Shown: piece by piece, positions 1-53,348 of the stretch | Layout: each line of letters starts with the position of its first letter | How positions within the stretch are numbered: the stretch's first letter is position 1 | DNA from: a virus | IMG/VR virus record: IMGVR_UViG_3300027822_000478 | Location: 1-53,348 of that record | DNA length: 53,348 nt | Strand: one strand, 5' to 3' | Position numbers and translations under genes: made by a program | Notes under the pieces: model-generated | Database searches by the model: none | What the model saw: only the letters and a program-made list of their open reading frames with translations | Told to the model about the DNA's origin: nothing

Positions 1-24
1 AGTAAAAATGCTAAACGATATTAT

Positions 25-276
25 ATGAATATATCTAAAATGGAAAACAAAGCGCTATTTTTAGTTGAGCAAAAATACAAAAACCTAAGGGATGTTTTAG
101 GTGTTGTCGATCTTCTCACAATACAGCAAGCGGATAGGATTGTAGCTAAAGCATTAAATGATGGCATGAACCAAGAAATGCATTATAAAAAAATTTATGA
201 ATTAGCTAAGGAAAGAGTCATTATGTTTGCAGAGATACGCGGACAATCTACATTAAGTTATTTAACTCAAATATAA
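25..276 (+). CDS. Hypothetical protein, possibly 5'-truncated by the window edge
   Basis: An 83-residue, mostly helical protein that I do not recognise. The reading frame stays open back to base 1, so the true start may lie outside the window; the ATG at 25 has no clear Shine-Dalgarno sequence. The protein is rich in Lys, Glu and Gln with no membrane segment. The next small ORF lies 66 bases downstream on the same strand. Confidence 0.55.
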   Translation: MNISKMENKALFLVEQKYKNLRDVLGVVDLLTIQQADRIVAKALNDGMNQEMHYKKIYELAKERVIMFAEIRGQSTLSYLTQI

Positions 277-342
277 AATCAATCACAGTTTAAACCAAAA
301 CAAACAGCTATATTTAGACCATGTTTAATAGAGTTTGCTGTT

Positions 343-477
343 ATGGAAAAAGAAGATCAAATTGATTCAGACGAACCGAATCAAGTGGAATTAGAGCTAA
401 TTGAATTGTTTTCTGAAATAGATGGTAATTGTTGGTTGAATAAGGTTACGCAAGATGTTCAGTCATCGTGTTCATAA
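343..477 (+). CDS. Small acidic hypothetical protein
   Basis: 44 codons encoding a strongly acidic peptide (MEKEDQIDSDEP start) with two cysteines near the C-terminus. It follows the first gene on the same strand and its 3' end overlaps the convergent gene at 459-812 by 19 bases. No family recognised; real coding is plausible but not certain at this size. Confidence 0.35.
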   Translation: MEKEDQIDSDEPNQVELELIELFSEIDGNCWLNKVTQDVQSSCS

Positions 478-812
478 TGCGCTTTCTTGGCGTAAATTTT
501 TGGTTTCCGAGGCTTATCCATCCAGTCGTAATTATTATTCAATATAACATCAAAATTACGTGCGGGTGAGAATTTGCCTGCACGATAAATAATAGCATTA
601 TTAGCCGTAATTTGAATACCAGCAGGTTTACCTATAATTTCATTAACTAACTCAAGAAATTTCGTTTCTGTTGGGTGACTTTGTTTTACCTTGGCCCAGC
701 GTGCCTTTGCTGCTTTTTGTCTGTCAGTGGCTTTATTTTCTACGTTGGTTTGTAGGTTTTTGGTTAGTGTTGAGAGATTCATTTGTTTTTTATTTCTTTT
801 AACCACCATCAT
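459..812 (-). CDS. Hypothetical phage protein
   Basis: 117 residues with a basic, helical N-terminus rich in Lys and Ala and a mixed C-terminal half ending in YEHDD. No membrane segment and no motif I can name. The ATG at 812 overlaps the 3' end of the upstream leftward gene (799-1098) by 14 bases, as expected in a compact leftward operon running from about 4.6 kb. A start at the internal Met near residue 11 is possible. Confidence 0.6.
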   Translation of the reverse strand: MMVVKRNKKQMNLSTLTKNLQTNVENKATDRQKAAKARWAKVKQSHPTETKFLELVNEIIGKPAGIQITANNAIIYRAGKFSPARNFDVILNNNYDWMDKPRKPKIYAKKAHYEHDD

Positions 813-1098
813 CTTTTGCTTTAATTTTTACATCTGTATCAGGACGGTCTTTAAGCCAAATTTCAGGCGCTTCTAAGTATTCAGGTCGCTTATTTTCAAA
901 AAGAGAAAGAGCAAAGATCATCCCGTTAGCCATGCCATGCATATATGGATCGTAGTTCCAGTTTCCGTCATTACATTGAACATCTTTCATTTCACGTAAA
1001 CATTCTAAAGATTTATTTAATATAACACAGCGTTCAACATCGGATTTACTTAACACACTGGGTTTTTCTGGTTTATCTTGTTCGGTTAATTCGTTCAT
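799..1098 (-). CDS. Hypothetical phage protein (small conserved type)
   Basis: 99 residues. The segment NYDPYMHGMANGMIFALSLF, followed by a Pro-Glu-Tyr-Leu motif, resembles a short conserved protein found in early regions of many tailed phages with no assigned function. No signal peptide. It is co-directional with the Lar-like gene upstream and overlaps the next gene. Confidence 0.65.
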   Translation of the reverse strand: MNELTEQDKPEKPSVLSKSDVERCVILNKSLECLREMKDVQCNDGNWNYDPYMHGMANGMIFALSLFENKRPEYLEAPEIWLKDRPDTDVKIKAKDDGG

Positions 1099-1120
1099 TT
1101 ATTATCTAATAAAAAAAGTT

Positions 1121-1318
1121 TCATTCTATTCGGCTATTCCATTTTTTTATTGCACTGTCATAATCATCAAAAACACAAGCCCCACAGTTAATATTTAAAC
1201 ATTTAAGATAACCCATGCCATCATCACCTTCTTTGGTTTCTGGATTCCAGTCATTATATTCAAATTCAGCTTTCGATCCACAAAAAGGGCAAGGTAATAT
1301 GTTTAATTTATGTATCAT
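1121..1318 (-). CDS. Lar-family restriction alleviation zinc-ribbon protein
   Basis: 65 residues with the layout of Lar-type phage proteins: an N-terminal CPFCGS knuckle (Cys10, Cys13), a central spacer, a second cysteine set (Cys40, Cys45, Cys48), and a C-terminal W-N-x-R ending (Trp60 to Arg63). Rac-prophage Lar relieves type I restriction by modulating host restriction-modification; many phage homologues carry the name by similarity only. The zinc-binding pattern and length fit well. Its neighbours are early leftward genes, which suits a protein needed soon after DNA entry. The anti-restriction role here is inference. Confidence 0.75.
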   Translation of the reverse strand: MIHKLNILPCPFCGSKAEFEYNDWNPETKEGDDGMGYLKCLNINCGACVFDDYDSAIKKWNSRIE

Positions 1319-1320
1319 AA

Positions 1321-1419
1321 TTACTTTATATTAGCTTCTATTTTCATCAACATACAAGGCTGATATTTACTTACAAAAGCATGATAGTGTTTTTTACTTA
1401 ATCCTGCTTCAATAGGCAC
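1321..1419 (-). CDS. Tiny ORF between leftward genes (doubtful)
   Basis: A 32-codon frame with a GTG start fills the gap between the antitoxin-like gene and the Lar-like gene. The frame is open further upstream but offers no ATG or TTG. It encodes a basic peptide (VPIEAGLSKKHYHAF start). No family recognised; it is listed because the gap is otherwise empty and the strand agrees. Confidence 0.2.
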   Translation of the reverse strand: MPIEAGLSKKHYHAFVSKYQPCMLMKIEANIK

Positions 1420-1430
1420 CGATGTCCATA

Positions 1431-1757
1431 TTAATCTAAATCGTATAAGTTATTTGTTGTGGCTCGTATAGGCGTTAAATCTGTAACAATCTCCATTTCA
1501 ACATGTTGACCGACTTCGGCTAACATATTGACCAAACGATCCAAGGTACATTTTTCAATCCGACCCTTGATAATATCGTTTAAGCGGGGCTGAGTGGTCT
1601 TTAATACTTTGGCCGCTTCTGCTTGCGTTAAGCCGCTTTCTTTAACGTACTTGCGTACTGCTATCATCAATTCTGCGCGTAATTTTAAGTTATTTGGTTC
1701 TGGTAACATGAGTTCTTTGAAAATATTACAGTTTGCAGGCGTAATAACTATATCCAT
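1431..1757 (-). CDS. Xre/HigA-like helix-turn-helix protein, solitary antitoxin type
   Basis: 108 residues from the ATG at 1757. The N-terminal pattern ITPANCNIFKELMLPEP followed by a helix-turn-helix at residues 42-66 (SGLTQAEAAKVLKTTQPRLN) matches the HTH_37-type antitoxin/DNA-binding family related to HigA. A GTG 24 bases upstream (1781) would add eight residues but lacks a Shine-Dalgarno sequence, and family members begin just before the ITP segment. No RelE/HigB toxin lies next to it: the upstream gene encodes an unrelated 67-residue acidic protein. It could regulate phage genes or act as an antitoxin against a host module; both are inference. Confidence 0.75.
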   Translation of the reverse strand: MDIVITPANCNIFKELMLPEPNNLKLRAELMIAVRKYVKESGLTQAEAAKVLKTTQPRLNDIIKGRIEKCTLDRLVNMLAEVGQHVEMEIVTDLTPIRATTNNLYDLD

Positions 1758-1833
1758 AAATTTATTTAGCCACTGATTCACTTAATTTCATAAACTTATA
1801 TTACATTGTTTATTTCTACTTCGGATTTGTTGT

Positions 1834-2037
1834 TTATACAATTTCAGGAATATGTTGAGTTATTACCAAAATCTCTTTAACAGATTTTAATTCTTGATCA
1901 AGGTCAAGACAGTACACTGTAAAATAATCGGTTACTGATTTAATTGTGTCTTCTTCTGAGGTTACATATTGAGTCGAGTTGATTACTTCTGTGCTGTCTT
2001 CATCGCAGCGTTCGATTATTACTTCAAATACTTTCAT
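1834..2037 (-). CDS. Hypothetical acidic protein
   Basis: 67 residues, acidic, predicted mixed alpha/beta, with no recognised domain. It is the first gene after a leftward promoter of the phage consensus type (2068-2096), so it and the genes below it form a separate leftward transcription unit. It occupies the place where a HigB toxin would sit beside the HTH gene, but has none of the basic residues typical of RelE-fold toxins. Confidence 0.55.
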   Translation of the reverse strand: MKVFEVIIERCDEDSTEVINSTQYVTSEEDTIKSVTDYFTVYCLDLDQELKSVKEILVITQHIPEIV

Positions 2038-2067
2038 AGCTTATATTCAATTGATTTTCATAAGCAC

Positions 2068-2096
2068 ATGTTACAGCAATCAAAATAAAAATGCAA
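2068..2096 (-). promoter_or_regulatory. Leftward phage promoter (ATAACTTGCAT type)
   Basis: On the minus strand, TTGCAT (2091-2096) is followed after 17 bases by TAACAT (2068-2073). The sequence upstream of the -35 box is ATAAC, as in the rightward promoters at 5439, 7175, 16263, 17633 and 21508. It directs transcription into the gene ending at 1834. Confidence 0.6.
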
Positions 2097-2101
2097 GTTA
2101 T

Positions 2102-2734
2102 TTATGCATACATAATAATATGCTTGGAACAATAAAACATACCGCCACCAACAGTTCCAGAACTTCTCGTTCCAGGCTCAGTGCAGCCACCAAAATTACA
2201 ATTGTGCTGCCCATTAAAAATAGGTTTTTGAATATAGCCTTTTGCCTTATGGTCGGTGATTAAGTCTTCGTTTTCTTGAATGATTTTTGTTTTTCGTTCA
2301 AGCTGTTCTTCTTCAGTTTCATTTTCTGGCCCAGAAGTTTGCTTAAATGCTTCTTGAATTAATTTAAGTGGGTGGTTTTTAAGCGCGTCAGTGATTGAAG
2401 TGTACCCGTCAGTAGAGTTTTCTGGATTTGGCCCGTCAGCGTCATTTTTGGGCGGTTCTTTAGCTTGTTCTGTTGATTCGTCATAGACAAGAACGCAGCC
2501 ACGGGCAATATCTGGGATTGATGGCATTTTGTCGAGGTTAAATTCTATTGCGGCATCATAGCCGTCGATGATGGTTTGTAAATTAAAGCCGTTTAGCGCT
2601 GAGAGCAATTTGTCTCTAAATTCTGTAACCGCTGTTTCTGTTGGATAAAGCCTATGATATTCAGGCTCAAAGTCATTAAGCATTGAGCGCATGATGGAAT
2701 GTATTGTATTTTTAAATTCTTTGTGTGTGTGCAT
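2102..2734 (-). CDS. Replication-associated protein, helicase-loader-like with C-terminal zinc finger
   Basis: 210 residues. The first 90 residues are helical, and the pattern around NLDKMPSIPDIARGCV resembles the domain of phage helicase-loading proteins of the lambda P/DUF6475 type, also seen in the next upstream gene. A low-complexity acidic linker (about 90-150) leads to a C-terminal Cys/His cluster (CNFGGC then C-S-K-H) that probably binds zinc. It sits immediately downstream of the other loader-like gene and the origin-containing initiation gene. The function is inferred from pattern and context. Confidence 0.5.
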   Translation of the reverse strand: MHTHKEFKNTIHSIMRSMLNDFEPEYHRLYPTETAVTEFRDKLLSALNGFNLQTIIDGYDAAIEFNLDKMPSIPDIARGCVLVYDESTEQAKEPPKNDADGPNPENSTDGYTSITDALKNHPLKLIQEAFKQTSGPENETEEEQLERKTKIIQENEDLITDHKAKGYIQKPIFNGQHNCNFGGCTEPGTRSSGTVGGGMFYCSKHIIMYA

Positions 2735-2785
2735 TGTATTATTCCTGGATTAGTGTTGTGTGTTGGGATTATCGACAATTAAACG

Positions 2786-3361
2786 CTAGATGGGAATATC
2801 GTTATCAAAGTCGTCATTATTTTTGCCATTATTATTTTTAGAGATTAATTTTAAATTCGGCTTTGGTTCAGGTTTTGGAAATCCTGGTGCAAGTGGGGCA
2901 AATGGGTCAATGTTATATTTCTTAAGAAGATTTAATTCCCAAGGTGTAAACGTTCCGTGATTTGAACGATGGATTATCATATCTAGCTCAGTAAGAAATT
3001 CTTTTGCTCTTCCGCGAAGATAGATTGTATTCCCATTTCCTAGGTCAAATGATCCAATCCATGCCGCAGCTAAAACACCAAGCGGCGTTTTTTTAGCTAA
3101 GGCCAATGCAACAAGGTCATCAGGTTTAATATCAACTTCTTTGCCTTCGATAATGTCAATTATGTTTCCAGGCTTTGGGAAGAAGTCTTTTTTTGCACCA
3201 TGCTTGATGTGATGCTTGAATGCTCGGGTTACTTCGTCGATTGGATATTCGATGAGTAGGTCAAAATAAATATCGACTAGGGGTGAGTCAACTTCAGTCG
3301 GATAAAGTTTTGCTGTGTTTTTCATCGTTATTGCTAATTGATTTAAGTCTTCTGTATTCAT
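2786..3361 (-). CDS. Replicative helicase loader-like protein
   Basis: 191 residues. The N-terminal half has the arrangement of phage helicase-loading proteins: a helical repeat with ITMKNTAKLYPTE, a YP-x-D-E-V-x-x-A-F segment, then KDFFPKPGNIIDII, which matches the 'FP-x-PG-x-I' signature. The C-terminus is Pro-, Lys- and Asn-rich and ends in an acidic DNDIPI tail that recalls the SSB-type C-terminal tip. Its start codon overlaps the stop of the upstream initiator gene by four bases, indicating translational coupling. It would load the host DnaB helicase at the phage origin; this is family-based inference. Confidence 0.6.
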   Translation of the reverse strand: MNTEDLNQLAITMKNTAKLYPTEVDSPLVDIYFDLLIEYPIDEVTRAFKHHIKHGAKKDFFPKPGNIIDIIEGKEVDIKPDDLVALALAKKTPLGVLAAAWIGSFDLGNGNTIYLRGRAKEFLTELDMIIHRSNHGTFTPWELNLLKKYNIDPFAPLAPGFPKPEPKPNLKLISKNNNGKNNDDFDNDIPI

Positions 3362-4359
3362 AGTCGTATGCCTTCTACTGTTTTTTCTTGTGGTTGTGGT
3401 TTGTAGTTTTCTCTTGCTCTTCTCATTTCTAAAACTTCATTTGCCATTCTGTTTGCGCTTTCTTCTGAGGTTTCTTGTTTAAATAATGCTGCGTTACTCA
3501 TAAATCTTTCGATGTTATTTTCATTTCTAAATATTAAATCTAAACCAACATGCCTTGTACCTTCTGGATTTTTTCCAATATTCCACGGTGTTTTAGAGCA
3601 GCCTGTAATGGCTAGTTTAAGATCATCTGGTTCATAGTTTTTTAAAGCTTTGGCAATTAATTTTTTCCTACTATCAAGAAATTTAGCTTTAGGATGTTTT
3701 AGGGTGATTTTCCAAAAGTTAAAAATTTCTTCTTCAATAGATATTTTTTTTTGACATATATGTTTTTTATTAACTTGTTTTTTTATTCCTTTATTTAGAG
3801 TACCTAAGGTACTCTTATTGTATGTCGTCCGCGGTACGTCCGTGGGGTCGTCCGTGGGTACGTCCGTTTCTGAATCATCGGTACGTTCGTCGGCACGTTC
3901 GCCATATTCGTCAAAGACAGGTATACCAAGCTCTCCAGTACGTTCGTCGGCACGTCCGTCGGCACGTCCGTGGGGTCGTCCGTGGGCACGTCCGTTTTTT
4001 GGTGTTTTTTGTTTCACTTTTCCTAACGTATCACTCTGGTGACGCTCGTAATTGCATATAGTTATCACTGTTAGTGAGCTGTCTGCGTGAAAATTAATCA
4101 TGGATTCTTTCTTTAAAAGGAGTAAAAAACGCTTCAATTTGTTCTGAGAAAATCGCCATCTTTTTTGTAATTTCAATTGAGATATTGCAATTTGACCTCT
4201 AGAGCAAATCAATGTTTTGCCGCGAATAACAAATTTTTTCTCGGTGTGATTTGCCATCATTATTAGATCAATCCAAGCTAATGCTTTTTCAGGTTCTTTA
4301 AAATTAAATAACCAATGATCTTGAATATCTCTATGTAAAGAAATCCATCCGTTTGACAT
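3358..4359 (-). CDS. Phage replication initiation protein (lambda O/DnaD-like) containing the origin
   Basis: 333 residues. The N-terminal SNGWISLHRDIQDHWLF start and the winged-helix region to about residue 110 are typical of phage replication initiation proteins. The central part (about 120-185) is a four-residue repeat of the type GRADGRADERTD, VPTDDPTD, encoded by 12-bp DNA repeats unlike the surrounding AT-rich sequence. The C-terminal domain (about 205-330) carries FWKITLKHPKAKFLDSRKK and a Trp-rich segment like DnaD/replication-loop proteins. As in lambda O, the DNA repeats inside the gene are probably the origin to which the protein itself binds. The helicase-loader gene follows with a four-base overlap. 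Confidence 0.75.
   Translation of the reverse strand: MSNGWISLHRDIQDHWLFNFKEPEKALAWIDLIMMANHTEKKFVIRGKTLICSRGQIAISQLKLQKRWRFSQNKLKRFLLLLKKESMINFHADSSLTVITICNYERHQSDTLGKVKQKTPKNGRAHGRPHGRADGRADERTGELGIPVFDEYGERADERTDDSETDVPTDDPTDVPRTTYNKSTLGTLNKGIKKQVNKKHICQKKISIEEEIFNFWKITLKHPKAKFLDSRKKLIAKALKNYEPDDLKLAITGCSKTPWNIGKNPEGTRHVGLDLIFRNENNIERFMSNAALFKQETSEESANRMANEVLEMRRARENYKPQPQEKTVEGIRL
3740..3993. other. Probable phage replication origin: iterons, palindrome and AT-rich tract
   Basis: Within the initiator gene, 3832-3993 holds at least nine variants of a 12-bp unit near GKACGTYCGTSG in two clusters (about 3832-3897 and 3937-3993). These GC-rich repeats contrast with their AT-rich setting. Next to them is a perfect inverted repeat, AGAGTACC-TAA-GGTACTCT (3797-3815). 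Beyond it lies a T/A-rich stretch (3740-3796) suited to strand opening. Iterons plus an AT-rich unwinding region inside the initiator gene is the lambdoid origin design. The repeats also encode the four-residue protein repeat, so selection on protein alone cannot be excluded. Confidence 0.6.
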
Positions 4360-4403
4360 TTTTATTTACCGCCTTTTTTTGTTATTAAAAACTTAATGGT
4401 AAA

Positions 4404-4583
4404 TTAAGCGTCTTTTAGTAGTTCTCTAAGGCGCTTTCTTTCGCTTCTTTGGTAATCCATCCTGCACTCATAACAACTACCATCTAACGTGTTTCTTTTT
4501 GATGTGTGGCCGTGTATACATGGTTTCCCAGTTAAGTACCATTTTTCTCTTGCTTCAATAGCATCTTGTCTTGTTGGTTGCAT
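4404..4583 (-). CDS. Small zinc-finger protein
   Basis: 59 residues, too short for many ORF callers. It contains KPCIHGHTSKRN and then GSCYECRMDYQ, the C-x-x-G-H ... C-x-x-C arrangement found in small phage zinc-finger proteins and at the edge of HNH nucleases. The C-terminus is basic. It is the first gene of the leftward replication operon, 44 bases upstream of the initiator gene's start codon, and lies downstream of promoter 4839-4867 with a large hairpin in between. A DNA-binding role is inferred. Confidence 0.65.
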   Translation of the reverse strand: MQPTRQDAIEAREKWYLTGKPCIHGHTSKRNTLDGSCYECRMDYQRSERKRLRELLKDA

Positions 4584-4687
4584 TATTACAGTCTCTCTTT
4601 TCTGTGTATGAATCTATATCTTATCTGTATTAATCTATTGAGTCAATAAGAAGTTCTTAGTTTTGCTTTTGCAAAATTTAAAGCAAA

Positions 4688-4761
4688 AAAAAAGCCGAAA
4701 ATCGGGTGATCGAGCTAGAACGGGGCGTAACCCCCTCGATCACCGAATAATCGGCTTTTTT
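4688..4761 (-). terminator. Large composite hairpin in the leftward leader
   Basis: The outer stem pairs AGCCGA (4693-4698) with TCGGCT (4751-4756) and is flanked by A- and T-tracts. An inner 12-bp stem pairs TCGGGTGATCGAG (4702-4714, one bulged G) with CTCGATCACCGA (4735-4746). The tip is GGGG-CGTAA-CCCC. It can act as an intrinsic terminator in both directions, and it lies between the leftward promoter (4839-4867) and the first gene (start 4583), the position of an attenuator or antitermination target. Confidence 0.7.
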
Positions 4762-4838
4762 GTTCTTTACTAAGCGTGTTCTAGTCCGCTTCATATCAAA
4801 CTTTTTTAAACAACGTAATAGTCATTTAATTGACTCCT

Positions 4839-4867
4839 ATAGTACAGCAATCACATAATAAATGCAA
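4839..4867 (-). promoter_or_regulatory. Leftward promoter of the replication operon
   Basis: Minus strand TTGCAT (4862-4867), 17-base spacer, TACTAT (4839-4844). The -35 box and the following TTAT match the phage promoter family, although the ATAAC block upstream is absent. A transcript would have a leader of about 250 bases containing the composite hairpin at 4688-4761 before the zinc-finger gene. Confidence 0.6.
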
Positions 4868-5005
4868 TCAGTTTTTATATTGAAAAATCTATTTTATGAG
4901 TGCAAAAAATATCATTGATGAAAAATAATTACAACAAGGAGGGATGAAATTTGCGGACGCAAAAACGATAAAAAATATTTACAAATATTTAATTTTGGGC
5001 TACGC

Positions 5006-5032
5006 AAAAAAAAGCTGCCGGAGAAGCAGCTT
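5006..5032 (-). terminator. Leftward intrinsic terminator
   Basis: AAGCTGC (5012-5018) pairs with GCAGCTT (5026-5032), loop CGGAGAA. On the minus strand the stem is followed by eight T residues (5006-5013). Confidence 0.65.
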
Positions 5033-5200
5033 AACAATGAACAACACAAAAAAATAACGTGTGTATGATATTTTAAATTGATAGATAAATCAAAAATATT
5101 TTAATAAATAGTCTTTTGTTGTCTAACGTCTCGTCTGATTACAATAAATATACAGTTGCCTTGTGTGTGCTCAATATTTCATAAGATACAAATAAAGGCA

Positions 5201-5272
5201 CAAAAAAAGCCGTACACCTGAATATACGGCTCTTCCTGTCTTCTGAAACCCACAATCAAAGAAGATAATGCA
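5201..5272 (-). ncRNA. Candidate small RNA, about 70 nt, ending in a terminator
   Basis: On the minus strand a promoter-like pair, TTGCTA (5302-5307) and TATAAT (5279-5284) with a 17-base spacer, precedes a 70-base segment. That segment can fold into a 5' stem (TCTTCT with AGAAGA) and a 3' intrinsic terminator: AGCCGTA (5208-5214) with TACGGCT (5225-5231), followed by seven T residues. No open reading frame of note lies inside. The promoter overlaps the T-tract of the next hairpin, so chance resemblance in AT-rich DNA remains possible. Confidence 0.3.
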
Positions 5273-5305
5273 TTAACAATTATAGCTGGAATTAATTAAG
5301 ATAGC

Positions 5306-5334
5306 AAAAAAAATGCCCAGCGCAAAGGTTGGGC
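5306..5334 (-). terminator. Weak leftward terminator hairpin
   Basis: GCCCA (5315-5319) pairs with TGGGC (5330-5334), loop of ten bases; on the minus strand the stem is followed by ATTTTTTTT. The stem is only five base pairs, so it is weaker than the three hairpins to its left. Confidence 0.45.
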
Positions 5335-5361
5335 TAACTCTAGGAGAAGTAAAACAAGGAA

Positions 5362-5374
5362 GTTGCATTGCAAC
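5362..5374. repeat. Perfect 6+1+6 palindrome, operator-like
   Basis: GTTGCA-T-TGCAAC lies about 65 bases upstream of the -35 box of the rightward promoter at 5439. It could bind a dimeric regulator such as the HTH proteins in this window. No second copy was noticed. Confidence 0.3.
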
Positions 5375-5438
5375 AACCTAAGTTTAGTTGAGGAATGACA
5401 AATAGCTACTTAATTATTTGATCTAATAAAAAAATAAC

Positions 5439-5467
5439 TTGCATTTATCTTGTTACTATATTAATAT
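5439..5467 (+). promoter_or_regulatory. Rightward early phage promoter
   Basis: AATAACTTGCATTTAT with TTGCAT at 5439-5444, 17-base spacer, TAATAT at 5462-5467. It is one of at least five near-identical rightward promoters. The first ribosome-binding motif (TTAAACGAGG, 5478-5487) follows within 20 bases. Confidence 0.75.
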
Positions 5468-5494
5468 TGACGTTAAATTAAACGAGGATGTAAT

Positions 5495-5542
5495 GTGGAT
5501 ACAATGCAAGCATTTTTGATTGGCGAGGCAAAGAGCAAATGA
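5495..5542 (+). CDS. Possible 15-residue leader peptide
   Basis: A GTG-initiated frame of 15 codons is correctly spaced after the AAACGAGG motif (5480-5487) and its TGA overlaps the ATG of the zinc-ribbon gene (ATGA at 5539-5542). The ribosome-binding motif is placed for this frame rather than for the 78-residue gene, which suggests translational coupling. The peptide itself has no recognisable role. Confidence 0.35.
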   Translation: MDTMQAFLIGEAKSK

Positions 5543-5775
5543 AAACTTATCAATACATTATAAATGATCGTGAGTACAGGATAAAAAACACATTTAAAGG
5601 GATGGATTATTATGGAAAATGTGAGCGTTGTGGTAAAAGTATAGCAGTACATTACAAGCAGCAGTCAAGAAAAATAGGCAGAGTTAAGAATGGTTGGAGT
5701 GTCGCTGGATTTGGTCATGCAGAGTGTTTAAGGAATGGTGAGTGGGAAAATGCGCCAATTGTAGACGATGAATAA
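5539..5775 (+). CDS. Small zinc-ribbon protein
   Basis: 78 residues. A CERC knuckle near residue 27 and a later HAEC near residue 62 give the four ligands of a zinc ribbon, and the region between is basic. The C-terminus is acidic (VDDE). It is the first sizeable gene of the rightward early operon and its start overlaps the stop of the putative leader peptide. Probably a nucleic-acid-binding or host-interaction protein; the exact role is unknown. Confidence 0.6.
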   Translation: MKTYQYIINDREYRIKNTFKGMDYYGKCERCGKSIAVHYKQQSRKIGRVKNGWSVAGFGHAECLRNGEWENAPIVDDE

Positions 5776-5857
5776 AAAAATATTTATATTTTTAATAGGA
5801 AAGAATTAGAGCGCAGAATTGTTGATTGGAAATGATAGATTTAAATGAGAGCAGCCA

Positions 5858-6052
5858 ATGAAAGCAGATATCCCCTTGTTAATAACAATCCTTGGAAACG
5901 AAGATGAAATCTTTGTTGATGTTGATTACTTAATAAAAGACAACTCTGGTATACAAATTAATACAATCATGTATGGGAACCTGGATATTGAGCCGTTAAT
6001 AAACCCAGTTCAGCTTGACGCGATAAAGGCTTGTTTACCAGATGATGCATAA
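5858..6052 (+). CDS. Hypothetical protein
   Basis: 64 residues, acidic, with a hydrophobic N-terminal segment (DIPLLITILGNE) that is too short and charged to be a reliable membrane helix. Not recognised. The 3' end overlaps the next gene by 11 bases, typical of the packed early operon. Confidence 0.55.
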   Translation: MKADIPLLITILGNEDEIFVDVDYLIKDNSGIQINTIMYGNLDIEPLINPVQLDAIKACLPDDA

Positions 6053-6302
6053 AAACCAGTGGCTCCGTAATTTAAGACTATGGAGCAAGGTTATAGTCCG
6101 ATGGGGGCCAGGAATTATAAATTCTGAGGTTAAAATAGTTAGCAAGATAAACACACAAACTATAGAATTAGAAGGCAGTTCTATTAGTTATAGTTTGTTT
6201 TCTGGGTTATCTATCGGTAGTGAGGGATGGGATGAGCAGGTATGTTTAGAAGAAGCAACATCAGAAAGATTAGAAAAATATGAATTTAAAAAAATACAAT
6301 AG
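6042..6302 (+). CDS. Hypothetical phage protein
   Basis: 86 residues with an N-terminal basic, Trp-rich segment (KNQWLRNLRLWSKV), a beta-rich middle and a charged helical C-terminus. It looks like a small globular domain of unknown function. It overlaps the preceding gene and precedes a 36-base gap. Confidence 0.55.
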   Translation: MMHKNQWLRNLRLWSKVIVRWGPGIINSEVKIVSKINTQTIELEGSSISYSLFSGLSIGSEGWDEQVCLEEATSERLEKYEFKKIQ

Positions 6303-6338
6303 TGCGTAATAGTTAAATAAATAGTTATGGTGATAAAA

Positions 6339-6578
6339 ATGGCTAAGTTAAAAGTTTATGGTGGATTAACATTTGTTAATGGAAAACAACTAAGAACAAT
6401 TATTGCAGAAACATCACAGAAAAAAGCAAGTAAAAAGCTTGGTATTACTCTTGGAGATTTACGTAATTACTGGAGTGCCACAGGAAACAAAATTGAGGTT
6501 GATATGGCAACCAGTAAGCCTGGGTTTGTTTTTAAGGCAAGTACCAGCATGGGTAGTGATTTTAAGTTGGATGAATAA
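6339..6578 (+). CDS. Hypothetical phage protein, small basic type
   Basis: 79 residues from the ATG at 6339 (MAKLKVYGG). An upstream TTG or ATG would add a few residues without a better ribosome-binding site. The pattern KKASKKLGITLGDLRNYW resembles a helix-turn-helix-like stretch found in small phage proteins that otherwise lack an assigned function. It lies between two hypothetical genes and the helix-turn-helix gene at 6629. Confidence 0.6.
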   Translation: MAKLKVYGGLTFVNGKQLRTIIAETSQKKASKKLGITLGDLRNYWSATGNKIEVDMATSKPGFVFKASTSMGSDFKLDE

Positions 6579-6628
6579 AAAGATGAGGCTATTGAATCGA
6601 TTGCAGCTTTACAAGATGTTTTTAAACT

Positions 6629-7060
6629 ATGAATTTTGAAACTGAAGCCGATCGTTGGGATCATGTAAATTCTTTAAAAAGCGAGGGGTTATCTAACAGT
6701 AAAATAGCAAAAATAATAGGTGTAAGTCCTGATAGAGTAAGGCAGCTTATAGCTAAACATGGGAAACAAATAAAGCAAGAATGTGGTTGGAGTGCTGGAC
6801 TAAAGAGAATAACGGCAAATTTGTTAGAAAGGAATGGGTATCAATCACGAAAGGCAGTCTATTTGTCATTCAAGACTAAGCAGCTTATGAAAGACGCTAG
6901 GATAGGTCCGGCCACTTATAATGAAATAGCAGCATGGCTAGGCGAGCCAGAAAAGGAGATATATAAAGCATCGCCAGATTACACGGTTGAAACAGCCATA
7001 AAATTTTTAAATAAACGAGGTTATGAGGTAAAAAAACGTGAACGATTCAAGATCATTTAA
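6629..7060 (+). CDS. Helix-turn-helix protein with C-terminal alpha-CTD-like helical motif
   Basis: 143 residues. Residues about 18-40 (EGLSNSKIAKIIGVSPDRVR) form a clear helix-turn-helix of the sigma-region-4/response-regulator type. Residues about 80-110 include ARIGPATYNEIAAWLG, which resembles the helix-hairpin-helix of RNA polymerase alpha C-terminal domains. The C-terminus is basic. It precedes the recombination operon and could regulate the promoter at 7175; that link is inferred from position only. Confidence 0.6.
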   Translation: MNFETEADRWDHVNSLKSEGLSNSKIAKIIGVSPDRVRQLIAKHGKQIKQECGWSAGLKRITANLLERNGYQSRKAVYLSFKTKQLMKDARIGPATYNEIAAWLGEPEKEIYKASPDYTVETAIKFLNKRGYEVKKRERFKII

Positions 7061-7166
7061 ATGTTTTTTTAGAATATTGATATTAGTGTCAACGGGGATG
7101 ATTTTAGGTACTTTGCTTGTTATTTATTGCATGTATTTATTGGGTATTACTGGCTATTGGTTATAA
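7038..7166 (+). CDS. Small single-pass membrane protein
   Basis: 42 residues with a GTG start, GAGGT placed eight bases upstream, a short basic N-terminus and one long hydrophobic helix (from about residue 12 to the end). It overlaps the end of the helix-turn-helix gene by 23 bases and ends just before the promoter at 7175. The role is unknown; small membrane proteins of this kind are common in phage early regions. Confidence 0.45.
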   Translation: MNDSRSFKCFFRILILVSTGMILGTLLVIYCMYLLGITGYWL

Positions 7167-7174
7167 AAAATAAC

Positions 7175-7203
7175 TTGCATTTATATCTATGTTTTGTTAG
7201 ACT
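7175..7203 (+). promoter_or_regulatory. Rightward promoter of the recombination operon
   Basis: AATAACTTGCATTTAT with TTGCAT at 7175-7180, 17-base spacer, TAGACT at 7198-7203. An AACGAGG ribosome-binding motif (7215-7221) leads to the recT start at 7229, giving a leader of only about 20 bases. Confidence 0.7.
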
Positions 7204-7228
7204 AGATGAAAATTAACGAGGAAAATAA

Positions 7229-8164
7229 ATGAATGAAGTTGAAAAAAAGACAGATGTAGTAAAGGATAACTTTGATAAATGCGTCGAATTAGCAAGTGAA
7301 ATTATAACTAACAAAGGTTATAAGATCGATCCTACCGTTCAGGTTCAAAATATATTTAATTATGCATCGACGGATGATAAATTCAAGCTTGTTATAACAT
7401 CGACAGACCAGCGTGTTTTAGCTGAACTAAGAAGCCAAATAAAATTCGTTTGTGAACTTGGCTTAGATACGGCAAAGGGAAGAAAGCTTGTTTATGTAAA
7501 AACACGCGGTGTAAACATAGGCACTAGACAGCAAGCGCAATGGCTAACTGTTCCAGATATAACCATATCATATCACGCACTAATTCACGTGCTTATTAGA
7601 TCAAAAGCATTAAAACACATTACTGTACTACATACTTACCAAAATTATGATGTTGAATATACCGGCGCACTTTCGGATGTTCCTGTTGTTAGGTCGTGGA
7701 AGACAAGTCCAAGTGAGCGCGGTGAATATACGGGTGTGTTTGTTATTTTAACGTTAGCGTCAGGTGAAACAGAAACTAGTTTTTATCATTTAAAAGACAT
7801 CTTGGCTACACATAAGGCGTTTTCTAAGTCATCTCAAACATGGGATGCGCATAAGTTAGCGATGGTTGCTAAATCAGCTATCATGGAAGCGATACGTTAT
7901 ATTCCTGTTTTTGATAATACTGTAGCAACGGTTATTGAAGATTATGATCAATCGCATGATTGGGGATCGGTTAAAGATGTTTCGGAAGATAGTAGGGATG
8001 AAATGACTGACGATCGATTTAATGAGCTATTTAGTCAATGGGAAGATTCAGTTAATCAAAATAAATTCACAATACCGCAATTACTGGAAAATTTAAAGAA
8101 AAAAACGATTCTTAATGAATTGCAAATAAAAAAAATAAAAGGAATAAAAAATGCTAAGTCATGA
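7229..8164 (+). CDS. recT: RecT-family single-strand annealing protein
   Basis: 311 residues, a normal length for RecT. The fold signature is spread over residues 60-235: VLAELRSQIKFVCELGLD, then VNIGTRQQAQWLTVPDITISYHALIHVLIR, and the C-terminal HKLAMVAKSAIMEAIRYIP stretch that is highly characteristic of the family. RecT pairs single strands made by a partner exonuclease. The exonuclease gene follows with a 14-base overlap and an SSB gene follows that, the usual phage recombination set. Expression is from the phage promoter just upstream. The tail beyond residue 245 is acidic then basic and less conserved. Confidence 0.9.
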   Translation: MNEVEKKTDVVKDNFDKCVELASEIITNKGYKIDPTVQVQNIFNYASTDDKFKLVITSTDQRVLAELRSQIKFVCELGLDTAKGRKLVYVKTRGVNIGTRQQAQWLTVPDITISYHALIHVLIRSKALKHITVLHTYQNYDVEYTGALSDVPVVRSWKTSPSERGEYTGVFVILTLASGETETSFYHLKDILATHKAFSKSSQTWDAHKLAMVAKSAIMEAIRYIPVFDNTVATVIEDYDQSHDWGSVKDVSEDSRDEMTDDRFNELFSQWEDSVNQNKFTIPQLLENLKKKTILNELQIKKIKGIKNAKS

Positions 8165-8936
8165 ACGGAATGGTTTAGTAACGGGGTCGAATGCACATAG
8201 AGTTATGGCTGGCTGGCGCGATGAATTGGAGTGCAATAAGTATGTATTTGAGCCATTTGATGGTTGGGAGATAGCTCATAAACTTATATTGGGCGGAACA
8301 ACGGCGATAAAAGACATTAAGCCGCATGTTGATATTAATATGGAAAAAAAGGAGCGCATATTAAAATTAATTAAATCACAAGATAAAACACTATCAGATG
8401 GAATGTATGGTTATGCAATGGAGATAGCCATGAATCATTTTGTTGAAACTGTCGAGGAAGGTTACAAAAATGAAGCTATGGTTAACGGGGAAATTAATGA
8501 AATGGCTTCTGTCGCGGCTGCTGAAAGGTATTTGGGGTTCGAATTTGATAACACAGGCGATGATCAAGATTTTTATAAGTTAGATGATATTGGTTTAACA
8601 CCAGACGGAGTAAAATATAATGAATCATTTTTACTTGAGTGTGGTTTGGAAGTTAAAAGTCCCACACAAAAAGTACATTTCTATAATGTAAATAATATTA
8701 AAACACAGGAAGATTTATTAAAGTATCATCCTGTTTACTATTGGCAGTGCATGGCTGGACTTGCTGTAACTGGTGTAAACACATGGCATTGGTTTAGCCA
8801 TAACGATTCATTTATCGATAAAATGAAATTAGTTTATGTGAAAGTTGAGCCGATAGAGGAACAAATAGAAATCTTATTAAGGAGGGCAAAGATAGTGAAA
8901 GGGTTGTCTAATGACATAATAGAAAAATTGAAATAA
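8151..8936 (+). CDS. YqaJ/lambda-Exo-type exonuclease
   Basis: 261 residues. The nuclease core shows the expected residues: an early SNAHRVM segment (about 13), an Asp in GLTPDGV (Asp152), the E-x-K pair in GLEVKSP (Glu167, Lys169) and a downstream Y-Y-W-Q (Tyr197, Gln199). Members digest one strand from duplex ends in a metal-dependent reaction and pass single strands to RecT-type annealers. The start is the ATG at 8151, overlapping recT, which suggests coupled translation. The C-terminal 50 residues are helical. Confidence 0.85.
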   Translation: MLSHERNGLVTGSNAHRVMAGWRDELECNKYVFEPFDGWEIAHKLILGGTTAIKDIKPHVDINMEKKERILKLIKSQDKTLSDGMYGYAMEIAMNHFVETVEEGYKNEAMVNGEINEMASVAAAERYLGFEFDNTGDDQDFYKLDDIGLTPDGVKYNESFLLECGLEVKSPTQKVHFYNVNNIKTQEDLLKYHPVYYWQCMAGLAVTGVNTWHWFSHNDSFIDKMKLVYVKVEPIEEQIEILLRRAKIVKGLSNDIIEKLK

Positions 8937-8949
8937 ACGAGGAAGAAAT

Positions 8950-9348
8950 ATGTTAAATAAAATATTTTTAATTGGCAATGCGGTTGCTGATCCAGAAACA
9001 AAACAAATGCCGAATGGTAATGCAGTTACTAATCTAAGGTTAGCAACATCAAGACGATGGAAAGACAGTAACAATGTAAAGCAAACTGAGACAGAATACC
9101 ATCGTATCGTATTTTTTAATAAGCTTGCAGAAATAGCTGGCGAGTATGTTAAAAAAGGAAGGCAGTTATATATCGAAGGTCGTATAAAGACAACGAAATA
9201 TACAGACCCAGGCGGCAATGATAAATATAGTACTGAAATTATAGGGAATGAAATGCAAATGTTAGGTCGTCGTGATGACCAACAAACATCTAATCCACAA
9301 TATAGTTCAGGCAGTCCAGATTTGCCTGATGATGACATTCCTTTCTAG
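8950..9348 (+). CDS. ssb: Single-stranded DNA-binding protein
   Basis: 132 residues. The OB-fold runs from MLNKIFLIGNAVADPETK through the EYHRIVFFNKLAEIAGEYVKKG segment to about residue 110. A flexible Gln/Ser/Asn-rich linker ends in an acidic DDDIPF tip, the docking site for partner proteins in bacterial SSBs. It has its own AAACGAGG motif 8 bases before the ATG. As part of the recT-exo-ssb set it protects and organises single strands during phage replication and recombination. Confidence 0.93.
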   Translation: MLNKIFLIGNAVADPETKQMPNGNAVTNLRLATSRRWKDSNNVKQTETEYHRIVFFNKLAEIAGEYVKKGRQLYIEGRIKTTKYTDPGGNDKYSTEIIGNEMQMLGRRDDQQTSNPQYSSGSPDLPDDDIPF

Positions 9349-9357
9349 TTTAATAAA

Positions 9358-9431
9358 ATACCCCCAGTATCAGGCAAAGAATACTGGGGGCATAGTGACC
9401 ATGACTAAACGAGACTGAGGAAGAATGGTCA
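9358..9431 (+). other. Two adjacent hairpins, one displaying the AAACGAG motif in its loop
   Basis: Hairpin 1 is a perfect 10-bp stem with a 10-base loop (CCCCCAGTAT 9361-9370, ATACTGGGGG 9381-9390) and no T-tract after it. Hairpin 2 pairs TGACCAT (9396-9402) with ATGGTCA (9425-9431); its 22-base loop contains TAAACGAG and GAGGA, the motif that precedes many early genes here. No gene starts directly after. It could be a small RNA, an mRNA stabiliser after ssb, or a decoy for an RNA-binding regulator. Confidence 0.5.
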
Positions 9432-9469
9432 ATTAAATTTTAGCACAATTTTAAATAAATGTTATAGGC

Positions 9470-9733
9470 ATGGCATTCATAACGTTAGCATTGTTATATA
9501 AAACTGGGGTGAGCTTATTTATTATCCTTCCTGTTTTAGTATATATTGGTTTGGTCTTTTATATAAAACCCATAGTTGTAATAATAGCTTTTGTAATTTA
9601 TTTGTTGGCAATGATGTTAAATATTGGTTTTTATAGTTCAGTAGAACACGCATTGTTTTCTGGTTGGATTGATGCCTTAGCAACTTTAATAATTTTTGTT
9701 GTGGTGTTAATGCAGAAAAAACAAAAAATGTGA
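9470..9733 (+). CDS. Multi-pass small membrane protein
   Basis: 87 residues, almost wholly hydrophobic, with about three transmembrane helices (roughly 4-25, 29-52 and 60-82) and a basic QKKQKM end. The start at 9470 is tentative because no good Shine-Dalgarno sequence is present. It lies directly upstream of the exported VPLPA-CTERM-like protein. The function is unknown; membrane insertion is the only safe statement. Confidence 0.55.
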   Translation: MAFITLALLYKTGVSLFIILPVLVYIGLVFYIKPIVVIIAFVIYLLAMMLNIGFYSSVEHALFSGWIDALATLIIFVVVLMQKKQKM

Positions 9734-9774
9734 TAAAATATTACAGTAGTAAAACAAAACGAGGATAAAACGAG

Positions 9775-10374
9775 ATGAAAAAATATATTATAAGTTTAGT
9801 ATTATTGATGGTTGCCACTAGCTCACAAGCAGTAGTGACTTTTGAATTTGAAGGTATGTTTGGTGATGTGGACAGTAAATTGTCTGATGCATTCAAGGTC
9901 GGTGATAAATTTTATGGAAGTTATTCATTTGATGAAAATACAAAACCATCAAGTGAATTTCCTGTTCTGGTGCTTGAGGATTCGGTAACCAGAATGGATT
10001 TTGATAGTTCTAATTATGTAGCCTCTGCAAATAATGGGAATATTATTTATGATGTTGAGGATTACCCGTATTTTGAAGCTAATTCAATAGGCGAATCAAT
10101 CCAGGCGTTAGATGTTAATGGTAACAAATTGGAACGAATGGCATTTTCTTGGGACAATCCAAATGACGTATTTGATATAGATGAAATGCCGTATAAATTT
10201 TTGCCTGATAATGCTTATTTTTCGTTAGCTTTTCATAATGAAGATGGTTATTTAGATGTGTTAGGTTCGGTAACATCAGCTACTGTAGCTCAAACGCCGA
10301 TACCTGGAGCAGTGTGGTTAATGGGGTCAGGCCTTGTTGGTTTGTTAGGTTTAAAGCGCAGCAAGGCGGTGTAA
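9775..10374 (+). CDS. Exported protein with VPLPA/PEP-CTERM-like sorting signal
   Basis: 199 residues. A Sec signal peptide (MKKYIISLVLLMVATSSQA) is predicted to be cut after Ala19. The mature part resembles PEP-CTERM cargo: FEFEGMFGDVDSKLS then FKVGDKFYGSYSFD. The C-terminus has the tripartite sorting signal: PIPGAVW motif (about 175-181), a Gly/Leu-rich membrane helix, and a basic LKRSK end. In hosts with exosortase such proteins are processed and sent to the cell surface or exopolysaccharide layer. Two AAACGAG copies precede the ATG. Finding this on a phage is unusual; the exosortase would have to be the host's. Confidence 0.8.
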   Translation: MKKYIISLVLLMVATSSQAVVTFEFEGMFGDVDSKLSDAFKVGDKFYGSYSFDENTKPSSEFPVLVLEDSVTRMDFDSSNYVASANNGNIIYDVEDYPYFEANSIGESIQALDVNGNKLERMAFSWDNPNDVFDIDEMPYKFLPDNAYFSLAFHNEDGYLDVLGSVTSATVAQTPIPGAVWLMGSGLVGLLGLKRSKAV

Positions 10375-10703
10375 TGGAATCGGTCAGGTTTTTTAATAAG
10401 GATTTGACCGACTTTTCCTTGGATGATTCAGGTCGAACAGTTATTGTAGGCGCTTTGAATGATGAGGAAGCAATGAGTATTATTACTTTTTTAGAGGCTG
10501 AGAAAAATCAATTAACTGAAGAGGTAAAAAAATATAAAAACATAGTAAGAACCTATGATGGAATAGGAGCGTTAAGCCGCTGGATCGTTCGATTAATGGG
10601 TTTTGATTTCGATAGTAGTGATGTTGAATTAAATAAACAACAAACTGTTTTCTGTGGGATTTGTGATGTTGTTTTTTTGAATAAATTAAAAGATAAGGGT
10701 TGA
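10374..10703 (+). CDS. Hypothetical protein
   Basis: 109 residues from the ATG at 10374, which overlaps the stop codon of the exported protein (TAATG). A start 60 bases upstream in the same frame would overlap that gene deeply and is less likely. A helical, charged middle (FLEAEKNQLTEEVKKYKN) suggests a short coiled coil. A CGIC pair near residue 97 could bind metal or form a disulfide. Not recognised. Confidence 0.55.
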   Translation: MESVRFFNKDLTDFSLDDSGRTVIVGALNDEEAMSIITFLEAEKNQLTEEVKKYKNIVRTYDGIGALSRWIVRLMGFDFDSSDVELNKQQTVFCGICDVVFLNKLKDKG

Positions 10704-10704
10704 A

Positions 10705-10869
10705 ATGACCTTAAGAGAAAAAATAGAAGAAATATTGGTAAAAGATAAACCAGAAGATGTTGCCAAAAATATTTGTTTAATGCTTGAAGAAGAAATGTGT
10801 TTATCTGGTAATGGTTGGTTTGATGATGATGAGATATTAACTCAGATAATTATTGAAAAAGAACTATGA
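10705..10869 (+). CDS. Small hypothetical protein, tandem paralogue A
   Basis: 54 residues beginning MTLREKIEEILVKDKPEDV. It shares length, the MT-x-R-E-x-I-E start, a central Ile-Cys-Leu motif and a W-x-D-x-D segment with the next gene, so the two look like an old tandem duplication. Its stop overlaps the next start (ATGA). Unknown function. Confidence 0.5.
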   Translation: MTLREKIEEILVKDKPEDVAKNICLMLEEEMCLSGNGWFDDDEILTQIIIEKEL

Positions 10870-11030
10870 CTTTTCGAGAAGTAATAGAAAATAAAATTAA
10901 AAATAACCGTGGTAATGAAAAACAAGCAGCTATAGATATTTGTTTGTTTTTAAATAGCGAAAATAGCTTGCTTAAAATATCTTGGTTGGATGTTGATAAA
11001 GAATTGGCTAAGTTAATGGCGCGTAGGTAG
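10866..11030 (+). CDS. Small hypothetical protein, tandem paralogue B
   Basis: 54 residues beginning MTFREVIENKIKNNRGN, with the same size and motif order as the preceding gene (ICLFL, then SWLDVDKEL) but a basic C-terminus. Start and upstream stop overlap by four bases. Function unknown. Confidence 0.5.
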   Translation: MTFREVIENKIKNNRGNEKQAAIDICLFLNSENSLLKISWLDVDKELAKLMARR

Positions 11031-11063
11031 TTATGAGTACTTTAATCTGATTAAGATTTATTA

Positions 11064-11423
11064 ATGTTTGAAGAAAAAAAACACCCACAAAGAACAGTGA
11101 CTCAAAATGCTAGTTTGCATAAATATTGTACATTACTGTCTGACGGGATGAATGATGCAGGCTATGATCAACGCATGGTAATAGAGCAATTTAAGGAAGG
11201 ATTCAATATACCCTGGACAATGGAAAGCGTAAAACATATATTCAGAATAATAGCAAAAGCAATGTACGATTGTAAGTCAACGGCTGATCTTGATACCGTT
11301 CAAATTCAAGAGGTTTACCGTGTATTTGATGCGCGAATGAGTGAAATAACAGGTATAAGTATAGCGTGGCCGAGTAAGGATGCAATGATTGAAGAGGCAA
11401 GGAATGCTGAATTACCAAAATAG
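11064..11423 (+). CDS. NinB-like recombination-associated phage protein (tentative)
   Basis: 119 residues. The RTVTQNASLHKYCTLL opening, followed by a helical segment with IPWTMESVKHIFR and a final VYRVFDARMSEITGI, resembles phage proteins annotated as NinB-like or as unnamed early proteins. NinB binds single-stranded DNA in lambdoid phages. The order of motifs fits, but overall similarity cannot be judged here. It precedes the promoter that drives the Rha-like gene. Confidence 0.5.
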   Translation: MFEEKKHPQRTVTQNASLHKYCTLLSDGMNDAGYDQRMVIEQFKEGFNIPWTMESVKHIFRIIAKAMYDCKSTADLDTVQIQEVYRVFDARMSEITGISIAWPSKDAMIEEARNAELPK

Positions 11424-11433
11424 AAATAATAAC

Positions 11434-11462
11434 TTGCGCAAATAGGCAAATTAAAGTAATAT
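11434..11462 (+). promoter_or_regulatory. Rightward phage promoter, variant
   Basis: AATAACTTGCGCAAAT with TTGCGC at 11434-11439, 17-base spacer, TAATAT at 11457-11462. It shares the ATAACTTGC block but diverges after it. The GTG start of the Rha-like gene is 29 bases downstream. Confidence 0.55.
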
Positions 11463-11490
11463 AGGTTCGTATTTAAGTAGGTTATTTAGT

Positions 11491-12207
11491 GTGAACTCAA
11501 TAGTAGAAATAAAAAAAGATAAGGTTCTCGTATCTAGCAAAACAGTAGCAAAGTTATTTTGTGTTGAGCATAGAGCTGTTTGTAAATTAATATCAAAGTA
11601 TATTGATAGGTTTATTTCAAAACTCGATGGCATTTTAAATGACGGCGAGTTTTTGACACCAAGTATAGGAAGAAAAAGTCAAGAATATTGGTTAAATCAA
11701 GATCAATTTATTTTTCTTGCTACATTAATGCGTAACTCAGATGTATCAGTAGCAGCTAAGGATGCAATAGTATCGGATTACTCAAGAGTTAGAAAGTTAT
11801 TAGCTGAGCTTGTAGTTCGTAAAGGCGACCAAAAGTGGTTAGAAGCTAGGCAAACGGGAAAAATAACAAGAAAAGATGAAACTGATGTTATAAAAAAATA
11901 TATTGAATATGCGAAAAAGCAAGGCAGTAAATCTTATAATTGGTACTATGTTAGTTTAACCAAAATGCAAAACGCCGTATTATTTAATATAGATGGTTCT
12001 TTTAAAAATATAAGAGAAATGTGTGATGAAAGGCAATTGATGGTTTTATCTGTTTGCGATGAAATAATAAAAAACACATTATTGGAAGGCATGAAGTTAA
12101 ATATGCCATATAAAGAAATATTTAAAAAATGTAAATTAAATATGATTTCTTTTGTTGAAATGCATGGTCGTTCAGATATCGTTTCTATGATTCAGTGCAT
12201 AGAATAA
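11491..12207 (+). CDS. Rha-like phage regulatory protein
   Basis: 238 residues with a GTG start. The N-terminal 100 residues have the Rha/ORF6N pattern: VSSKTVAKLFCVEHRAVCKLI, then a RKSQEYWLNQDQFIFLATLMR segment. The C-terminal part is helical and basic and may be a second DNA-binding or Kil-type domain. Rha-type proteins act as phage regulators or antirepressors. It has its own variant promoter just upstream and the HNH-like gene starts one base after its stop. Confidence 0.65.
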   Translation: MNSIVEIKKDKVLVSSKTVAKLFCVEHRAVCKLISKYIDRFISKLDGILNDGEFLTPSIGRKSQEYWLNQDQFIFLATLMRNSDVSVAAKDAIVSDYSRVRKLLAELVVRKGDQKWLEARQTGKITRKDETDVIKKYIEYAKKQGSKSYNWYYVSLTKMQNAVLFNIDGSFKNIREMCDERQLMVLSVCDEIIKNTLLEGMKLNMPYKEIFKKCKLNMISFVEMHGRSDIVSMIQCIE

Positions 12208-12534
12208 ATGGCAAATTATAGAAATAGAGAATTACTAGATTTAGCTCATTATCATAATGAATGCATGTTTCAAATACCTGGTAGCTGTATAGGTTATTCA
12301 ATGTTAGGATTAGAACCCGCTCATAGCAATGAGTTAAGGCATGGTAAGGGCACAGGAATAAAGTCTCACGACTACATGCACGTCATGGCTTGCCTTAATT
12401 GCCATCGGGAATATGATTCTGGAACTAGATTCAATAAACAAGAAAAGCAACGGTTATTTATTGAGGGATGGGAGCGGACTATTAGCTTTTATTTCACAGA
12501 AGGTTTGATTGGATTAACTGAAGGTAATGAGTGA
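12208..12534 (+). CDS. DUF1364-type HNH-like nuclease domain protein
   Basis: 108 residues. Zinc-ligand and nuclease-like motifs appear in order: CMFQIPGSC (Cys19, Cys27), a PAHSNELRHGKGTGIKSHD core (His39, His45), and ACLNCHREYDSG (Cys62, Cys65, His66). This matches the DUF1364 family near recombination genes of lambdoid phages, predicted to be a nuclease related to HNH enzymes. It abuts the Rha-like gene without a gap. The catalytic role is family-based inference. Confidence 0.75.
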   Translation: MANYRNRELLDLAHYHNECMFQIPGSCIGYSMLGLEPAHSNELRHGKGTGIKSHDYMHVMACLNCHREYDSGTRFNKQEKQRLFIEGWERTISFYFTEGLIGLTEGNE

Positions 12535-12580
12535 GTTAAAAAATTTGAAAATAGATAGTTTAATTAAACGAGGGATTTAT

Positions 12581-13180
12581 ATGAAAAAATTATTATTGTT
12601 ATTTTTTATAAGCAGCGCAAATGTTTCGGCATCAGCAATTGATACCGCAGAAGAAGGTGTTAATGAATTAATGGCTCAAACGCTTATTGATGTTAGGTTT
12701 TTAGATAATGCGGAGGTTAAAAACAAAGATTACCAGGTTATAGATGATGAGGTAGAGTTATTTTCTTTATTTGAACCTTTTCAAAGTGATTCAATTGTCA
12801 ATTTATTTTTTGTTGATGAAATAAACGCTTGTAGTGGTGAGTTTGCAGGGTTTACGGGTTGTTCAGTTAATAATTCAATAGCCGTTACTAATATCGGGCA
12901 GTTTCAGGCTGAATTAAATACGCATGAATTAGGTCACATTTTGTCATTAGATCATATAGATGAACCAAATAATATTATGAGGCTATTGGATTTTGGCAAT
13001 ACTTTATTTAATAATGATCAAATAGACGCAATGCTTAGCTCTGATTTTGTTCAAGTGGATTCTAATGGGTTTTTTGTTGAAGTAAAGCCGATATTAGTTT
13101 CAGCGATTCCATTGCCGCCATCAAGTATTATGTTTCTTAGTGGAATTGTCACGTTGTTAGTAAGAAGGATTAAAAAATGA
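12581..13180 (+). CDS. Exported zinc metalloprotease with VPLP-type C-terminal sorting signal
   Basis: 199 residues from the ATG at 12581, chosen because TTAAACGAGG lies seven bases upstream and because it exposes a signal peptide (MKKLLLLFFISSANVSASA). A zinc site HELGHILSLDH (His115, Glu116, His119, His125) and a following N-I-M at Met133, a Met-turn, mark a metzincin-like protease; Ser replaces the usual Gly in the HExxHxxGxxH motif. The C-terminus IPLPPSS, hydrophobic helix and RRIKK forms a PEP-CTERM-like signal. Cys84 and Cys94 may pair. It probably acts at the host surface. The hydrolase gene overlaps its stop. Confidence 0.8.
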   Translation: MKKLLLLFFISSANVSASAIDTAEEGVNELMAQTLIDVRFLDNAEVKNKDYQVIDDEVELFSLFEPFQSDSIVNLFFVDEINACSGEFAGFTGCSVNNSIAVTNIGQFQAELNTHELGHILSLDHIDEPNNIMRLLDFGNTLFNNDQIDAMLSSDFVQVDSNGFFVEVKPILVSAIPLPPSSIMFLSGIVTLLVRRIKK

Positions 13181-14055
13181 GAAAATATTTTTATTCAATA
13201 TTTACAGTATTAATTTTAATAAACCCAGTTTTAGCATCGAAACAATTGCCTGTGGAAGCGGAAGTAATTACACTTGCGCAACGTGGTGACAAATCGGATG
13301 TGTTTTATCCTGTCAGTGATGATAGAAAATATCCCGTTATTGCTGTATTACAGGGCGCATTAGTTGACAAACAGTATTATAGTCAGCTCGGGGAAAGATT
13401 GGCGATTTATGGTTATATTGTGGTAATACCCAATCATTTCCAGTTTGGTAAATTATTTACTGATCAATTTGTTATTAATGACGTATTAGCACAAATGGTA
13501 ATTGAAGATAATAATAATGATTCTCCGTTATCAGGTAAAATAGATACGGAAAACATGGGTGTTATTGGGCATTCATCGGGCGGTGCAGCTGGATTGTTTG
13601 CATTAGAGGGTAGTTGTATACCTCCGTTCTGTTTTGGCTTTTACGACAGGCCAGAAGCATTAAAAATAGGTGCATTTTATGGAACAAACACATGTTTTAT
13701 TGGCGGGGATGCGTCAAGTGAACACTGTGTTAGTTTTTCTAATCAAGGAGGAATGCAGTACGATGTCGATATAACTGATCCTGTTGTTTTTATTCAGGGA
13801 AGTAAGGATGGCGTATCGACACCAGGTGAAGGCAGATCAACTTATGAATTATTGGATGGTTTTAAGCGTTTTGTTAAAATAAATGGCGCGAATCATTATG
13901 GAATAACCAATGTTAATAATCCAGAAGGAGCAAGTCCTGATTCGAGTGACCCAAAAGTTAGTCAGGAAAAGTCAATTAATCAAATTGCGAAAAAAATAAA
14001 TCAAAATTTCAAGAAGTTTTTAAAAACATCGGTTGGGAAAAAAGAATGTGACTGA
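13177..14055 (+). CDS. Secreted alpha/beta hydrolase (chlorophyllase/dienelactone-hydrolase-like)
   Basis: 292 residues. Signal peptide to about Ala20 (INPVLA-S). The hydrolase fold is clear: VIAVLQGALVDKQYYSQLGERLAIYGYIVVIPNH, a nucleophile elbow GHSSGG with Ser133, an acid Asp211 in QGSKDGV and a His240 in NGANHYG, a full Ser-Asp-His triad. The likely substrate is an ester of low molecular weight or a surface polysaccharide, but this cannot be read from sequence. The start overlaps the metalloprotease stop (ATGA), so both are co-translated and exported. The gene ends exactly where a minus-strand gene remnant begins, suggesting insertion by recombination. Confidence 0.85.
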   Translation: MRKYFYSIFTVLILINPVLASKQLPVEAEVITLAQRGDKSDVFYPVSDDRKYPVIAVLQGALVDKQYYSQLGERLAIYGYIVVIPNHFQFGKLFTDQFVINDVLAQMVIEDNNNDSPLSGKIDTENMGVIGHSSGGAAGLFALEGSCIPPFCFGFYDRPEALKIGAFYGTNTCFIGGDASSEHCVSFSNQGGMQYDVDITDPVVFIQGSKDGVSTPGEGRSTYELLDGFKRFVKINGANHYGITNVNNPEGASPDSSDPKVSQEKSINQIAKKINQNFKKFLKTSVGKKECD

Positions 14056-14247
14056 TTTAGCTATTAGGGTTAGATACAGGTTAAGGCATGAGCCATTGTA
14101 TTGATACGCTTTACCGCAAAGACCTGCAAAAAATCCTAAAGCGGCGATGGTTGAAATTTCTTTTACAGGTCTTGTGGAGCTTTTATAGATGATTTTAGAA
14201 ATCTCACCCATAAATCCAGGCGGGAAGTTAAATATTTCGTTTTCTAT
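14020..14247 (-). pseudogene. Remnant of a DUF3987-type primase/helicase gene
   Basis: On the minus strand a stop-free frame reads FNFPPGFMGEISKII, then a segment with RPVKEISTIAALGFFAG and LCGKAYQYNGSCLNLYL and finally LIAKS. This resembles the conserved block just before the Walker A motif (usually G-T-G-K-E) of large phage DUF3987/primase-helicase proteins. Here similarity stops at the Ser codon, which is the complement of the hydrolase stop codon at 14053-14055, and the ATP-binding part is missing. A stop codon precedes the block as well (14248-14250). It is probably a truncated relic, not a working gene. Confidence 0.5.
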
Positions 14248-14719
14248 TTAATGATTTCTTCCATGTTTTTAAATGTGGTGTAATGTCTTCACGTACCCAA
14301 ACCCAATATTTAGTAACAGGAATTTGAAAGCCATTGGGTAATTCACCACCTTCACGCTTAAGAAAAACATTGGTGCGTGTTGTTTTTAATTTCTTGCATA
14401 TTTCAGGAACAAGGATGTATTTTTCATTAAAATCCTTTAAAAAAACATCGCCTTTATATATTTTTTCTTTTTCAGGGTTATTAATATACAACAATGCATC
14501 ATCACGATCCCAGAGATAATAGGCGCTGCCAATTTTAATCCGATTAGGTACTATTCTATTTTTCTTTCTAAGTAAGTAGTGCAATTTATTTCTAGCTAAA
14601 GTCATTCTATTGTCTTGTCTAAAATGATCATTATCAAAAATTAAAGTTTCCAGTTCTGCACTGGTTATATATTTATCGTTAAATTCTTTTAAAAATTTGT
14701 CGCTTTTTGTGTTATTCAA
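14228..14719 (-). CDS. Putative DNA-binding regulator with two related winged-helix-like halves
   Basis: 163 residues in two repeats: FLKEFNDKYITSAELETLI near residue 10 and FLKDFNEKYILVPEICKKL near residue 93. Each is followed by a basic helix and a Trp/Tyr-containing strand (AYYLWDRDDALLYI and TKYWVWVREDITPHL). The pattern is that of duplicated MerR/AlpA-like winged-helix domains. It is transcribed leftward against the main operon, directly opposite the promoter region of the gene at 14803, so it may be a repressor of that region. No closer family was recognised. Confidence 0.55.
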   Translation of the reverse strand: MNNTKSDKFLKEFNDKYITSAELETLIFDNDHFRQDNRMTLARNKLHYLLRKKNRIVPNRIKIGSAYYLWDRDDALLYINNPEKEKIYKGDVFLKDFNEKYILVPEICKKLKTTRTNVFLKREGGELPNGFQIPVTKYWVWVREDITPHLKTWKKSLNRKRNI

Positions 14720-14768
14720 CTAAATAAATCCTGTAAAAAGTATAAGTAATATGTTATCATAACATAAC

Positions 14769-14793
14769 TTGCATTGTTAAATAAACATATAAA
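14769..14793 (+). promoter_or_regulatory. Possible promoter or operator, degenerate copy
   Basis: ATAACTTGCAT is present (TTGCAT 14769-14774) but the nearest -10-like box (TATAAA, 14788-14793) is only 13 bases away, and the ATG at 14803 would leave almost no leader. It lies in the divergent gap between the putative regulator and the rightward genes. Confidence 0.35.
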
Positions 14794-14802
14794 GGCAAAT
14801 AG

Positions 14803-15009
14803 ATGAAAATAGAAGGTAAGGAATTAAGTAAAGAGGAAAATTATTTGGATCTGGTTACTTACGTACCGCATCATGCAAAAGGTGACTTATCGCATCCTGA
14901 CTGCGAGCAAGGAGTTATTATTTCATTTAATGATACTGGCGTAAGTGTACTCTATGTGAGCAGCAGGTCAGTTCAAATGACTGATCCTACGGATTTGGTT
15001 TTTGGGTGA
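14803..15009 (+). CDS. Hypothetical small phage protein
   Basis: 68 residues. The segment GDLSHPDCEQGVIISFNDTGVSVLY and a final TDPTDLVF resemble a short beta-rich protein found in many phage early regions, often described only as conserved. No signal peptide. The stop overlaps the start of the next gene. Confidence 0.6.
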   Translation: MKIEGKELSKEENYLDLVTYVPHHAKGDLSHPDCEQGVIISFNDTGVSVLYVSSRSVQMTDPTDLVFG

Positions 15010-15422
15010 TGAAGAATAATTTAAGCCAAGCGCAAGTATTTACTCCGCATTGGGTGACAAATAATATGTTAAACATGCTTGATCAGGATGATTTTGCAAA
15101 AGAAGATACACTTTATTTTGAACCAACGTGCGGTAATGGGGAAATGCTAATTGTAATTATTGAGCGTATTTATAGTAAGTTGTTGGATAAATATAAAGAC
15201 AATAAAGAAAAAGCGCTTGCTGATTGCCTTTTTAAGTTTTATGCGGTTGAGTTGGACGAAAAATTGGTTGTTGAAGCTCGAATGAAGATTTTTAATTTTT
15301 TCGCTACTGAGATTAATAAAGATGTTGATCTTCTTATGCTTTGCCAAATAATTATATCTAGGTGCATAGCTGAAAAAATAGAATGCAAGAATTTTTTTGA
15401 TTTATTTAGAGAAACTAAATAA
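15009..15422 (+). CDS. Methyltransferase-fold protein, N6-adenine type N-terminal part
   Basis: 137 residues from the ATG at 15009. QAQVFTPHWVTNNMLNML and the SAM-binding motif YFEPTCGNGEMLI (motif I, about residues 37-49) are typical of N6-adenine methyltransferases of the Eco57I type, and FYAVELDEKLVVEAR fits motif II. The catalytic (N/D)PPY motif is absent and the protein stops where it would be expected. It may be a degraded methyltransferase, a SAM-binding regulator or a small conserved phage version. The frame shows no internal break. Confidence 0.65.
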   Translation: MKNNLSQAQVFTPHWVTNNMLNMLDQDDFAKEDTLYFEPTCGNGEMLIVIIERIYSKLLDKYKDNKEKALADCLFKFYAVELDEKLVVEARMKIFNFFATEINKDVDLLMLCQIIISRCIAEKIECKNFFDLFRETK

Positions 15423-15424
15423 TA

Positions 15425-15670
15425 ATGCGTAAATTTAAGGACAAGACAGGTGAAAGGCATGGATTACTGATTGTATTAAAGTATTTAAGGCGAGATCATT
15501 ATAAAGGGATTATTTATTATTGTAAGTGTGACTGTGGCAATGAAAAAGAAATCAGTGCTGTGCAATTGAGGGAAAATGGTGGAACTAGGTCATGTGGTTG
15601 CATGAAAAGGAAACTTGATATTGAAAAGGCTAAAAAAATAAGTAGATGGCATAAAAATGTTGAATTATGA
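15425..15670 (+). CDS. Zinc-binding DNA-associated protein (AP2/HNH-accessory type)
   Basis: 81 residues. YYCKCDCGNEKEISAVQL followed by GTRSCGC gives four cysteines with the spacing seen in the zinc-binding module that precedes AP2 or HNH domains in phage homing-type proteins. Here it stands alone. The start is three bases after the upstream stop. It probably binds DNA; no catalytic domain is present. Confidence 0.65.
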   Translation: MRKFKDKTGERHGLLIVLKYLRRDHYKGIIYYCKCDCGNEKEISAVQLRENGGTRSCGCMKRKLDIEKAKKISRWHKNVEL

Positions 15671-15695
15671 ATAAAGAAATAAAAATTTTAGTTCG

Positions 15696-15887
15696 ATGAG
15701 CAAAGATATTCAAGATATAGAAAAAGCATGTGTTAAGTTTAAGAATGCTTTTATTTCCATTGGTGAGGCTTCCCTGGCATTTCAAAAAGCTTCAGAGTTA
15801 CTTAGTAAGCATCAATTAACGATAGGCCAAGCAAATAATAAGTTGAGTAACAAAAAAACTTATTACAGGGAAAAGGAAAGATATTAA
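15696..15887 (+). CDS. Hypothetical helical protein
   Basis: 63 residues, all helical by composition, with an Ala/Lys-rich centre and a basic C-terminus (NKLSNKKTYYREKERY). No motif recognised. Co-directional and closely followed by the next small gene. Confidence 0.5.
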   Translation: MSKDIQDIEKACVKFKNAFISIGEASLAFQKASELLSKHQLTIGQANNKLSNKKTYYREKERY

Positions 15888-15889
15888 TT

Positions 15890-16066
15890 ATGAGCAAAAG
15901 TATAGATCAAATGATTTTGTCTGAATTAGAGGAAGAGTTAAAGGATTTAAGCCGAACACAGTTGATATTGATGATACAGTCTCGGGAGCAAAGAATCCTT
16001 AATATGACTGAGTGTATGAAAACTTTTGTTAGAATGGTTGACGAATTAAATATGAATGAGGATTAA
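15890..16066 (+). CDS. Small helical hypothetical protein
   Basis: 58 residues beginning MSKSIDQMILSELEEELKDL, acidic and rich in Leu and Glu with likely coiled-coil character. It starts two bases after the preceding stop and ends the transcription unit before a 250-base gap. Function unknown. Confidence 0.5.
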   Translation: MSKSIDQMILSELEEELKDLSRTQLILMIQSREQRILNMTECMKTFVRMVDELNMNED

Positions 16067-16262
16067 TTAATTAATTAGGTGTTTTTTTTTAAGAAAATGG
16101 AAAGTCTATTTTTACATGCTTATATTTAAAAAATTAAACGCTGCTCAATTAGAATAATTTTAATAAATAATCAATTTATACCCCATAAAGTCTAATAGAA
16201 AAAATAAATATTACAAGATTTAAAATCTAGTTCACGTTTTAAGAAAGAAGGCGAAATATAAC
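16067..16262. other. AT-rich intergenic gap
   Basis: I see no gene or strong hairpin in this stretch. It is very AT-rich and ends in the promoter that begins at 16263. Confidence 0.5.
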
Positions 16263-16290
16263 TTGCATTTATCTAAAATAGACTTATAAT
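16263..16290 (+). promoter_or_regulatory. Rightward phage promoter
   Basis: TATAACTTGCATTTAT with TTGCAT at 16263-16268, 16-base spacer, perfect TATAAT at 16285-16290. A variant ribosome-binding motif AAACGGAG follows before the ATG at 16323. Confidence 0.78.
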
Positions 16291-16322
16291 AAGTACATAC
16301 TTTAAATAAACGGAGAAAAGAA

Positions 16323-16514
16323 ATGAAACAGCTAAAAAAATTAACAAACATTGATATTAAAGAACAAATGATGATAATGTCTTCAAAAACCTTAAATAAG
16401 GAAGAGGGTGTTGTTTATCGGTGGCTTTTTGATGAGTTAGATGGCAGATTAACTGACGATGACTTTGATTATTTTTTAGATCAATTAGATGCAGTTCAAG
16501 TTAAGAGCGCATAG
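16323..16514 (+). CDS. Hypothetical protein
   Basis: 63 residues, helical, with an acidic C-terminal half (DGRLTDDDFDYFLDQLD). Not recognised. First gene after the promoter at 16263, so probably strongly expressed early. Confidence 0.55.
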   Translation: MKQLKKLTNIDIKEQMMIMSSKTLNKEEGVVYRWLFDELDGRLTDDDFDYFLDQLDAVQVKSA

Positions 16515-16517
16515 AAA

Positions 16518-16697
16518 ATGAACGAATCAGATATTATTCAACTCCTAAAAATATTTTTACCAGCAGCTATTTATTTTGCTGGTAGCGCAATTGCTAAGTC
16601 TGGATTCATTACAGATAAAAAACAGCAGCAGCTTACAGTTGATCGAAGAACAAGTAAAATAGATAAAATGTTTGATGGCTTGGATAGACGCGCATGA
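16518..16697 (+). CDS. Small membrane-anchored protein
   Basis: 59 residues with one hydrophobic helix (about 7-29, LLKIFLPAAIYFAGSAIAKS) and a basic, Gln-rich cytoplasmic tail (DKKQQQLTVDRRTSK). Its stop overlaps the next start by four bases. Function unknown. Confidence 0.5.
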   Translation: MNESDIIQLLKIFLPAAIYFAGSAIAKSGFITDKKQQQLTVDRRTSKIDKMFDGLDRRA

Positions 16698-17017
16698 ATG
16701 AGATTCGAATTAAAGCAATATGTAAAGATGGAACGATTTGGTTTTGTCCTGACTCAAAAGTTATTATGGATTTTGAGGTAAATAATAAAAGCAATAGGCA
16801 CGCATTAGCTTCAATGATTAATGAAATGGGATTGCAAAAATATCCATTAGCCAGTAATGATGAAAACCCGCGTTTAGATACAAGAATAACTGAGGATGAT
16901 TTATTGGTTTGGGTTAATGAAGATATGGTTATTATTGAATCAGAAAGCTCTGATTACGAGAAAGGCGATACGATAGAAGAATTTGAGCTTGAAGATTACA
17001 ATAATTACACAATTTAA
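16694..17017 (+). CDS. Hypothetical acidic protein
   Basis: 107 residues; the N-terminal half is beta-rich (RIKAICKDGTIWFCPDSKVI) and the C-terminus very acidic (DYEKGDTIEEFELED). Not recognised. Translationally coupled on both sides by single-codon overlaps. Confidence 0.55.
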   Translation: MNEIRIKAICKDGTIWFCPDSKVIMDFEVNNKSNRHALASMINEMGLQKYPLASNDENPRLDTRITEDDLLVWVNEDMVIIESESSDYEKGDTIEEFELEDYNNYTI

Positions 17018-17259
17018 TGGAAACTGACATTAAGGCTCAAACTAGAACACGGTTTCTTCACTGGATTTTAGCTAAAGAACAAAGCACAGTATTTAAGTTT
17101 GATTCAGCATCTTATATAGGGCATATTCAAAATGTTGTTAGTGATATATTCCATAACATTGATGAATTTATTCATTCAGTTCGCCGAATGATGGTATTAA
17201 AAAACATTTGCGAAGAAGATGCAAAACAGCAGGTTTTTAAAGAATATTTGGATATTTAA
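17017..17259 (+). CDS. Hypothetical helical protein
   Basis: 80 residues, probably helical, with a Trp-containing basic N-terminus (RTRFLHWILAKEQS). The ATG overlaps the preceding stop by one base. Not recognised. Confidence 0.55.
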   Translation: METDIKAQTRTRFLHWILAKEQSTVFKFDSASYIGHIQNVVSDIFHNIDEFIHSVRRMMVLKNICEEDAKQQVFKEYLDI

Positions 17260-17262
17260 CAA

Positions 17263-17586
17263 ATGACGTATAACGAAAAATTAAAGCAAGATAGGGCTCA
17301 TAAAAAAGCACGTGGTATAAAACGTAAGGAATTTGAATTAACAGAAGAAGAGCATAAGTTTGTTAAAGAATTTATTGCTTCGATGAGATCGGGTAGAAAT
17401 CAGAATGCATCAATTCAAAACATACTGCAAAGAAAGTATACAAACCTTCGTACAGGCCAAAGTAAAAAAATATTTAAAATAGAAAGAAGCTACAAGAACG
17501 TAGAGGGCGGTGCCATTGTAGAATTTGAGGATACTTTGCGTGTTAGCGCGGCTAATTTTGAGGAAAATTGGGAAGTGGCTAGCTAA
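17263..17586 (+). CDS. Hypothetical basic protein
   Basis: 107 residues with a very basic N-terminus (KLKQDRAHKKARGIKRKEF), a helical middle and a beta-rich acidic end. This layout would suit a nucleic-acid-binding protein, but no family was recognised. It is the last gene before the promoter at 17633. Confidence 0.55.
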   Translation: MTYNEKLKQDRAHKKARGIKRKEFELTEEEHKFVKEFIASMRSGRNQNASIQNILQRKYTNLRTGQSKKIFKIERSYKNVEGGAIVEFEDTLRVSAANFEENWEVAS

Positions 17587-17632
17587 AGTGTGAATAGTTT
17601 TGCACTAATGGGTAAAGATGTAAATAAATAAC

Positions 17633-17660
17633 TTGCATTTATGTCAAAGAAGCCTATAAT
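17633..17660 (+). promoter_or_regulatory. Rightward phage promoter
   Basis: AATAACTTGCATTTAT with TTGCAT at 17633-17638, 16-base spacer, perfect TATAAT at 17655-17660. CAAACGAGG (17678-17686) follows before the ATG at 17695. Confidence 0.8.
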
Positions 17661-17694
17661 TATAATTAGAAATTAACCAAACGAGGCGCATAAA

Positions 17695-17802
17695 ATGAAT
17701 ATAGTAATTGAATACCAAAAACTCTGGAACGCATACAATAACGGCATGATGTTCTATTCAGAATACTCTTACAGAGTTGAGCTTTTAATTAAAAAAGGTT
17801 AA
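17695..17802 (+). CDS. Small hypothetical protein
   Basis: 35 residues (MNIVIEYQKLWNAYNNG start), rich in Tyr and Asn. The start is supported by the AAACGAGG motif eight bases upstream, itself downstream of a strong phage promoter, which makes real translation likely despite the small size. Confidence 0.55.
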   Translation: MNIVIEYQKLWNAYNNGMMFYSEYSYRVELLIKKG

Positions 17803-17806
17803 GGCA

Positions 17807-18028
17807 ATGAACGAGACTATATTAAATGCGCAAGACGCGGGTGAAATGGCCATTGATGACTTAATATCCTTGCAAATACAAATTTTGGATTTAAAGTTAA
17901 GATATAAAAAAGCTGTTAGTAAAATAGATCGATCTAATTACGCTATAAAGATTAATAATCTTCGTAGACAGATTGAAACTATGACTACTTGGAAAGATTC
18001 TTTAAACGGGGTGAGTGATGCAGGGTAA
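17807..18028 (+). CDS. Hypothetical helical protein
   Basis: 73 residues, predicted to be two long helices (DLISLQIQILDLKLRYKKAV and a later basic helix), a likely helical hairpin. Not recognised. Overlaps the next start by 11 bases. Confidence 0.5.
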   Translation: MNETILNAQDAGEMAIDDLISLQIQILDLKLRYKKAVSKIDRSNYAIKINNLRRQIETMTTWKDSLNGVSDAG

Positions 18029-18215
18029 AGCGATTATGCAGTTGGCGGCAGCAATAAAAGGCATAGGAGAAGATTTACACCTTGGACTTGTATTATTAGC
18101 GTTGAGTTTATCAGATACTTTTATTGTTCAATATTTACTTGGAGTTTATTTTTGTATAGCATTTTACCTTATGGCAACTAGCAATACTAAAGATAAGAAC
18201 GAAAATGAAAAATAA
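18018..18215 (+). CDS. Small two-helix membrane protein
   Basis: 65 residues from the ATG at 18018. Two hydrophobic segments (about 22-37 and 39-55) are followed by a charged tail (TKDKNENEK). Overlaps both neighbouring genes by about 11 bases. Function unknown. Confidence 0.45.
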   Translation: MQGKAIMQLAAAIKGIGEDLHLGLVLLALSLSDTFIVQYLLGVYFCIAFYLMATSNTKDKNENEK

Positions 18216-18387
18216 AAACTTTAAAATGATCGTGGATTTAATGCAGGATGAGAATAATCCTTTTATGAGTTCAAAGCAAGTAAAGAAACCTGAGCCGGTT
18301 GTTAAAAAGGTTGCGGAGATAGAGGAATATCCAGAAGATATGAAGGTAGAATATGAGGATGTTATGCCCTCATATTGGATAAGATGA
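18205..18387 (+). CDS. Hypothetical protein
   Basis: 60 residues with a Pro/Lys/Glu-rich middle (KKPEPVVKKVAEIEEYPEDM), probably partly disordered. Not recognised. Overlaps the preceding gene. Confidence 0.4.
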   Translation: MKNKNFKMIVDLMQDENNPFMSSKQVKKPEPVVKKVAEIEEYPEDMKVEYEDVMPSYWIR

Positions 18388-18407
18388 TAAATAATAGAGG
18401 AAGTAAT

Positions 18408-18494
18408 ATGAATAAAAAAATAGATATAGATATAGATAAAGAAAAGTTGGCTAGTCAAGCTTATTATTGGCCTAATACTGTCAATACTCCTTAA
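18408..18494 (+). CDS. Very small hypothetical protein
   Basis: 28 residues, start supported by AGAGGA seven bases upstream. An alternating Ile-Asp segment (KIDIDIDKEK) is encoded by an ATAGAT repeat. It lies seven bases before the RusA gene and could serve for translational coupling. Confidence 0.35.
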   Translation: MNKKIDIDIDKEKLASQAYYWPNTVNTP

Positions 18495-18500
18495 TAATGA

Positions 18501-18899
18501 ATGATAGAACAAAAAATATCAATAAAACCACTTTCTGTTAATGATGCTTGGAAAGGTCGAAGGTTTAAAACAGAAGAATATAGCTGGTATGAAACTGAAC
18601 TTATGTTTTTACTTTCTAATTCAAATGAGTTTAGGACTTTAAAGAAAGGAGAAAAGCTGGCTGTAGAATTGAATTTTGGTTTTAGTAGTCACTCATCAGA
18701 CTGGGATAATAGCATTAAGCAGTTCATGGATGTTATTTCAAAAAAATATGGTTTTAATGATAATAGAATATTTAAAGGTGTAATTGAAAAGGAAATAGTA
18801 AGAAAAGGAAGTGAATATGTTAGCTTTAAGGTGTACAGATATGATCCTAATAGTAAGCAAGAACCAATTTGTTATGGTGTTAGAAGGAGTGATAAATAA
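18501..18899 (+). CDS. rusA: RusA-family Holliday junction resolvase
   Basis: 132 residues, the usual RusA length. PLSVNDAWKGRRFKT at the N-terminus and SSDWDNSIKQFMDVISKKYGFNDNRI carry the acidic metal ligands (Asp67, Asp69, Asp87) and the conserved Lys73. RusA cuts four-way DNA junctions as a dimer, clearing recombination intermediates before packaging. It sits in the early/middle region downstream of recT-exo-ssb, in keeping with recombination-dependent replication. The start at 18501 is the only reasonable one. Confidence 0.9.
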   Translation: MIEQKISIKPLSVNDAWKGRRFKTEEYSWYETELMFLLSNSNEFRTLKKGEKLAVELNFGFSSHSSDWDNSIKQFMDVISKKYGFNDNRIFKGVIEKEIVRKGSEYVSFKVYRYDPNSKQEPICYGVRRSDK

Positions 18900-18922
18900 A
18901 AAATATAATATAAGGTTTAGAT

Positions 18923-19126
18923 ATGGCAGAAAGACCAGTAGTTAGAAAACTACTTTTAAGAGATATTGAAAAGGGATTAAAGGCATTGGGTTGGTTAATA
19001 GAAGATGATAGGCATAAAAGATTTATTGATGATTCTGCTTTAAAGGTTTTGTTTTTTGAATTAGAAAACGCTAAAAAGGAAGTAGATAAAGAAATTGAGC
19101 TTGAACAAGGAAAGATGAATGATTAA
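18923..19126 (+). CDS. Hypothetical protein
   Basis: 67 residues, helical, charged. Not recognised. It is convergent with the leftward gene at 19123-19767 and overlaps its end by four bases, so the rightward transcription unit may end here. Confidence 0.5.
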   Translation: MAERPVVRKLLLRDIEKGLKALGWLIEDDRHKRFIDDSALKVLFFELENAKKEVDKEIELEQGKMND

Positions 19127-19767
19127 TTATCTTTTTCATCAATAACAATAATCTCAACAGGCTTGCTATTTTCATCAGGAATTTTAATTACTTCGGTTGG
19201 TTCTATGTTAATCGGTTCTTTGATGTTTTCAGGGGCAGGTATAACCTCAACAGAAATTGTTTTAGCTGTGTTTGGATCAAGTGTAGATTTTTCTATACTG
19301 CCATCTTTTAAAACCTTAGATCGGACAACATCTTTATTTTCATTTATTTCGTTAATAACAATAACAGGTGCAGCTGACATTTCTTTTATATCTATCGTGT
19401 GCTCATTAGCATGAGCTGAGGATAGTAAGGTAAATTGTGTGAAAGACAGATCAATTTCTTCAAAAGCGAACCATTGAGCAGATCGTCCGTAATCGATGAA
19501 TATATCTCCATTACGGTAAATATCTACTGTAATAGGAACTTTTCTTTTTTGGATTTCTACTATTATCTGTTTTGAATGGATTGGGCTTTCTTTCCAATGA
19601 TCTTTAAATAAAAGACTATTTATTTTTTCTTTTTCACCTATTGGTAAATCATTCCAAGAAACCCATATATCTTTACCTGCGTTAAGAACTGAAGGGACAA
19701 CGACTAAAAAACCAACTAGCCCAGTTAATTTTCTACCCCAGTTATGGAAAAATCCATCTGATTTCAT
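19123..19767 (-). CDS. Membrane-anchored protein with Pro-rich tail (possible moron)
   Basis: 214 residues. One hydrophobic helix at about 12-32 (KLTGLVGFLVVVPSVLNAG) follows a short basic N-terminus. The rest is probably periplasmic and ends in a Pro/Glu/Ile-rich stretch (APENIKEPINIEP and later). It and the lipoprotein gene upstream form an isolated leftward pair inside a rightward region, a typical place for an acquired accessory gene. Function unknown; roles in the envelope such as superinfection control or spanin-like activity are possible but unproved. Confidence 0.55.
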   Translation of the reverse strand: MKSDGFFHNWGRKLTGLVGFLVVVPSVLNAGKDIWVSWNDLPIGEKEKINSLLFKDHWKESPIHSKQIIVEIQKRKVPITVDIYRNGDIFIDYGRSAQWFAFEEIDLSFTQFTLLSSAHANEHTIDIKEMSAAPVIVINEINENKDVVRSKVLKDGSIEKSTLDPNTAKTISVEVIPAPENIKEPINIEPTEVIKIPDENSKPVEIIVIDEKDN

Positions 19768-19916
19768 TATTTGCCTTCATTTAGTTCAATTGTTTCTTTA
19801 ATTATAGGCGTTTCTATTTCAACTGGTAGACTATCTGTTAATTCAGTTTTTATGGGCATTAAAGGTTTGTCTATGTAGCAGCTTGAGGTTAGCATACAGA
19901 AAAGTATTATATTCAT
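19767..19916 (-). CDS. Small lipoprotein
   Basis: 49 residues. The MNIILFCMLTSSC start is a short lipoprotein signal with Cys13 as the lipidation site; the remainder is Pro/Glu/Thr-rich. Its stop overlaps the next start (TAATG), so the membrane protein is translated with it. The pairing of a membrane-anchored protein and a tiny lipoprotein recalls two-component spanins, although a separate spanin pair is present at 25889-26402. Confidence 0.5.
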   Translation of the reverse strand: MNIILFCMLTSSCYIDKPLMPIKTELTDSLPVEIETPIIKETIELNEGK

Positions 19917-20016
19917 TTCTTAAGCCTTTATATTATGTAAGTTAATGATAACTATAGTATAATGAATAGATTAATATTTATATTAAATACGATAATTGAG
20001 ATTAAATCACAAAAAC

Positions 20017-20655
20017 ATGATAGAAAATAAAGAAATATTTATTGAGTACTTAATATCTAGTGAACTGATACCAGATGAAAATAATAATCGCACACATACA
20101 AGAGAGCAAATAGAATCAATAAAATCTAGTATTAAAGAGTTTGGATTTACGAATCCAATTCTTGTAGATGAAAATAAAGAAATAATAGCAGGTCATGCAA
20201 GGTATGAAGCATCACAAGGTTTAGGATATGAAACTGTTCCCTGTGTAACTTTATCAGGATTAACAGAAGTTCAAAAAAGAGCTTATGTTATTGCAGACAA
20301 TCAATTAGCTATAAACGGAAGTGATTGGGATTTAGATAAATTAAGGCAAGAAATACAGTATTTAGATGACGTTGGGTTTGATACTGATTTACTTGGGTTT
20401 GAAGATGAAGCTATGCTGGATTTATTAAATAATGTAGATGGTGTCGATTTACCTATTTTAGCTGATGGAGATAAAGAGCCATTTCAACAAATAACCTTTA
20501 CATTACACGATGAACAACATGAAATTATAGTCAATGCTTTAACTCTTAGTAGAACTAACCCGTTAGTTGATACAGGAATGAATGATAATAGTAATGGGAA
20601 TGCCATTACTTTAATATGCAACCAATGGTTAGAGGCGAAACATGCCAACAGCTAA
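20017..20655 (+). CDS. ParB N-domain protein paired with the Mom-like gene
   Basis: 212 residues from the ATG at 20017 (a TTG at 19996 is an alternative; neither has a good Shine-Dalgarno). Residues 15-130 form a ParB/Srx-type domain with the IIAGHARYEA box and VQKRAYVIADNQLA. The C-terminal part includes QITFTLHDEQHEIIVNAL. The N-terminal domain is strikingly similar, also in DNA, to that of the ParB-methyltransferase fusion at 31856, so one is a recent duplicate of the other. The 3' end overlaps the Mom-like gene by 14 bases. ParB domains in phages are often attached to DNA modification enzymes; a targeting role is inferred. Confidence 0.75.
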   Translation: MIENKEIFIEYLISSELIPDENNNRTHTREQIESIKSSIKEFGFTNPILVDENKEIIAGHARYEASQGLGYETVPCVTLSGLTEVQKRAYVIADNQLAINGSDWDLDKLRQEIQYLDDVGFDTDLLGFEDEAMLDLLNNVDGVDLPILADGDKEPFQQITFTLHDEQHEIIVNALTLSRTNPLVDTGMNDNSNGNAITLICNQWLEAKHANS

Positions 20656-21415
20656 AGATATCGTTATTAAATCCATAGCCGCTACAGATGCCAGGCGCAT
20701 TATTAAAAGGTTACATTACAGCGGTAAGGTAGTTAATAATTCTGTTTTACATTTTGGCGTTTTTTTAAATAATAAATGTGAAGGTGTTATGTCTTATGGC
20801 TCACCTTTAGATAAACGTAAGGTTTTGTCTTTGGTGGATGGTACGGGGTGGAATGAAATGTTTGAATTAAATAGGATGGCATTTAGTGAAAAGCTGCCAC
20901 GTAATTCTGAAAGTAGAGCGTTAGCTGTTTCTTTTCGTTTAATAAAAAAACATTATTCACATATTAAGTGGATATTGAGTTTTTCAGATGCAGCTCAATG
21001 TGGTGATGGTGCAATTTATAGGGCAAGCGGGTTTGTATTAACGAAAATAACTAAGAATAATCAAATTATTGAGTTTCCTGATGGACTAAGGGAAACAAGA
21101 TTGGTTCTTACCGATGCAAGAAGACCAAGACGTTTAGAAATAGCTAAAAAATATGGGTTAAAAGTAGGCGGCGCTTCATCTTTAAAGCCATTTATTGATA
21201 TTGGAGCTAAACCAATTGATGGTTATCAACTTAGATATATATATTTTATAGATAAAAATTATAAGCAAAAATTAACCGTGCCAATAATCCCTTTTTCAAA
21301 GATTGACGAAATGGGTGCAGGAATGTATAAAGGTTTAAAGCGTGTTACAAAGGCTATCTCTGATGACCAATTAGAGAGCGGCGGTGCGATACCGACCAAC
21401 ACGCTCCAATATTAA
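20642..21415 (+). CDS. mom: Mom-family DNA (adenine) hypermodification protein
   Basis: 257 residues. The family core is present: HYSGKVVNNSVLHFGVFL (about 25-42), GTGWNEMFELNRMAFS (67-82), RNSESRALAVSFRLIKKHY (87-105) and ILSFSDAAQCGDGAIYRASG (111-130), an acetyltransferase-like fold. Phage Mu Mom converts adenines to a methylcarbamoyl form and shields phage DNA from many restriction enzymes. The second half is more divergent and may bind DNA. Its start overlaps the ParB-like gene. No com-like regulator was noticed next to it. Strong family match; the actual modification and target sequence are unknown. Confidence 0.85.
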   Translation: MPTAKDIVIKSIAATDARRIIKRLHYSGKVVNNSVLHFGVFLNNKCEGVMSYGSPLDKRKVLSLVDGTGWNEMFELNRMAFSEKLPRNSESRALAVSFRLIKKHYSHIKWILSFSDAAQCGDGAIYRASGFVLTKITKNNQIIEFPDGLRETRLVLTDARRPRRLEIAKKYGLKVGGASSLKPFIDIGAKPIDGYQLRYIYFIDKNYKQKLTVPIIPFSKIDEMGAGMYKGLKRVTKAISDDQLESGGAIPTNTLQY

Positions 21416-21507
21416 ACCTGAATATCTTATAGGTATGAGCGTTCCTCCTGTAATGATGGCTCAAATATCTCATCAAATATATAGACAATGTCTGGGTAAA
21501 AAATAAC

Positions 21508-21535
21508 TTGCATTTATTATTAATTACTATATAAT
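21508..21535 (+). promoter_or_regulatory. Rightward phage promoter in front of the tRNA
   Basis: AATAACTTGCATTTAT with TTGCAT at 21508-21513, 16-base spacer, perfect TATAAT at 21530-21535. The tRNA begins 12 bases after the -10 box, so the transcript starts within a few bases of the mature 5' end. Confidence 0.8.
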
Positions 21536-21547
21536 TAAAGTTATTAG

Positions 21548-21623
21548 ATTCCTATCGTCCAGTTGGTTAGGACATTAGACTTTCACTCTAAAAACACGGG
21601 TTCGAATCCCGTTAGGAATACCA
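21548..21623 (+). tRNA. tRNA-Glu (anticodon TTC)
   Basis: 76 bases with the CCA end encoded. Acceptor stem ATTCCTA with TAGGAAT, D stem GTCC/GGAC, anticodon stem TTAGA/TCTAA with loop CTTTCAC (anticodon at 21582-21584), T stem ACGGG/CCCGT around TTCGAAT. It starts with A-U rather than the usual G-C pair at position 1. It is transcribed from its own phage promoter and is followed by the next gene on the same transcript. Confidence 0.93.
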
Positions 21624-21655
21624 TAACTATTAAACGAGAGAAAACGGGCATAAAT

Positions 21656-22252
21656 ATGGGTACTAGAAATTTAACAATGGTAATGATTAATAATGAATAC
21701 AAAATTGCTCAATATGGGCAATGGGATGGCTACCCTTCTGGTCAAGGAGTAACTGTGCTTAACTTCTTGCGAGAGACTAACTTAGATAAATTCAAAGACA
21801 CTTTAGGCAATGTAAGTTTTATTACTGAAGATGAGTGGAGCGACATTATTGAGAATTACACAGATGGTGGTAGTGTTATATTAGGAAGTGAAAATGATAA
21901 ATATTGGAAGGAAAACTTAACGCATTTGGATAGAGATATTGGAGCAAAAGTGCTTGAAATGGTGCGGGACGGTGAGGCAACAAAACTTAATAATCGTATA
22001 GGATTTGCAGGAAATTCCCTATTTTGCGAATACGCTTACGTAATTGATTTTGATAAAGGAACTTTTGAGATTTACGGGGGGGTTAATGAGGAACCTATAA
22101 AAGAAGGCCGATTCATTTCTGGCGTAGACTACTTAGAAAAGATAGATGGTTACGAGCCAGTAAAGTTAATACAAGAATATAAGCTTGACGATTTACCTGA
22201 TAACGATGAGTTTTTAAGTGATCTTGAACCTAGAGAAGAATATGAAGTTTAA
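21656..22252 (+). CDS. Conserved phage/bacterial protein of unknown function
   Basis: 198 residues from the ATG at 21656. A longer frame starting at 21563 runs through the tRNA and is rejected; TTAAACGAG lies upstream of this start. The opening GTRNLTMVMINNEYKIAQYG followed by WDGYPSGQG is a distinctive conserved block seen in phages and some bacteria without a known role. The C-terminus is acidic. It follows the tRNA on the same transcript. Confidence 0.75.
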   Translation: MGTRNLTMVMINNEYKIAQYGQWDGYPSGQGVTVLNFLRETNLDKFKDTLGNVSFITEDEWSDIIENYTDGGSVILGSENDKYWKENLTHLDRDIGAKVLEMVRDGEATKLNNRIGFAGNSLFCEYAYVIDFDKGTFEIYGGVNEEPIKEGRFISGVDYLEKIDGYEPVKLIQEYKLDDLPDNDEFLSDLEPREEYEV

Positions 22253-22267
22253 AAACGAGGAAAAAAT

Positions 22268-22474
22268 ATGAACTTGCAAGCACACAAAGACTTATTAACC
22301 ACAATTAAAATAGCATTAGCACTTAATGACTTTTCATGTGCTGATGAGCTAGATAAACCTAAAAGAACAATAAAACCTATTAAATGGCAGTCATGGCATG
22401 AGTCAGCAAATCGGTTTAAACAAGCGTTAGATTTGTCAGAAAAAACCGCTTATGAATGTTGCTTGGTAGCGTAG
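22268..22474 (+). CDS. Hypothetical protein
   Basis: 68 residues preceded by AAAACGAGG (22252-22260) eight bases before the ATG. Helical and amphipathic with three Trp/Cys-containing segments (KWQSWHESANRFKQ). Not recognised. Confidence 0.6.
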   Translation: MNLQAHKDLLTTIKIALALNDFSCADELDKPKRTIKPIKWQSWHESANRFKQALDLSEKTAYECCLVA

Positions 22475-22476
22475 TT

Positions 22477-22791
22477 ATGGATGTTATTGCATGGGATCAT
22501 ACCTTTTCATCAGAGCGCCCAATAAAGGTTTTGACGGCAAATAAAAGGCTATGGATAGTGACTCATACCTTATGCAAGGCATTGTCGCTTAAAGATCCTG
22601 ATAAAGCTTTAAATGGCCTAAATCGAAACGAACATACTGTAATAAATTTACCGCATGAGGATGAGAAAGGAATAACAAATATTGATTTTCATTGTGTTTC
22701 AATTGAGGGCGCTTATTGTTTGATATTTCGTGCGGGGCTTGATATAAAGAGTCAGTTTTTGTTGTGGTTTAATCAAAAGATTTTAGTTTAA
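22477..22791 (+). CDS. Bro-N domain regulatory protein
   Basis: 104 residues from the ATG at 22477, two bases after the preceding stop (the frame extends upstream to 22456 but would overlap). RPIKVLTANKRLWIVTHTLC, then KALSLKDPDKALNGLNRNEH and a C-terminal VSIEGAYCLIFRAGLDIKSQ reproduce the Bro-N domain of phage and viral regulators. Only the N-terminal DNA-binding domain is present, ending with the usual FLLWFNQKIL segment, so it is a stand-alone Bro-N protein. Confidence 0.8.
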   Translation: MDVIAWDHTFSSERPIKVLTANKRLWIVTHTLCKALSLKDPDKALNGLNRNEHTVINLPHEDEKGITNIDFHCVSIEGAYCLIFRAGLDIKSQFLLWFNQKILV

Positions 22792-22898
22792 TGAGTGTTG
22801 AGAATTATGTTTTTGTGCTGTTTTTGGTTCCACTTGTTATCATTATAGGGTTATTAATTTATCTTTATATGGTACATAAAACGCATGATAAAAAATAA
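22791..22898 (+). CDS. Small single-pass membrane protein
   Basis: 35 residues with a single long hydrophobic helix (FVLFLVPLVIIIGLLIYLY) and a basic C-terminus. Its ATG overlaps the Bro-N stop (TAATG). Function unknown. Confidence 0.45.
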   Translation: MSVENYVFVLFLVPLVIIIGLLIYLYMVHKTHDKK

Positions 22899-22920
22899 AA
22901 AGTCATTGAAGGAATAATTA

Positions 22921-23067
22921 TGAGCATAGATGGTTTGTTGTTAATTGCTATATTATCTGGTGCTGTTGGCGGTGTTCTTGGTTTAGTTATTGGCGCTTAC
23001 ATGAAGAGTTTGATTAATTTCAAGAAAAATGAGTTTACCTGTAAATCAAAAAGAACATATTCATAGA
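22921..23067 (+). CDS. Small single-pass membrane protein
   Basis: 48 residues with a Gly-rich hydrophobic helix (LIAILSGAVGGVLGLVIGA) and a basic tail (KKNEFTCKSKRT). It overlaps the next gene by 39 bases, which argues for caution. Confidence 0.4.
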
Positions 23068-23562
23068 AAAAAAATGAAAGAATTAGAAAATTCAATGCGT
23101 TCATTAAATACAGGCGATGAATTAGAAACACGCCATTATTTTGGGCATGAATGTTATGCAAGATCTCTTTTTATTTCAAAAGGAACAACTTTGACAGGGA
23201 AAATATATCGTTACTCATGCATTAATTTCATAATGTTGGGTGATATAACGGTAGATACCGCAGAGGGAAAGAAAAGGATTAAAGCACCTGAAATATTAAT
23301 AAGTCCTCCAGGTGTTAAACGCGCAGGTTATGCCCATGAAGATACAATATGGGCCACTGTACATGCAACAGAACAGACTGATCCCAATTTGGTTGAAGAT
23401 GAAGTAATCGCAAAGGATTATATTGATTTTGATGAAGGTACAGCAATTACACATGATCCGGCAGGGTTAACACCTTGTGAGGAAGATGTATTTAGAACAT
23501 TAGTCTTAAAGAAATTCAAGGATCGTGATGATATTATTCGTATGTTAATTGAAGAAAAATAG
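23029..23562 (+). CDS. Cupin-like phage protein
   Basis: 177 residues. The middle (about 45-125) is beta-rich with GDITVDTAEGKKRIKAPEIL, then SPPGVKRAGYAHEDTIWATV, a cupin-like arrangement found in conserved phage proteins of unknown role. The N-terminus is basic and helical, the C-terminus charged. No clear metal-binding His cluster beyond His113 and His122. Confidence 0.6.
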   Translation: MSLPVNQKEHIHRKKMKELENSMRSLNTGDELETRHYFGHECYARSLFISKGTTLTGKIYRYSCINFIMLGDITVDTAEGKKRIKAPEILISPPGVKRAGYAHEDTIWATVHATEQTDPNLVEDEVIAKDYIDFDEGTAITHDPAGLTPCEEDVFRTLVLKKFKDRDDIIRMLIEEK

Positions 23563-23564
23563 AT

Positions 23565-23879
23565 ATGACACAAATAATAGCAATAGCAGCAACAACAAAT
23601 GAGCCATATAGCCCATTGACGTTATCTCAATTAAAGAGTCTTGCCGATTCATCTCCAGGTGCACTTGTTTTGGTTGAGTTTGATTCAGAAAGAGTTGTTG
23701 GCAGTATTGATGTTGGTGTGGTTACAACTAAAGGCTTAGAGGTGACTGGGAATATAAATGTCAACCCGATTGGTTTTTACTTAGTGCCAGGGTTTAGGCG
23801 GCCTGATTACAAGGTGTTATCTTATTCATTAACTAGAAGCCCAAAAGATAAAACATTAACGGGAATTAGGCAGATATGA
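23565..23879 (+). CDS. Hypothetical protein
   Basis: 104 residues, beta-rich, with ALVLVEFDSERVVGSIDVGV and NPIGFYLVPGFRRP. Resembles small phage structural or accessory proteins, but no family could be assigned. Overlaps the next gene by four bases. Confidence 0.5.
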   Translation: MTQIIAIAATTNEPYSPLTLSQLKSLADSSPGALVLVEFDSERVVGSIDVGVVTTKGLEVTGNINVNPIGFYLVPGFRRPDYKVLSYSLTRSPKDKTLTGIRQI

Positions 23880-24292
23880 AAAAAATAATTATGTTTTTTA
23901 TGTTTATTTCAATCGCACATGGCGCGGTGAAAGATACGCCAATTCAACGAACTGATATTGGTGATGTCACTGTTATTTCAGAAAAAGTTAGTGAAGATAA
24001 GTGGCGTGTTACTTTTACTAATCATAATTTAGATAAGGCGCGATGTGCTCAAGTTAAATGGAAATTAGAGGATTTTTACTGGCATCCAATATGCTCAGGT
24101 GTAAAAAATTCATCAGTTACTAAATATAAAGGTGTAAACCAAGATAAATTTTGGAAAACAGAAAAAATATGTGTACAAGGTAAAAGATACACATCGCCGA
24201 ATACAGTTAGTGTAATTGGGTATTTAAAAAAAATTAATGATGTAACACCAGTGGCACGTATTAGGTCAATTAGTGCGGGATTTTGTGAATAA
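23876..24292 (+). CDS. Secreted small protein
   Basis: 138 residues with a Sec signal peptide (MKKIIMFFMFISIAHGA) and a beta-rich mature part containing four cysteines, probably disulfide-bonded in the periplasm. DVTVISEKVSEDKWRVTFTN is typical of a small beta-sandwich. Not recognised. It is another exported product of this phage. Confidence 0.6.
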   Translation: MKKIIMFFMFISIAHGAVKDTPIQRTDIGDVTVISEKVSEDKWRVTFTNHNLDKARCAQVKWKLEDFYWHPICSGVKNSSVTKYKGVNQDKFWKTEKICVQGKRYTSPNTVSVIGYLKKINDVTPVARIRSISAGFCE

Positions 24293-24572
24293 TATAATAT
24301 CAAGAGTATTGAAGTTATTTAGTGTTCATAAGTCATCTTATAAGGGGCTTGTTGAGTGTAGCTCTATAGTAGAGTCTCACGGTTATATCGTTCATTTTTA
24401 TTCACCTAGTATTCACATTTGTCATCATGATGAAGAATTTAATGATGCTTGTGAAAGGTTGGCAAGTACGGGTCACGTTATAACCACTAAAGATGGCGTG
24501 CTTGTTGGGAATTTTTATCCAAGAGCAAGATTTAAAGGAAATAATCGCCCATTTTTGCGTGTTGTTAAATAA
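24285..24572 (+). CDS. Hypothetical protein
   Basis: 95 residues from the GTG at 24285 (a GTG at 24273 would add four codons). A His-rich segment, SPSIHICHHDEEFND, could bind metal. The N-terminus is weakly amphipathic. Not recognised. Confidence 0.5.
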   Translation: MNNIISRVLKLFSVHKSSYKGLVECSSIVESHGYIVHFYSPSIHICHHDEEFNDACERLASTGHVITTKDGVLVGNFYPRARFKGNNRPFLRVVK

Positions 24573-24620
24573 CTAAACTACATTATTTAATTAAAATTTA
24601 ATCTATGTTAAGATTTTAGG

Positions 24621-24938
24621 ATGATTCAAGGATACTTAATAACCATTACTTTTTTTTTACTTTCTTTTTGTATTATCTTAAGTGTTTTATATAAGAGGCG
24701 TAAGGAAGAGGTAGAGGTCTTTGAAGTAAAAGCACATCATTACAAAGCGGTTAGTGAATACATTGAACGGATTAATCGTGTCGTTAATGGCATGGATGGA
24801 CAAGAAGCTTCTGAAATACGCAAAACAATGTCAGATGAAGTAAAAGCCACTGTATTTTCAGGTTTAGATAAAAAGACAATTGCGATATTTAATATTTTGG
24901 CTGATGGCGGTATAAATCCATTTCAACCTATGGAATAA
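24621..24938 (+). CDS. Membrane-anchored hypothetical protein
   Basis: 105 residues: an N-terminal hydrophobic helix (LITITFFLLSFCIILSVLY), a basic stop-transfer RRKEE, then a helical cytoplasmic domain. A weak promoter-like pair lies in the 48-base gap upstream. Function unknown. Confidence 0.55.
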   Translation: MIQGYLITITFFLLSFCIILSVLYKRRKEEVEVFEVKAHHYKAVSEYIERINRVVNGMDGQEASEIRKTMSDEVKATVFSGLDKKTIAIFNILADGGINPFQPME

Positions 24939-24940
24939 TC

Positions 24941-25252
24941 ATGTTGAAAGAAACTAATTTATTAGTTCGTAAAGGTGTTGATGTTGAGACAAGAAATTTT
25001 ACTTACGAAATGTTTATAGTAAATCCTTTCCGATATGAATTAGTAAAAAAACAAAAACATAATGAAGATATAGACAAAGAGATAAAAGCGAATTTGATGG
25101 ATAATTGGAATCATTTAATTTATTCGGAAATTAGAGATAAATTAACAGCTTTGCGATCCAGGGTTATGCGAGAGACTGACGATGATCGATCAATAGGTGC
25201 TGAATTAGCTGATATTATAAATCTTTGTCAGATTCAACCTAATGACCGTTAA
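24941..25252 (+). CDS. Hypothetical protein
   Basis: 103 residues, helical and charged (IYSEIRDKLTALRSRVMRET). Not recognised. Its end overlaps the next small gene by 11 bases. Confidence 0.5.
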   Translation: MLKETNLLVRKGVDVETRNFTYEMFIVNPFRYELVKKQKHNEDIDKEIKANLMDNWNHLIYSEIRDKLTALRSRVMRETDDDRSIGAELADIINLCQIQPNDR

Positions 25253-25409
25253 GGAAAATATTCTTAAGGTGATGAATGATATTTTGATGGATAGTCAGTT
25301 TATTGCTATGCGAGCGAAAGTTAGTAATGAGCAAACACGCGTGGTTTTGCAGGAATTGTTAAAAGAGGGGTTTGTTAAGGAGATTAATGATCGATGGCGA
25401 AGAACCTAA
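25242..25409 (+). CDS. Small winged-helix-like protein
   Basis: 55 residues. ENILKVMNDILMDSQFIAMR, then KVSNEQTRVVLQELLKEGFV and DRWRRT follow the helix-helix-wing order of tiny winged-helix DNA-binding domains. It is the last gene before the terminator and could regulate the switch to the lysis/late genes; position is the only evidence for that. Confidence 0.55.
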   Translation: MTVKENILKVMNDILMDSQFIAMRAKVSNEQTRVVLQELLKEGFVKEINDRWRRT

Positions 25410-25449
25410 ATGAAAATAAACATTTATTATGTATAATAGAATTTAACTG

Positions 25450-25512
25450 CCCCCTTGCGAAGTTGAATTAATGGAACTTGGGGACAGAAAACCGCTTTCG
25501 GGCGGTTTTTTC
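25450..25512 (+). terminator. Structured 3' end and intrinsic terminator of the early operon
   Basis: A bulged hairpin (CCCC and AAGTT at 25450-25464 with AACTTGGGG at 25475-25483) is followed by a terminator: ACCGC (25491-25495) with GCGGT (25502-25506) and a run of six T. A TATAAT at 25432-25437 upstream raises the possibility of a short separate RNA, but its -35 region is poor. Confidence 0.8.
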
Positions 25513-25570
25513 AATTAAAGTTGTTGCTTCTATCACAATAAATAAATCCCTTCCTAGTAGTTAATAAAAA

Positions 25571-25606
25571 TCCACACTATCTTTAACTTTTAAGTTAAAA
25601 TAGTGG
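25571..25606 (+). promoter_or_regulatory. Hairpin covering the holin ribosome-binding site
   Basis: TTTAACTT (25582-25589) and AAGTTAAA (25592-25599) form a tight hairpin that extends through ACTAT (25576-25580) with ATAGT (25600-25604) across one bulged C. The weak Shine-Dalgarno GTGGA lies in the right arm, just before ATG 25608, so folding should limit translation of the first lysis gene. Confidence 0.55.
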
Positions 25607-25607
25607 A

Positions 25608-25892
25608 ATGATCAGTATGTTAGATACGTTTACTAAAGACGCAACTGGCAAGCCTTGTGCGGCTAAAACTTGGTTCTCTATTGCATCAGCTATCATCTTA
25701 TTTAAGTTTCTTGTTAGTGGCATGGCTTTATTTTCTTTTGACTTTGGTGATTTTGATTCTAGCGGTGCGTCAATGCTTATTGCCGCGTTTGGTGGGGTCT
25801 ATTGGGGCCGTACACGCACGAAATCAGTTTATGGTGATGTAGGGGTTATTCTTCAGGGTGAAGAGCATGATCCAGACCATACGCAGCGATGA
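25608..25892 (+). CDS. Putative holin with two possible starts
   Basis: 94 residues (91 from the second ATG at 25617; the protein starts MISMLD). Two membrane segments: about 22-42 (WFSIASAIILFKFLVSGMALF) and 52-67 (GASMLIAAFGGVYWG), with a charged C-terminus. The position at the head of the spanin and endolysin genes supports a holin. Two start codons three codons apart behind a hairpin resemble the lambda S dual-start arrangement, where the longer form delays lysis. The holin assignment is inferred from topology and neighbours; no family motif was recognised. Confidence 0.6.
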   Translation: MISMLDTFTKDATGKPCAAKTWFSIASAIILFKFLVSGMALFSFDFGDFDSSGASMLIAAFGGVYWGRTRTKSVYGDVGVILQGEEHDPDHTQR

Positions 25893-26152
25893 TGCAATTT
25901 TATTTTATTGCTGGTATTGGCGCTTTAATTTTAGGATTATGGGCAACAATAACTATTCTTAGATCAAGAAAACAAAAAGCAGAATTTGAAAGAGACATAG
26001 CCAAAACGTTAGTTAGAGAATCAAAAAAAGTCATTAAGCACGAGAAGGAAATTCAAGCAAAAATTAAATCACGGTCAGTCGATGTAAAAAACCGAATAAA
26101 GGAAAAAATGGAAGATGTTGAAAATAATAATTTTGACAGTTTCTACGATTAG
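25889..26152 (+). CDS. Putative inner-membrane spanin (Rz-like)
   Basis: 87 residues: an N-terminal membrane anchor (FYFIAGIGALILGLWATITIL) followed by a long charged helix likely to form a coiled coil, as in Rz-type i-spanins. It overlaps the holin gene by four bases, and the lipoprotein gene begins inside its 3' end in another frame, the hallmark of Rz/Rz1 pairs. Spanins fuse the two membranes in the last step of lysis of Gram-negative cells. An alternative is a simple lysis accessory protein. Confidence 0.65.
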   Translation: MMQFYFIAGIGALILGLWATITILRSRKQKAEFERDIAKTLVRESKKVIKHEKEIQAKIKSRSVDVKNRIKEKMEDVENNNFDSFYD

Positions 26153-26402
26153 CTTAATTGGTTGTACAAAAGCTAATCAGCCAGTTCTTGTGGCGCACCC
26201 TGATTTAGTTATCCCCGTTAAACCCGAATTACCTAAATATAACCGTGAAATGATAAATTGTGGCAGGGATTTGTTTGTCTTGGATTTATGCCGCCGTATA
26301 TTGTTACGAGAAACGGTGTTAAGTGACCATATAGAAACTTTGGAAGAGTTAATTGATGATCATAATTTGTTATTAAGCGAAGAACCTGAAAGCGGAAATT
26401 GA
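26115..26402 (+). CDS. Putative outer-membrane spanin lipoprotein (Rz1-like)
   Basis: 95 residues. LTVSTISLIGC is a good lipobox with Cys17 as the lipidated residue; a Pro-rich linker (VAHPDLVIPVKPELPKY) follows, then a helical region with two cysteines. It is embedded partly in the upstream gene (26115-26152). Its size is larger than classical Rz1 but within the o-spanin range. Confidence 0.65.
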   Translation: MLKIIILTVSTISLIGCTKANQPVLVAHPDLVIPVKPELPKYNREMINCGRDLFVLDLCRRILLRETVLSDHIETLEELIDDHNLLLSEEPESGN

Positions 26403-26579
26403 CTATTTTTTATGCAATTTTCTTGCGCACGTGTTATTTTATCTAAATTCAAGTTTGTTTCGTCTATTTTATTGTTTAATAAGGCCAATGTTAAATCAAA
26501 TTTTATTAGCGCTTTTATAAATGGAATAGATTGATTTGCCATAAGTCTTATTATAACAAAAAAACACTATGGATTGATT

Positions 26580-26798
26580 ATGGATTGGAAAAAATGCCAA
26601 GAAACACAACCAGAAGAGGGTGAACCCGTTATTGTGTATAGGCCACAGACGCTTTATTCTGGTTGTTATGAGAAACCATTAGCAATTGCTATTTATACAG
26701 GTAAAGATTATACATGCCACCATCAACCGACTGAATTTTTAGAATTTCCATTGCCTGATGATTGGTCAATCCGGCATTATAAATATCAAAAATATTAA
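26580..26798 (+). CDS. DUF551-like small protein
   Basis: 72 residues from ATG 26580. MDWKKCQETQPEEGEPVIVY recalls DUF551 phage proteins (W-x-x-C...P..GE.V.VY) of unknown role. A TTG six bases upstream is an unlikely start. It lies between spanin-like and endolysin genes, separated from the former by a 177-base gap where I see no convincing gene. Confidence 0.6.
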   Translation: MDWKKCQETQPEEGEPVIVYRPQTLYSGCYEKPLAIAIYTGKDYTCHHQPTEFLEFPLPDDWSIRHYKYQKY

Positions 26799-26799
26799 T

Positions 26800-26949
26800 A
26801 TGGATAATTTATTTGAAAGATCGTTTGAATTATTATCTGAATGTATTGAGTCTATTGATGGCGAGCTTTCAGAGCAAGAGCAAGTTTATCGAAAAATGGT
26901 CGTTCAACTTTGCAGTGAAATAGGTGAGTTTTATGAGCCAACCGAGTAA
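26800..26949 (+). CDS. Small acidic hypothetical protein
   Basis: 49 residues from ATG 26800, acidic and helical (FELLSECIESIDGELSEQEQ). Not recognised. Overlaps the endolysin start by 17 bases; a longer frame from 26758 would overlap the previous gene. Confidence 0.45.
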   Translation: MDNLFERSFELLSECIESIDGELSEQEQVYRKMVVQLCSEIGEFYEPTE

Positions 26950-27343
26950 TTTATATTTTCAAATCTCCGATTTTATTATTAATCCAAACGAAAGGGTTAG
27001 CCTGGAAGTTATTAATAAAATATTGATTCATCTTTGGATAATAAATGGTGTTCGTGAAGAAGGTGGCTTCCCAATTATTGTTTCTAAAAATTCTGGTTAT
27101 CGATCAATTGAGCATGAGAAAAGACATAAGCGGTCAGGTTTAAGTGAGCATTGTTTTATTGGTGGCGGTGCAGCAGATTATACTTGCCAGAAAAAATATA
27201 TTAAAAGGTTGGTGGAATTATTAAGAAAGTCAACCTATAAGCGTGTATGTTATTATCCAAAAAAGAATTTCATTCATGCGGATTTAAAAGGTTATGAAAA
27301 ACAGTTTTTTATTTGCACAGGTAGAAGATGGAAGCGGCAATAA
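26933..27343 (+). CDS. Endolysin, peptidase M15 family
   Basis: 136 residues from ATG 26933 (GTG 26924 is an alternative). The zinc peptidase motifs of the M15/D-Ala-D-Ala carboxypeptidase fold are in order: NSGYRS (53-58), SEHCFIGGGAADY with His73 and Asp82, and NFIHADL with His115 and Asp117. Such enzymes cut the peptide cross-bridges of peptidoglycan. It has no signal peptide, so release depends on the holin. The position after holin and spanins completes a lysis cassette. Confidence 0.85.
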   Translation: MSQPSNLYFQISDFIINPNERVSLEVINKILIHLWIINGVREEGGFPIIVSKNSGYRSIEHEKRHKRSGLSEHCFIGGGAADYTCQKKYIKRLVELLRKSTYKRVCYYPKKNFIHADLKGYEKQFFICTGRRWKRQ

Positions 27344-27346
27344 ATC

Positions 27347-27375
27347 TTGTAAAAACTTATATTGAAAGCTAGAAT
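27347..27375 (+). promoter_or_regulatory. Possible late promoter
   Basis: TTGTAA (27347-27352), 17-base spacer, TAGAAT (27370-27375), ahead of the late genes. It lacks the ATAACTTGCAT block of the early family. AT-rich DNA makes chance matches common. Confidence 0.35.
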
Positions 27376-27405
27376 CAGTGATATAAATTAAATAATGGAT
27401 ATTTT

Positions 27406-27699
27406 ATGATTATAGAACGTGGTGGAGCAAAATTTTGGGCACCGGATGACTCTGCAAAAATAGTTAATGATAAGTGGGAAGTTAACCCAAAAGAATTAAT
27501 ACCCTATGATTTGTGGTTAAAACAACAAGATATAAAAGAAAAAGAAACAAAAAGGAAGGAATTACAAAAACAACTTGATGAGCTTGAATTTGCTGATGTT
27601 AATATAAAAAACGAATTACTTGATACTGCTGTTGAGCAATATAATGAACAAATAATAGCAGAGCAAGTAAGTATTCAAAATAAAATAGATAGTATTTAA
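27406..27699 (+). CDS. Small coiled-coil protein at start of the tail-fibre genes
   Basis: 97 residues. The C-terminal two thirds is a charged helix (DIKEKETKRKELQKQLDELE). Short proteins of this form, opening with RGGAKFWAPDDS, are found beside phage fibre genes as possible chaperones or structural parts. The final A of its stop overlaps the next ATG. Confidence 0.55.
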   Translation: MIIERGGAKFWAPDDSAKIVNDKWEVNPKELIPYDLWLKQQDIKEKETKRKELQKQLDELEFADVNIKNELLDTAVEQYNEQIIAEQVSIQNKIDSI

Positions 27700-29531
27700 T
27701 GGCAATAACATTAGGCTACATTGACTCAGGTGGTCTTAGAGAGATTCACCGCAATGAATCGACTGTTTATGATCCTGACATATTAGGGTTAAGCACATGG
27801 AGTCCTGCTTCTGCGACAATGGCGGTTGGTGATTATATTGTCTTTCAACAAGACAATGATCGTGGTGGGCGTTTTAATAAATTAATTATTGATGTTTTTA
27901 CAGCAGTTGCAGCGACCACATTTACTGGTATTTGGGAGTTATGTTCTCCGAGTGGTTCTTATTCAAATCCAAACTGGGTGGCGTTAACAGGTGTTATTGA
28001 TGGCACTAACGGATTTACCACAGCGGGAACTGCACTTGAATTAACGTTTGATCTTGATGATGTTAATTGGGGTAATTACGCAAATCCTTATCTTGGAACG
28101 ACAGGCCCGTTGCCGTATCATTATGCATGGAACATTCGTTTTAGGGTAACAGCTATATCTGGCGTTACTAATAATGGATCAGTGACTAAGGTATTAGCAG
28201 AGTGCAGAGAAATTGTTTTAGATGGTGCAAATACATATACAATGCAGGATATTTATGACGAGGATGTGTTGCAGGGCTGGGGGCTTATTGTAAAAAACAG
28301 TGAATATAATTATTCAGTAAACACAGGATTACGTGGAATTGATACGTTAACAACGTTTGTATCAAAAAATGAGCAAATTGTGTTTACAAATAACTATTCT
28401 CCTTATTTAAAATGTGTTTGTAATTATGGTGAATTAATAAATAATGAGTCTTTAAGCGGAACACATTTAGTTATTGAGGCTAGTAATTCAAGTTATATAA
28501 ATAGGCATATTTTTGGTGCGAATGCAAACATTTATGATACAACATTTAAAATAGTTAAATATGGATCATTAACTTACCAGGGGTTTTGGGGGGGCGGTCT
28601 TGCTGAGTTGAGTGGGCAGTTAATTGGTGACAGTTTATTTAGTGGCTGGAGGAATTTTCAGTTTAAGGATACATCTGTGTTTTTAGTTAATGTAACTTTA
28701 ATAGGCGCGCAGATAGAGCCTGTAGTTTCAACAATGATCGATTGTGTTGTAAAAGATTCTTCACAAGCAATAAGGCAGACGACTAGCAATGATGGTGATG
28801 TTCATAGATTTAACATGAGTGCTATTACTAGCTATGAAATAAATCCATATAAGCCAACTGACACATGGGGGTTAAGTTTGATTGATTGCCAGTATAATTC
28901 ACTTACATTTGATCAAAAAGCGTTTTGGACTAAGCCAAATGGAACGCCAGGGGCTTATTATTTAGATTTAAAATTAAACTTTATTGTGTCACTTGGTATT
29001 TTTATAAAAGATGAATCTGGCAATGCAATTGATGGGGCAGACATAAAGATTTATGATAAAAACAATAGTTTATATGATACATTTACCTCTTATGATGGTT
29101 ATGTGGGTTATGATAAACGAGTGTTAACCGATGCAACAGCTTCATCAGTTACTTTTACAGGGGGGCTTGATGGAACAGCTGGAAGAGGGAAAGAATTTAT
29201 TGTCATAAATGGTTCTGGAGTGGGTGGTCGGAGTGTTATATCAGAATCGTTTGCAGCATCATTTAATTATGCGGAAACTTTAAGTATTATTCCTGTTGTA
29301 AATGATGAGATTGTTATGGTGCCTTATGTTACATTTGGTTATGATTCTCCTTCATCAACAACCGCGAATGCATATTCAATTTATACGGAAAATACGCCAT
29401 TTAAATTAGTAATAACGAAAGAAGGTTATGATCCAATTATAATGGATAATGAGCCGCTCATGGAGAAATTAGATACGGAATTAATCATGATTTCATCACC
29501 TGTTGTCATAGATCAAGAAGGAATGTTATGA
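27699..29531 (+). CDS. Fibre- or tailspike-like structural protein
   Basis: 610 residues, beta-rich with many Asn, Thr, Gly and aromatic residues. Residues about 200-430 have the repeating short-strand look of a parallel beta-helix. The C-terminal third (about 430-600) contains an Ig/CNA-B-like domain (GIFIKDESGNAIDGADIKIY). It is followed immediately by another fibre-like gene with overlapping start and stop. A virion surface or adhesion role is inferred; no catalytic residues were recognised. Confidence 0.6.
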   Translation: MAITLGYIDSGGLREIHRNESTVYDPDILGLSTWSPASATMAVGDYIVFQQDNDRGGRFNKLIIDVFTAVAATTFTGIWELCSPSGSYSNPNWVALTGVIDGTNGFTTAGTALELTFDLDDVNWGNYANPYLGTTGPLPYHYAWNIRFRVTAISGVTNNGSVTKVLAECREIVLDGANTYTMQDIYDEDVLQGWGLIVKNSEYNYSVNTGLRGIDTLTTFVSKNEQIVFTNNYSPYLKCVCNYGELINNESLSGTHLVIEASNSSYINRHIFGANANIYDTTFKIVKYGSLTYQGFWGGGLAELSGQLIGDSLFSGWRNFQFKDTSVFLVNVTLIGAQIEPVVSTMIDCVVKDSSQAIRQTTSNDGDVHRFNMSAITSYEINPYKPTDTWGLSLIDCQYNSLTFDQKAFWTKPNGTPGAYYLDLKLNFIVSLGIFIKDESGNAIDGADIKIYDKNNSLYDTFTSYDGYVGYDKRVLTDATASSVTFTGGLDGTAGRGKEFIVINGSGVGGRSVISESFAASFNYAETLSIIPVVNDEIVMVPYVTFGYDSPSSTTANAYSIYTENTPFKLVITKEGYDPIIMDNEPLMEKLDTELIMISSPVVIDQEGML

Positions 29532-31330
29532 GATACGCTAAAACGGAAACGACCAATATTTTAGTTAATTATCCAAGTGGTGGATCAATAACGATTGATG
29601 TTTATCGGTTATCTGATAATGTTCAAGTTGTTACCGCAGCAGCGATGTCGAGTATATCAACTACAGGTATATATAAATACACATTAAATCAAACGGTAGC
29701 GTCAAAAGAAGAATATTTATGGATTTCTACTGATGGAACATTAACGAGGTCGGGTAAGGTTGTTATATCCGGTTATATGGATGATATACAGGCAGATTTA
29801 GATAATCCAAGCCAATATCAAACTGATATTACTGGATTAACCGCTAGTCACGTGGCAACTTTAGCGGCGATAGCTGCTTTAAATGATTTCGATCCAACTG
29901 CTGATCCAGTGGCTAATGTAACTTTGGTTGGCACAACAACGGCCAATACGGATATGCGTGGAACTGATGGCGCTAATACAACTGCTCCTGATAATGCAGG
30001 AATAGCCGCCATTCCAACGAATCCGTTATTAACAACTGATACGCGATTAAATAATTTAGATGCAGCGATTACATCACGCGGGGCAACTGGGGAATATGAT
30101 GTGAGGATGATAGCATTACAAGCTGATTTGGACAATCCTACGCAATATATGGCTGATCTATCTTCGTTAAGCTTAGAGGCAACAAGTCAATCGATATTAA
30201 CAAAGGCAAATACGCTAACAAATTATGATGATACGGCACTTACTGCCTTAATTAATGGAATAAAAACTAAAACGGATCAATTTACGTTCACCGGTGTAAA
30301 TGTTAATTCAATTGCACAAGTAGTTTCTGATAAAACAGGTTATGCCTTAACAGCAGCAGAACGTACAGCGATAGCAGTTGCGGTTGAGCAGGCTATAATA
30401 AATGACGCGGATGGGCAGGCTGTCCTTAATGCGATAGTGGGGGCCATAGGTAACCAAAACGTTGATGAAGTTGCACTTGTTGCCGCGGTTCGTGCGGATT
30501 TAGAAAGGGCTGGAGGTAAAATAGACTTGATTCCAACGACAGATAGCGTTGCTGACTTAACAGGTGTTCAAAATTCAATTAATAATCTTAATGATTTTGA
30601 TCCTAGTGCAGATACGGTTGCTCATGTAACCCTTGTTGATACCACGACAACTAATACAGATATGCGGGGGAATGATATAGCGCCTGATAATGCTGGAATA
30701 GCTGCAATACCAATTAATCCAGTATTGACGACGGATGCAAGGCTTAATAATTTAGATGCAACTATATCATCCCGTGCAGTAACGGGTGAATATGATGTAA
30801 GAATGCTGGCTATGCAGAATGATCTTGATAATCCTAATCAATATAAGGCGGATATAACAGGACTAAATGATATTGGTATTGCGGATATTCAGACAGCATT
30901 AACAAATCAAGGTTATACGGTTGGCCGTGCATCAAATCTTGATAATATGGATGTTGTTGTATCATCGCGAGGTGCAACGGGTGAGTATGATGCAAGATTT
31001 GTAACGGTACAAGCTGATCTGGATGATGTGAGTCAATATAAAGCTGATTTAACGCCGGTATTAACGGCAATAGGTAATTTAAATGATCTAGCTATTGCAG
31101 AAATACAAACCGCATTAACTAATCAAGGATTAACGGCAGCAAGAGCATTATTATTGGATCATCTTGATAAAGATATTTCAGCGGTTGAAGGATTGTCAGA
31201 GGTTAATTTGCATTTAGCACTAGATAGTTATGTTAACAAGTCAGATTATAAGGATGGTCCAATATCTATAGCAGATAAGGATGATATTGCCAGTAAATCT
31301 GTTCAAGCGTTAAAAGTAGAGGTTTTCTAA
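29528..31330 (+). CDS. Repetitive fibre-like structural protein
   Basis: 600 residues. An N-terminal beta-sandwich (about 1-95) is followed by a long segment rich in Ala, Asp, Asn and Thr with a large internal duplication: the block from NDFDPTADPVANVTLV to LQADLDNPTQY recurs about 235 residues later (NDFDPSADTVAHVTLV to MQNDLDNPNQY), and shorter IQTALTNQG units repeat near the C-terminus. Such repeats build elongated virion fibres. It overlaps the previous gene by four bases. A role at the head or tail surface is inferred. Confidence 0.6.
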   Translation: MRYAKTETTNILVNYPSGGSITIDVYRLSDNVQVVTAAAMSSISTTGIYKYTLNQTVASKEEYLWISTDGTLTRSGKVVISGYMDDIQADLDNPSQYQTDITGLTASHVATLAAIAALNDFDPTADPVANVTLVGTTTANTDMRGTDGANTTAPDNAGIAAIPTNPLLTTDTRLNNLDAAITSRGATGEYDVRMIALQADLDNPTQYMADLSSLSLEATSQSILTKANTLTNYDDTALTALINGIKTKTDQFTFTGVNVNSIAQVVSDKTGYALTAAERTAIAVAVEQAIINDADGQAVLNAIVGAIGNQNVDEVALVAAVRADLERAGGKIDLIPTTDSVADLTGVQNSINNLNDFDPSADTVAHVTLVDTTTTNTDMRGNDIAPDNAGIAAIPINPVLTTDARLNNLDATISSRAVTGEYDVRMLAMQNDLDNPNQYKADITGLNDIGIADIQTALTNQGYTVGRASNLDNMDVVVSSRGATGEYDARFVTVQADLDDVSQYKADLTPVLTAIGNLNDLAIAEIQTALTNQGLTAARALLLDHLDKDISAVEGLSEVNLHLALDSYVNKSDYKDGPISIADKDDIASKSVQALKVEVF

Positions 31331-31512
31331 TGCCAGCATTCCAAAGTTTAATTTTAGAAGCGAGCCAATTACCGACAGGTAATACATTCGAGGATCATAT
31401 CCTTAATTTATGCAATCAAAGGCCAATACAAGTATTTGATAATATGGTTGCAGAATTAGAGGAGGAATTTAATTCTGAGCTTTGTTGTGATTATACGGGC
31501 GGTGTTTGTTAA
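31330..31512 (+). CDS. Small hypothetical protein
   Basis: 60 residues with three cysteines near the C-terminus. Not recognised. One-base overlaps join it to the genes on both sides. Confidence 0.5.
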   Translation: MPAFQSLILEASQLPTGNTFEDHILNLCNQRPIQVFDNMVAELEEEFNSELCCDYTGGVC

Positions 31513-31853
31513 TGGCGACTTTAAATAATATTACCCGTAAACGTGGGGATAATAGGCGGCATGTTTGGACAATAAAAGATAAGCGGGGAATTATTGTTCC
31601 TGTTAATGATTGGACAGCATTTAGTTTAACCGTTGATCCTAATGAATTTCCAGTAGACAATACAGCGAATGTTGATGTTATTTCTGGTGCGTTGGTTAGT
31701 GATGGACTTGATGGGAAGATTTATTTTACGCCATCCAAAACAGTACCAGTAGGCGATTATTTTTATGATGCGCAAGCCATTGATGGGAATGGCGAAACAT
31801 TTACATTTTCAGATGGGACTTATACAGTTGTGCAAGATAGGGATAAGACGTAA
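31512..31853 (+). CDS. Beta-rich virion-associated protein (BppU-like N-domain)
   Basis: 113 residues from the ATG at 31512, which overlaps the previous stop. The NNITRKRGDNRRHVWTIKDK opening, then VPVNDWTAFSLTVDP and GKIYFTPSKTVPVGDYFYDA, has the pattern of the small Ig-like domain at the N-terminus of baseplate upper (BppU) and related fibre proteins. Probably part of the fibre assembly. Confidence 0.6.
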   Translation: MATLNNITRKRGDNRRHVWTIKDKRGIIVPVNDWTAFSLTVDPNEFPVDNTANVDVISGALVSDGLDGKIYFTPSKTVPVGDYFYDAQAIDGNGETFTFSDGTYTVVQDRDKT

Positions 31854-31855
31854 AG

Positions 31856-33121
31856 ATGAATGAGCTGACTATTGAGTATTTGCCGGTTAATGAGTTAAAG
31901 CCTTATGATAATAATAGCCATACGCATACTCAGGAACAAATTGCATTAATAACTAACAGTATGCATAAATTTGGGTTTACAAATCCTATTTTAATTGATG
32001 AAAAAAAAGAAATAATCTCAGGCCATGCAAGGCTTGAGTCATCACATAAAGTAGGTTTTGATAAGGTTCCAACGATTACACTGTCAGATTTAACTGAAGA
32101 TCAAAAAAGAGCTTATGTGATAGCAGATAATCAATTAGCTAAAAACGGTAGTGGCTGGGATTTAGATAAACTTAAATTCGAAATTCAATATCTAGATGAT
32201 GTCGGTTTTGATACTGATTTGCTTGGATTTGATGATGATTTTTTAGGTGATTTAATTTTTGAAGAGGTTGAAGGATTAACGCCTGAAGATGCTGTTCCTG
32301 AAGTTTCTGATGAGACAATTAGTAAGCGGGGTGATCTTTGGTTATTAGATGGGCACCGAGTTTTATGTGGGGATAGTACAAGTATTGAAGATGTGGAAAA
32401 GCTTTTAAATGGCAAAACTATTGATTTGGTATTTACTGACCCGCCTTATGGAGTTAGCTATGCCGATAAGAATAAGTTTTTAAATGAAATAGATAAAGGC
32501 AATAGAAATCAAACACCTATTGAAAACGATCATTTAACAATAGAAGAAACAGGGCAATTATGGGCTGATGTGTTTTCTTTATGGTCACCATATATGGCAG
32601 ATTATTCTAGTTATTATATTGCAAGTCCACAAATGGGTGATTTGTTTTCAATGATGATTTTGATAATGAATGAAAATCGCATGCCTTTACGTCATCTGAT
32701 TGTATGGAATAAAAATAATCACGTCTTAGGGCGTTGTGATTATAATTATAAACATGAACCTATTTTGTATGGGTGGAATAATCGGCATAAATTTTATGGG
32801 AAAGGTGAGCATAAATTTTCTGTTTGGAATATAGATAAGCCATTAAAGAATGATTTACATCCAACAATGAAGCCGGTTGCATTGGTTGAGAATTGTATTA
32901 AAAATAGCTCAGAAAATAATCAAATTGTAGCGGATATGTTTTTAGGATCAGGCACATCAGTTATAGCCGCAGAAAAAAACAATCGTATTTGTTATGGTAT
33001 GGAATATTCGTGTGTGTATGTTGATTTAATAGTTAAGCGCTGGCAAGATTACACAGGGAAGCAAGCTATATTAGAATCTACAGGTGAGACTTACAATAAT
33101 AATTCTGATAAAAATGCATAA
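31856..33121 (+). CDS. ParB domain fused to a DNA methyltransferase
   Basis: 421 residues. Residues 5-130 are a ParB N-domain (ISGHARLES box, QKRAYVIADNQLA), almost the same as in the gene at 20017. Residues 155-410 are a beta-class amino-methyltransferase: LVFTDPPYGV (motif IV, DPPY at 195-198) comes before ADMFLGSGTSVI (motif I, about 359-370), typical of N6-adenine or N4-cytosine enzymes. Such fusions are common beside phage terminases and probably protect phage DNA or mark it for packaging. No cognate nuclease is present. The target sequence cannot be predicted. Confidence 0.88.
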   Translation: MNELTIEYLPVNELKPYDNNSHTHTQEQIALITNSMHKFGFTNPILIDEKKEIISGHARLESSHKVGFDKVPTITLSDLTEDQKRAYVIADNQLAKNGSGWDLDKLKFEIQYLDDVGFDTDLLGFDDDFLGDLIFEEVEGLTPEDAVPEVSDETISKRGDLWLLDGHRVLCGDSTSIEDVEKLLNGKTIDLVFTDPPYGVSYADKNKFLNEIDKGNRNQTPIENDHLTIEETGQLWADVFSLWSPYMADYSSYYIASPQMGDLFSMMILIMNENRMPLRHLIVWNKNNHVLGRCDYNYKHEPILYGWNNRHKFYGKGEHKFSVWNIDKPLKNDLHPTMKPVALVENCIKNSSENNQIVADMFLGSGTSVIAAEKNNRICYGMEYSCVYVDLIVKRWQDYTGKQAILESTGETYNNNSDKNA

Positions 33122-33138
33122 TAGACAATTACACAGAT

Positions 33139-33504
33139 ATGGCTAAAAGAGGGCGGCCAAAAATTGGAATTGACTGGGATAAGGTTGATGCAATGTGTAA
33201 AATACAATGTACTGGCGAGGAGGTAGCCTCAGTTCTTAATATAGATTATGATACATTGCAATCCGCATGTAAGCGAGAAAAAAAAGTAAAATTTTCGGAG
33301 TATTCAGTTATAAAAAAAGCTGGCGGTCGTGCCAGTTTAAAGAGGAGGCAATGGCTAACCTCAGAAAATGGCAATGTTACTATGCAAATATGGCTTGGTA
33401 AACAATGGCTTGGACAAACAGATAAAGTAGAAAGTAATAACATGGATGAGTTAAAAGGAACAATTAATATTAACCGCCCGCCAAAACCAGATATCATTAA
33501 GTAG
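33139..33504 (+). CDS. terS: Terminase small subunit
   Basis: 121 residues. AKRGRPKIGIDWDKVDAMC, then CTGEEVASVLNIDYDTLQS (a helix-turn-helix at about 26-50), and the C-terminal NVTMQIWLGKQWLGQTDK are characteristic of phage small terminase proteins that recognise the packaging site. Immediately upstream of the large subunit frame, as expected. The C-terminal Pro-rich tail may contact the large subunit. Confidence 0.82.
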   Translation: MAKRGRPKIGIDWDKVDAMCKIQCTGEEVASVLNIDYDTLQSACKREKKVKFSEYSVIKKAGGRASLKRRQWLTSENGNVTMQIWLGKQWLGQTDKVESNNMDELKGTININRPPKPDIIK

Positions 33505-33587
33505 ATAATCTTATCGACATAGATTTAACAATTCCACAAGACGATTTCTTTTTTAGTGAAAAAGAGCATACCGCTGCATGTGCCGGT

Positions 33588-34763
33588 ATGGGAAGTGGCA
33601 AGAGTCAGGCGTGTTTGTTATTATGCGCTGAGAGAATGACTAAATATCCTGGTATTAATTTTGGTTATTTTGCACCTACCTACGCTGATATAAGAGATAT
33701 ATTTTATCCGAGGATAATAGAATTATTTGATGAACTTAATGTAGATGTAAGTATTAATAGAACAGAGCATATTGTTAAAGTAAAAGGTTATGGTCAAATT
33801 ATATGTAAATCTCTTAATGATCCTCATTCAATAAAAGGTTTTGAAATAGGTGACGCATTTATTGATGAATTTGATTTGTTACCTATCGATAAAGCACATC
33901 TTGCGTATGATAAAGTTTCAGCTCGTTGTCGGATGGTGTTTCCTGACGGCAAGATAAATCAGAAATATATAACAACTACGCCTGAAGGATTTAGAGCAAC
34001 TTACGATCTTTTTAAAAATGAGGCATCAGAGCGTTATTTACAAGAATCAAATCTTGTAATGATGTCCACATACAGTAATGAAAAAAATTTACCTCCAGGA
34101 TTTATTCAGCGATTAGAAGCTCAGTTCCCTGGCCCACTTATAAAAGCCTATATTGAAGGCGAGTTTGTTAATTTAACGAGCGGTACTGTTTATCACAGCT
34201 ATAATGATACATGTAATACAGATGTCGTTTATCAACCAAATGAACCAATTCATATTGGAATGGACTTTAATGTTAGAAATATGTCGGCGATAATTAACGT
34301 GGTTAGAAATGACGCTTGTTATGCTGTTGATGAGTTATTAGGTGTTTTAGATACACCAACTATGATTGAATATATAAAAGACCGATATTATGGTTGCTCA
34401 ATTATTGTACGTCCTGATGCATCTGGCAAAGGTACGTCGAGTAAAAGTGCGTCATTAAGTGATATTAGTTTGCTGAAGGATGCTGGGTTTTGGGTTGATG
34501 CACCTAATAAAAATCCTTTTATAAAAGATCGTGTTAATTCAGTAAATGCAGCATTTGAATCAGGGAAAGTAAAAATTAATAAACAAAAATGTCCAACTTT
34601 AGATTTATCTTTACAACAGCAGATTTATGATAGAAATGGTATGCCTGAAAAAAGAATCGATTCTAATATCGATGATGTTGTGGATTCTCTAGGCTATAAT
34701 GTATGGGGCCTATATCCATTAGAACGCTTTAAGTTAACAAAAAGCACTAAAAATTGGAAATAA
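33588..34763 (+). CDS. terL: Terminase large subunit (ATPase/nuclease); N-terminus lacks a normal start
   Basis: 391 residues from the first ATG. Walker A GMGSGKSQ, Walker B FIDEF, and the nuclease motifs HIGMDFNVRN, RPDASGKG and SNIDDVVDS identify the packaging motor. From this ATG the P-loop sits at residue 2, so the strand before it would be missing. The frame is open back to 33501 and encodes DIDLTIPQDDFFFSEKEH then TAACAG, exactly the expected upstream segment, but contains no ATG, GTG or TTG. Either a rare start (ATT, ATC or ATA) is used, or the sequence has an error or mutation near 33501-33531. Confidence 0.88.
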   Translation: MGSGKSQACLLLCAERMTKYPGINFGYFAPTYADIRDIFYPRIIELFDELNVDVSINRTEHIVKVKGYGQIICKSLNDPHSIKGFEIGDAFIDEFDLLPIDKAHLAYDKVSARCRMVFPDGKINQKYITTTPEGFRATYDLFKNEASERYLQESNLVMMSTYSNEKNLPPGFIQRLEAQFPGPLIKAYIEGEFVNLTSGTVYHSYNDTCNTDVVYQPNEPIHIGMDFNVRNMSAIINVVRNDACYAVDELLGVLDTPTMIEYIKDRYYGCSIIVRPDASGKGTSSKSASLSDISLLKDAGFWVDAPNKNPFIKDRVNSVNAAFESGKVKINKQKCPTLDLSLQQQIYDRNGMPEKRIDSNIDDVVDSLGYNVWGLYPLERFKLTKSTKNWK

Positions 34764-34764
34764 T

Positions 34765-36174
34765 ATGGATTTAGACGAGCTTAAAAAAACACATAAAGAT
34801 TATGCTAAACGTGTTGCTGAATGGAAGCTTTATCGTGCGGCTTTTGGGGGTACTAAAACATTAATAGATTGGGGGGCGCTTAAGCAGCATGAACGGGAAT
34901 CAGAGCTAAATTATACACGCAGGAAAGAAAGTGCTTATGGTTATAATTTTACACGCCGGTTATTAACGATAATAAATACGTTACTTTCCCAAAAAAAACC
35001 GATTAATGATTATGGTAAATTGGAAGATGATGATTTATACGAATTATTTTTAGATGATTGCGATTTTGAGGGGACTGATTTTGAAACTTGGTTATTGGAT
35101 CAACAGCTTTTATCATTGCTTTATGGACATACTGGGGTATTAATTGATAAGGCTGTTATTAAAGGCGATAATGAAAGAACTATACTCCAAGATATTGAGG
35201 AAAAAAATTATCCTTATTTAAGCATATTCTCTGCACTTAATATTTTAGATTGGGAGCATGAACGTGTTAATGGGAAGCCTATTGTTACTTATTTAAAATT
35301 AATTGATGATTGTTGTCAGTATCGTCTCTGGTGGCGTGATCGATGGGAAACTTATGAAATCGATGAGCATAATGGTCAGCCAAAGTTGGTCGATAGTGGT
35401 ATTAATCCACTTGGAATTATTCCTTTTGTTTGGCTGGTACGTGGTGAGAATAATAACCGTTTTGTTGGTGTGAGTGCAGCAGAGGAGGTTAGCCGCATTG
35501 ATATATCAATTATACGTAATATGAGTCAAGGTGAAGAGGTTGTTGATTATTCAGCATTTCAAATATTACTAAAACCGTTGTTAAGACATGGTGATCAGGA
35601 TGATGATGATGCTGGCCCTCGTGGTATTATGGAGTTTGATCCTCAAAACCCACAGAGTAAACCAGAATGGTTAAAATCTGATTCAGGACAACCAATTGGT
35701 GCTATATTATCTTGGATTGATGCAAAAGTAATAGAAATGGCTAGAATGTTTAATGCCAGTGCATTTTTTAGTCAATCAAAAGCTGCTGTATCTGGTGATT
35801 CAAGGAAGAGGGAATTTCAATTGATGGATTCTAATTTATCAAATGAATCTAAGTTGTTAGAAGGATTTCAGAAAAGGATTATTTATTTTTGGTTATTATG
35901 GATTGGACGGCCTGAATTAATCGATGAAGTAGTTATTTCGCGGCCTAGAAGTTTTGATATATCGGATAAAGCTGAAGATGTTGATTTATTGACTATTGCA
36001 AAAAGCATGGTTGAATCAACAACATTTAGGCAGGAAGTTGATAAGAAAGTATCTCGCACTGTGTTGCCTGATGTAACTTTAACTATTTCTAATAAAATTA
36101 ATGAGGAAATAGAATCGTTAAAAGAATTGCCCGAAGTGTTAGATGATAATGAAGAAGAAACTGAAGAACAATGA
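34765..36174 (+). CDS. Portal protein
   Basis: 469 residues, usual portal size. It starts one base after the terminase stop, the standard order. The N-terminus is helical and basic, the centre (about 120-230) shows LLSLLYGHTGVLIDKAV and GINPLGIIPFVWL typical of portal wings, and the long C-terminal helices include FNASAFFSQSKAAVSGDSRK. The tail is highly acidic (DDNEEETEEQ). Portals form the dodecameric ring through which DNA enters the head. Family resemblance is to DUF4055-type portals; assigned by position and pattern. Confidence 0.8.
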   Translation: MDLDELKKTHKDYAKRVAEWKLYRAAFGGTKTLIDWGALKQHERESELNYTRRKESAYGYNFTRRLLTIINTLLSQKKPINDYGKLEDDDLYELFLDDCDFEGTDFETWLLDQQLLSLLYGHTGVLIDKAVIKGDNERTILQDIEEKNYPYLSIFSALNILDWEHERVNGKPIVTYLKLIDDCCQYRLWWRDRWETYEIDEHNGQPKLVDSGINPLGIIPFVWLVRGENNNRFVGVSAAEEVSRIDISIIRNMSQGEEVVDYSAFQILLKPLLRHGDQDDDDAGPRGIMEFDPQNPQSKPEWLKSDSGQPIGAILSWIDAKVIEMARMFNASAFFSQSKAAVSGDSRKREFQLMDSNLSNESKLLEGFQKRIIYFWLLWIGRPELIDEVVISRPRSFDISDKAEDVDLLTIAKSMVESTTFRQEVDKKVSRTVLPDVTLTISNKINEEIESLKELPEVLDDNEEETEEQ

Positions 36175-36944
36175 CGTTAGATGATACAGAGGTTTTTATA
36201 AATGCACTTATTGATACACATACGGGCGAAATATTAGGCGTATTAGAATCAGTAGAAAAAAAAGCATTCACAGAGATTGATCGAATTGATATTAAACAAG
36301 ACGGTAATATCGTTGCGCCAAGTACGTCTTTACCACAAGCCAGAGCGGCAAGTTTAGCCGTTCAAGTCGCATTAAGCCGTCGTATTTTACAAAAGACCAA
36401 TAAAGTTATAAAAGATTTTAAAAAAATTGATCGTGTTATTAAGGAAACTTATTCTGAAAAATTTAATAAGTCTAATAAAAGAGCTTTAATTGCAGCAGCA
36501 AAAGTAACTTTTGAGGATTATAATAGCATTACAGTTGATACTAATCGCCGGTTAAATAAATCGATTATTGATTATTCAGTAACTGGGCTATCAAGGGATC
36601 AATTAAAAACAGAAGTGCAAGGCATCCTAACAGGCCACAAAGATGTGCGTGGTGTATCTATGGCGGTCAGGTCTGAACAATTTACGCAAGATGCTATAAT
36701 GAATTATCATCGTACAGCCAATTATAGAATAGCTAAACAAATTGGTATTAAGCGATTTAAATACTTTGGTAATTTAATAAATGATTCAAGGCCTTTTTGT
36801 CTTGCACATTCAGGTCAAATTAAAACTGCAAAGGAATGGGAGGCAATAGGTAATAATCAAAGTTGGAAGGGCAAATCTGGATCAAATATATTCGTTTATG
36901 CTGGAGGATATAATTGCCGTCATGTATTATCTGCTGTATTTTAA
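36171..36944 (+). CDS. MuF-like head morphogenesis protein
   Basis: 257 residues. The C-terminal domain has the distinctive MuF pattern: KRFKYFGNLINDSRPFC, a H-x-G-x-x-x segment, and GGYNCRHVLSAVF. MuF-type minor head proteins are carried inside the head and often follow the portal gene, as here, with a four-base overlap. The N-terminal half is helical. No toxin domain is fused to it. Confidence 0.78.
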   Translation: MTLDDTEVFINALIDTHTGEILGVLESVEKKAFTEIDRIDIKQDGNIVAPSTSLPQARAASLAVQVALSRRILQKTNKVIKDFKKIDRVIKETYSEKFNKSNKRALIAAAKVTFEDYNSITVDTNRRLNKSIIDYSVTGLSRDQLKTEVQGILTGHKDVRGVSMAVRSEQFTQDAIMNYHRTANYRIAKQIGIKRFKYFGNLINDSRPFCLAHSGQIKTAKEWEAIGNNQSWKGKSGSNIFVYAGGYNCRHVLSAVF

Positions 36945-37021
36945 GTAAAAATTGCACCCTTTTGTTTTATATGGTATATAATTGTTTTTATACATCGATA
37001 CATTTAATAGGTAATTGAAAT

Positions 37022-37774
37022 ATGAGTGAGTTTGATGCATTATTTGAATTAGGAAATGAAGATAGTGAAAAAGAAGGGGATGAAAATATATTTAAGGATT
37101 TATCAGAAGAGCAACGAAAAGTATTAATTGATAAGGCTGAAACAATAACGCAGGGACTGAAAAAAAATAGGGATGAAATATTACAAGAAAAGGAGTCAGA
37201 GGAATTAAAACGTAAGGAAGCGCAAGAGGAATTAGACCGGATTAATAAGGAGGTTGAGGATGCAAAGCAGAAGTTAGATGAAAGTGAGCGTTTAAAGCAG
37301 ATAGAAAATGCACAAAAAGGCAAGGATTTTGAGTCATGGAAAAAGTTATCACAAGAAAGCTTTGAAAGAGAAAAGGACGAGCTAGAAAAGAAATCACAGG
37401 AAAACTTTAATCGAGCTGAAAAATTATTGCAGGAAAAGGTTGATTTAACTTTATCAACAGCGATTAGTAAGATGAATGTCAGTACGGAGGGGTTCCCAGG
37501 AGTTCAATCATTACTCCGTAACCGCATGACATTAAGTGATAAAGGTGCGGTATTATTGGAAGGTGCTCCACTTGAAGAGTATCTAAAAACATGGGCGGAT
37601 AGTGATGAAGGTAAGTTTTATATAAAAGCCCCATTAAATGGCGGTAGTGGCTCAACCTCTGGAAGTAATACTGAAGTGCAAGGTAAAACATGGAAAGAGA
37701 TGTCGTTGGATGAAAAAGCATCATTAAGACGAAGTAACCCAGAAAAAGCGTTAGAATTACAAGGGCAAGCGTAA
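37022..37774 (+). CDS. Head scaffolding protein
   Basis: 250 residues. Residues about 25-145 are a highly charged coiled coil (Glu/Lys/Leu-rich), followed by STEGFPGVQSLLRNRMTLSD and a Gly/Ser-rich linker; the end contains KTWKEMSLDEKASLRRSNPE. Both segments are common in scaffolds that precede the major capsid gene. It guides head assembly and leaves before packaging. No protease gene was seen, so removal probably does not need cleavage. Confidence 0.75.
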   Translation: MSEFDALFELGNEDSEKEGDENIFKDLSEEQRKVLIDKAETITQGLKKNRDEILQEKESEELKRKEAQEELDRINKEVEDAKQKLDESERLKQIENAQKGKDFESWKKLSQESFEREKDELEKKSQENFNRAEKLLQEKVDLTLSTAISKMNVSTEGFPGVQSLLRNRMTLSDKGAVLLEGAPLEEYLKTWADSDEGKFYIKAPLNGGSGSTSGSNTEVQGKTWKEMSLDEKASLRRSNPEKALELQGQA

Positions 37775-37784
37775 CAAATAGCAA

Positions 37785-37802
37785 AAGCGCCAGGAGGCGT
37801 TT
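37785..37802 (+). other. Hairpin between scaffold and capsid genes
   Basis: AAGCGCC (37785-37791) pairs with GGCGTTT (37796-37802), loop AGGA. Only a few T residues follow, so partial termination or mRNA processing is more likely than full termination. The capsid gene has its own strong Shine-Dalgarno (AGGAGG, 37851-37856). Confidence 0.4.
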
Positions 37803-37860
37803 AATTAAGCAGGCAGGAGTCTCTTAATAAATTAGTAATTTTTAATTTATAGGAGGCTTT

Positions 37861-38871
37861 ATGGCCAGTACAAGATTAGCAGATATTTATGAACCACTAA
37901 CTTTTGCAGAAGCAATCGATGAAAAGTCAGTAGAGTTAAACGCATTTATAGCATCGGGGGTTGTAACAACTGACCCGATGATCAATGATCAGGCAGCAGT
38001 AGGAGGTCGTGTAGGCGATGTTATTGCAAATGCACCTTTGGCTACTGATGATCCAAATATTAGTTCAGATGATCCAACCGTTACCAGTACACCTAAAAAA
38101 TTAGGTGCGCATGTTCAGAAATGGCGACTAAGTGCATTAAATCAAAGTTGGTCATCAATGGATTTAGCTCGTGAGTTAGGTATTCCCAATCCAGTTCAAA
38201 ATATTACCACTAAAATAGGTAAGTATTGGGCGACAATTTGGGAAAAAAGAGTTATAGCAAAAACAGAAGGTCTTATTGCAGATAATGTTGCCAATGACTC
38301 ATCTGATATGATTGTTGATGTTTCAATAGAGGATGGTAATGCGGCTGTAGCTGCAAACTTAATTAGCGCGAATGCTGTACTTGATGCAAAACAAACGCTT
38401 GGTGATAGGGCTGATGATTTGTCAATTATTGCGATGCATTCTGTTGTTCATACTGCACTACAAAAGCAAAACTTGATTCAAACAGAACGTAACGCAGATG
38501 GAGTTATTTTGTTTCAAACTTATTTAAATTATCGTATTGTTATTGATGATTTAATGACTGTTGTTGCGGGTGGAACGTCTGGATTTAAATATACAACTAT
38601 ATTGTTTACTTCAGGTGCGATTGGCACAGGTAATGGTAAAGTCGATATGCCAACGGAACTTGAAAGAAAACCAGATACAGGTAACGGTGGAGGCCAAGAG
38701 ATTATTTATTCTCGTGAATCAAAGGTTTTTCATCCTTATGGTTTTAGTTTTACCAGCGCATCTGTAGCAGCTGAATCTCCAACAGCGGCTGAGCTAAAAA
38801 CAGCGGGAAACTGGGATCGTATCTGGCAGCGTAAAAATGTTGGAATAGCCGCGGTGATTACAAATGGCTGA
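37861..38871 (+). CDS. Major capsid protein
   Basis: 336 residues. ASTRLADIYEPLTFAEAIDE at the N-terminus, QAAVGGRVGDVIANAPLATD, and KKLGAHVQKWRLSALNQSWS with WATIWEKRVIAKTEGLIADN are typical of major capsid proteins in this group. It is the gene after the scaffold and has the best ribosome-binding site in the late region (TATAGGAGGCTTTATG), as expected for the most abundant virion protein. HK97-like fold is likely. Confidence 0.85.
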   Translation: MASTRLADIYEPLTFAEAIDEKSVELNAFIASGVVTTDPMINDQAAVGGRVGDVIANAPLATDDPNISSDDPTVTSTPKKLGAHVQKWRLSALNQSWSSMDLARELGIPNPVQNITTKIGKYWATIWEKRVIAKTEGLIADNVANDSSDMIVDVSIEDGNAAVAANLISANAVLDAKQTLGDRADDLSIIAMHSVVHTALQKQNLIQTERNADGVILFQTYLNYRIVIDDLMTVVAGGTSGFKYTTILFTSGAIGTGNGKVDMPTELERKPDTGNGGGQEIIYSRESKVFHPYGFSFTSASVAAESPTAAELKTAGNWDRIWQRKNVGIAAVITNG

Positions 38872-39013
38872 TGAACCTATTGTAAAGAAAAAGCCAGGGC
38901 CTAAGCCTAAAGATGAGCCAGTTGAAAAAAAGGAAGAGCCAGCAAAGGAAATTTCTCTCAATGATTTAAATAAGAGCGCAAGAGAGCAGGCAAAACGAAG
39001 TTCGTCTGAGTAA
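38864..39013 (+). CDS. Small Lys/Pro-rich head protein
   Basis: 49 residues, Lys/Pro/Glu-rich (VKKKPGPKPKDEPVEKKEEP), disordered N-terminally with a short helix near the end. It overlaps the capsid gene end by eight bases. Small proteins of this kind behind the capsid gene are often head-completion or decoration factors; not recognised here. Confidence 0.55.
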   Translation: MADEPIVKKKPGPKPKDEPVEKKEEPAKEISLNDLNKSAREQAKRSSSE

Positions 39014-39017
39014 TATT

Positions 39018-39455
39018 GTGGCATATTCAAGTGATGTTGATTTAATTAATGTAAAAAGAGATATTCTTTCTTTAGGTGTAGGTAGTTGGCTAGAGCAGCA
39101 TGATGAAGCTCAATTGCTTATCGATAGGGATTTAGAGGTCTCTTGGTTTCTCGGTGCGGCAAAAGAACGCCAAACATCAGATACTATTACATATCAATTT
39201 AATTCAGCATTACTTGAACCAACGCAATTAAAACGACTATCTATTTATAAAACACTGGAATTAGCTTATTTGTTTTTGGCTCATGAGTATGAAAGTGATC
39301 CATTTAGAATCGAAGTAGATACTTTTAAGCAACGCTACAATGATGAATTGTTAAGTTTATTAGCTGTTGGTGTTAAATATGATTGGAATGAGGATGCTAC
39401 TTATTCTGTATCAGAAACACAACGGCGTTCGCCTAGATTATTGAGGCGAATATGA
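39018..39455 (+). CDS. Head-tail connector protein
   Basis: 145 residues, GTG start. SSDVDLINVKRDILSLGVGS followed by helical segments LKRLSIYKTLELAYLFLAHE resembles gp6-like head-completion proteins that dock on the portal. Position between capsid and neck genes fits. The C-terminus is basic (RRSPRLLRRI). Confidence 0.65.
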   Translation: MAYSSDVDLINVKRDILSLGVGSWLEQHDEAQLLIDRDLEVSWFLGAAKERQTSDTITYQFNSALLEPTQLKRLSIYKTLELAYLFLAHEYESDPFRIEVDTFKQRYNDELLSLLAVGVKYDWNEDATYSVSETQRRSPRLLRRI

Positions 39456-39883
39456 GTGGTGTAGAGGTAAGAAGGAATTTTGATTTAAAATTAGAGGTAT
39501 CACAAGCTTTAGATTCTATTCAATATGATGCGCTTGCCTTAAAAACAATTGAAATCATTCTTGAAAAAACATCAAGTGGCGTGGATTTTGACAATAAACC
39601 GTTTGTTGAATATGCGGATTTTACAAAGAAAGTACGTAAAGAAAAAGGACTGCCAACATCTAAACCTGATTTATTTTTTACAGGGAACATGTTATCTGGG
39701 ATGACATCTATTGCAGATAATGATGGCGCTGTTATTGGATTTTTAGATCGAGATTCTAGCAATAAAGCCTATAGGCATGTCTTAGGTAATGGCGTTCCTG
39801 TTCGTGATTTCTTTTTTATCAATGATGATGATGGCGATGAGTTACTAGACCTTGCTATGTCTTTTTTTGATGACGCTATGTGA
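39452..39883 (+). CDS. Neck/tail-completion protein (gp10-like)
   Basis: 143 residues. LALKTIEIILEKTSSGVDFD, then a F-T-G-N-M-L-S-G motif and a region with DSSNKAYRHVLGNGVPVRDF are like HK97-gp10/virion morphogenesis proteins of the neck. Overlaps genes on both sides by one to four bases. Confidence 0.65.
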   Translation: MSGVEVRRNFDLKLEVSQALDSIQYDALALKTIEIILEKTSSGVDFDNKPFVEYADFTKKVRKEKGLPTSKPDLFFTGNMLSGMTSIADNDGAVIGFLDRDSSNKAYRHVLGNGVPVRDFFFINDDDGDELLDLAMSFFDDAM

Positions 39884-40323
39884 TGGAAAATTATTTAATT
39901 GCAGAATCATTAATTATAGAGAGATTAAGAGATCAAATATCGAATATTAGTGTTGTTTCAATTTCAGAGCTAGCTACAGTAACAACTAGAAGCCAGCTTA
40001 TTCCTGCAATTCAAGTTATTTATTCTGGGGATAAGATAGAGGCTGAAGGTGGCCAGGTAAGTGGACATATATTCGCAAGGCAAAAATGGTTAGTCGTTTT
40101 GGTTGTTAGAGATAATCGCAGTATTACTGATGGAACAACGGTAGATGTCGCAGGTGGTGAATATTTAATGCAGATTATTGTTGCGTTGTCAGGTTATCAA
40201 TTGTCGTCCGATCATGGTTTTTTACGTAGGGAATCATCACCCACCACACAATACAAAAATGGATTTGCTTATTTTCCATTAATGTTTAGTACAAAAATTG
40301 AAACAACAGGTTCTTTAATATAA
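39883..40323 (+). CDS. Tail terminator-like protein
   Basis: 146 residues from ATG 39883. The order ESLIIERLRDQISNIS, IPAIQVIYSGDKI and QKWLVVLVVRDNRS, followed by a final strand region, matches tail terminator proteins of the Gp37/DUF1834 type. These cap the tail tube and join it to the head. Confidence 0.65.
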   Translation: MENYLIAESLIIERLRDQISNISVVSISELATVTTRSQLIPAIQVIYSGDKIEAEGGQVSGHIFARQKWLVVLVVRDNRSITDGTTVDVAGGEYLMQIIVALSGYQLSSDHGFLRRESSPTTQYKNGFAYFPLMFSTKIETTGSLI

Positions 40324-40339
40324 ATATTGGAGTAAAAAT

Positions 40340-41326
40340 ATGCCTTCTAATGAAAATTCACGGGTTGATTATGAATCAGGAGTTACCCCGTTTACAATGT
40401 CAGCATTGATTGATTCAGGGGATAGAATAACATTTAATTCACAAGCCAGTCAGTTTTCAGAATCGGCTGGTAATTCACCAGATATAAAGCCAAATGGCAT
40501 ATTAACCGGCGGTGTTGTAATTCCTGCAATATCTGCAACGGATGATGCCATTGATATTGCAACGTTAACTTGTAATCTTAACGGTGTCGTGACAACCGTT
40601 GTTGCAAGTACTGATGAAGCAATAACACGGGCTGGTACAAATGTATCAAAAGTTAATTCAATAACCATAACAAATGCTGGTGCAATCGCTGTGCTTACAG
40701 GAACAAATGGCGCTACAGCAGCGTTTAGTGAAACAAGGGGCGCAGCAGGTGGACCGCCTTATATTCCGACGACAAGTATAGAAATAGCGCAAGTTAGGGT
40801 GACGGCCTCAGCCGCGGCACAAGTTACGGTTACTGAGATATTTGATGTGGTTGGAACACATACTGAACGTGCTGATTTTCCTGTGTTTACTAAAGCAAAT
40901 ACCACGGCAACGGTTAAGTTTGATGTGGCTTTACCTGCATCACATACAGGCGATGTCGCAAAAGGTGTTTATGCAAGTTATTCTGAGCCTGTTTTTACTG
41001 AACAAACGTTTGCAAATGATTTTGTTCCCGCAGAAACAACGCATTCAACATCCTCAACGCAAGTTTATGGTGCAACTATTGGTTCTAATTCACAAACATT
41101 AAATCAGGGTTCTTTTACTGCTATATTGAATAATGGCATAACTGATCCAATTTTATCTCGAAAAAATGATACGTTATGGTTTAGATATTTTCAGGATAAG
41201 TTTAAAACTCCGTTTATATTAACTCAAGGAAAGCTTGGTATTTCACGAACATTTGGTGCGGCGGACAATCCACAGGTAACATGTACAATTTCACCTGATG
41301 TGGCCAGTGTCGATAAGGCCGGTTGA
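40340..41326 (+). CDS. Major tail (tube) protein
   Basis: 328 residues, preceded by a good Shine-Dalgarno (TTGGAGT). Thr/Ala/Gly-rich beta structure throughout, with a central insertion (about 95-140) and a C-terminal tube-like domain (LWFRYFQDKFKTPFILTQGK). Position between tail terminator and tail assembly chaperone is the standard place for the tube protein. A decorating Ig-like part may be included. Confidence 0.72.
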   Translation: MPSNENSRVDYESGVTPFTMSALIDSGDRITFNSQASQFSESAGNSPDIKPNGILTGGVVIPAISATDDAIDIATLTCNLNGVVTTVVASTDEAITRAGTNVSKVNSITITNAGAIAVLTGTNGATAAFSETRGAAGGPPYIPTTSIEIAQVRVTASAAAQVTVTEIFDVVGTHTERADFPVFTKANTTATVKFDVALPASHTGDVAKGVYASYSEPVFTEQTFANDFVPAETTHSTSSTQVYGATIGSNSQTLNQGSFTAILNNGITDPILSRKNDTLWFRYFQDKFKTPFILTQGKLGISRTFGAADNPQVTCTISPDVASVDKAG

Positions 41327-41481
41327 TGTACATTTACATATTTGATGATGGTGGTGTTTATAAGACGGATGAATTTATAGAGGACGTAGATTTTAAGGAA
41401 TGTTTATATGTGGGCGTGGGAACACTTAAGGAATATGTTGGTGGTGAATGGATGGAAGTTGAATGCTATGAGGGTGCTTAG
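41326..41481 (+). CDS. Small hypothetical protein in the tail module
   Basis: 51 residues, acidic and beta-rich (MYIYIFDDGGVYKTDEFIED). The ATG overlaps the tail tube stop and its stop overlaps the chaperone start. Not recognised. Confidence 0.5.
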   Translation: MYIYIFDDGGVYKTDEFIEDVDFKECLYVGVGTLKEYVGGEWMEVECYEGA

Positions 41482-41930
41482 TGAGTTTTGACGTTCAAAA
41501 GTTTATGCGGACTCAATTTGAGCCACGTATTGAAATTGTAGATGTTCCAACATTAAAAGAATGGTTTAATGATGAGCCTAAATGGAAAGTTAGAGGGCAA
41601 ACTGCAAGTGAAATAGCAAAATCGTTTGAATCAGCAGGTCGAAATAAAAATCTTGATTCTATTATCAAAGCAATAAGTAATAGCCAAGAGCAAGTTAATG
41701 AATTAAAACACGCGATAGGCTTATCTGATAATGTACCTGATGATATTGTTAAACGACTTGAGCAACTGGTATTTTGCAGTGTTGATCCTGTTGTTGATAT
41801 GCCAGCGGCGGTAAAGTTAGCAGAAACGTTTCCTGTTGAATTTTATACTTTAACTAACAAGATAGTTGAATTAACGGGGTTAGGTATGAATGTCCCAAAG
41901 TTGAAAGCCTCTGGGAAAATTACAGCATAA
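41481..41930 (+). CDS. Tail assembly chaperone (G-like)
   Basis: 149 residues, GTG start. Located between the tail tube and the tape measure genes, where lambda G and its relatives lie. Helical, with MRTQFEPRIEIVDVPTLKEW and a sulphur-poor C-terminus. Near its 3' end CCCAAAG (41894-41900) is in the exact codon phase for -1 slippage, and the -1 frame is open through the next ORF, so a longer GT-type product of about 199 residues is expected. Tail chaperones bind the tape measure before tube assembly. Confidence 0.75.
   Translation: MSFDVQKFMRTQFEPRIEIVDVPTLKEWFNDEPKWKVRGQTASEIAKSFESAGRNKNLDSIIKAISNSQEQVNELKHAIGLSDNVPDDIVKRLEQLVFCSVDPVVDMPAAVKLAETFPVEFYTLTNKIVELTGLGMNVPKLKASGKITA
41894..41900 (+). 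promoter_or_regulatory. -1 programmed frameshift slippery heptamer
   Basis: C CCA AAG: both codons can re-pair one base back (CCC AAA). The -1 frame is open from 41870 to 42079. Confidence 0.7.
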
Positions 41931-41938
41931 GAAATAAG

Positions 41939-42079
41939 ATGACTTTATGTGATGCCAGGGGCAAGTTCTTATATGAGGCTTGCCCTTCTTTATTTCCAGA
42001 GGGTGAATTAACGAGTACTGAAGTGGTGTTATGGGAATTATTTTACAGAGAGCGGAATAGCAGAGCTAATAATGGCTGA
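41939..42079 (+). CDS. T part of the tail assembly chaperone GT fusion
   Basis: 46 codons from the internal ATG, but the frame is open upstream to 41870, inside the G-like gene. After slippage at 41894-41900 the reading continues through VESLWENYSIRNKMTLCDAR into this segment and stops just inside the tape measure start. LYEACPSLFPEGELTSTEVVL has the acidic/aromatic look of T-domains. It is more likely made only as part of the fusion than on its own. Confidence 0.6.
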   Translation: MTLCDARGKFLYEACPSLFPEGELTSTEVVLWELFYRERNSRANNG

Positions 42080-44780
42080 TTTAGAACGTACTGTTGAAAT
42101 TATATTTAAATCCATTGATCAGACAGGAAGTGGGTTAAGTTCTGTATCTGGAAAATTAAATGATTTTGAGCGTAGCATAGGTAAGGTCTCAGCTCCGCTA
42201 GCCTCATTAGCAGGCGATATTATAAAAACAGAAGCGGCAGTGCTTGGGTTAGCTGCGGCTTATGGGATTTATGCTGTTTCTGAGGCAGCAAAATTTGAAT
42301 CAGCGCAAATTGATTTAAATAAAGTTTTAAGTGATATTGATGCGCCTGTTGAGTCATTTACTAAAACAGTCTTTGAATTATCTGAAACATATGGTGTTGC
42401 ATCATCTAGTATTTTACAAGGCATTGCAAATTTTAAACAAGCAGGATTTACAGCGTCAGAATCTGCAAAACTTCAAAAGGATGCGCTGGATTTAGTTATT
42501 GCGGGTGATGTTGAAGCGGCGCGTGCGTCAGAAATATTAGTTTCATCATTAAAAGGATTTGGCGCTGGCGCTGATCAAGCCACACGGTTTATTGAAGCAT
42601 TGAATAATGTTTCGAATAAATATGCGACAGATTTAGCCGAATTAGCAACAGGCATGGGGCGTATTTCTCCTGTTGCACAGCAAATGGGGTTTACGTTTGA
42701 AGAAACAACGGGATTGATTACACCGGTAATCGAAGTTTTTAGAAGTGGCCCAGAGGCAGCCAATGCATTAAGAACAGGTCTATTGAAATTAATCGATGAT
42801 GCCAAGCCTGTTGGTGAAGCCTTAAAAAAAATCGGTGTTTCCCAGTTTGATGCAAATGGCGTTATGCGTTCAGGGAAAGATATATTTCTTGATGTCGCTA
42901 ATGCATTTAAAACTTTAGATCAAAATCAAAAACTTGTTATTACCTCTCAATTAGTCGGTATTGAACAAGCATCTAAGATGGTTTCTGTTTTTGATAATTT
43001 AGGGAAAGTTCAAAACATTACTTCGGCTGCAATGGAGCGCACTGGCAGTGTTACTAAAGAGGTCGAATTACGACTTAATAGTGCTGAAAAACAAGTAGAC
43101 AAATTTAAAACGACATTTAGCAATTTAGGGATTGTTGTTGGTGGAGAACTCCTAGATAATTTCAAAGGGGTCGCTGGCGGTGCGTCAGAGTTAACCAGTG
43201 CTTTTTCAGATATAGTAAAACAAGGCGGGTTAGCACCGTTATTTAATGCACTTAAACCGTTATTAGTTGATTTTGAAGCCACATTAAAAGGTATTGCCGT
43301 TGCTCTGCCTGATGCGTTTAAAGGTGTTGATTTTGATGGCTTAATTAAATCATTTCAAAATCTAGGCGGTGAAATAAGTAATATTTTCGGTGACTTGGAT
43401 TTAACTGATGCGCGAGATTTAGAACAAGCATTACAAGGTATTGTTGACTTTATTGCTTTATTAACTAATGCAACGGCAGGTGTTGTTGAGGGATTTAGCC
43501 CGTTTGTTGATGCAATAAAATCACTATTAGAATCATTAGCTGATGGCGATAACGATATGGTGGCTTTTGGTTCTAACTTAGTTGGCATGGGTGCCGCTGT
43601 AAATAAAGTCATACCATTGCTTGGTTTTTTGGGTGATACATTAAGCTTATTAGCTGATGTAGTGCTCGTTGTTGCGGGAGCAAGAGGATTTGCTGCCTTT
43701 GTTCCTGCTGTTAGCTCTGCTGCAACAGCCTTACTTACGTTTAATCCTGCTGCTGCCGCGTTTTCGGCTGCTATGGGAGCTATTGCTTTTGCCATTATTG
43801 AAAATATAAAAGCTTTTAACGATTGGCAGGATAGAGTAAAAGGAATTAATAAAGATGCACAAACCGCAGATGATGTAATAAAAAGATTACCGCAAACATT
43901 TGAAGAATTATCTAAAAAAGCAGGCGTTTCTATTAAATCAATGGATGATTTTAATAAAGCTGTTGAGGATGGTAAATTAATAGCGAATGAGGCAGAAGGG
44001 GGGTGGAAAGGTGCAGGTGAGGGCGTTAGGGATTTTGATGCGGAGGTGGAGGCGGCGCTTGGTAATTCAATCGAACTCAGAAAAGAAACAGAACAAAATA
44101 CAGCTTCATTAAAAGAAAGCGCTGAATCGACAAAGGCATTAACTCAAGTTACTAGTAATGCGGCGCAGGCTGAGGATGAATGGATAAAAACCATTGAAAA
44201 TGGTCAAGTCGTCTATACCAATAAAAATAGAACGCTAGACGATACTGGAAAAAATTTAAAAAAGGTTAAGGAAGAAACAGACAAATTATCTAAATCTGAA
44301 GAATTAGCAATAAGAAATGCGGCTGAATTAGAGCAAACACTTGTTAAATTAGCGAGCAATGAGCGAATAAAAGCATTAGAATTCTCTGCAAAAATAGAAG
44401 TGGCTAATGTTGAGGCGGATGCGAAGCGAGTAGTTGCGGCTTATGAAGCGATTTCAAGTGAAATTGTATCAACAAATGATTTACTCGGAACTTTAAATCA
44501 AGAGTTTGCAAATGCTAGTGGTTTTGATAAGTTAGCTATTGATGATCAAATCGATAAAGCAAATGATCGTGCAGATCGACTTTTAGATCAGCAAGAATTA
44601 TTAAATACTGCTAACGTTAAGCATTTGAATGCCCGTACAGCACAAATAGAACGCGGTGGAAGTGATATAACTATTAACGCAGATAATTTATCACCTGAAT
44701 TGCAAGCTGTATTAGAGTCATTAATTAATAACATACGCATTAAGGCAATTGCTGAAGGTGCTGCATTTATTACAGGTTAG
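42072..44780 (+). CDS. Tail tape measure protein
   Basis: 902 residues, by far the longest gene of the tail module. The N-terminal 330 residues match the PhageMin_Tail type (FESAQIDLNKVLSDIDAPVE, GITANFKQAGF-like block, MGRISPVAQQMGFTFEETTG). A hydrophobic, Ala-rich region (about 490-590) would lie in the membrane during DNA entry. The C-terminal part is helical and charged. Its length sets tail length, by the usual scaling around 1300-1400 angstroms; that number is only a rule-of-thumb estimate. Confidence 0.88.
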   Translation: MADLERTVEIIFKSIDQTGSGLSSVSGKLNDFERSIGKVSAPLASLAGDIIKTEAAVLGLAAAYGIYAVSEAAKFESAQIDLNKVLSDIDAPVESFTKTVFELSETYGVASSSILQGIANFKQAGFTASESAKLQKDALDLVIAGDVEAARASEILVSSLKGFGAGADQATRFIEALNNVSNKYATDLAELATGMGRISPVAQQMGFTFEETTGLITPVIEVFRSGPEAANALRTGLLKLIDDAKPVGEALKKIGVSQFDANGVMRSGKDIFLDVANAFKTLDQNQKLVITSQLVGIEQASKMVSVFDNLGKVQNITSAAMERTGSVTKEVELRLNSAEKQVDKFKTTFSNLGIVVGGELLDNFKGVAGGASELTSAFSDIVKQGGLAPLFNALKPLLVDFEATLKGIAVALPDAFKGVDFDGLIKSFQNLGGEISNIFGDLDLTDARDLEQALQGIVDFIALLTNATAGVVEGFSPFVDAIKSLLESLADGDNDMVAFGSNLVGMGAAVNKVIPLLGFLGDTLSLLADVVLVVAGARGFAAFVPAVSSAATALLTFNPAAAAFSAAMGAIAFAIIENIKAFNDWQDRVKGINKDAQTADDVIKRLPQTFEELSKKAGVSIKSMDDFNKAVEDGKLIANEAEGGWKGAGEGVRDFDAEVEAALGNSIELRKETEQNTASLKESAESTKALTQVTSNAAQAEDEWIKTIENGQVVYTNKNRTLDDTGKNLKKVKEETDKLSKSEELAIRNAAELEQTLVKLASNERIKALEFSAKIEVANVEADAKRVVAAYEAISSEIVSTNDLLGTLNQEFANASGFDKLAIDDQIDKANDRADRLLDQQELLNTANVKHLNARTAQIERGGSDITINADNLSPELQAVLESLINNIRIKAIAEGAAFITG

Positions 44781-44782
44781 TT

Positions 44783-45130
44783 ATGATTGCAATAAGCACA
44801 TTAACGTATGATATAGATGGCCATTTAATCTTATATGTTAATCCTGATACGGATTTTGGTAAAATGACTCGCCGTCATACTCGAACCGCTACATTAGATG
44901 GGGAGAGCGTTATTACTGATTTAGGTTATGCATGGTCAGATATGACTTTCAATATTAATGTTAGCCGGATTACTAACGAAGAACTTGAGCAGTTAAAGTA
45001 TTTAATTCAATCTTATCCAGTTTTATTAATCAGTACGAAAGAAGGCTGCTTTGAAGGTGCGCTTGATAGTCTAGATAGTCGGATTTACCCTATTTCATTT
45101 AATTTTTTGCCATTAAAAAAGGTTAGTTAA
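44783..45130 (+). CDS. Distal tail-type protein
   Basis: 115 residues, beta-rich (SDMTFNINVSRITNEELEQL). The first gene after the tape measure is typically a minor tail protein linking the tube to the tip. No family motif was confirmed. The next gene starts immediately after its stop. Confidence 0.6.
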   Translation: MIAISTLTYDIDGHLILYVNPDTDFGKMTRRHTRTATLDGESVITDLGYAWSDMTFNINVSRITNEELEQLKYLIQSYPVLLISTKEGCFEGALDSLDSRIYPISFNFLPLKKVS

Positions 45131-47284
45131 ATGGGCGTGGGTAAACTTCTATCGCATACCGGCAAGGGTTTGTATGCGGTTGAATTACAATTTCGTAATG
45201 ATTTTATATTAAAGCAACGCGCAGATTTAGCAAAATTAAAAAAAGAATTAGACGAAGAGTTAGTTAAACTTCAAGAAAAGTTGGATGAAACTAAACAGGA
45301 GATTATAGATACACAGGATGATTTAGATTTATTGATTGTTTCACCCCTTTTTCCGTTAACGCATCGAGATATACTTAACGGCTTAACGACTCAAGAGGAA
45401 AAACGGGAATTTGATATTCGCCAATTACAACGAAAATTGGTTGATCTGAATCGCGTTCTTGTGGATACGGAAGAAAGAATAAAGGTTAATAATATAAAGT
45501 ATGCGCCTGTTATTGCTAACAAACAACTCTATGACGATCATTCAACAAGCCCGCCACTCCTTGAAGTATGGTGCGTTGATTATTCCCAAGATTTAATTAT
45601 AAAAGATAAAGAAGGGAATGAGGTTGAAACTTTTGTTGAAACCATTGAATCGATGGATGAATATAACGATCCCAATCAATTCATTAATTTACGTCCTGTT
45701 GTTGGTAAAACTTTAAAGGAATTAGAGGGTAAAATTGATTCAGAAGGACGGTTAACGCTCCCTGGTGAGGTTGATAAACGTACCTTACCACATAATGAGC
45801 ATGTGTTAAATTCAGGGGCATGGACAATCGCTTGGAATTGGATGACATTGCCGTCTATGCAAACATGGCGTCCTTATTACAAAATAGCTAATATAACGTC
45901 CATAGACCATCAAAAACAAACATGCCGTATCAGTTATCAAAATCAGGAGTTTCGGAGCAGCATACGGCCTTTTCCTGTTGATTTTGATACTGTTGACTTT
46001 ACTGGGGGCGAAGGACGTTATCAGGTTGAATTAAATACCGTTCATGACAATGTGCCGATTGTTTACATGGAATGTGGTTCTTCGGTCTTTAAAAAAGATG
46101 ATGAGGTGATTGTCGAATACATTAAAAGGGACCCTGAGAAACCAAGAGTTATTGGATTTAGGCATGATCCTAAGCGTTGTTTAGTTCAATATCTTATTTA
46201 TATAAGTAATCAGAAATTATTAGCACGAGAAATAAGTAGTTTAGGAGGATTTTCTAATACGCAGATTGATTTGTTTAAGACAGAGACAGAAGTTTTAGAT
46301 TGGCGGTTTAATTTAGAACAGAGCTTACGTTTGAATTGCGGTCAACTCATGTTAAATGATGAAAATGATGAGGAGATTGAAAACGTTTATAGTTTTGATA
46401 TTGCTCATATATATAGAAATGGCGTAGATTTAGAACTTTTTACTGTTATTCCAGAACAAATAAATGCAAGGCCTCAAATCGTGTGGCATTTTCCTAATGT
46501 CATGAGAGGAAGAACTATAAGTTTTGGTGTTGGAATATATGAATCGTTTGCAGAAGATCATCCTATTGGAATAGTCGGTATTGAGGTTTATGAAAGCAAA
46601 CTTTATGTGTTAGCAGAAGCTAAAGTAATCAATGCAACAGGCCGTATGTTTGCACCTAATACTATTCTAAAAGCTGGTGATCCAGTACCATTGCCTTGGC
46701 GTTACCTTAGTGGATGGGGTTTTCTTGTTCTTGTTTATAATATAGATGATGAAGGAAACTTATTTTTAATCGATCAAATACATATAAATACAGAAGTCTA
46801 TACTTATGCTGAACCTCGGCCTGGACAAGCTAATATTGCAATTCCTTTTTTTAATCGATGGGATGAAGCAACGCCTTTTAATTTAACAACTCGTGGTGGT
46901 GGAAATAGTGTTACTAAAATATTAGGATTTTCTGTAAATGCGGGTTATATTCTTCTAACATTTACATCAGGTGCTAGAGGTGGAGTTTCTGGTACTCCTT
47001 GGTGGAAACAGCATAGCTCAAGTATGATGTTGGTTGATGTAAATAGTGGGCTAACTTTATCTGATGTATGGTTAAATCATAGGGTTGACGATCCTGAAAA
47101 TTTAGGTTATGGGAATTTGATTGAGCAATTTAATATTGCAGATAAAAGTGATAAAGTTAATTATGATCCCATTTTTGATCCTAACAATGAATTATTAGAT
47201 GGCTATGTCAAAATCAATGGTAAGGGTATTGTTAATGATCCAGGCATAGATGTTATAACAAGTACGGGAGAAGTCACTGGCTGA
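45131..47284 (+). CDS. Tail-tip/hub structural protein
   Basis: 717 residues. Residues about 28-125 form a charged coiled coil, the middle (about 215-360) is beta-rich with VIVEYIKRDPEKPRVIGFRH, an OB-like strand pattern found in tail hubs, and the C-terminal half is mixed. It ends with NDPGIDVITSTGEVTG, a linker motif that recurs in the two following tail proteins. A central baseplate role is inferred from size and order. Confidence 0.65.
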   Translation: MGVGKLLSHTGKGLYAVELQFRNDFILKQRADLAKLKKELDEELVKLQEKLDETKQEIIDTQDDLDLLIVSPLFPLTHRDILNGLTTQEEKREFDIRQLQRKLVDLNRVLVDTEERIKVNNIKYAPVIANKQLYDDHSTSPPLLEVWCVDYSQDLIIKDKEGNEVETFVETIESMDEYNDPNQFINLRPVVGKTLKELEGKIDSEGRLTLPGEVDKRTLPHNEHVLNSGAWTIAWNWMTLPSMQTWRPYYKIANITSIDHQKQTCRISYQNQEFRSSIRPFPVDFDTVDFTGGEGRYQVELNTVHDNVPIVYMECGSSVFKKDDEVIVEYIKRDPEKPRVIGFRHDPKRCLVQYLIYISNQKLLAREISSLGGFSNTQIDLFKTETEVLDWRFNLEQSLRLNCGQLMLNDENDEEIENVYSFDIAHIYRNGVDLELFTVIPEQINARPQIVWHFPNVMRGRTISFGVGIYESFAEDHPIGIVGIEVYESKLYVLAEAKVINATGRMFAPNTILKAGDPVPLPWRYLSGWGFLVLVYNIDDEGNLFLIDQIHINTEVYTYAEPRPGQANIAIPFFNRWDEATPFNLTTRGGGNSVTKILGFSVNAGYILLTFTSGARGGVSGTPWWKQHSSSMMLVDVNSGLTLSDVWLNHRVDDPENLGYGNLIEQFNIADKSDKVNYDPIFDPNNELLDGYVKINGKGIVNDPGIDVITSTGEVTG

Positions 47285-47678
47285 TTATTATAAATATTGC
47301 GCAATTAATCCAAGAGGTGATTTTTTTGTTGCCATTAATGATCATAATAAACTCTTTGGAACATCAAAGGATTCATTTGGAAATAATGATCCTGATGAAT
47401 CTATATTCTCTAATATTAAGCTTAGGGTTTATCGATATCAAGCTGATCTATCAGAGGCAACACGTGAACTTATTGCCGAAAATTTGATTGATTATGGTTC
47501 ATCAACCATGAAAGCAACGGACTCAAAAATAATTATTGCAACTGGTGATTCTGTTATGGCTTATTCACCAAGATTACAGGTTATCAATCTTTTGCCTGAT
47601 GATAAAGGGCATTATAACTATGAAGTGCAAACTTTTGACTTAGATATTTCTGTGGATAAGATTGTGGATATTATTTAA
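47277..47678 (+). CDS. Tail-associated protein without a canonical start codon
   Basis: The frame from CTG 47277 (with GGGAG ten bases upstream) encodes 133 residues: DYYKYCAINPRGDFFVAIND, a middle with RVYRYQADLSEATREL and an end VQTFDLDISVDKIVDII. No ATG, GTG or TTG is available before TTG 47484, yet the sequence before that point reads as a normal globular domain. Either CTG is used, overlapping the stop of the previous gene, or ribosomes shift +1 from it. A start at 47484 would keep only the last 64 residues. Confidence 0.55.
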   Translation: MADYYKYCAINPRGDFFVAINDHNKLFGTSKDSFGNNDPDESIFSNIKLRVYRYQADLSEATRELIAENLIDYGSSTMKATDSKIIIATGDSVMAYSPRLQVINLLPDDKGHYNYEVQTFDLDISVDKIVDII

Positions 47679-49315
47679 TGCATACAGCTTGGCGGTTATT
47701 TGTTGATAACAGTGATAATGCAAATCTTATCGGTTTTGCTGAGCTTCGCTTATTACAAAATATCACAAATCATGGTTTTGTTTCATCAGGAACTGCCTAT
47801 GCATCGATTGAGGATACAGCGTCTAATGAACTAGCTGAGTATGCATTTAATGATTTAATTGTCGGTTTCGGTGGTATTGGGTGGGGAACCCCGAACAACT
47901 TTCCTACAAATCAAAGTGTTGGTAAGGTTTTTGAAGCTCCTGTTTTAGTTGATAGCTATGAAATTGTCGCGATTTCATTTGCTGGGTCAACTGATAGAAC
48001 GCCTAAAGATTTTAAATTACAGTATTCCGATGATGTAATAACGGATCAAGCATCATTTTTGTCTGCGACTTGGACAGATGCCGATGTTAGAACAAATGAA
48101 ATAGGTTGGGGGGCAAATGAGGTAAGACATTACAATATTGATTTAGGTAATATTGGATTAATTTATGAGCCTACTGTTGATAATGTTACGTCAACAGGTA
48201 CAGTCACAGGCACAGGAACGCCACTTGACGATGGCTCGCACTTAGCATGGCGACTATTAATAAATAGACCCGCGGGCGATAACTCGGTACAAATTGCTGA
48301 AATAGAATTTAATTTATTAGGTGTCGATCAATCAAGTCAGCTGGGTTCTGTTTATGCATCATCAGATAATGGTGTTAACCTTCCAGAACATGCATTTGAT
48401 GATATAAGTGGGTCAGGTGGTAGCAATTCATGGAGAACCTTAGATAATGAACATTTAAATAGTTATATTGGCAAGGTATTTAATACTACCATATTGTTTA
48501 ATGAATTAACCATTCAAGTTATTGATATTTTTGGATTTGGCACACGTTTACCTCGTGAATTTGAAATACAGTATTCAGATGATTTTATAACTGATCAGGC
48601 TTCATTTGATAATGCAATGTGGGTGACTCGATATTCTTATGCGAATCAGATCGAATGGCAGAAAAATGAAATAAGGTCATTTATTATTCCAGGCGTAGTG
48701 CCCACATTTGGTGTGGGTGCGATTCAAGAACCAAGTGCCGATAATATTTCAATTGTGTCATCAATTAAGTTAAATTCTGAGAGAGTTATATTAAGAATTA
48801 TCACTTGTACCTTTACGGGAGATACGCTTCTTCCTTTAACGATACCTATTTCTGATTTAGTGGAGCCAGTTAGAAAAAATGGACTCAGTTCAGCAAGCCT
48901 TGTTATTAATGGCACTTATTCAACCGATGTGTCTAATTATGTGGTTGATAATGGTCAATTTACAATAAATTATATTGATGTGTTGGCTGATGGATCACAA
49001 GTAACCGCTGCGTCACAAACTTATAAAATTAATAGTATTTCATCTGGTAAATCAGGAAGACAATGGAATTTGAATATTTATGGTACAACTAACTATAATG
49101 TTAATTTATATAGACAGCGTCTTGATTTGGAAAATGTTACTTCGTTACAACGTAACTTGAAAGGAGCGGCGATTATAAATGCTAAAATGGATAGAAGGGT
49201 AATGCCAATTGATATTGTGACTTTTAAAGGTAAAGAATATGAGGTTGAACAAGTGAGTCGGATAAATAATGTAAACAATAGTTTTATGGAATTAACGGCT
49301 AAGGAAGTGATTTAA
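47678..49315 (+). CDS. Receptor-binding tail protein with two discoidin-like domains
   Basis: 545 residues. Two related F5/8-type C (discoidin-like) domains: about 1-155 (HTAWRLFVDNSDNANLIGFA opening) and 190-345 (HLAWRLLINRPAGDNSVQIA opening), each ending with FKLQYSDD or FEIQYSDD and a NE-x-R segment. They are joined by EPTVDNVTSTGTVTGTG. The C-terminal 200 residues are homologous to the end of the protein at 50182. Discoidin domains bind sugars, so receptor recognition is likely. Confidence 0.75.
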   Translation: MHTAWRLFVDNSDNANLIGFAELRLLQNITNHGFVSSGTAYASIEDTASNELAEYAFNDLIVGFGGIGWGTPNNFPTNQSVGKVFEAPVLVDSYEIVAISFAGSTDRTPKDFKLQYSDDVITDQASFLSATWTDADVRTNEIGWGANEVRHYNIDLGNIGLIYEPTVDNVTSTGTVTGTGTPLDDGSHLAWRLLINRPAGDNSVQIAEIEFNLLGVDQSSQLGSVYASSDNGVNLPEHAFDDISGSGGSNSWRTLDNEHLNSYIGKVFNTTILFNELTIQVIDIFGFGTRLPREFEIQYSDDFITDQASFDNAMWVTRYSYANQIEWQKNEIRSFIIPGVVPTFGVGAIQEPSADNISIVSSIKLNSERVILRIITCTFTGDTLLPLTIPISDLVEPVRKNGLSSASLVINGTYSTDVSNYVVDNGQFTINYIDVLADGSQVTAASQTYKINSISSGKSGRQWNLNIYGTTNYNVNLYRQRLDLENVTSLQRNLKGAAIINAKMDRRVMPIDIVTFKGKEYEVEQVSRINNVNNSFMELTAKEVI

Positions 49316-50179
49316 ATGGCAGCACATATAGCTTGGCGTTTTAAAGTAACGTCAATAGGAGACCCAACCACTACAATTCCCGAAGTCTCTTTTAGTGCTG
49401 GCGGTGTCGATGTTAGCACCAGTACCACCAATTCGGGGAATACTTTTTTTTCTATTACACCAACTGCTGGTAGTGCTGCTAGTGCCTTCAATGGTAATAT
49501 TCAGTCATCACAAATACAACTAATTATAACCGCCCCAAATTCAACACCTCCATTTTACTTTGGAGTTATTTTAGACGCTGCGGAAGATGTTGATGAATAC
49601 AACGTTTTTTCTTACGATAATGGCGGTTCCTTTGGGAACCTGATAACGGGATGGGATGTTGAGTTTTCTGATGATACGAGTACTGGATTTGATGGAATAT
49701 GGACTACTGGTGACACCCAAACATCTCAAGTATGGACAGCGACTCCAGAAATAAAAAACTTTGCAGTTTCAGGTACAGGCGCATCTTTAACTATCACTGG
49801 CCCAATTATAGAGACATTAGCCATAACTTCTTGGGATGTACATTTAAATTCATTGGATGGAACACAACATTTCAAAGAAACAACTACAGGGGCAACATAT
49901 TCCTTTAGTTCAGATTTATCTAATATACCTTATGTTGTTACTGGAATACCTACGATTGATTTAGTATGGACTGGCTCAATTTCGGTAAGTGCAGGCCAAT
50001 ATGTAACATCATCAACAACACCTTATATTTGGGTATCTGGTGGCGCAGGAACTACTGGTGTAGCTGAACCTATTTGGAATTTATCAGGAACAACAATTGA
50101 TAATGATATTACATGGATTTATATTGATGAGTTACCCGAACCTAAGTCGCAAGGCCCGCTACTCCCTGTATTGATATAG
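49316..50179 (+). CDS. Tail protein with N-terminal discoidin-like domain
   Basis: 287 residues. AAHIAWRFKVTSIGDPTTTI resembles the discoidin-like starts of the preceding gene, and VEFSDD matches the end of that domain. The C-terminal part (about 165-275) is Thr/Ser/Trp-rich with YVTSSTTPYIWVSGGAG, like small carbohydrate-binding modules on tail fibres. It starts one base after the previous stop. Confidence 0.65.
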   Translation: MAAHIAWRFKVTSIGDPTTTIPEVSFSAGGVDVSTSTTNSGNTFFSITPTAGSAASAFNGNIQSSQIQLIITAPNSTPPFYFGVILDAAEDVDEYNVFSYDNGGSFGNLITGWDVEFSDDTSTGFDGIWTTGDTQTSQVWTATPEIKNFAVSGTGASLTITGPIIETLAITSWDVHLNSLDGTQHFKETTTGATYSFSSDLSNIPYVVTGIPTIDLVWTGSISVSAGQYVTSSTTPYIWVSGGAGTTGVAEPIWNLSGTTIDNDITWIYIDELPEPKSQGPLLPVLI

Positions 50180-50181
50180 TT

Positions 50182-51057
50182 ATGCCTTTACCTGTTACAA
50201 CGCTTAACTTCAGTAAAAACGGATATATTCCATCCTATGTTCTGAATTTTACAACTCAAAATATAGGTGAGATTTTGGAGCCTACTATTGATGATGTTTC
50301 ATCAATAGGCAATATTCCAATTAAAGGTATCGGTTTAATCGTAGAGCCAGCGATAGATAATGTTTTTAGCACAAACATAATTGTTATTAATGGAACAGGT
50401 GCGCTTGTAGAACCAGCTATTGATGATGCTCAAGTCTTTCCTTTAAATGTACATGGCCCTGGTGCTATTGTCGATCCAGGCATCGATTTTATAACTACAC
50501 GGCCTATTATTACACTAGATAATGAATCCATTAATCAACAAAATGTAACCTGTTCGTTTAAAGGCGATACGATTTCGAGCATTACAATTCCTGTTTCATA
50601 TTTAACGACACGATTAAAACAAACTGGCTTATCTACGGTAGAATTAACAATTCCTAATGGTGAAAAATATAGCCAAGTTATTGAGGATTTAATCAATGAT
50701 AATGGGTCATTCAATGTAACTTATGTCGATAGATTAATTGATGGAACTAAAGTGACGCAAATATCAAATGATTATGCTATTGATACTGCTACTTCATTTC
50801 AGGGTGGCCGTAATTGGAGTGTTAATATTAGCGGTATTAATACGTTTGTTTTAGGCAATCAGGCTAATCAAGTTAATTTATTTGATGTGTCCTTATTACG
50901 GTTAAATGCAAGTGGCACGACAACAATAAGGTGCCGCCTGGATAGGAGATTATTGCCAAGAGATATTGCAGTTTATGATAGTAATATTTATTCTGTTGAA
51001 AATTTAACGCATATTGTTCAATCAAGCAATATCTACATGGAAATATCAACAAATTAG
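50182..51057 (+). CDS. Tail protein with linker repeats and shared C-terminal domain
   Basis: 291 residues. Residues about 25-115 hold four tandem units around EPxIDxV or DPGIDFI separated by about 30 residues. The remaining 175 residues align with the C-terminus of the protein at 47678 (both have a CxFxGDT, IP-S-x-L, D-N-G-x-F-x-x-x-Y and D-R-R-x-x-P-x-D-I series). The shared end may attach both to the tail tip. Confidence 0.65.
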   Translation: MPLPVTTLNFSKNGYIPSYVLNFTTQNIGEILEPTIDDVSSIGNIPIKGIGLIVEPAIDNVFSTNIIVINGTGALVEPAIDDAQVFPLNVHGPGAIVDPGIDFITTRPIITLDNESINQQNVTCSFKGDTISSITIPVSYLTTRLKQTGLSTVELTIPNGEKYSQVIEDLINDNGSFNVTYVDRLIDGTKVTQISNDYAIDTATSFQGGRNWSVNISGINTFVLGNQANQVNLFDVSLLRLNASGTTTIRCRLDRRLLPRDIAVYDSNIYSVENLTHIVQSSNIYMEISTN

Positions 51058-51080
51058 TTATTAAATAATAGGAGAAAAAA

Positions 51081-51455
51081 ATGGCAATAGTATATTCGGC
51101 AGCAGCAGAGACGGCGCGTATGACTGCCGTAAGAGATGAAATTGATAATGGTGGTGCTGGAAAGATACAAATAGGCACTGCGCTTATGGTTACTGTATTA
51201 GCAGAAATTGATCTAGATTCCGTCTGTGGAACAGTTACTGCTGATGTTCTTACCTTATCATCATTTCCAAAGTCTGATATTAACGCTAATGCGACAGGGA
51301 CAGCGGCGGAAGCAAGGATTATTAATGGCGGGGCGACTGATGTAGTCACTGCTATTTCAGTCGGTACAACAGGATCAGATATTAATCTTGATTCAGTTAA
51401 TATTACAGCAGGACAAACATTAACATTGGACTCGTTTACACTTACTCATTTTTAA
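51081..51455 (+). CDS. Conserved phage tail/virion protein
   Basis: 124 residues, with GGAGA upstream of the ATG. The opening AIVYSAAAETARMTAVRDEI and the end SVNITAGQTLTLDSFTLTHF are conserved in a small structural protein seen at the end of many phage tail modules. Beta-rich, no membrane segment. Last rightward gene before the leftward right-hand cluster. Confidence 0.75.
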   Translation: MAIVYSAAAETARMTAVRDEIDNGGAGKIQIGTALMVTVLAEIDLDSVCGTVTADVLTLSSFPKSDINANATGTAAEARIINGGATDVVTAISVGTTGSDINLDSVNITAGQTLTLDSFTLTHF

Positions 51456-51639
51456 ATGAATTAAAAGTATTGAATATAACAACGCCAAAAATTTCAAGAT
51501 AGATGTTGAATAAAGATAAATTAATACATAGTAATGAGTTTGTTTCATCTTCATTGTAATTTCTTTCTATACTACAAAAGTCAATAAGTGGGCCGCCATC
51601 GACTAAGCTAATTTCTATAAAACAAAATCGTGTAATCAT
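51442..51639 (-). CDS. Hypothetical protein
   Basis: 65 residues with four cysteines and a hydrophobic C-terminal half (YLEIFGVVIFNTFN). It is the last gene of the leftward cluster and overlaps the convergent tail gene by 14 bases and the nuclease gene by four. Not recognised. Confidence 0.45.
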   Translation of the reverse strand: MITRFCFIEISLVDGGPLIDFCSIERNYNEDETNSLLCINLSLFNIYLEIFGVVIFNTFNSFKNE

Positions 51640-52133
51640 TTATATCCTTTAAATAGCCGTCTCCAGACCCAAGGTGGCATTGGATTTTTTTTATGCCATA
51701 AACCCATACCTTGTTTGCGTGCCTTTTCTTCAGCTTCGTAATATGATTTATCTCTAGCAAACCTAGGTTCTACCCAGGCAGCACCAACGCTAACCATTCG
51801 TTTATTAATATCTTGACCTTTTAAATAAAGCCTTACTACATCGCGGTCATACGTTCTTTTGCCTGTATGCTTTAATGTAACGATTTTTTGATGGATTAAG
51901 GTTTGTAATGTTCGTTTACTGAATTGACCGTATTGTTGACCTATCTCTGGCGCATCTATATCAGCTAAACGTATTTCTGATTTTTTATTATTTCTGCTTA
52001 ACACAATAGCGCCATCACCATCTATTACACGTACAACGGCATATTCTTTGGGCCGGTTTATAAACGATATTGCGTCCCATGACCAAAATAAAAGAACTAA
52101 AGCCATTATGGAAAAGATTATTATTGTTTGCAT
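51636..52133 (-). CDS. Membrane-anchored thermonuclease (SNase-like)
   Basis: 165 residues. An N-terminal hydrophobic segment (about 3-17, TIIIFSIMALVLLFW) is a signal anchor or signal peptide. The SNase fold shows VIDGDGAIV (Asp38, Asp40), IRLADIDAPE (Arg55, Asp58, Asp60, Glu63) and TYDRDVVRLY (Arg97), the catalytic set of staphylococcal-nuclease relatives, plus a VGAAWVEPRF segment. It would act in the periplasm, for example against incoming foreign DNA or to recycle host DNA. It is on the opposite strand to the virion genes. Confidence 0.85.
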   Translation of the reverse strand: MQTIIIFSIMALVLLFWSWDAISFINRPKEYAVVRVIDGDGAIVLSRNNKKSEIRLADIDAPEIGQQYGQFSKRTLQTLIHQKIVTLKHTGKRTYDRDVVRLYLKGQDINKRMVSVGAAWVEPRFARDKSYYEAEEKARKQGMGLWHKKNPMPPWVWRRLFKGYK

Positions 52134-52348
52134 TAGGTGTCGAAATCTAAGGCTTTAGTGCGCATAATATAATGAATATCTTCAATGATGTTTCTGTAAT
52201 TATCATTTATAGATAATGCCAATTTGTCTTCACCAAGGCCATTGTTTGCTAAATAATCATCGTAATTATCTAATGCGTATTGAATAACCAGGGATTCATC
52301 ATCAGTAAGCGCTTTTCCATTAACAGATATATTAATTTTATTTATCAA
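52133..52348 (-). CDS. Hypothetical protein
   Basis: 71 residues from TTG 52348 (GGAGAGAAGAG lies upstream); a longer ATG start at 52405 would deeply overlap the previous gene. INISVNGKALTDDESLVIQY resembles the N-terminus of small conserved phage proteins of unknown function. Its stop shares a base with the nuclease start. Confidence 0.5.
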   Translation of the reverse strand: MINKINISVNGKALTDDESLVIQYALDNYDDYLANNGLGEDKLALSINDNYRNIIEDIHYIMRTKALDFDT

Positions 52349-52838
52349 TTTTCTCTTCTCTCCAGTTTTGATAGGTAGATGGATCAAATAAATGAAGTGT
52401 GTCATTATCTGCGTGATCTTCCCATTCTCTACGAAATTTTAATGCTTGTTGAAAAGCAAGTAAATCCATTTCTCCATCGTATTTGTTAATATTGCAAACT
52501 CTAAATGTTTTACCGTATTTTTTGCCTTTATGATCAATCCAGCTAACACCATAAACGAGATAAGTTAAATTTTTCCTATTATCATGGCTATGCGTTTTAC
52601 ATACGCCCAATACGCCAGTTGATTTGTTATTTGTCGCAGCTTTTATAGCTCTTCTTTTGGTGTTTTTTAAAATAACTAACATTTGGTCACGCCAGTTATT
52701 TGCAGCCTTAAATGCGTTTTTACGGCCACCCCATGATTTATATGCAAAGTAACGGGTGAATTGCTTATGTCTTCTGACAATCTTTACTTGAAATCCGTTT
52801 TTGTCTGGTTCGCTTATATTTTTTCTTGATAAACCCAT
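52338..52838 (-). CDS. AP2-like DNA-binding protein
   Basis: 166 residues, very basic. Residues about 15-55 (VRRHKQFTRYFAYKSWGGRK) and 70-145 (NKSTGVLGVCKTHS, then YGVSWIDHKGKKYGKTFRVC and AFQQALKFRREWE) have the beta-strand, GK and helix order of AP2/ERF-type domains found in phage proteins and homing nucleases. No nuclease motif accompanies it. Probably a transcription or DNA-structure regulator. Confidence 0.7.
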   Translation of the reverse strand: MGLSRKNISEPDKNGFQVKIVRRHKQFTRYFAYKSWGGRKNAFKAANNWRDQMLVILKNTKRRAIKAATNNKSTGVLGVCKTHSHDNRKNLTYLVYGVSWIDHKGKKYGKTFRVCNINKYDGEMDLLAFQQALKFRREWEDHADNDTLHLFDPSTYQNWREEKIDK

Positions 52839-53034
52839 TATTACAAATGCAATTCTCTTCTAATTTGTCTATTTCCGGCAGCCATAACCATAAAAGTATT
52901 GATAAACCAAATAAAACATCCTGATCATTGAACCCATCCCAATAAAGCCCAGCAAATGACAACGCTGTAACAATAATTCTATTACCGTGCTTTATTAGAA
53001 ACTTAATTCTTGTGTTATCATGGTTAGCGGCCAT
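52765..53034 (-). CDS. Small membrane protein
   Basis: 89 residues. A hydrophobic centre (about 20-55, VTALSFAGLYWDG and LFGLSILLWLWLPE) and a Cys-containing, basic C-terminus. The start is supported by the AAACGAGG motif (plus strand CCTCGTTT, 53041-53048) seven bases upstream. It overlaps the AP2-like gene by 74 bases in another frame. Function unknown. Confidence 0.5.
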   Translation of the reverse strand: MAANHDNTRIKFLIKHGNRIIVTALSFAGLYWDGFNDQDVLFGLSILLWLWLPEIDKLEENCICNNGFIKKKYKRTRQKRISSKDCQKT

Positions 53035-53061
53035 ATGTTCCCTCGTTTCACATGTGGCTAG

Positions 53062-53093
53062 AGCCTCTGGTTTTAATTAATCAGGGGCTTTTT
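53062..53093 (+). terminator. Rightward intrinsic terminator
   Basis: AGCCTCTG (53062-53069) pairs with CAGGGGCT (53082-53089), one G-U pair, followed by five T. It faces rightward, against the leftward genes around it, and would stop read-through of late transcription. Confidence 0.6.
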
Positions 53094-53202
53094 AATTTAA
53101 AAAATATTTAATCCATATAAAAATATACTTTCCGATAGTGTAAATAATATCCTTGGTTATCAAGGCAAGTAGCATAGCTATAAAAATATCAGCGCCGGTC
53201 AT
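53092..53202 (-). CDS. Small membrane protein
   Basis: 36 residues with a hydrophobic, Ile-rich helix (IFIAMLLALITKDIIYTIG) and a second hydrophobic stretch. Start overlaps the upstream stop by four bases. Pairs of tiny membrane proteins in this arrangement can be holin-like, but the size gives little support. Confidence 0.45.
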   Translation of the reverse strand: MTGADIFIAMLLALITKDIIYTIGKYIFIWIKYFLN

Positions 53203-53348
53203 TCTGTTTTCCTTTTTAATGCATTAAGTTCTTTGATTCTGCACATAACTACAATAATCATTCCTATAATGCTGATAATGCCAGGAAACCAGTTATCCCC
53301 GAATAATAATGATATAGAACCACCTAAACCAACAAGCCTCGGTTCCAT
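53199..53348 (-). CDS. Small membrane protein at the window edge
   Basis: 49 residues from the ATG at 53348, the last base of the window; a longer N-terminus outside the window cannot be excluded. A hydrophobic helix (FPGIISIIGMIIVVMC) is followed by a basic tail (RIKELNALKRKTE). Translationally coupled to the next small membrane gene. Confidence 0.45.
   Translation of the reverse strand: MEPRLVGLGGSISLLFGDNWFPGIISIIGMIIVVMCRIKELNALKRKTE

Follow-up and report, generated by a model that had tools for sequence, protein, structure and literature searches.

Genes with exosortase-type sorting signals in a siphovirus-like phage and other uncultured phages

Can a phage place its own proteins on the surface of the infected cell by way of the exosortase of its host? 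Exosortase cargo, a large group of bacterial surface proteins tied to exopolysaccharide (EPS) and aggregation, is poorly understood. Once PEP-CTERM proteins have crossed the inner membrane, exosortase processes them and they end as surface or EPS components (PMC11980579, PMC9850573); EPS and floc formation involve them (PMC9850573). The question is raised by a 53,348-base IMG/VR record, analysed at its full length and called the window below, in which two genes, P1 and P2, were proposed in a preliminary description to end in exosortase-type signals. That observation is confirmed. The interpretation attached to it, that the phage installs a protease and other proteins on the cell surface by the host sorting route, perhaps to block superinfection or to break down matrix, is partly supported, the suggested benefits being conjectural. 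The wider occurrence of such genes in phages is more interesting than the P1/P2 locus itself.

The accessory block in the phage genome

The window contains terminase, portal, major head, tape-measure, RecT/RecE-type recombination and single-stranded DNA-binding protein (SSB) genes and, by this gene content, the virus is a siphovirus-like phage. A 5.7 kb block lies between the SSB gene (8950–9348, + strand, like the block genes given with coordinates) and an N6-methylase-like gene at 15006. It comprises, in order, a small membrane ORF, P1 (9775–10374), small ORFs, a NinB-like recombination gene (11064–11423; weak match to phrog_72, E 0.008), a Rha/antirepressor-type regulator (11491–12207; phrog_2657, E 2e-28; PF09669 over the cut-off), a YbcO-like HNH nuclease gene (12208–12534; phrog_131, E 2e-20), P2 (12581–13180) and P3 (13177–14055). 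Membership of a single operon, as originally suggested, is shown by overlapping ends only for YbcO, P2 and P3; P1 lies 2.2 kb upstream of P2, with the NinB-like and Rha genes between.

The nearest relative, G003, is a 48 kb contig with a head protein 75% identical and an SSB gene 51% identical to those of the window. The block is missing from it, the SSB gene and the counterpart of the gene at 15006 being only about 450 bp apart; the block is therefore accessory DNA, though integrated. For this relative, the proposed check for the same genes in related phages is negative. The block is known from one contig only, and two further fragments of the same virus population, which is also present in the 3300001750 assemblies, stop short of the region.

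The motif AAACGAG has 14 copies in the window where 4.9 are expected, a count reached in none of 100 shuffles; it probably serves this phage in ribosome binding or as a leader. Two copies precede P1 (9757 and 9768, within 9757–9774, + strand), one precedes P2 (12566) and one the SSB gene (8935, 15 nt before the start). Copies are mainly on the + strand (5480, 7013, 8935, 9407, 9757, 9768, 12566, 17679, 21632 and 22253), several of them directly 5′ of start codons. Base composition is continuous across the block, with no break. The occurrence of the block in one contig and its absence from G003 would be expected if it were host DNA joined by mis-assembly or transduction and no trait of the phage. 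The NinB-like, Rha and YbcO phage genes between P1 and P2, the leader and composition common to all, and tagged genes near the terminase in independent phages (described below) make this origin highly improbable.

Several other features of the window were recorded. A strong hairpin at 9358–9393 (ATACCCCCAGTAT...ATACTGGGGGCAT), terminator-like on the minus strand, lies between the SSB gene and the block. Positions 1–276 are part of a Rha-like gene resembling the C-terminus of the product of 11491–12207, which suggests that the Rha-type regulator is duplicated. Two related ParB-like genes (19996–20655 and 31856–33121) are 75% identical in DNA across 334 bases. The first is followed by a Mom-like modification gene (20642–21415), and the second forms a fusion with a DNA methyltransferase. 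Two large proteins of 610 and 600 aa, encoded at 27699–31330, have no PHROGs match and no Pfam match over the cut-off; the second contains internal repeats of about 71% identity. A staphylococcal nuclease-like protein is encoded close to the right end (51636–52133, minus strand; PF00565, 69 bits). A defence-family scan gave nothing relevant.

Sorting tails and predicted enzymes

P1 has a signal peptide (residues 1–19, judged by eye), a domain of unknown function of the kind seen in chromosomal PEP-CTERM proteins, and a C-terminal signal, TPIPGAVWLMGSGLVGLLGLKRSKAV (10294–10371, + strand), consisting of a motif, a helix and a basic end; these are the sequence features of PEP-CTERM/VPLPA-CTERM proteins. 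Many chromosomal tails match this signal, often with 50–65% identity. With a profile of 17 chromosomal tails, the P1 tail scored 42.7 bits, and the best control scored about 10. The controls were the remaining ORFs among the 222 in the window, 3,376 ORFs of other phages and 4,440 shuffles (about 7,800 from the last two); the 17 tails were retrieved via P1, making the profile partly dependent on it, though the margin far exceeds such bias. By this score, the P1 tail is an unmistakable VPLPA/PEP-CTERM signal.

Comparison with the TIGRFAM models had been named as one check, scores below threshold being a refuting outcome. The P1 tail alone scored 15.8 with TIGR02595 (cut-off 16) and 14.3 with TIGR03370 (cut-off 25.35), missing both, which formally counts against the proposal; however, 4 of 10 chromosomal PEP-CTERM tails also fail both curated cut-offs, so this outcome does not discriminate and the shortfall is no argument against P1.

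P1 matches 47 of 369 class-level genomes, almost only via residues 165–197 and often through several paralogues in each; a distant, full-length-like counterpart is present in locus L051. Exosortase genes were found in 40 of these 47 genomes, compared with 126 of the 369 overall (Fisher p ~1e-14). Sorting of P1 by exosortase is likely on this evidence.

The listed ORF of P2 opens at 12527, within the overlap with the YbcO gene. The likely true start is the ATG at 12581: AAACGAGGG stands before it, with the AAACGAG leader at 12566, and a typical signal peptide, MKKLLLLFFISSANVSASA, begins there. The predicted product is a secreted mini-metzincin. The zinc site that the preliminary description had recognised can be read from the sequence as HELGHILSLDH followed by the Met-turn NIM (12923–12979, + strand); it fits the metzincin pattern HExxHxxxxxH, Ser replacing the Gly that is usual in HExxHxxGxxH. 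Pfam and the PDB give weak metzincin matches that concentrate around the zinc site, PF00413 being below its cut-off. Single-sequence structure models gave pLDDT values of 35 and 31 and were uninformative, the value of 35, for P2, being too low to read a fold.

The C-terminal signal of P2, SAIPLPPSSIMFLSGIVTLLVRRIKK (13100–13177, + strand), is degenerate and its helix is short; alone it scores 10.5 bits with the 17-tail profile, at noise level, like a shuffle. Its assignment comes from homology. A peptide-pattern search in GTDB species genomes returned no P2 match; a whole-genome search then recovered a chromosomal family, with a relative in one convincing genome of the 369-genome sample (E 1.8e-21) and then, within the gammaproteobacterial order of that genome, homologues in 5 of 36 genomes. 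Four aligned homologues are 28–32% identical over the alignment (A1), in which the signal peptide and the zinc site correspond, as do the PILV/PVLV linker, the P-x-P, the helix and the basic end. The zinc-site residues are conserved in most sequences; H133, E134, H137, N149 and M151 in the zinc site and Met-turn are invariant, and so are P195, P197 and R214 in the tail. The homologue in locus L061 ends in VPLPAGSLLLLSALLVIGFVASRRRR and a short extension, scoring 23.6 bits with TIGR03370 (cut-off 25.35). Judged from short loci around them, the chromosomal homologues have neighbours that look like normal chromosomal genes. A further match, in L062, lay in a ribose-5-phosphate isomerase-like frame and was treated as chance. 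Since its homology to the VPLPA/VPIP-tailed chromosomal metzincins runs from end to end, P2 is, by sequence, a phage copy of this metzincin-plus-tail family, and its sorting by exosortase is probable. Of the two tails originally proposed, that of P1 is upheld by score, and that of P2 is probable by family.

P3, which had been described as a secreted hydrolase with a Ser-Asp-His triad, is confirmed as a predicted secreted α/β hydrolase of PETase/cutinase/chlorophyllase type (PF12740, 42.2 bits; cut-off 28). It has a signal peptide and lacks a sorting tail. Ser133, Asp211 and His240, read from the sequence, are the probable catalytic triad, and together with the profile score above the cut-off they place P3 among PETase-like hydrolases; matches to PETase and cutinase structures in the PDB (E 1e-10) are limited to residues ~40–145. 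No close homologue of P3 was found in 73 genomes, mainly tail-matched or from the order containing the P2 family.

Two other readings of the tails have to be weighed here. P1 alone might be exosortase cargo, with P2 and P3 forming a separate periplasmic protease/esterase pair that aids lysis or release; the 2.2 kb between P1 and the overlapping YbcO, P2 and P3 genes and the weak P2 tail would suit this division. It is nevertheless quite improbable, given the VPLPA/VPIP-type tails on the P2 homologues and the TIGR03370 score of that in L061. Alternatively, both tails may be plain C-terminal membrane anchors, relics of captured bacterial genes, that leave P1 and P2 unsorted on the periplasmic side of the inner membrane. 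The degenerate P2 tail with its short helix and noise-level score and the missed TIGR02595 and TIGR03370 cut-offs speak for such anchors; the P1 tail, however, has lost no position of a working-type signal, P2 keeps the P-x-P and the basic end in the alignment, and full tails are retained in other phages as well. We consider plain anchors rather unlikely, though they are the most serious of the alternatives to sorting of both proteins by a host exosortase.

Tagged genes in other viral contigs

The preliminary description regarded the use of the sorting route by a phage as a new kind of host-surface remodelling. As a one-off novelty this does not hold: a strict DNA pattern for P-x-P-x-A-x-W-L...G-S-G-L matched eight further IMG/VR stretches, seven of which read as tail-bearing ORFs, and a VPEP-type pattern matched at least 120 stretches. 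In the first 80 of the latter, the motif lies at the C-terminus of an ORF in 79 loci, most with a plausible signal peptide. PEP-CTERM genes therefore recur in many uncultured phages, the phenomenon is broader than first proposed, and the P1/P2 locus is one case of it. The contig counts are not counts of independent events, as they include several near-duplicates, and some contigs may carry host flanks.

Phage genes stand near several of the ORFs from the strict pattern, including terminase and portal genes in L066, an endolysin gene in L069 and RecE/Erf and terminase genes in L064. A phrog_2 terminase is also present on 29 of 50 tested PEP-CTERM contigs. The distance from the tagged gene to the terminase has a minimum of 149 bp and a median of 8.1 kb and is within 5 kb in 10 cases; in L141, L092, L129, L066 and L089 it is 149 bp to 2.1 kb. 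L066 carries two tagged genes in tandem, directly upstream of the terminase small subunit, terminase and portal genes.

The ectodomains of the tagged proteins (L063–L070, L076–L155, P1 and P2) form 30 similarity groups, of which the two largest contain 31 and 13 proteins; P1 and P2 are singletons. Close relatives of P1, P2 and P3 were not found in viral contigs or annotated phages. Two phage PEP-CTERM representatives had no match among 50,697 annotated phages, nor did a generic PEP-CTERM tail match annotated phages, the 28-residue query being insensitive. A literature search, without preprints and most subscription papers, returned no report of phage-encoded PEP-CTERM proteins. Exosortase cargo is a recurrent class of phage genes that has apparently gone unreported.

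No exosortase was detected in the window, in agreement with the preliminary description, or in any of the 52 virus records examined; such an absence is expected if the host provides the enzyme, which would then have to process the tails.

Proposed route and known systems

According to the proposed mechanism, a siphovirus-like phage would have acquired host-type surface cargo genes and placed them in its early/middle region. Expressed early, P1 and P2 would leave the cytoplasm by the Sec route, directed by their signal peptides, and the C-terminal helix would retain them in the inner membrane until the infected cell's own exosortase cleaved them at the P-x-P motif. The cleaved proteins would then reach the outer surface or the exopolysaccharide, where P2 could act as an anchored metzincin protease and P1 as a non-enzymatic matrix or surface protein, with P3 serving as a soluble periplasmic or secreted esterase. 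Their joint effect would be a changed envelope or EPS on the infected cell before it lyses. All steps beyond export, namely processing, surface delivery, catalysis and benefit to the phage, we infer.

That a host exosortase delivers phage cargo to the outer surface or EPS appears fairly probable. It is the best explanation in view of the P1 tail score, the exosortase enrichment, the end-to-end homology of P2, the interleaving with phage genes and the common AAACGAG leader; it is weakened by the degenerate P2 tail, the tail-less P3 without a close homologue, the presence of the block in one contig and the lack of a close prophage, since a search with the major capsid protein revealed none in the 369 class-level genomes or in GTDB species genomes. 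The capsid relatives, a Shewanella phage at 51% and a Comamonas prophage at ~40%, indicate no host. The broadest reading, that uncultured phages routinely carry exosortase cargo and remodel the host surface or EPS by the host PEP-CTERM route, here with a surface-anchored metzincin, as a viral strategy not previously described, is put forward tentatively. If true, viruses would gain a route to change the envelope and matrix of Gram-negative hosts, the spread of PEP-CTERM protein families would be accounted for in part, and PEP-CTERM genes in a phage would predict a host with exosortase.

Surface proteins with LPXTG signals in Gram-positive prophages are cargo that a phage supplies to a sorting enzyme of its host; here, the enzyme, signal and envelope all differ. 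Exosortase-sorted PEP-CTERM/VPLPA-CTERM proteins (EpsH/XrtA family) share the signal peptide, P-x-P, helix, basic end and an ectodomain of unknown function with P1, which differs in being encoded by a phage that has no exosortase of its own and in narrowly missing the curated cut-offs. As in the metzincins (matrixin M10 and reprolysin M12B), P2 has HExxHxxxxxH and a downstream Met-turn, but it is very short, has Ser for the conserved Gly, carries a sorting tail and has no recognised pro-domain. The PETase/cutinase-like α/β hydrolases (PF12740) resemble P3 in the core and the Ser-Asp-His residues, with the similarity restricted to residues ~40–145. The myxosortase-dependent metalloprotease MXAN_2677/2678 (NF041905) is likewise a small metalloprotease that ends in a sorting tag; its match to P2 is weak, covering 23 residues at the zinc site, and the invariant Cys borne by the MYXO-CTERM tag (PMC11980579) is absent from P2.
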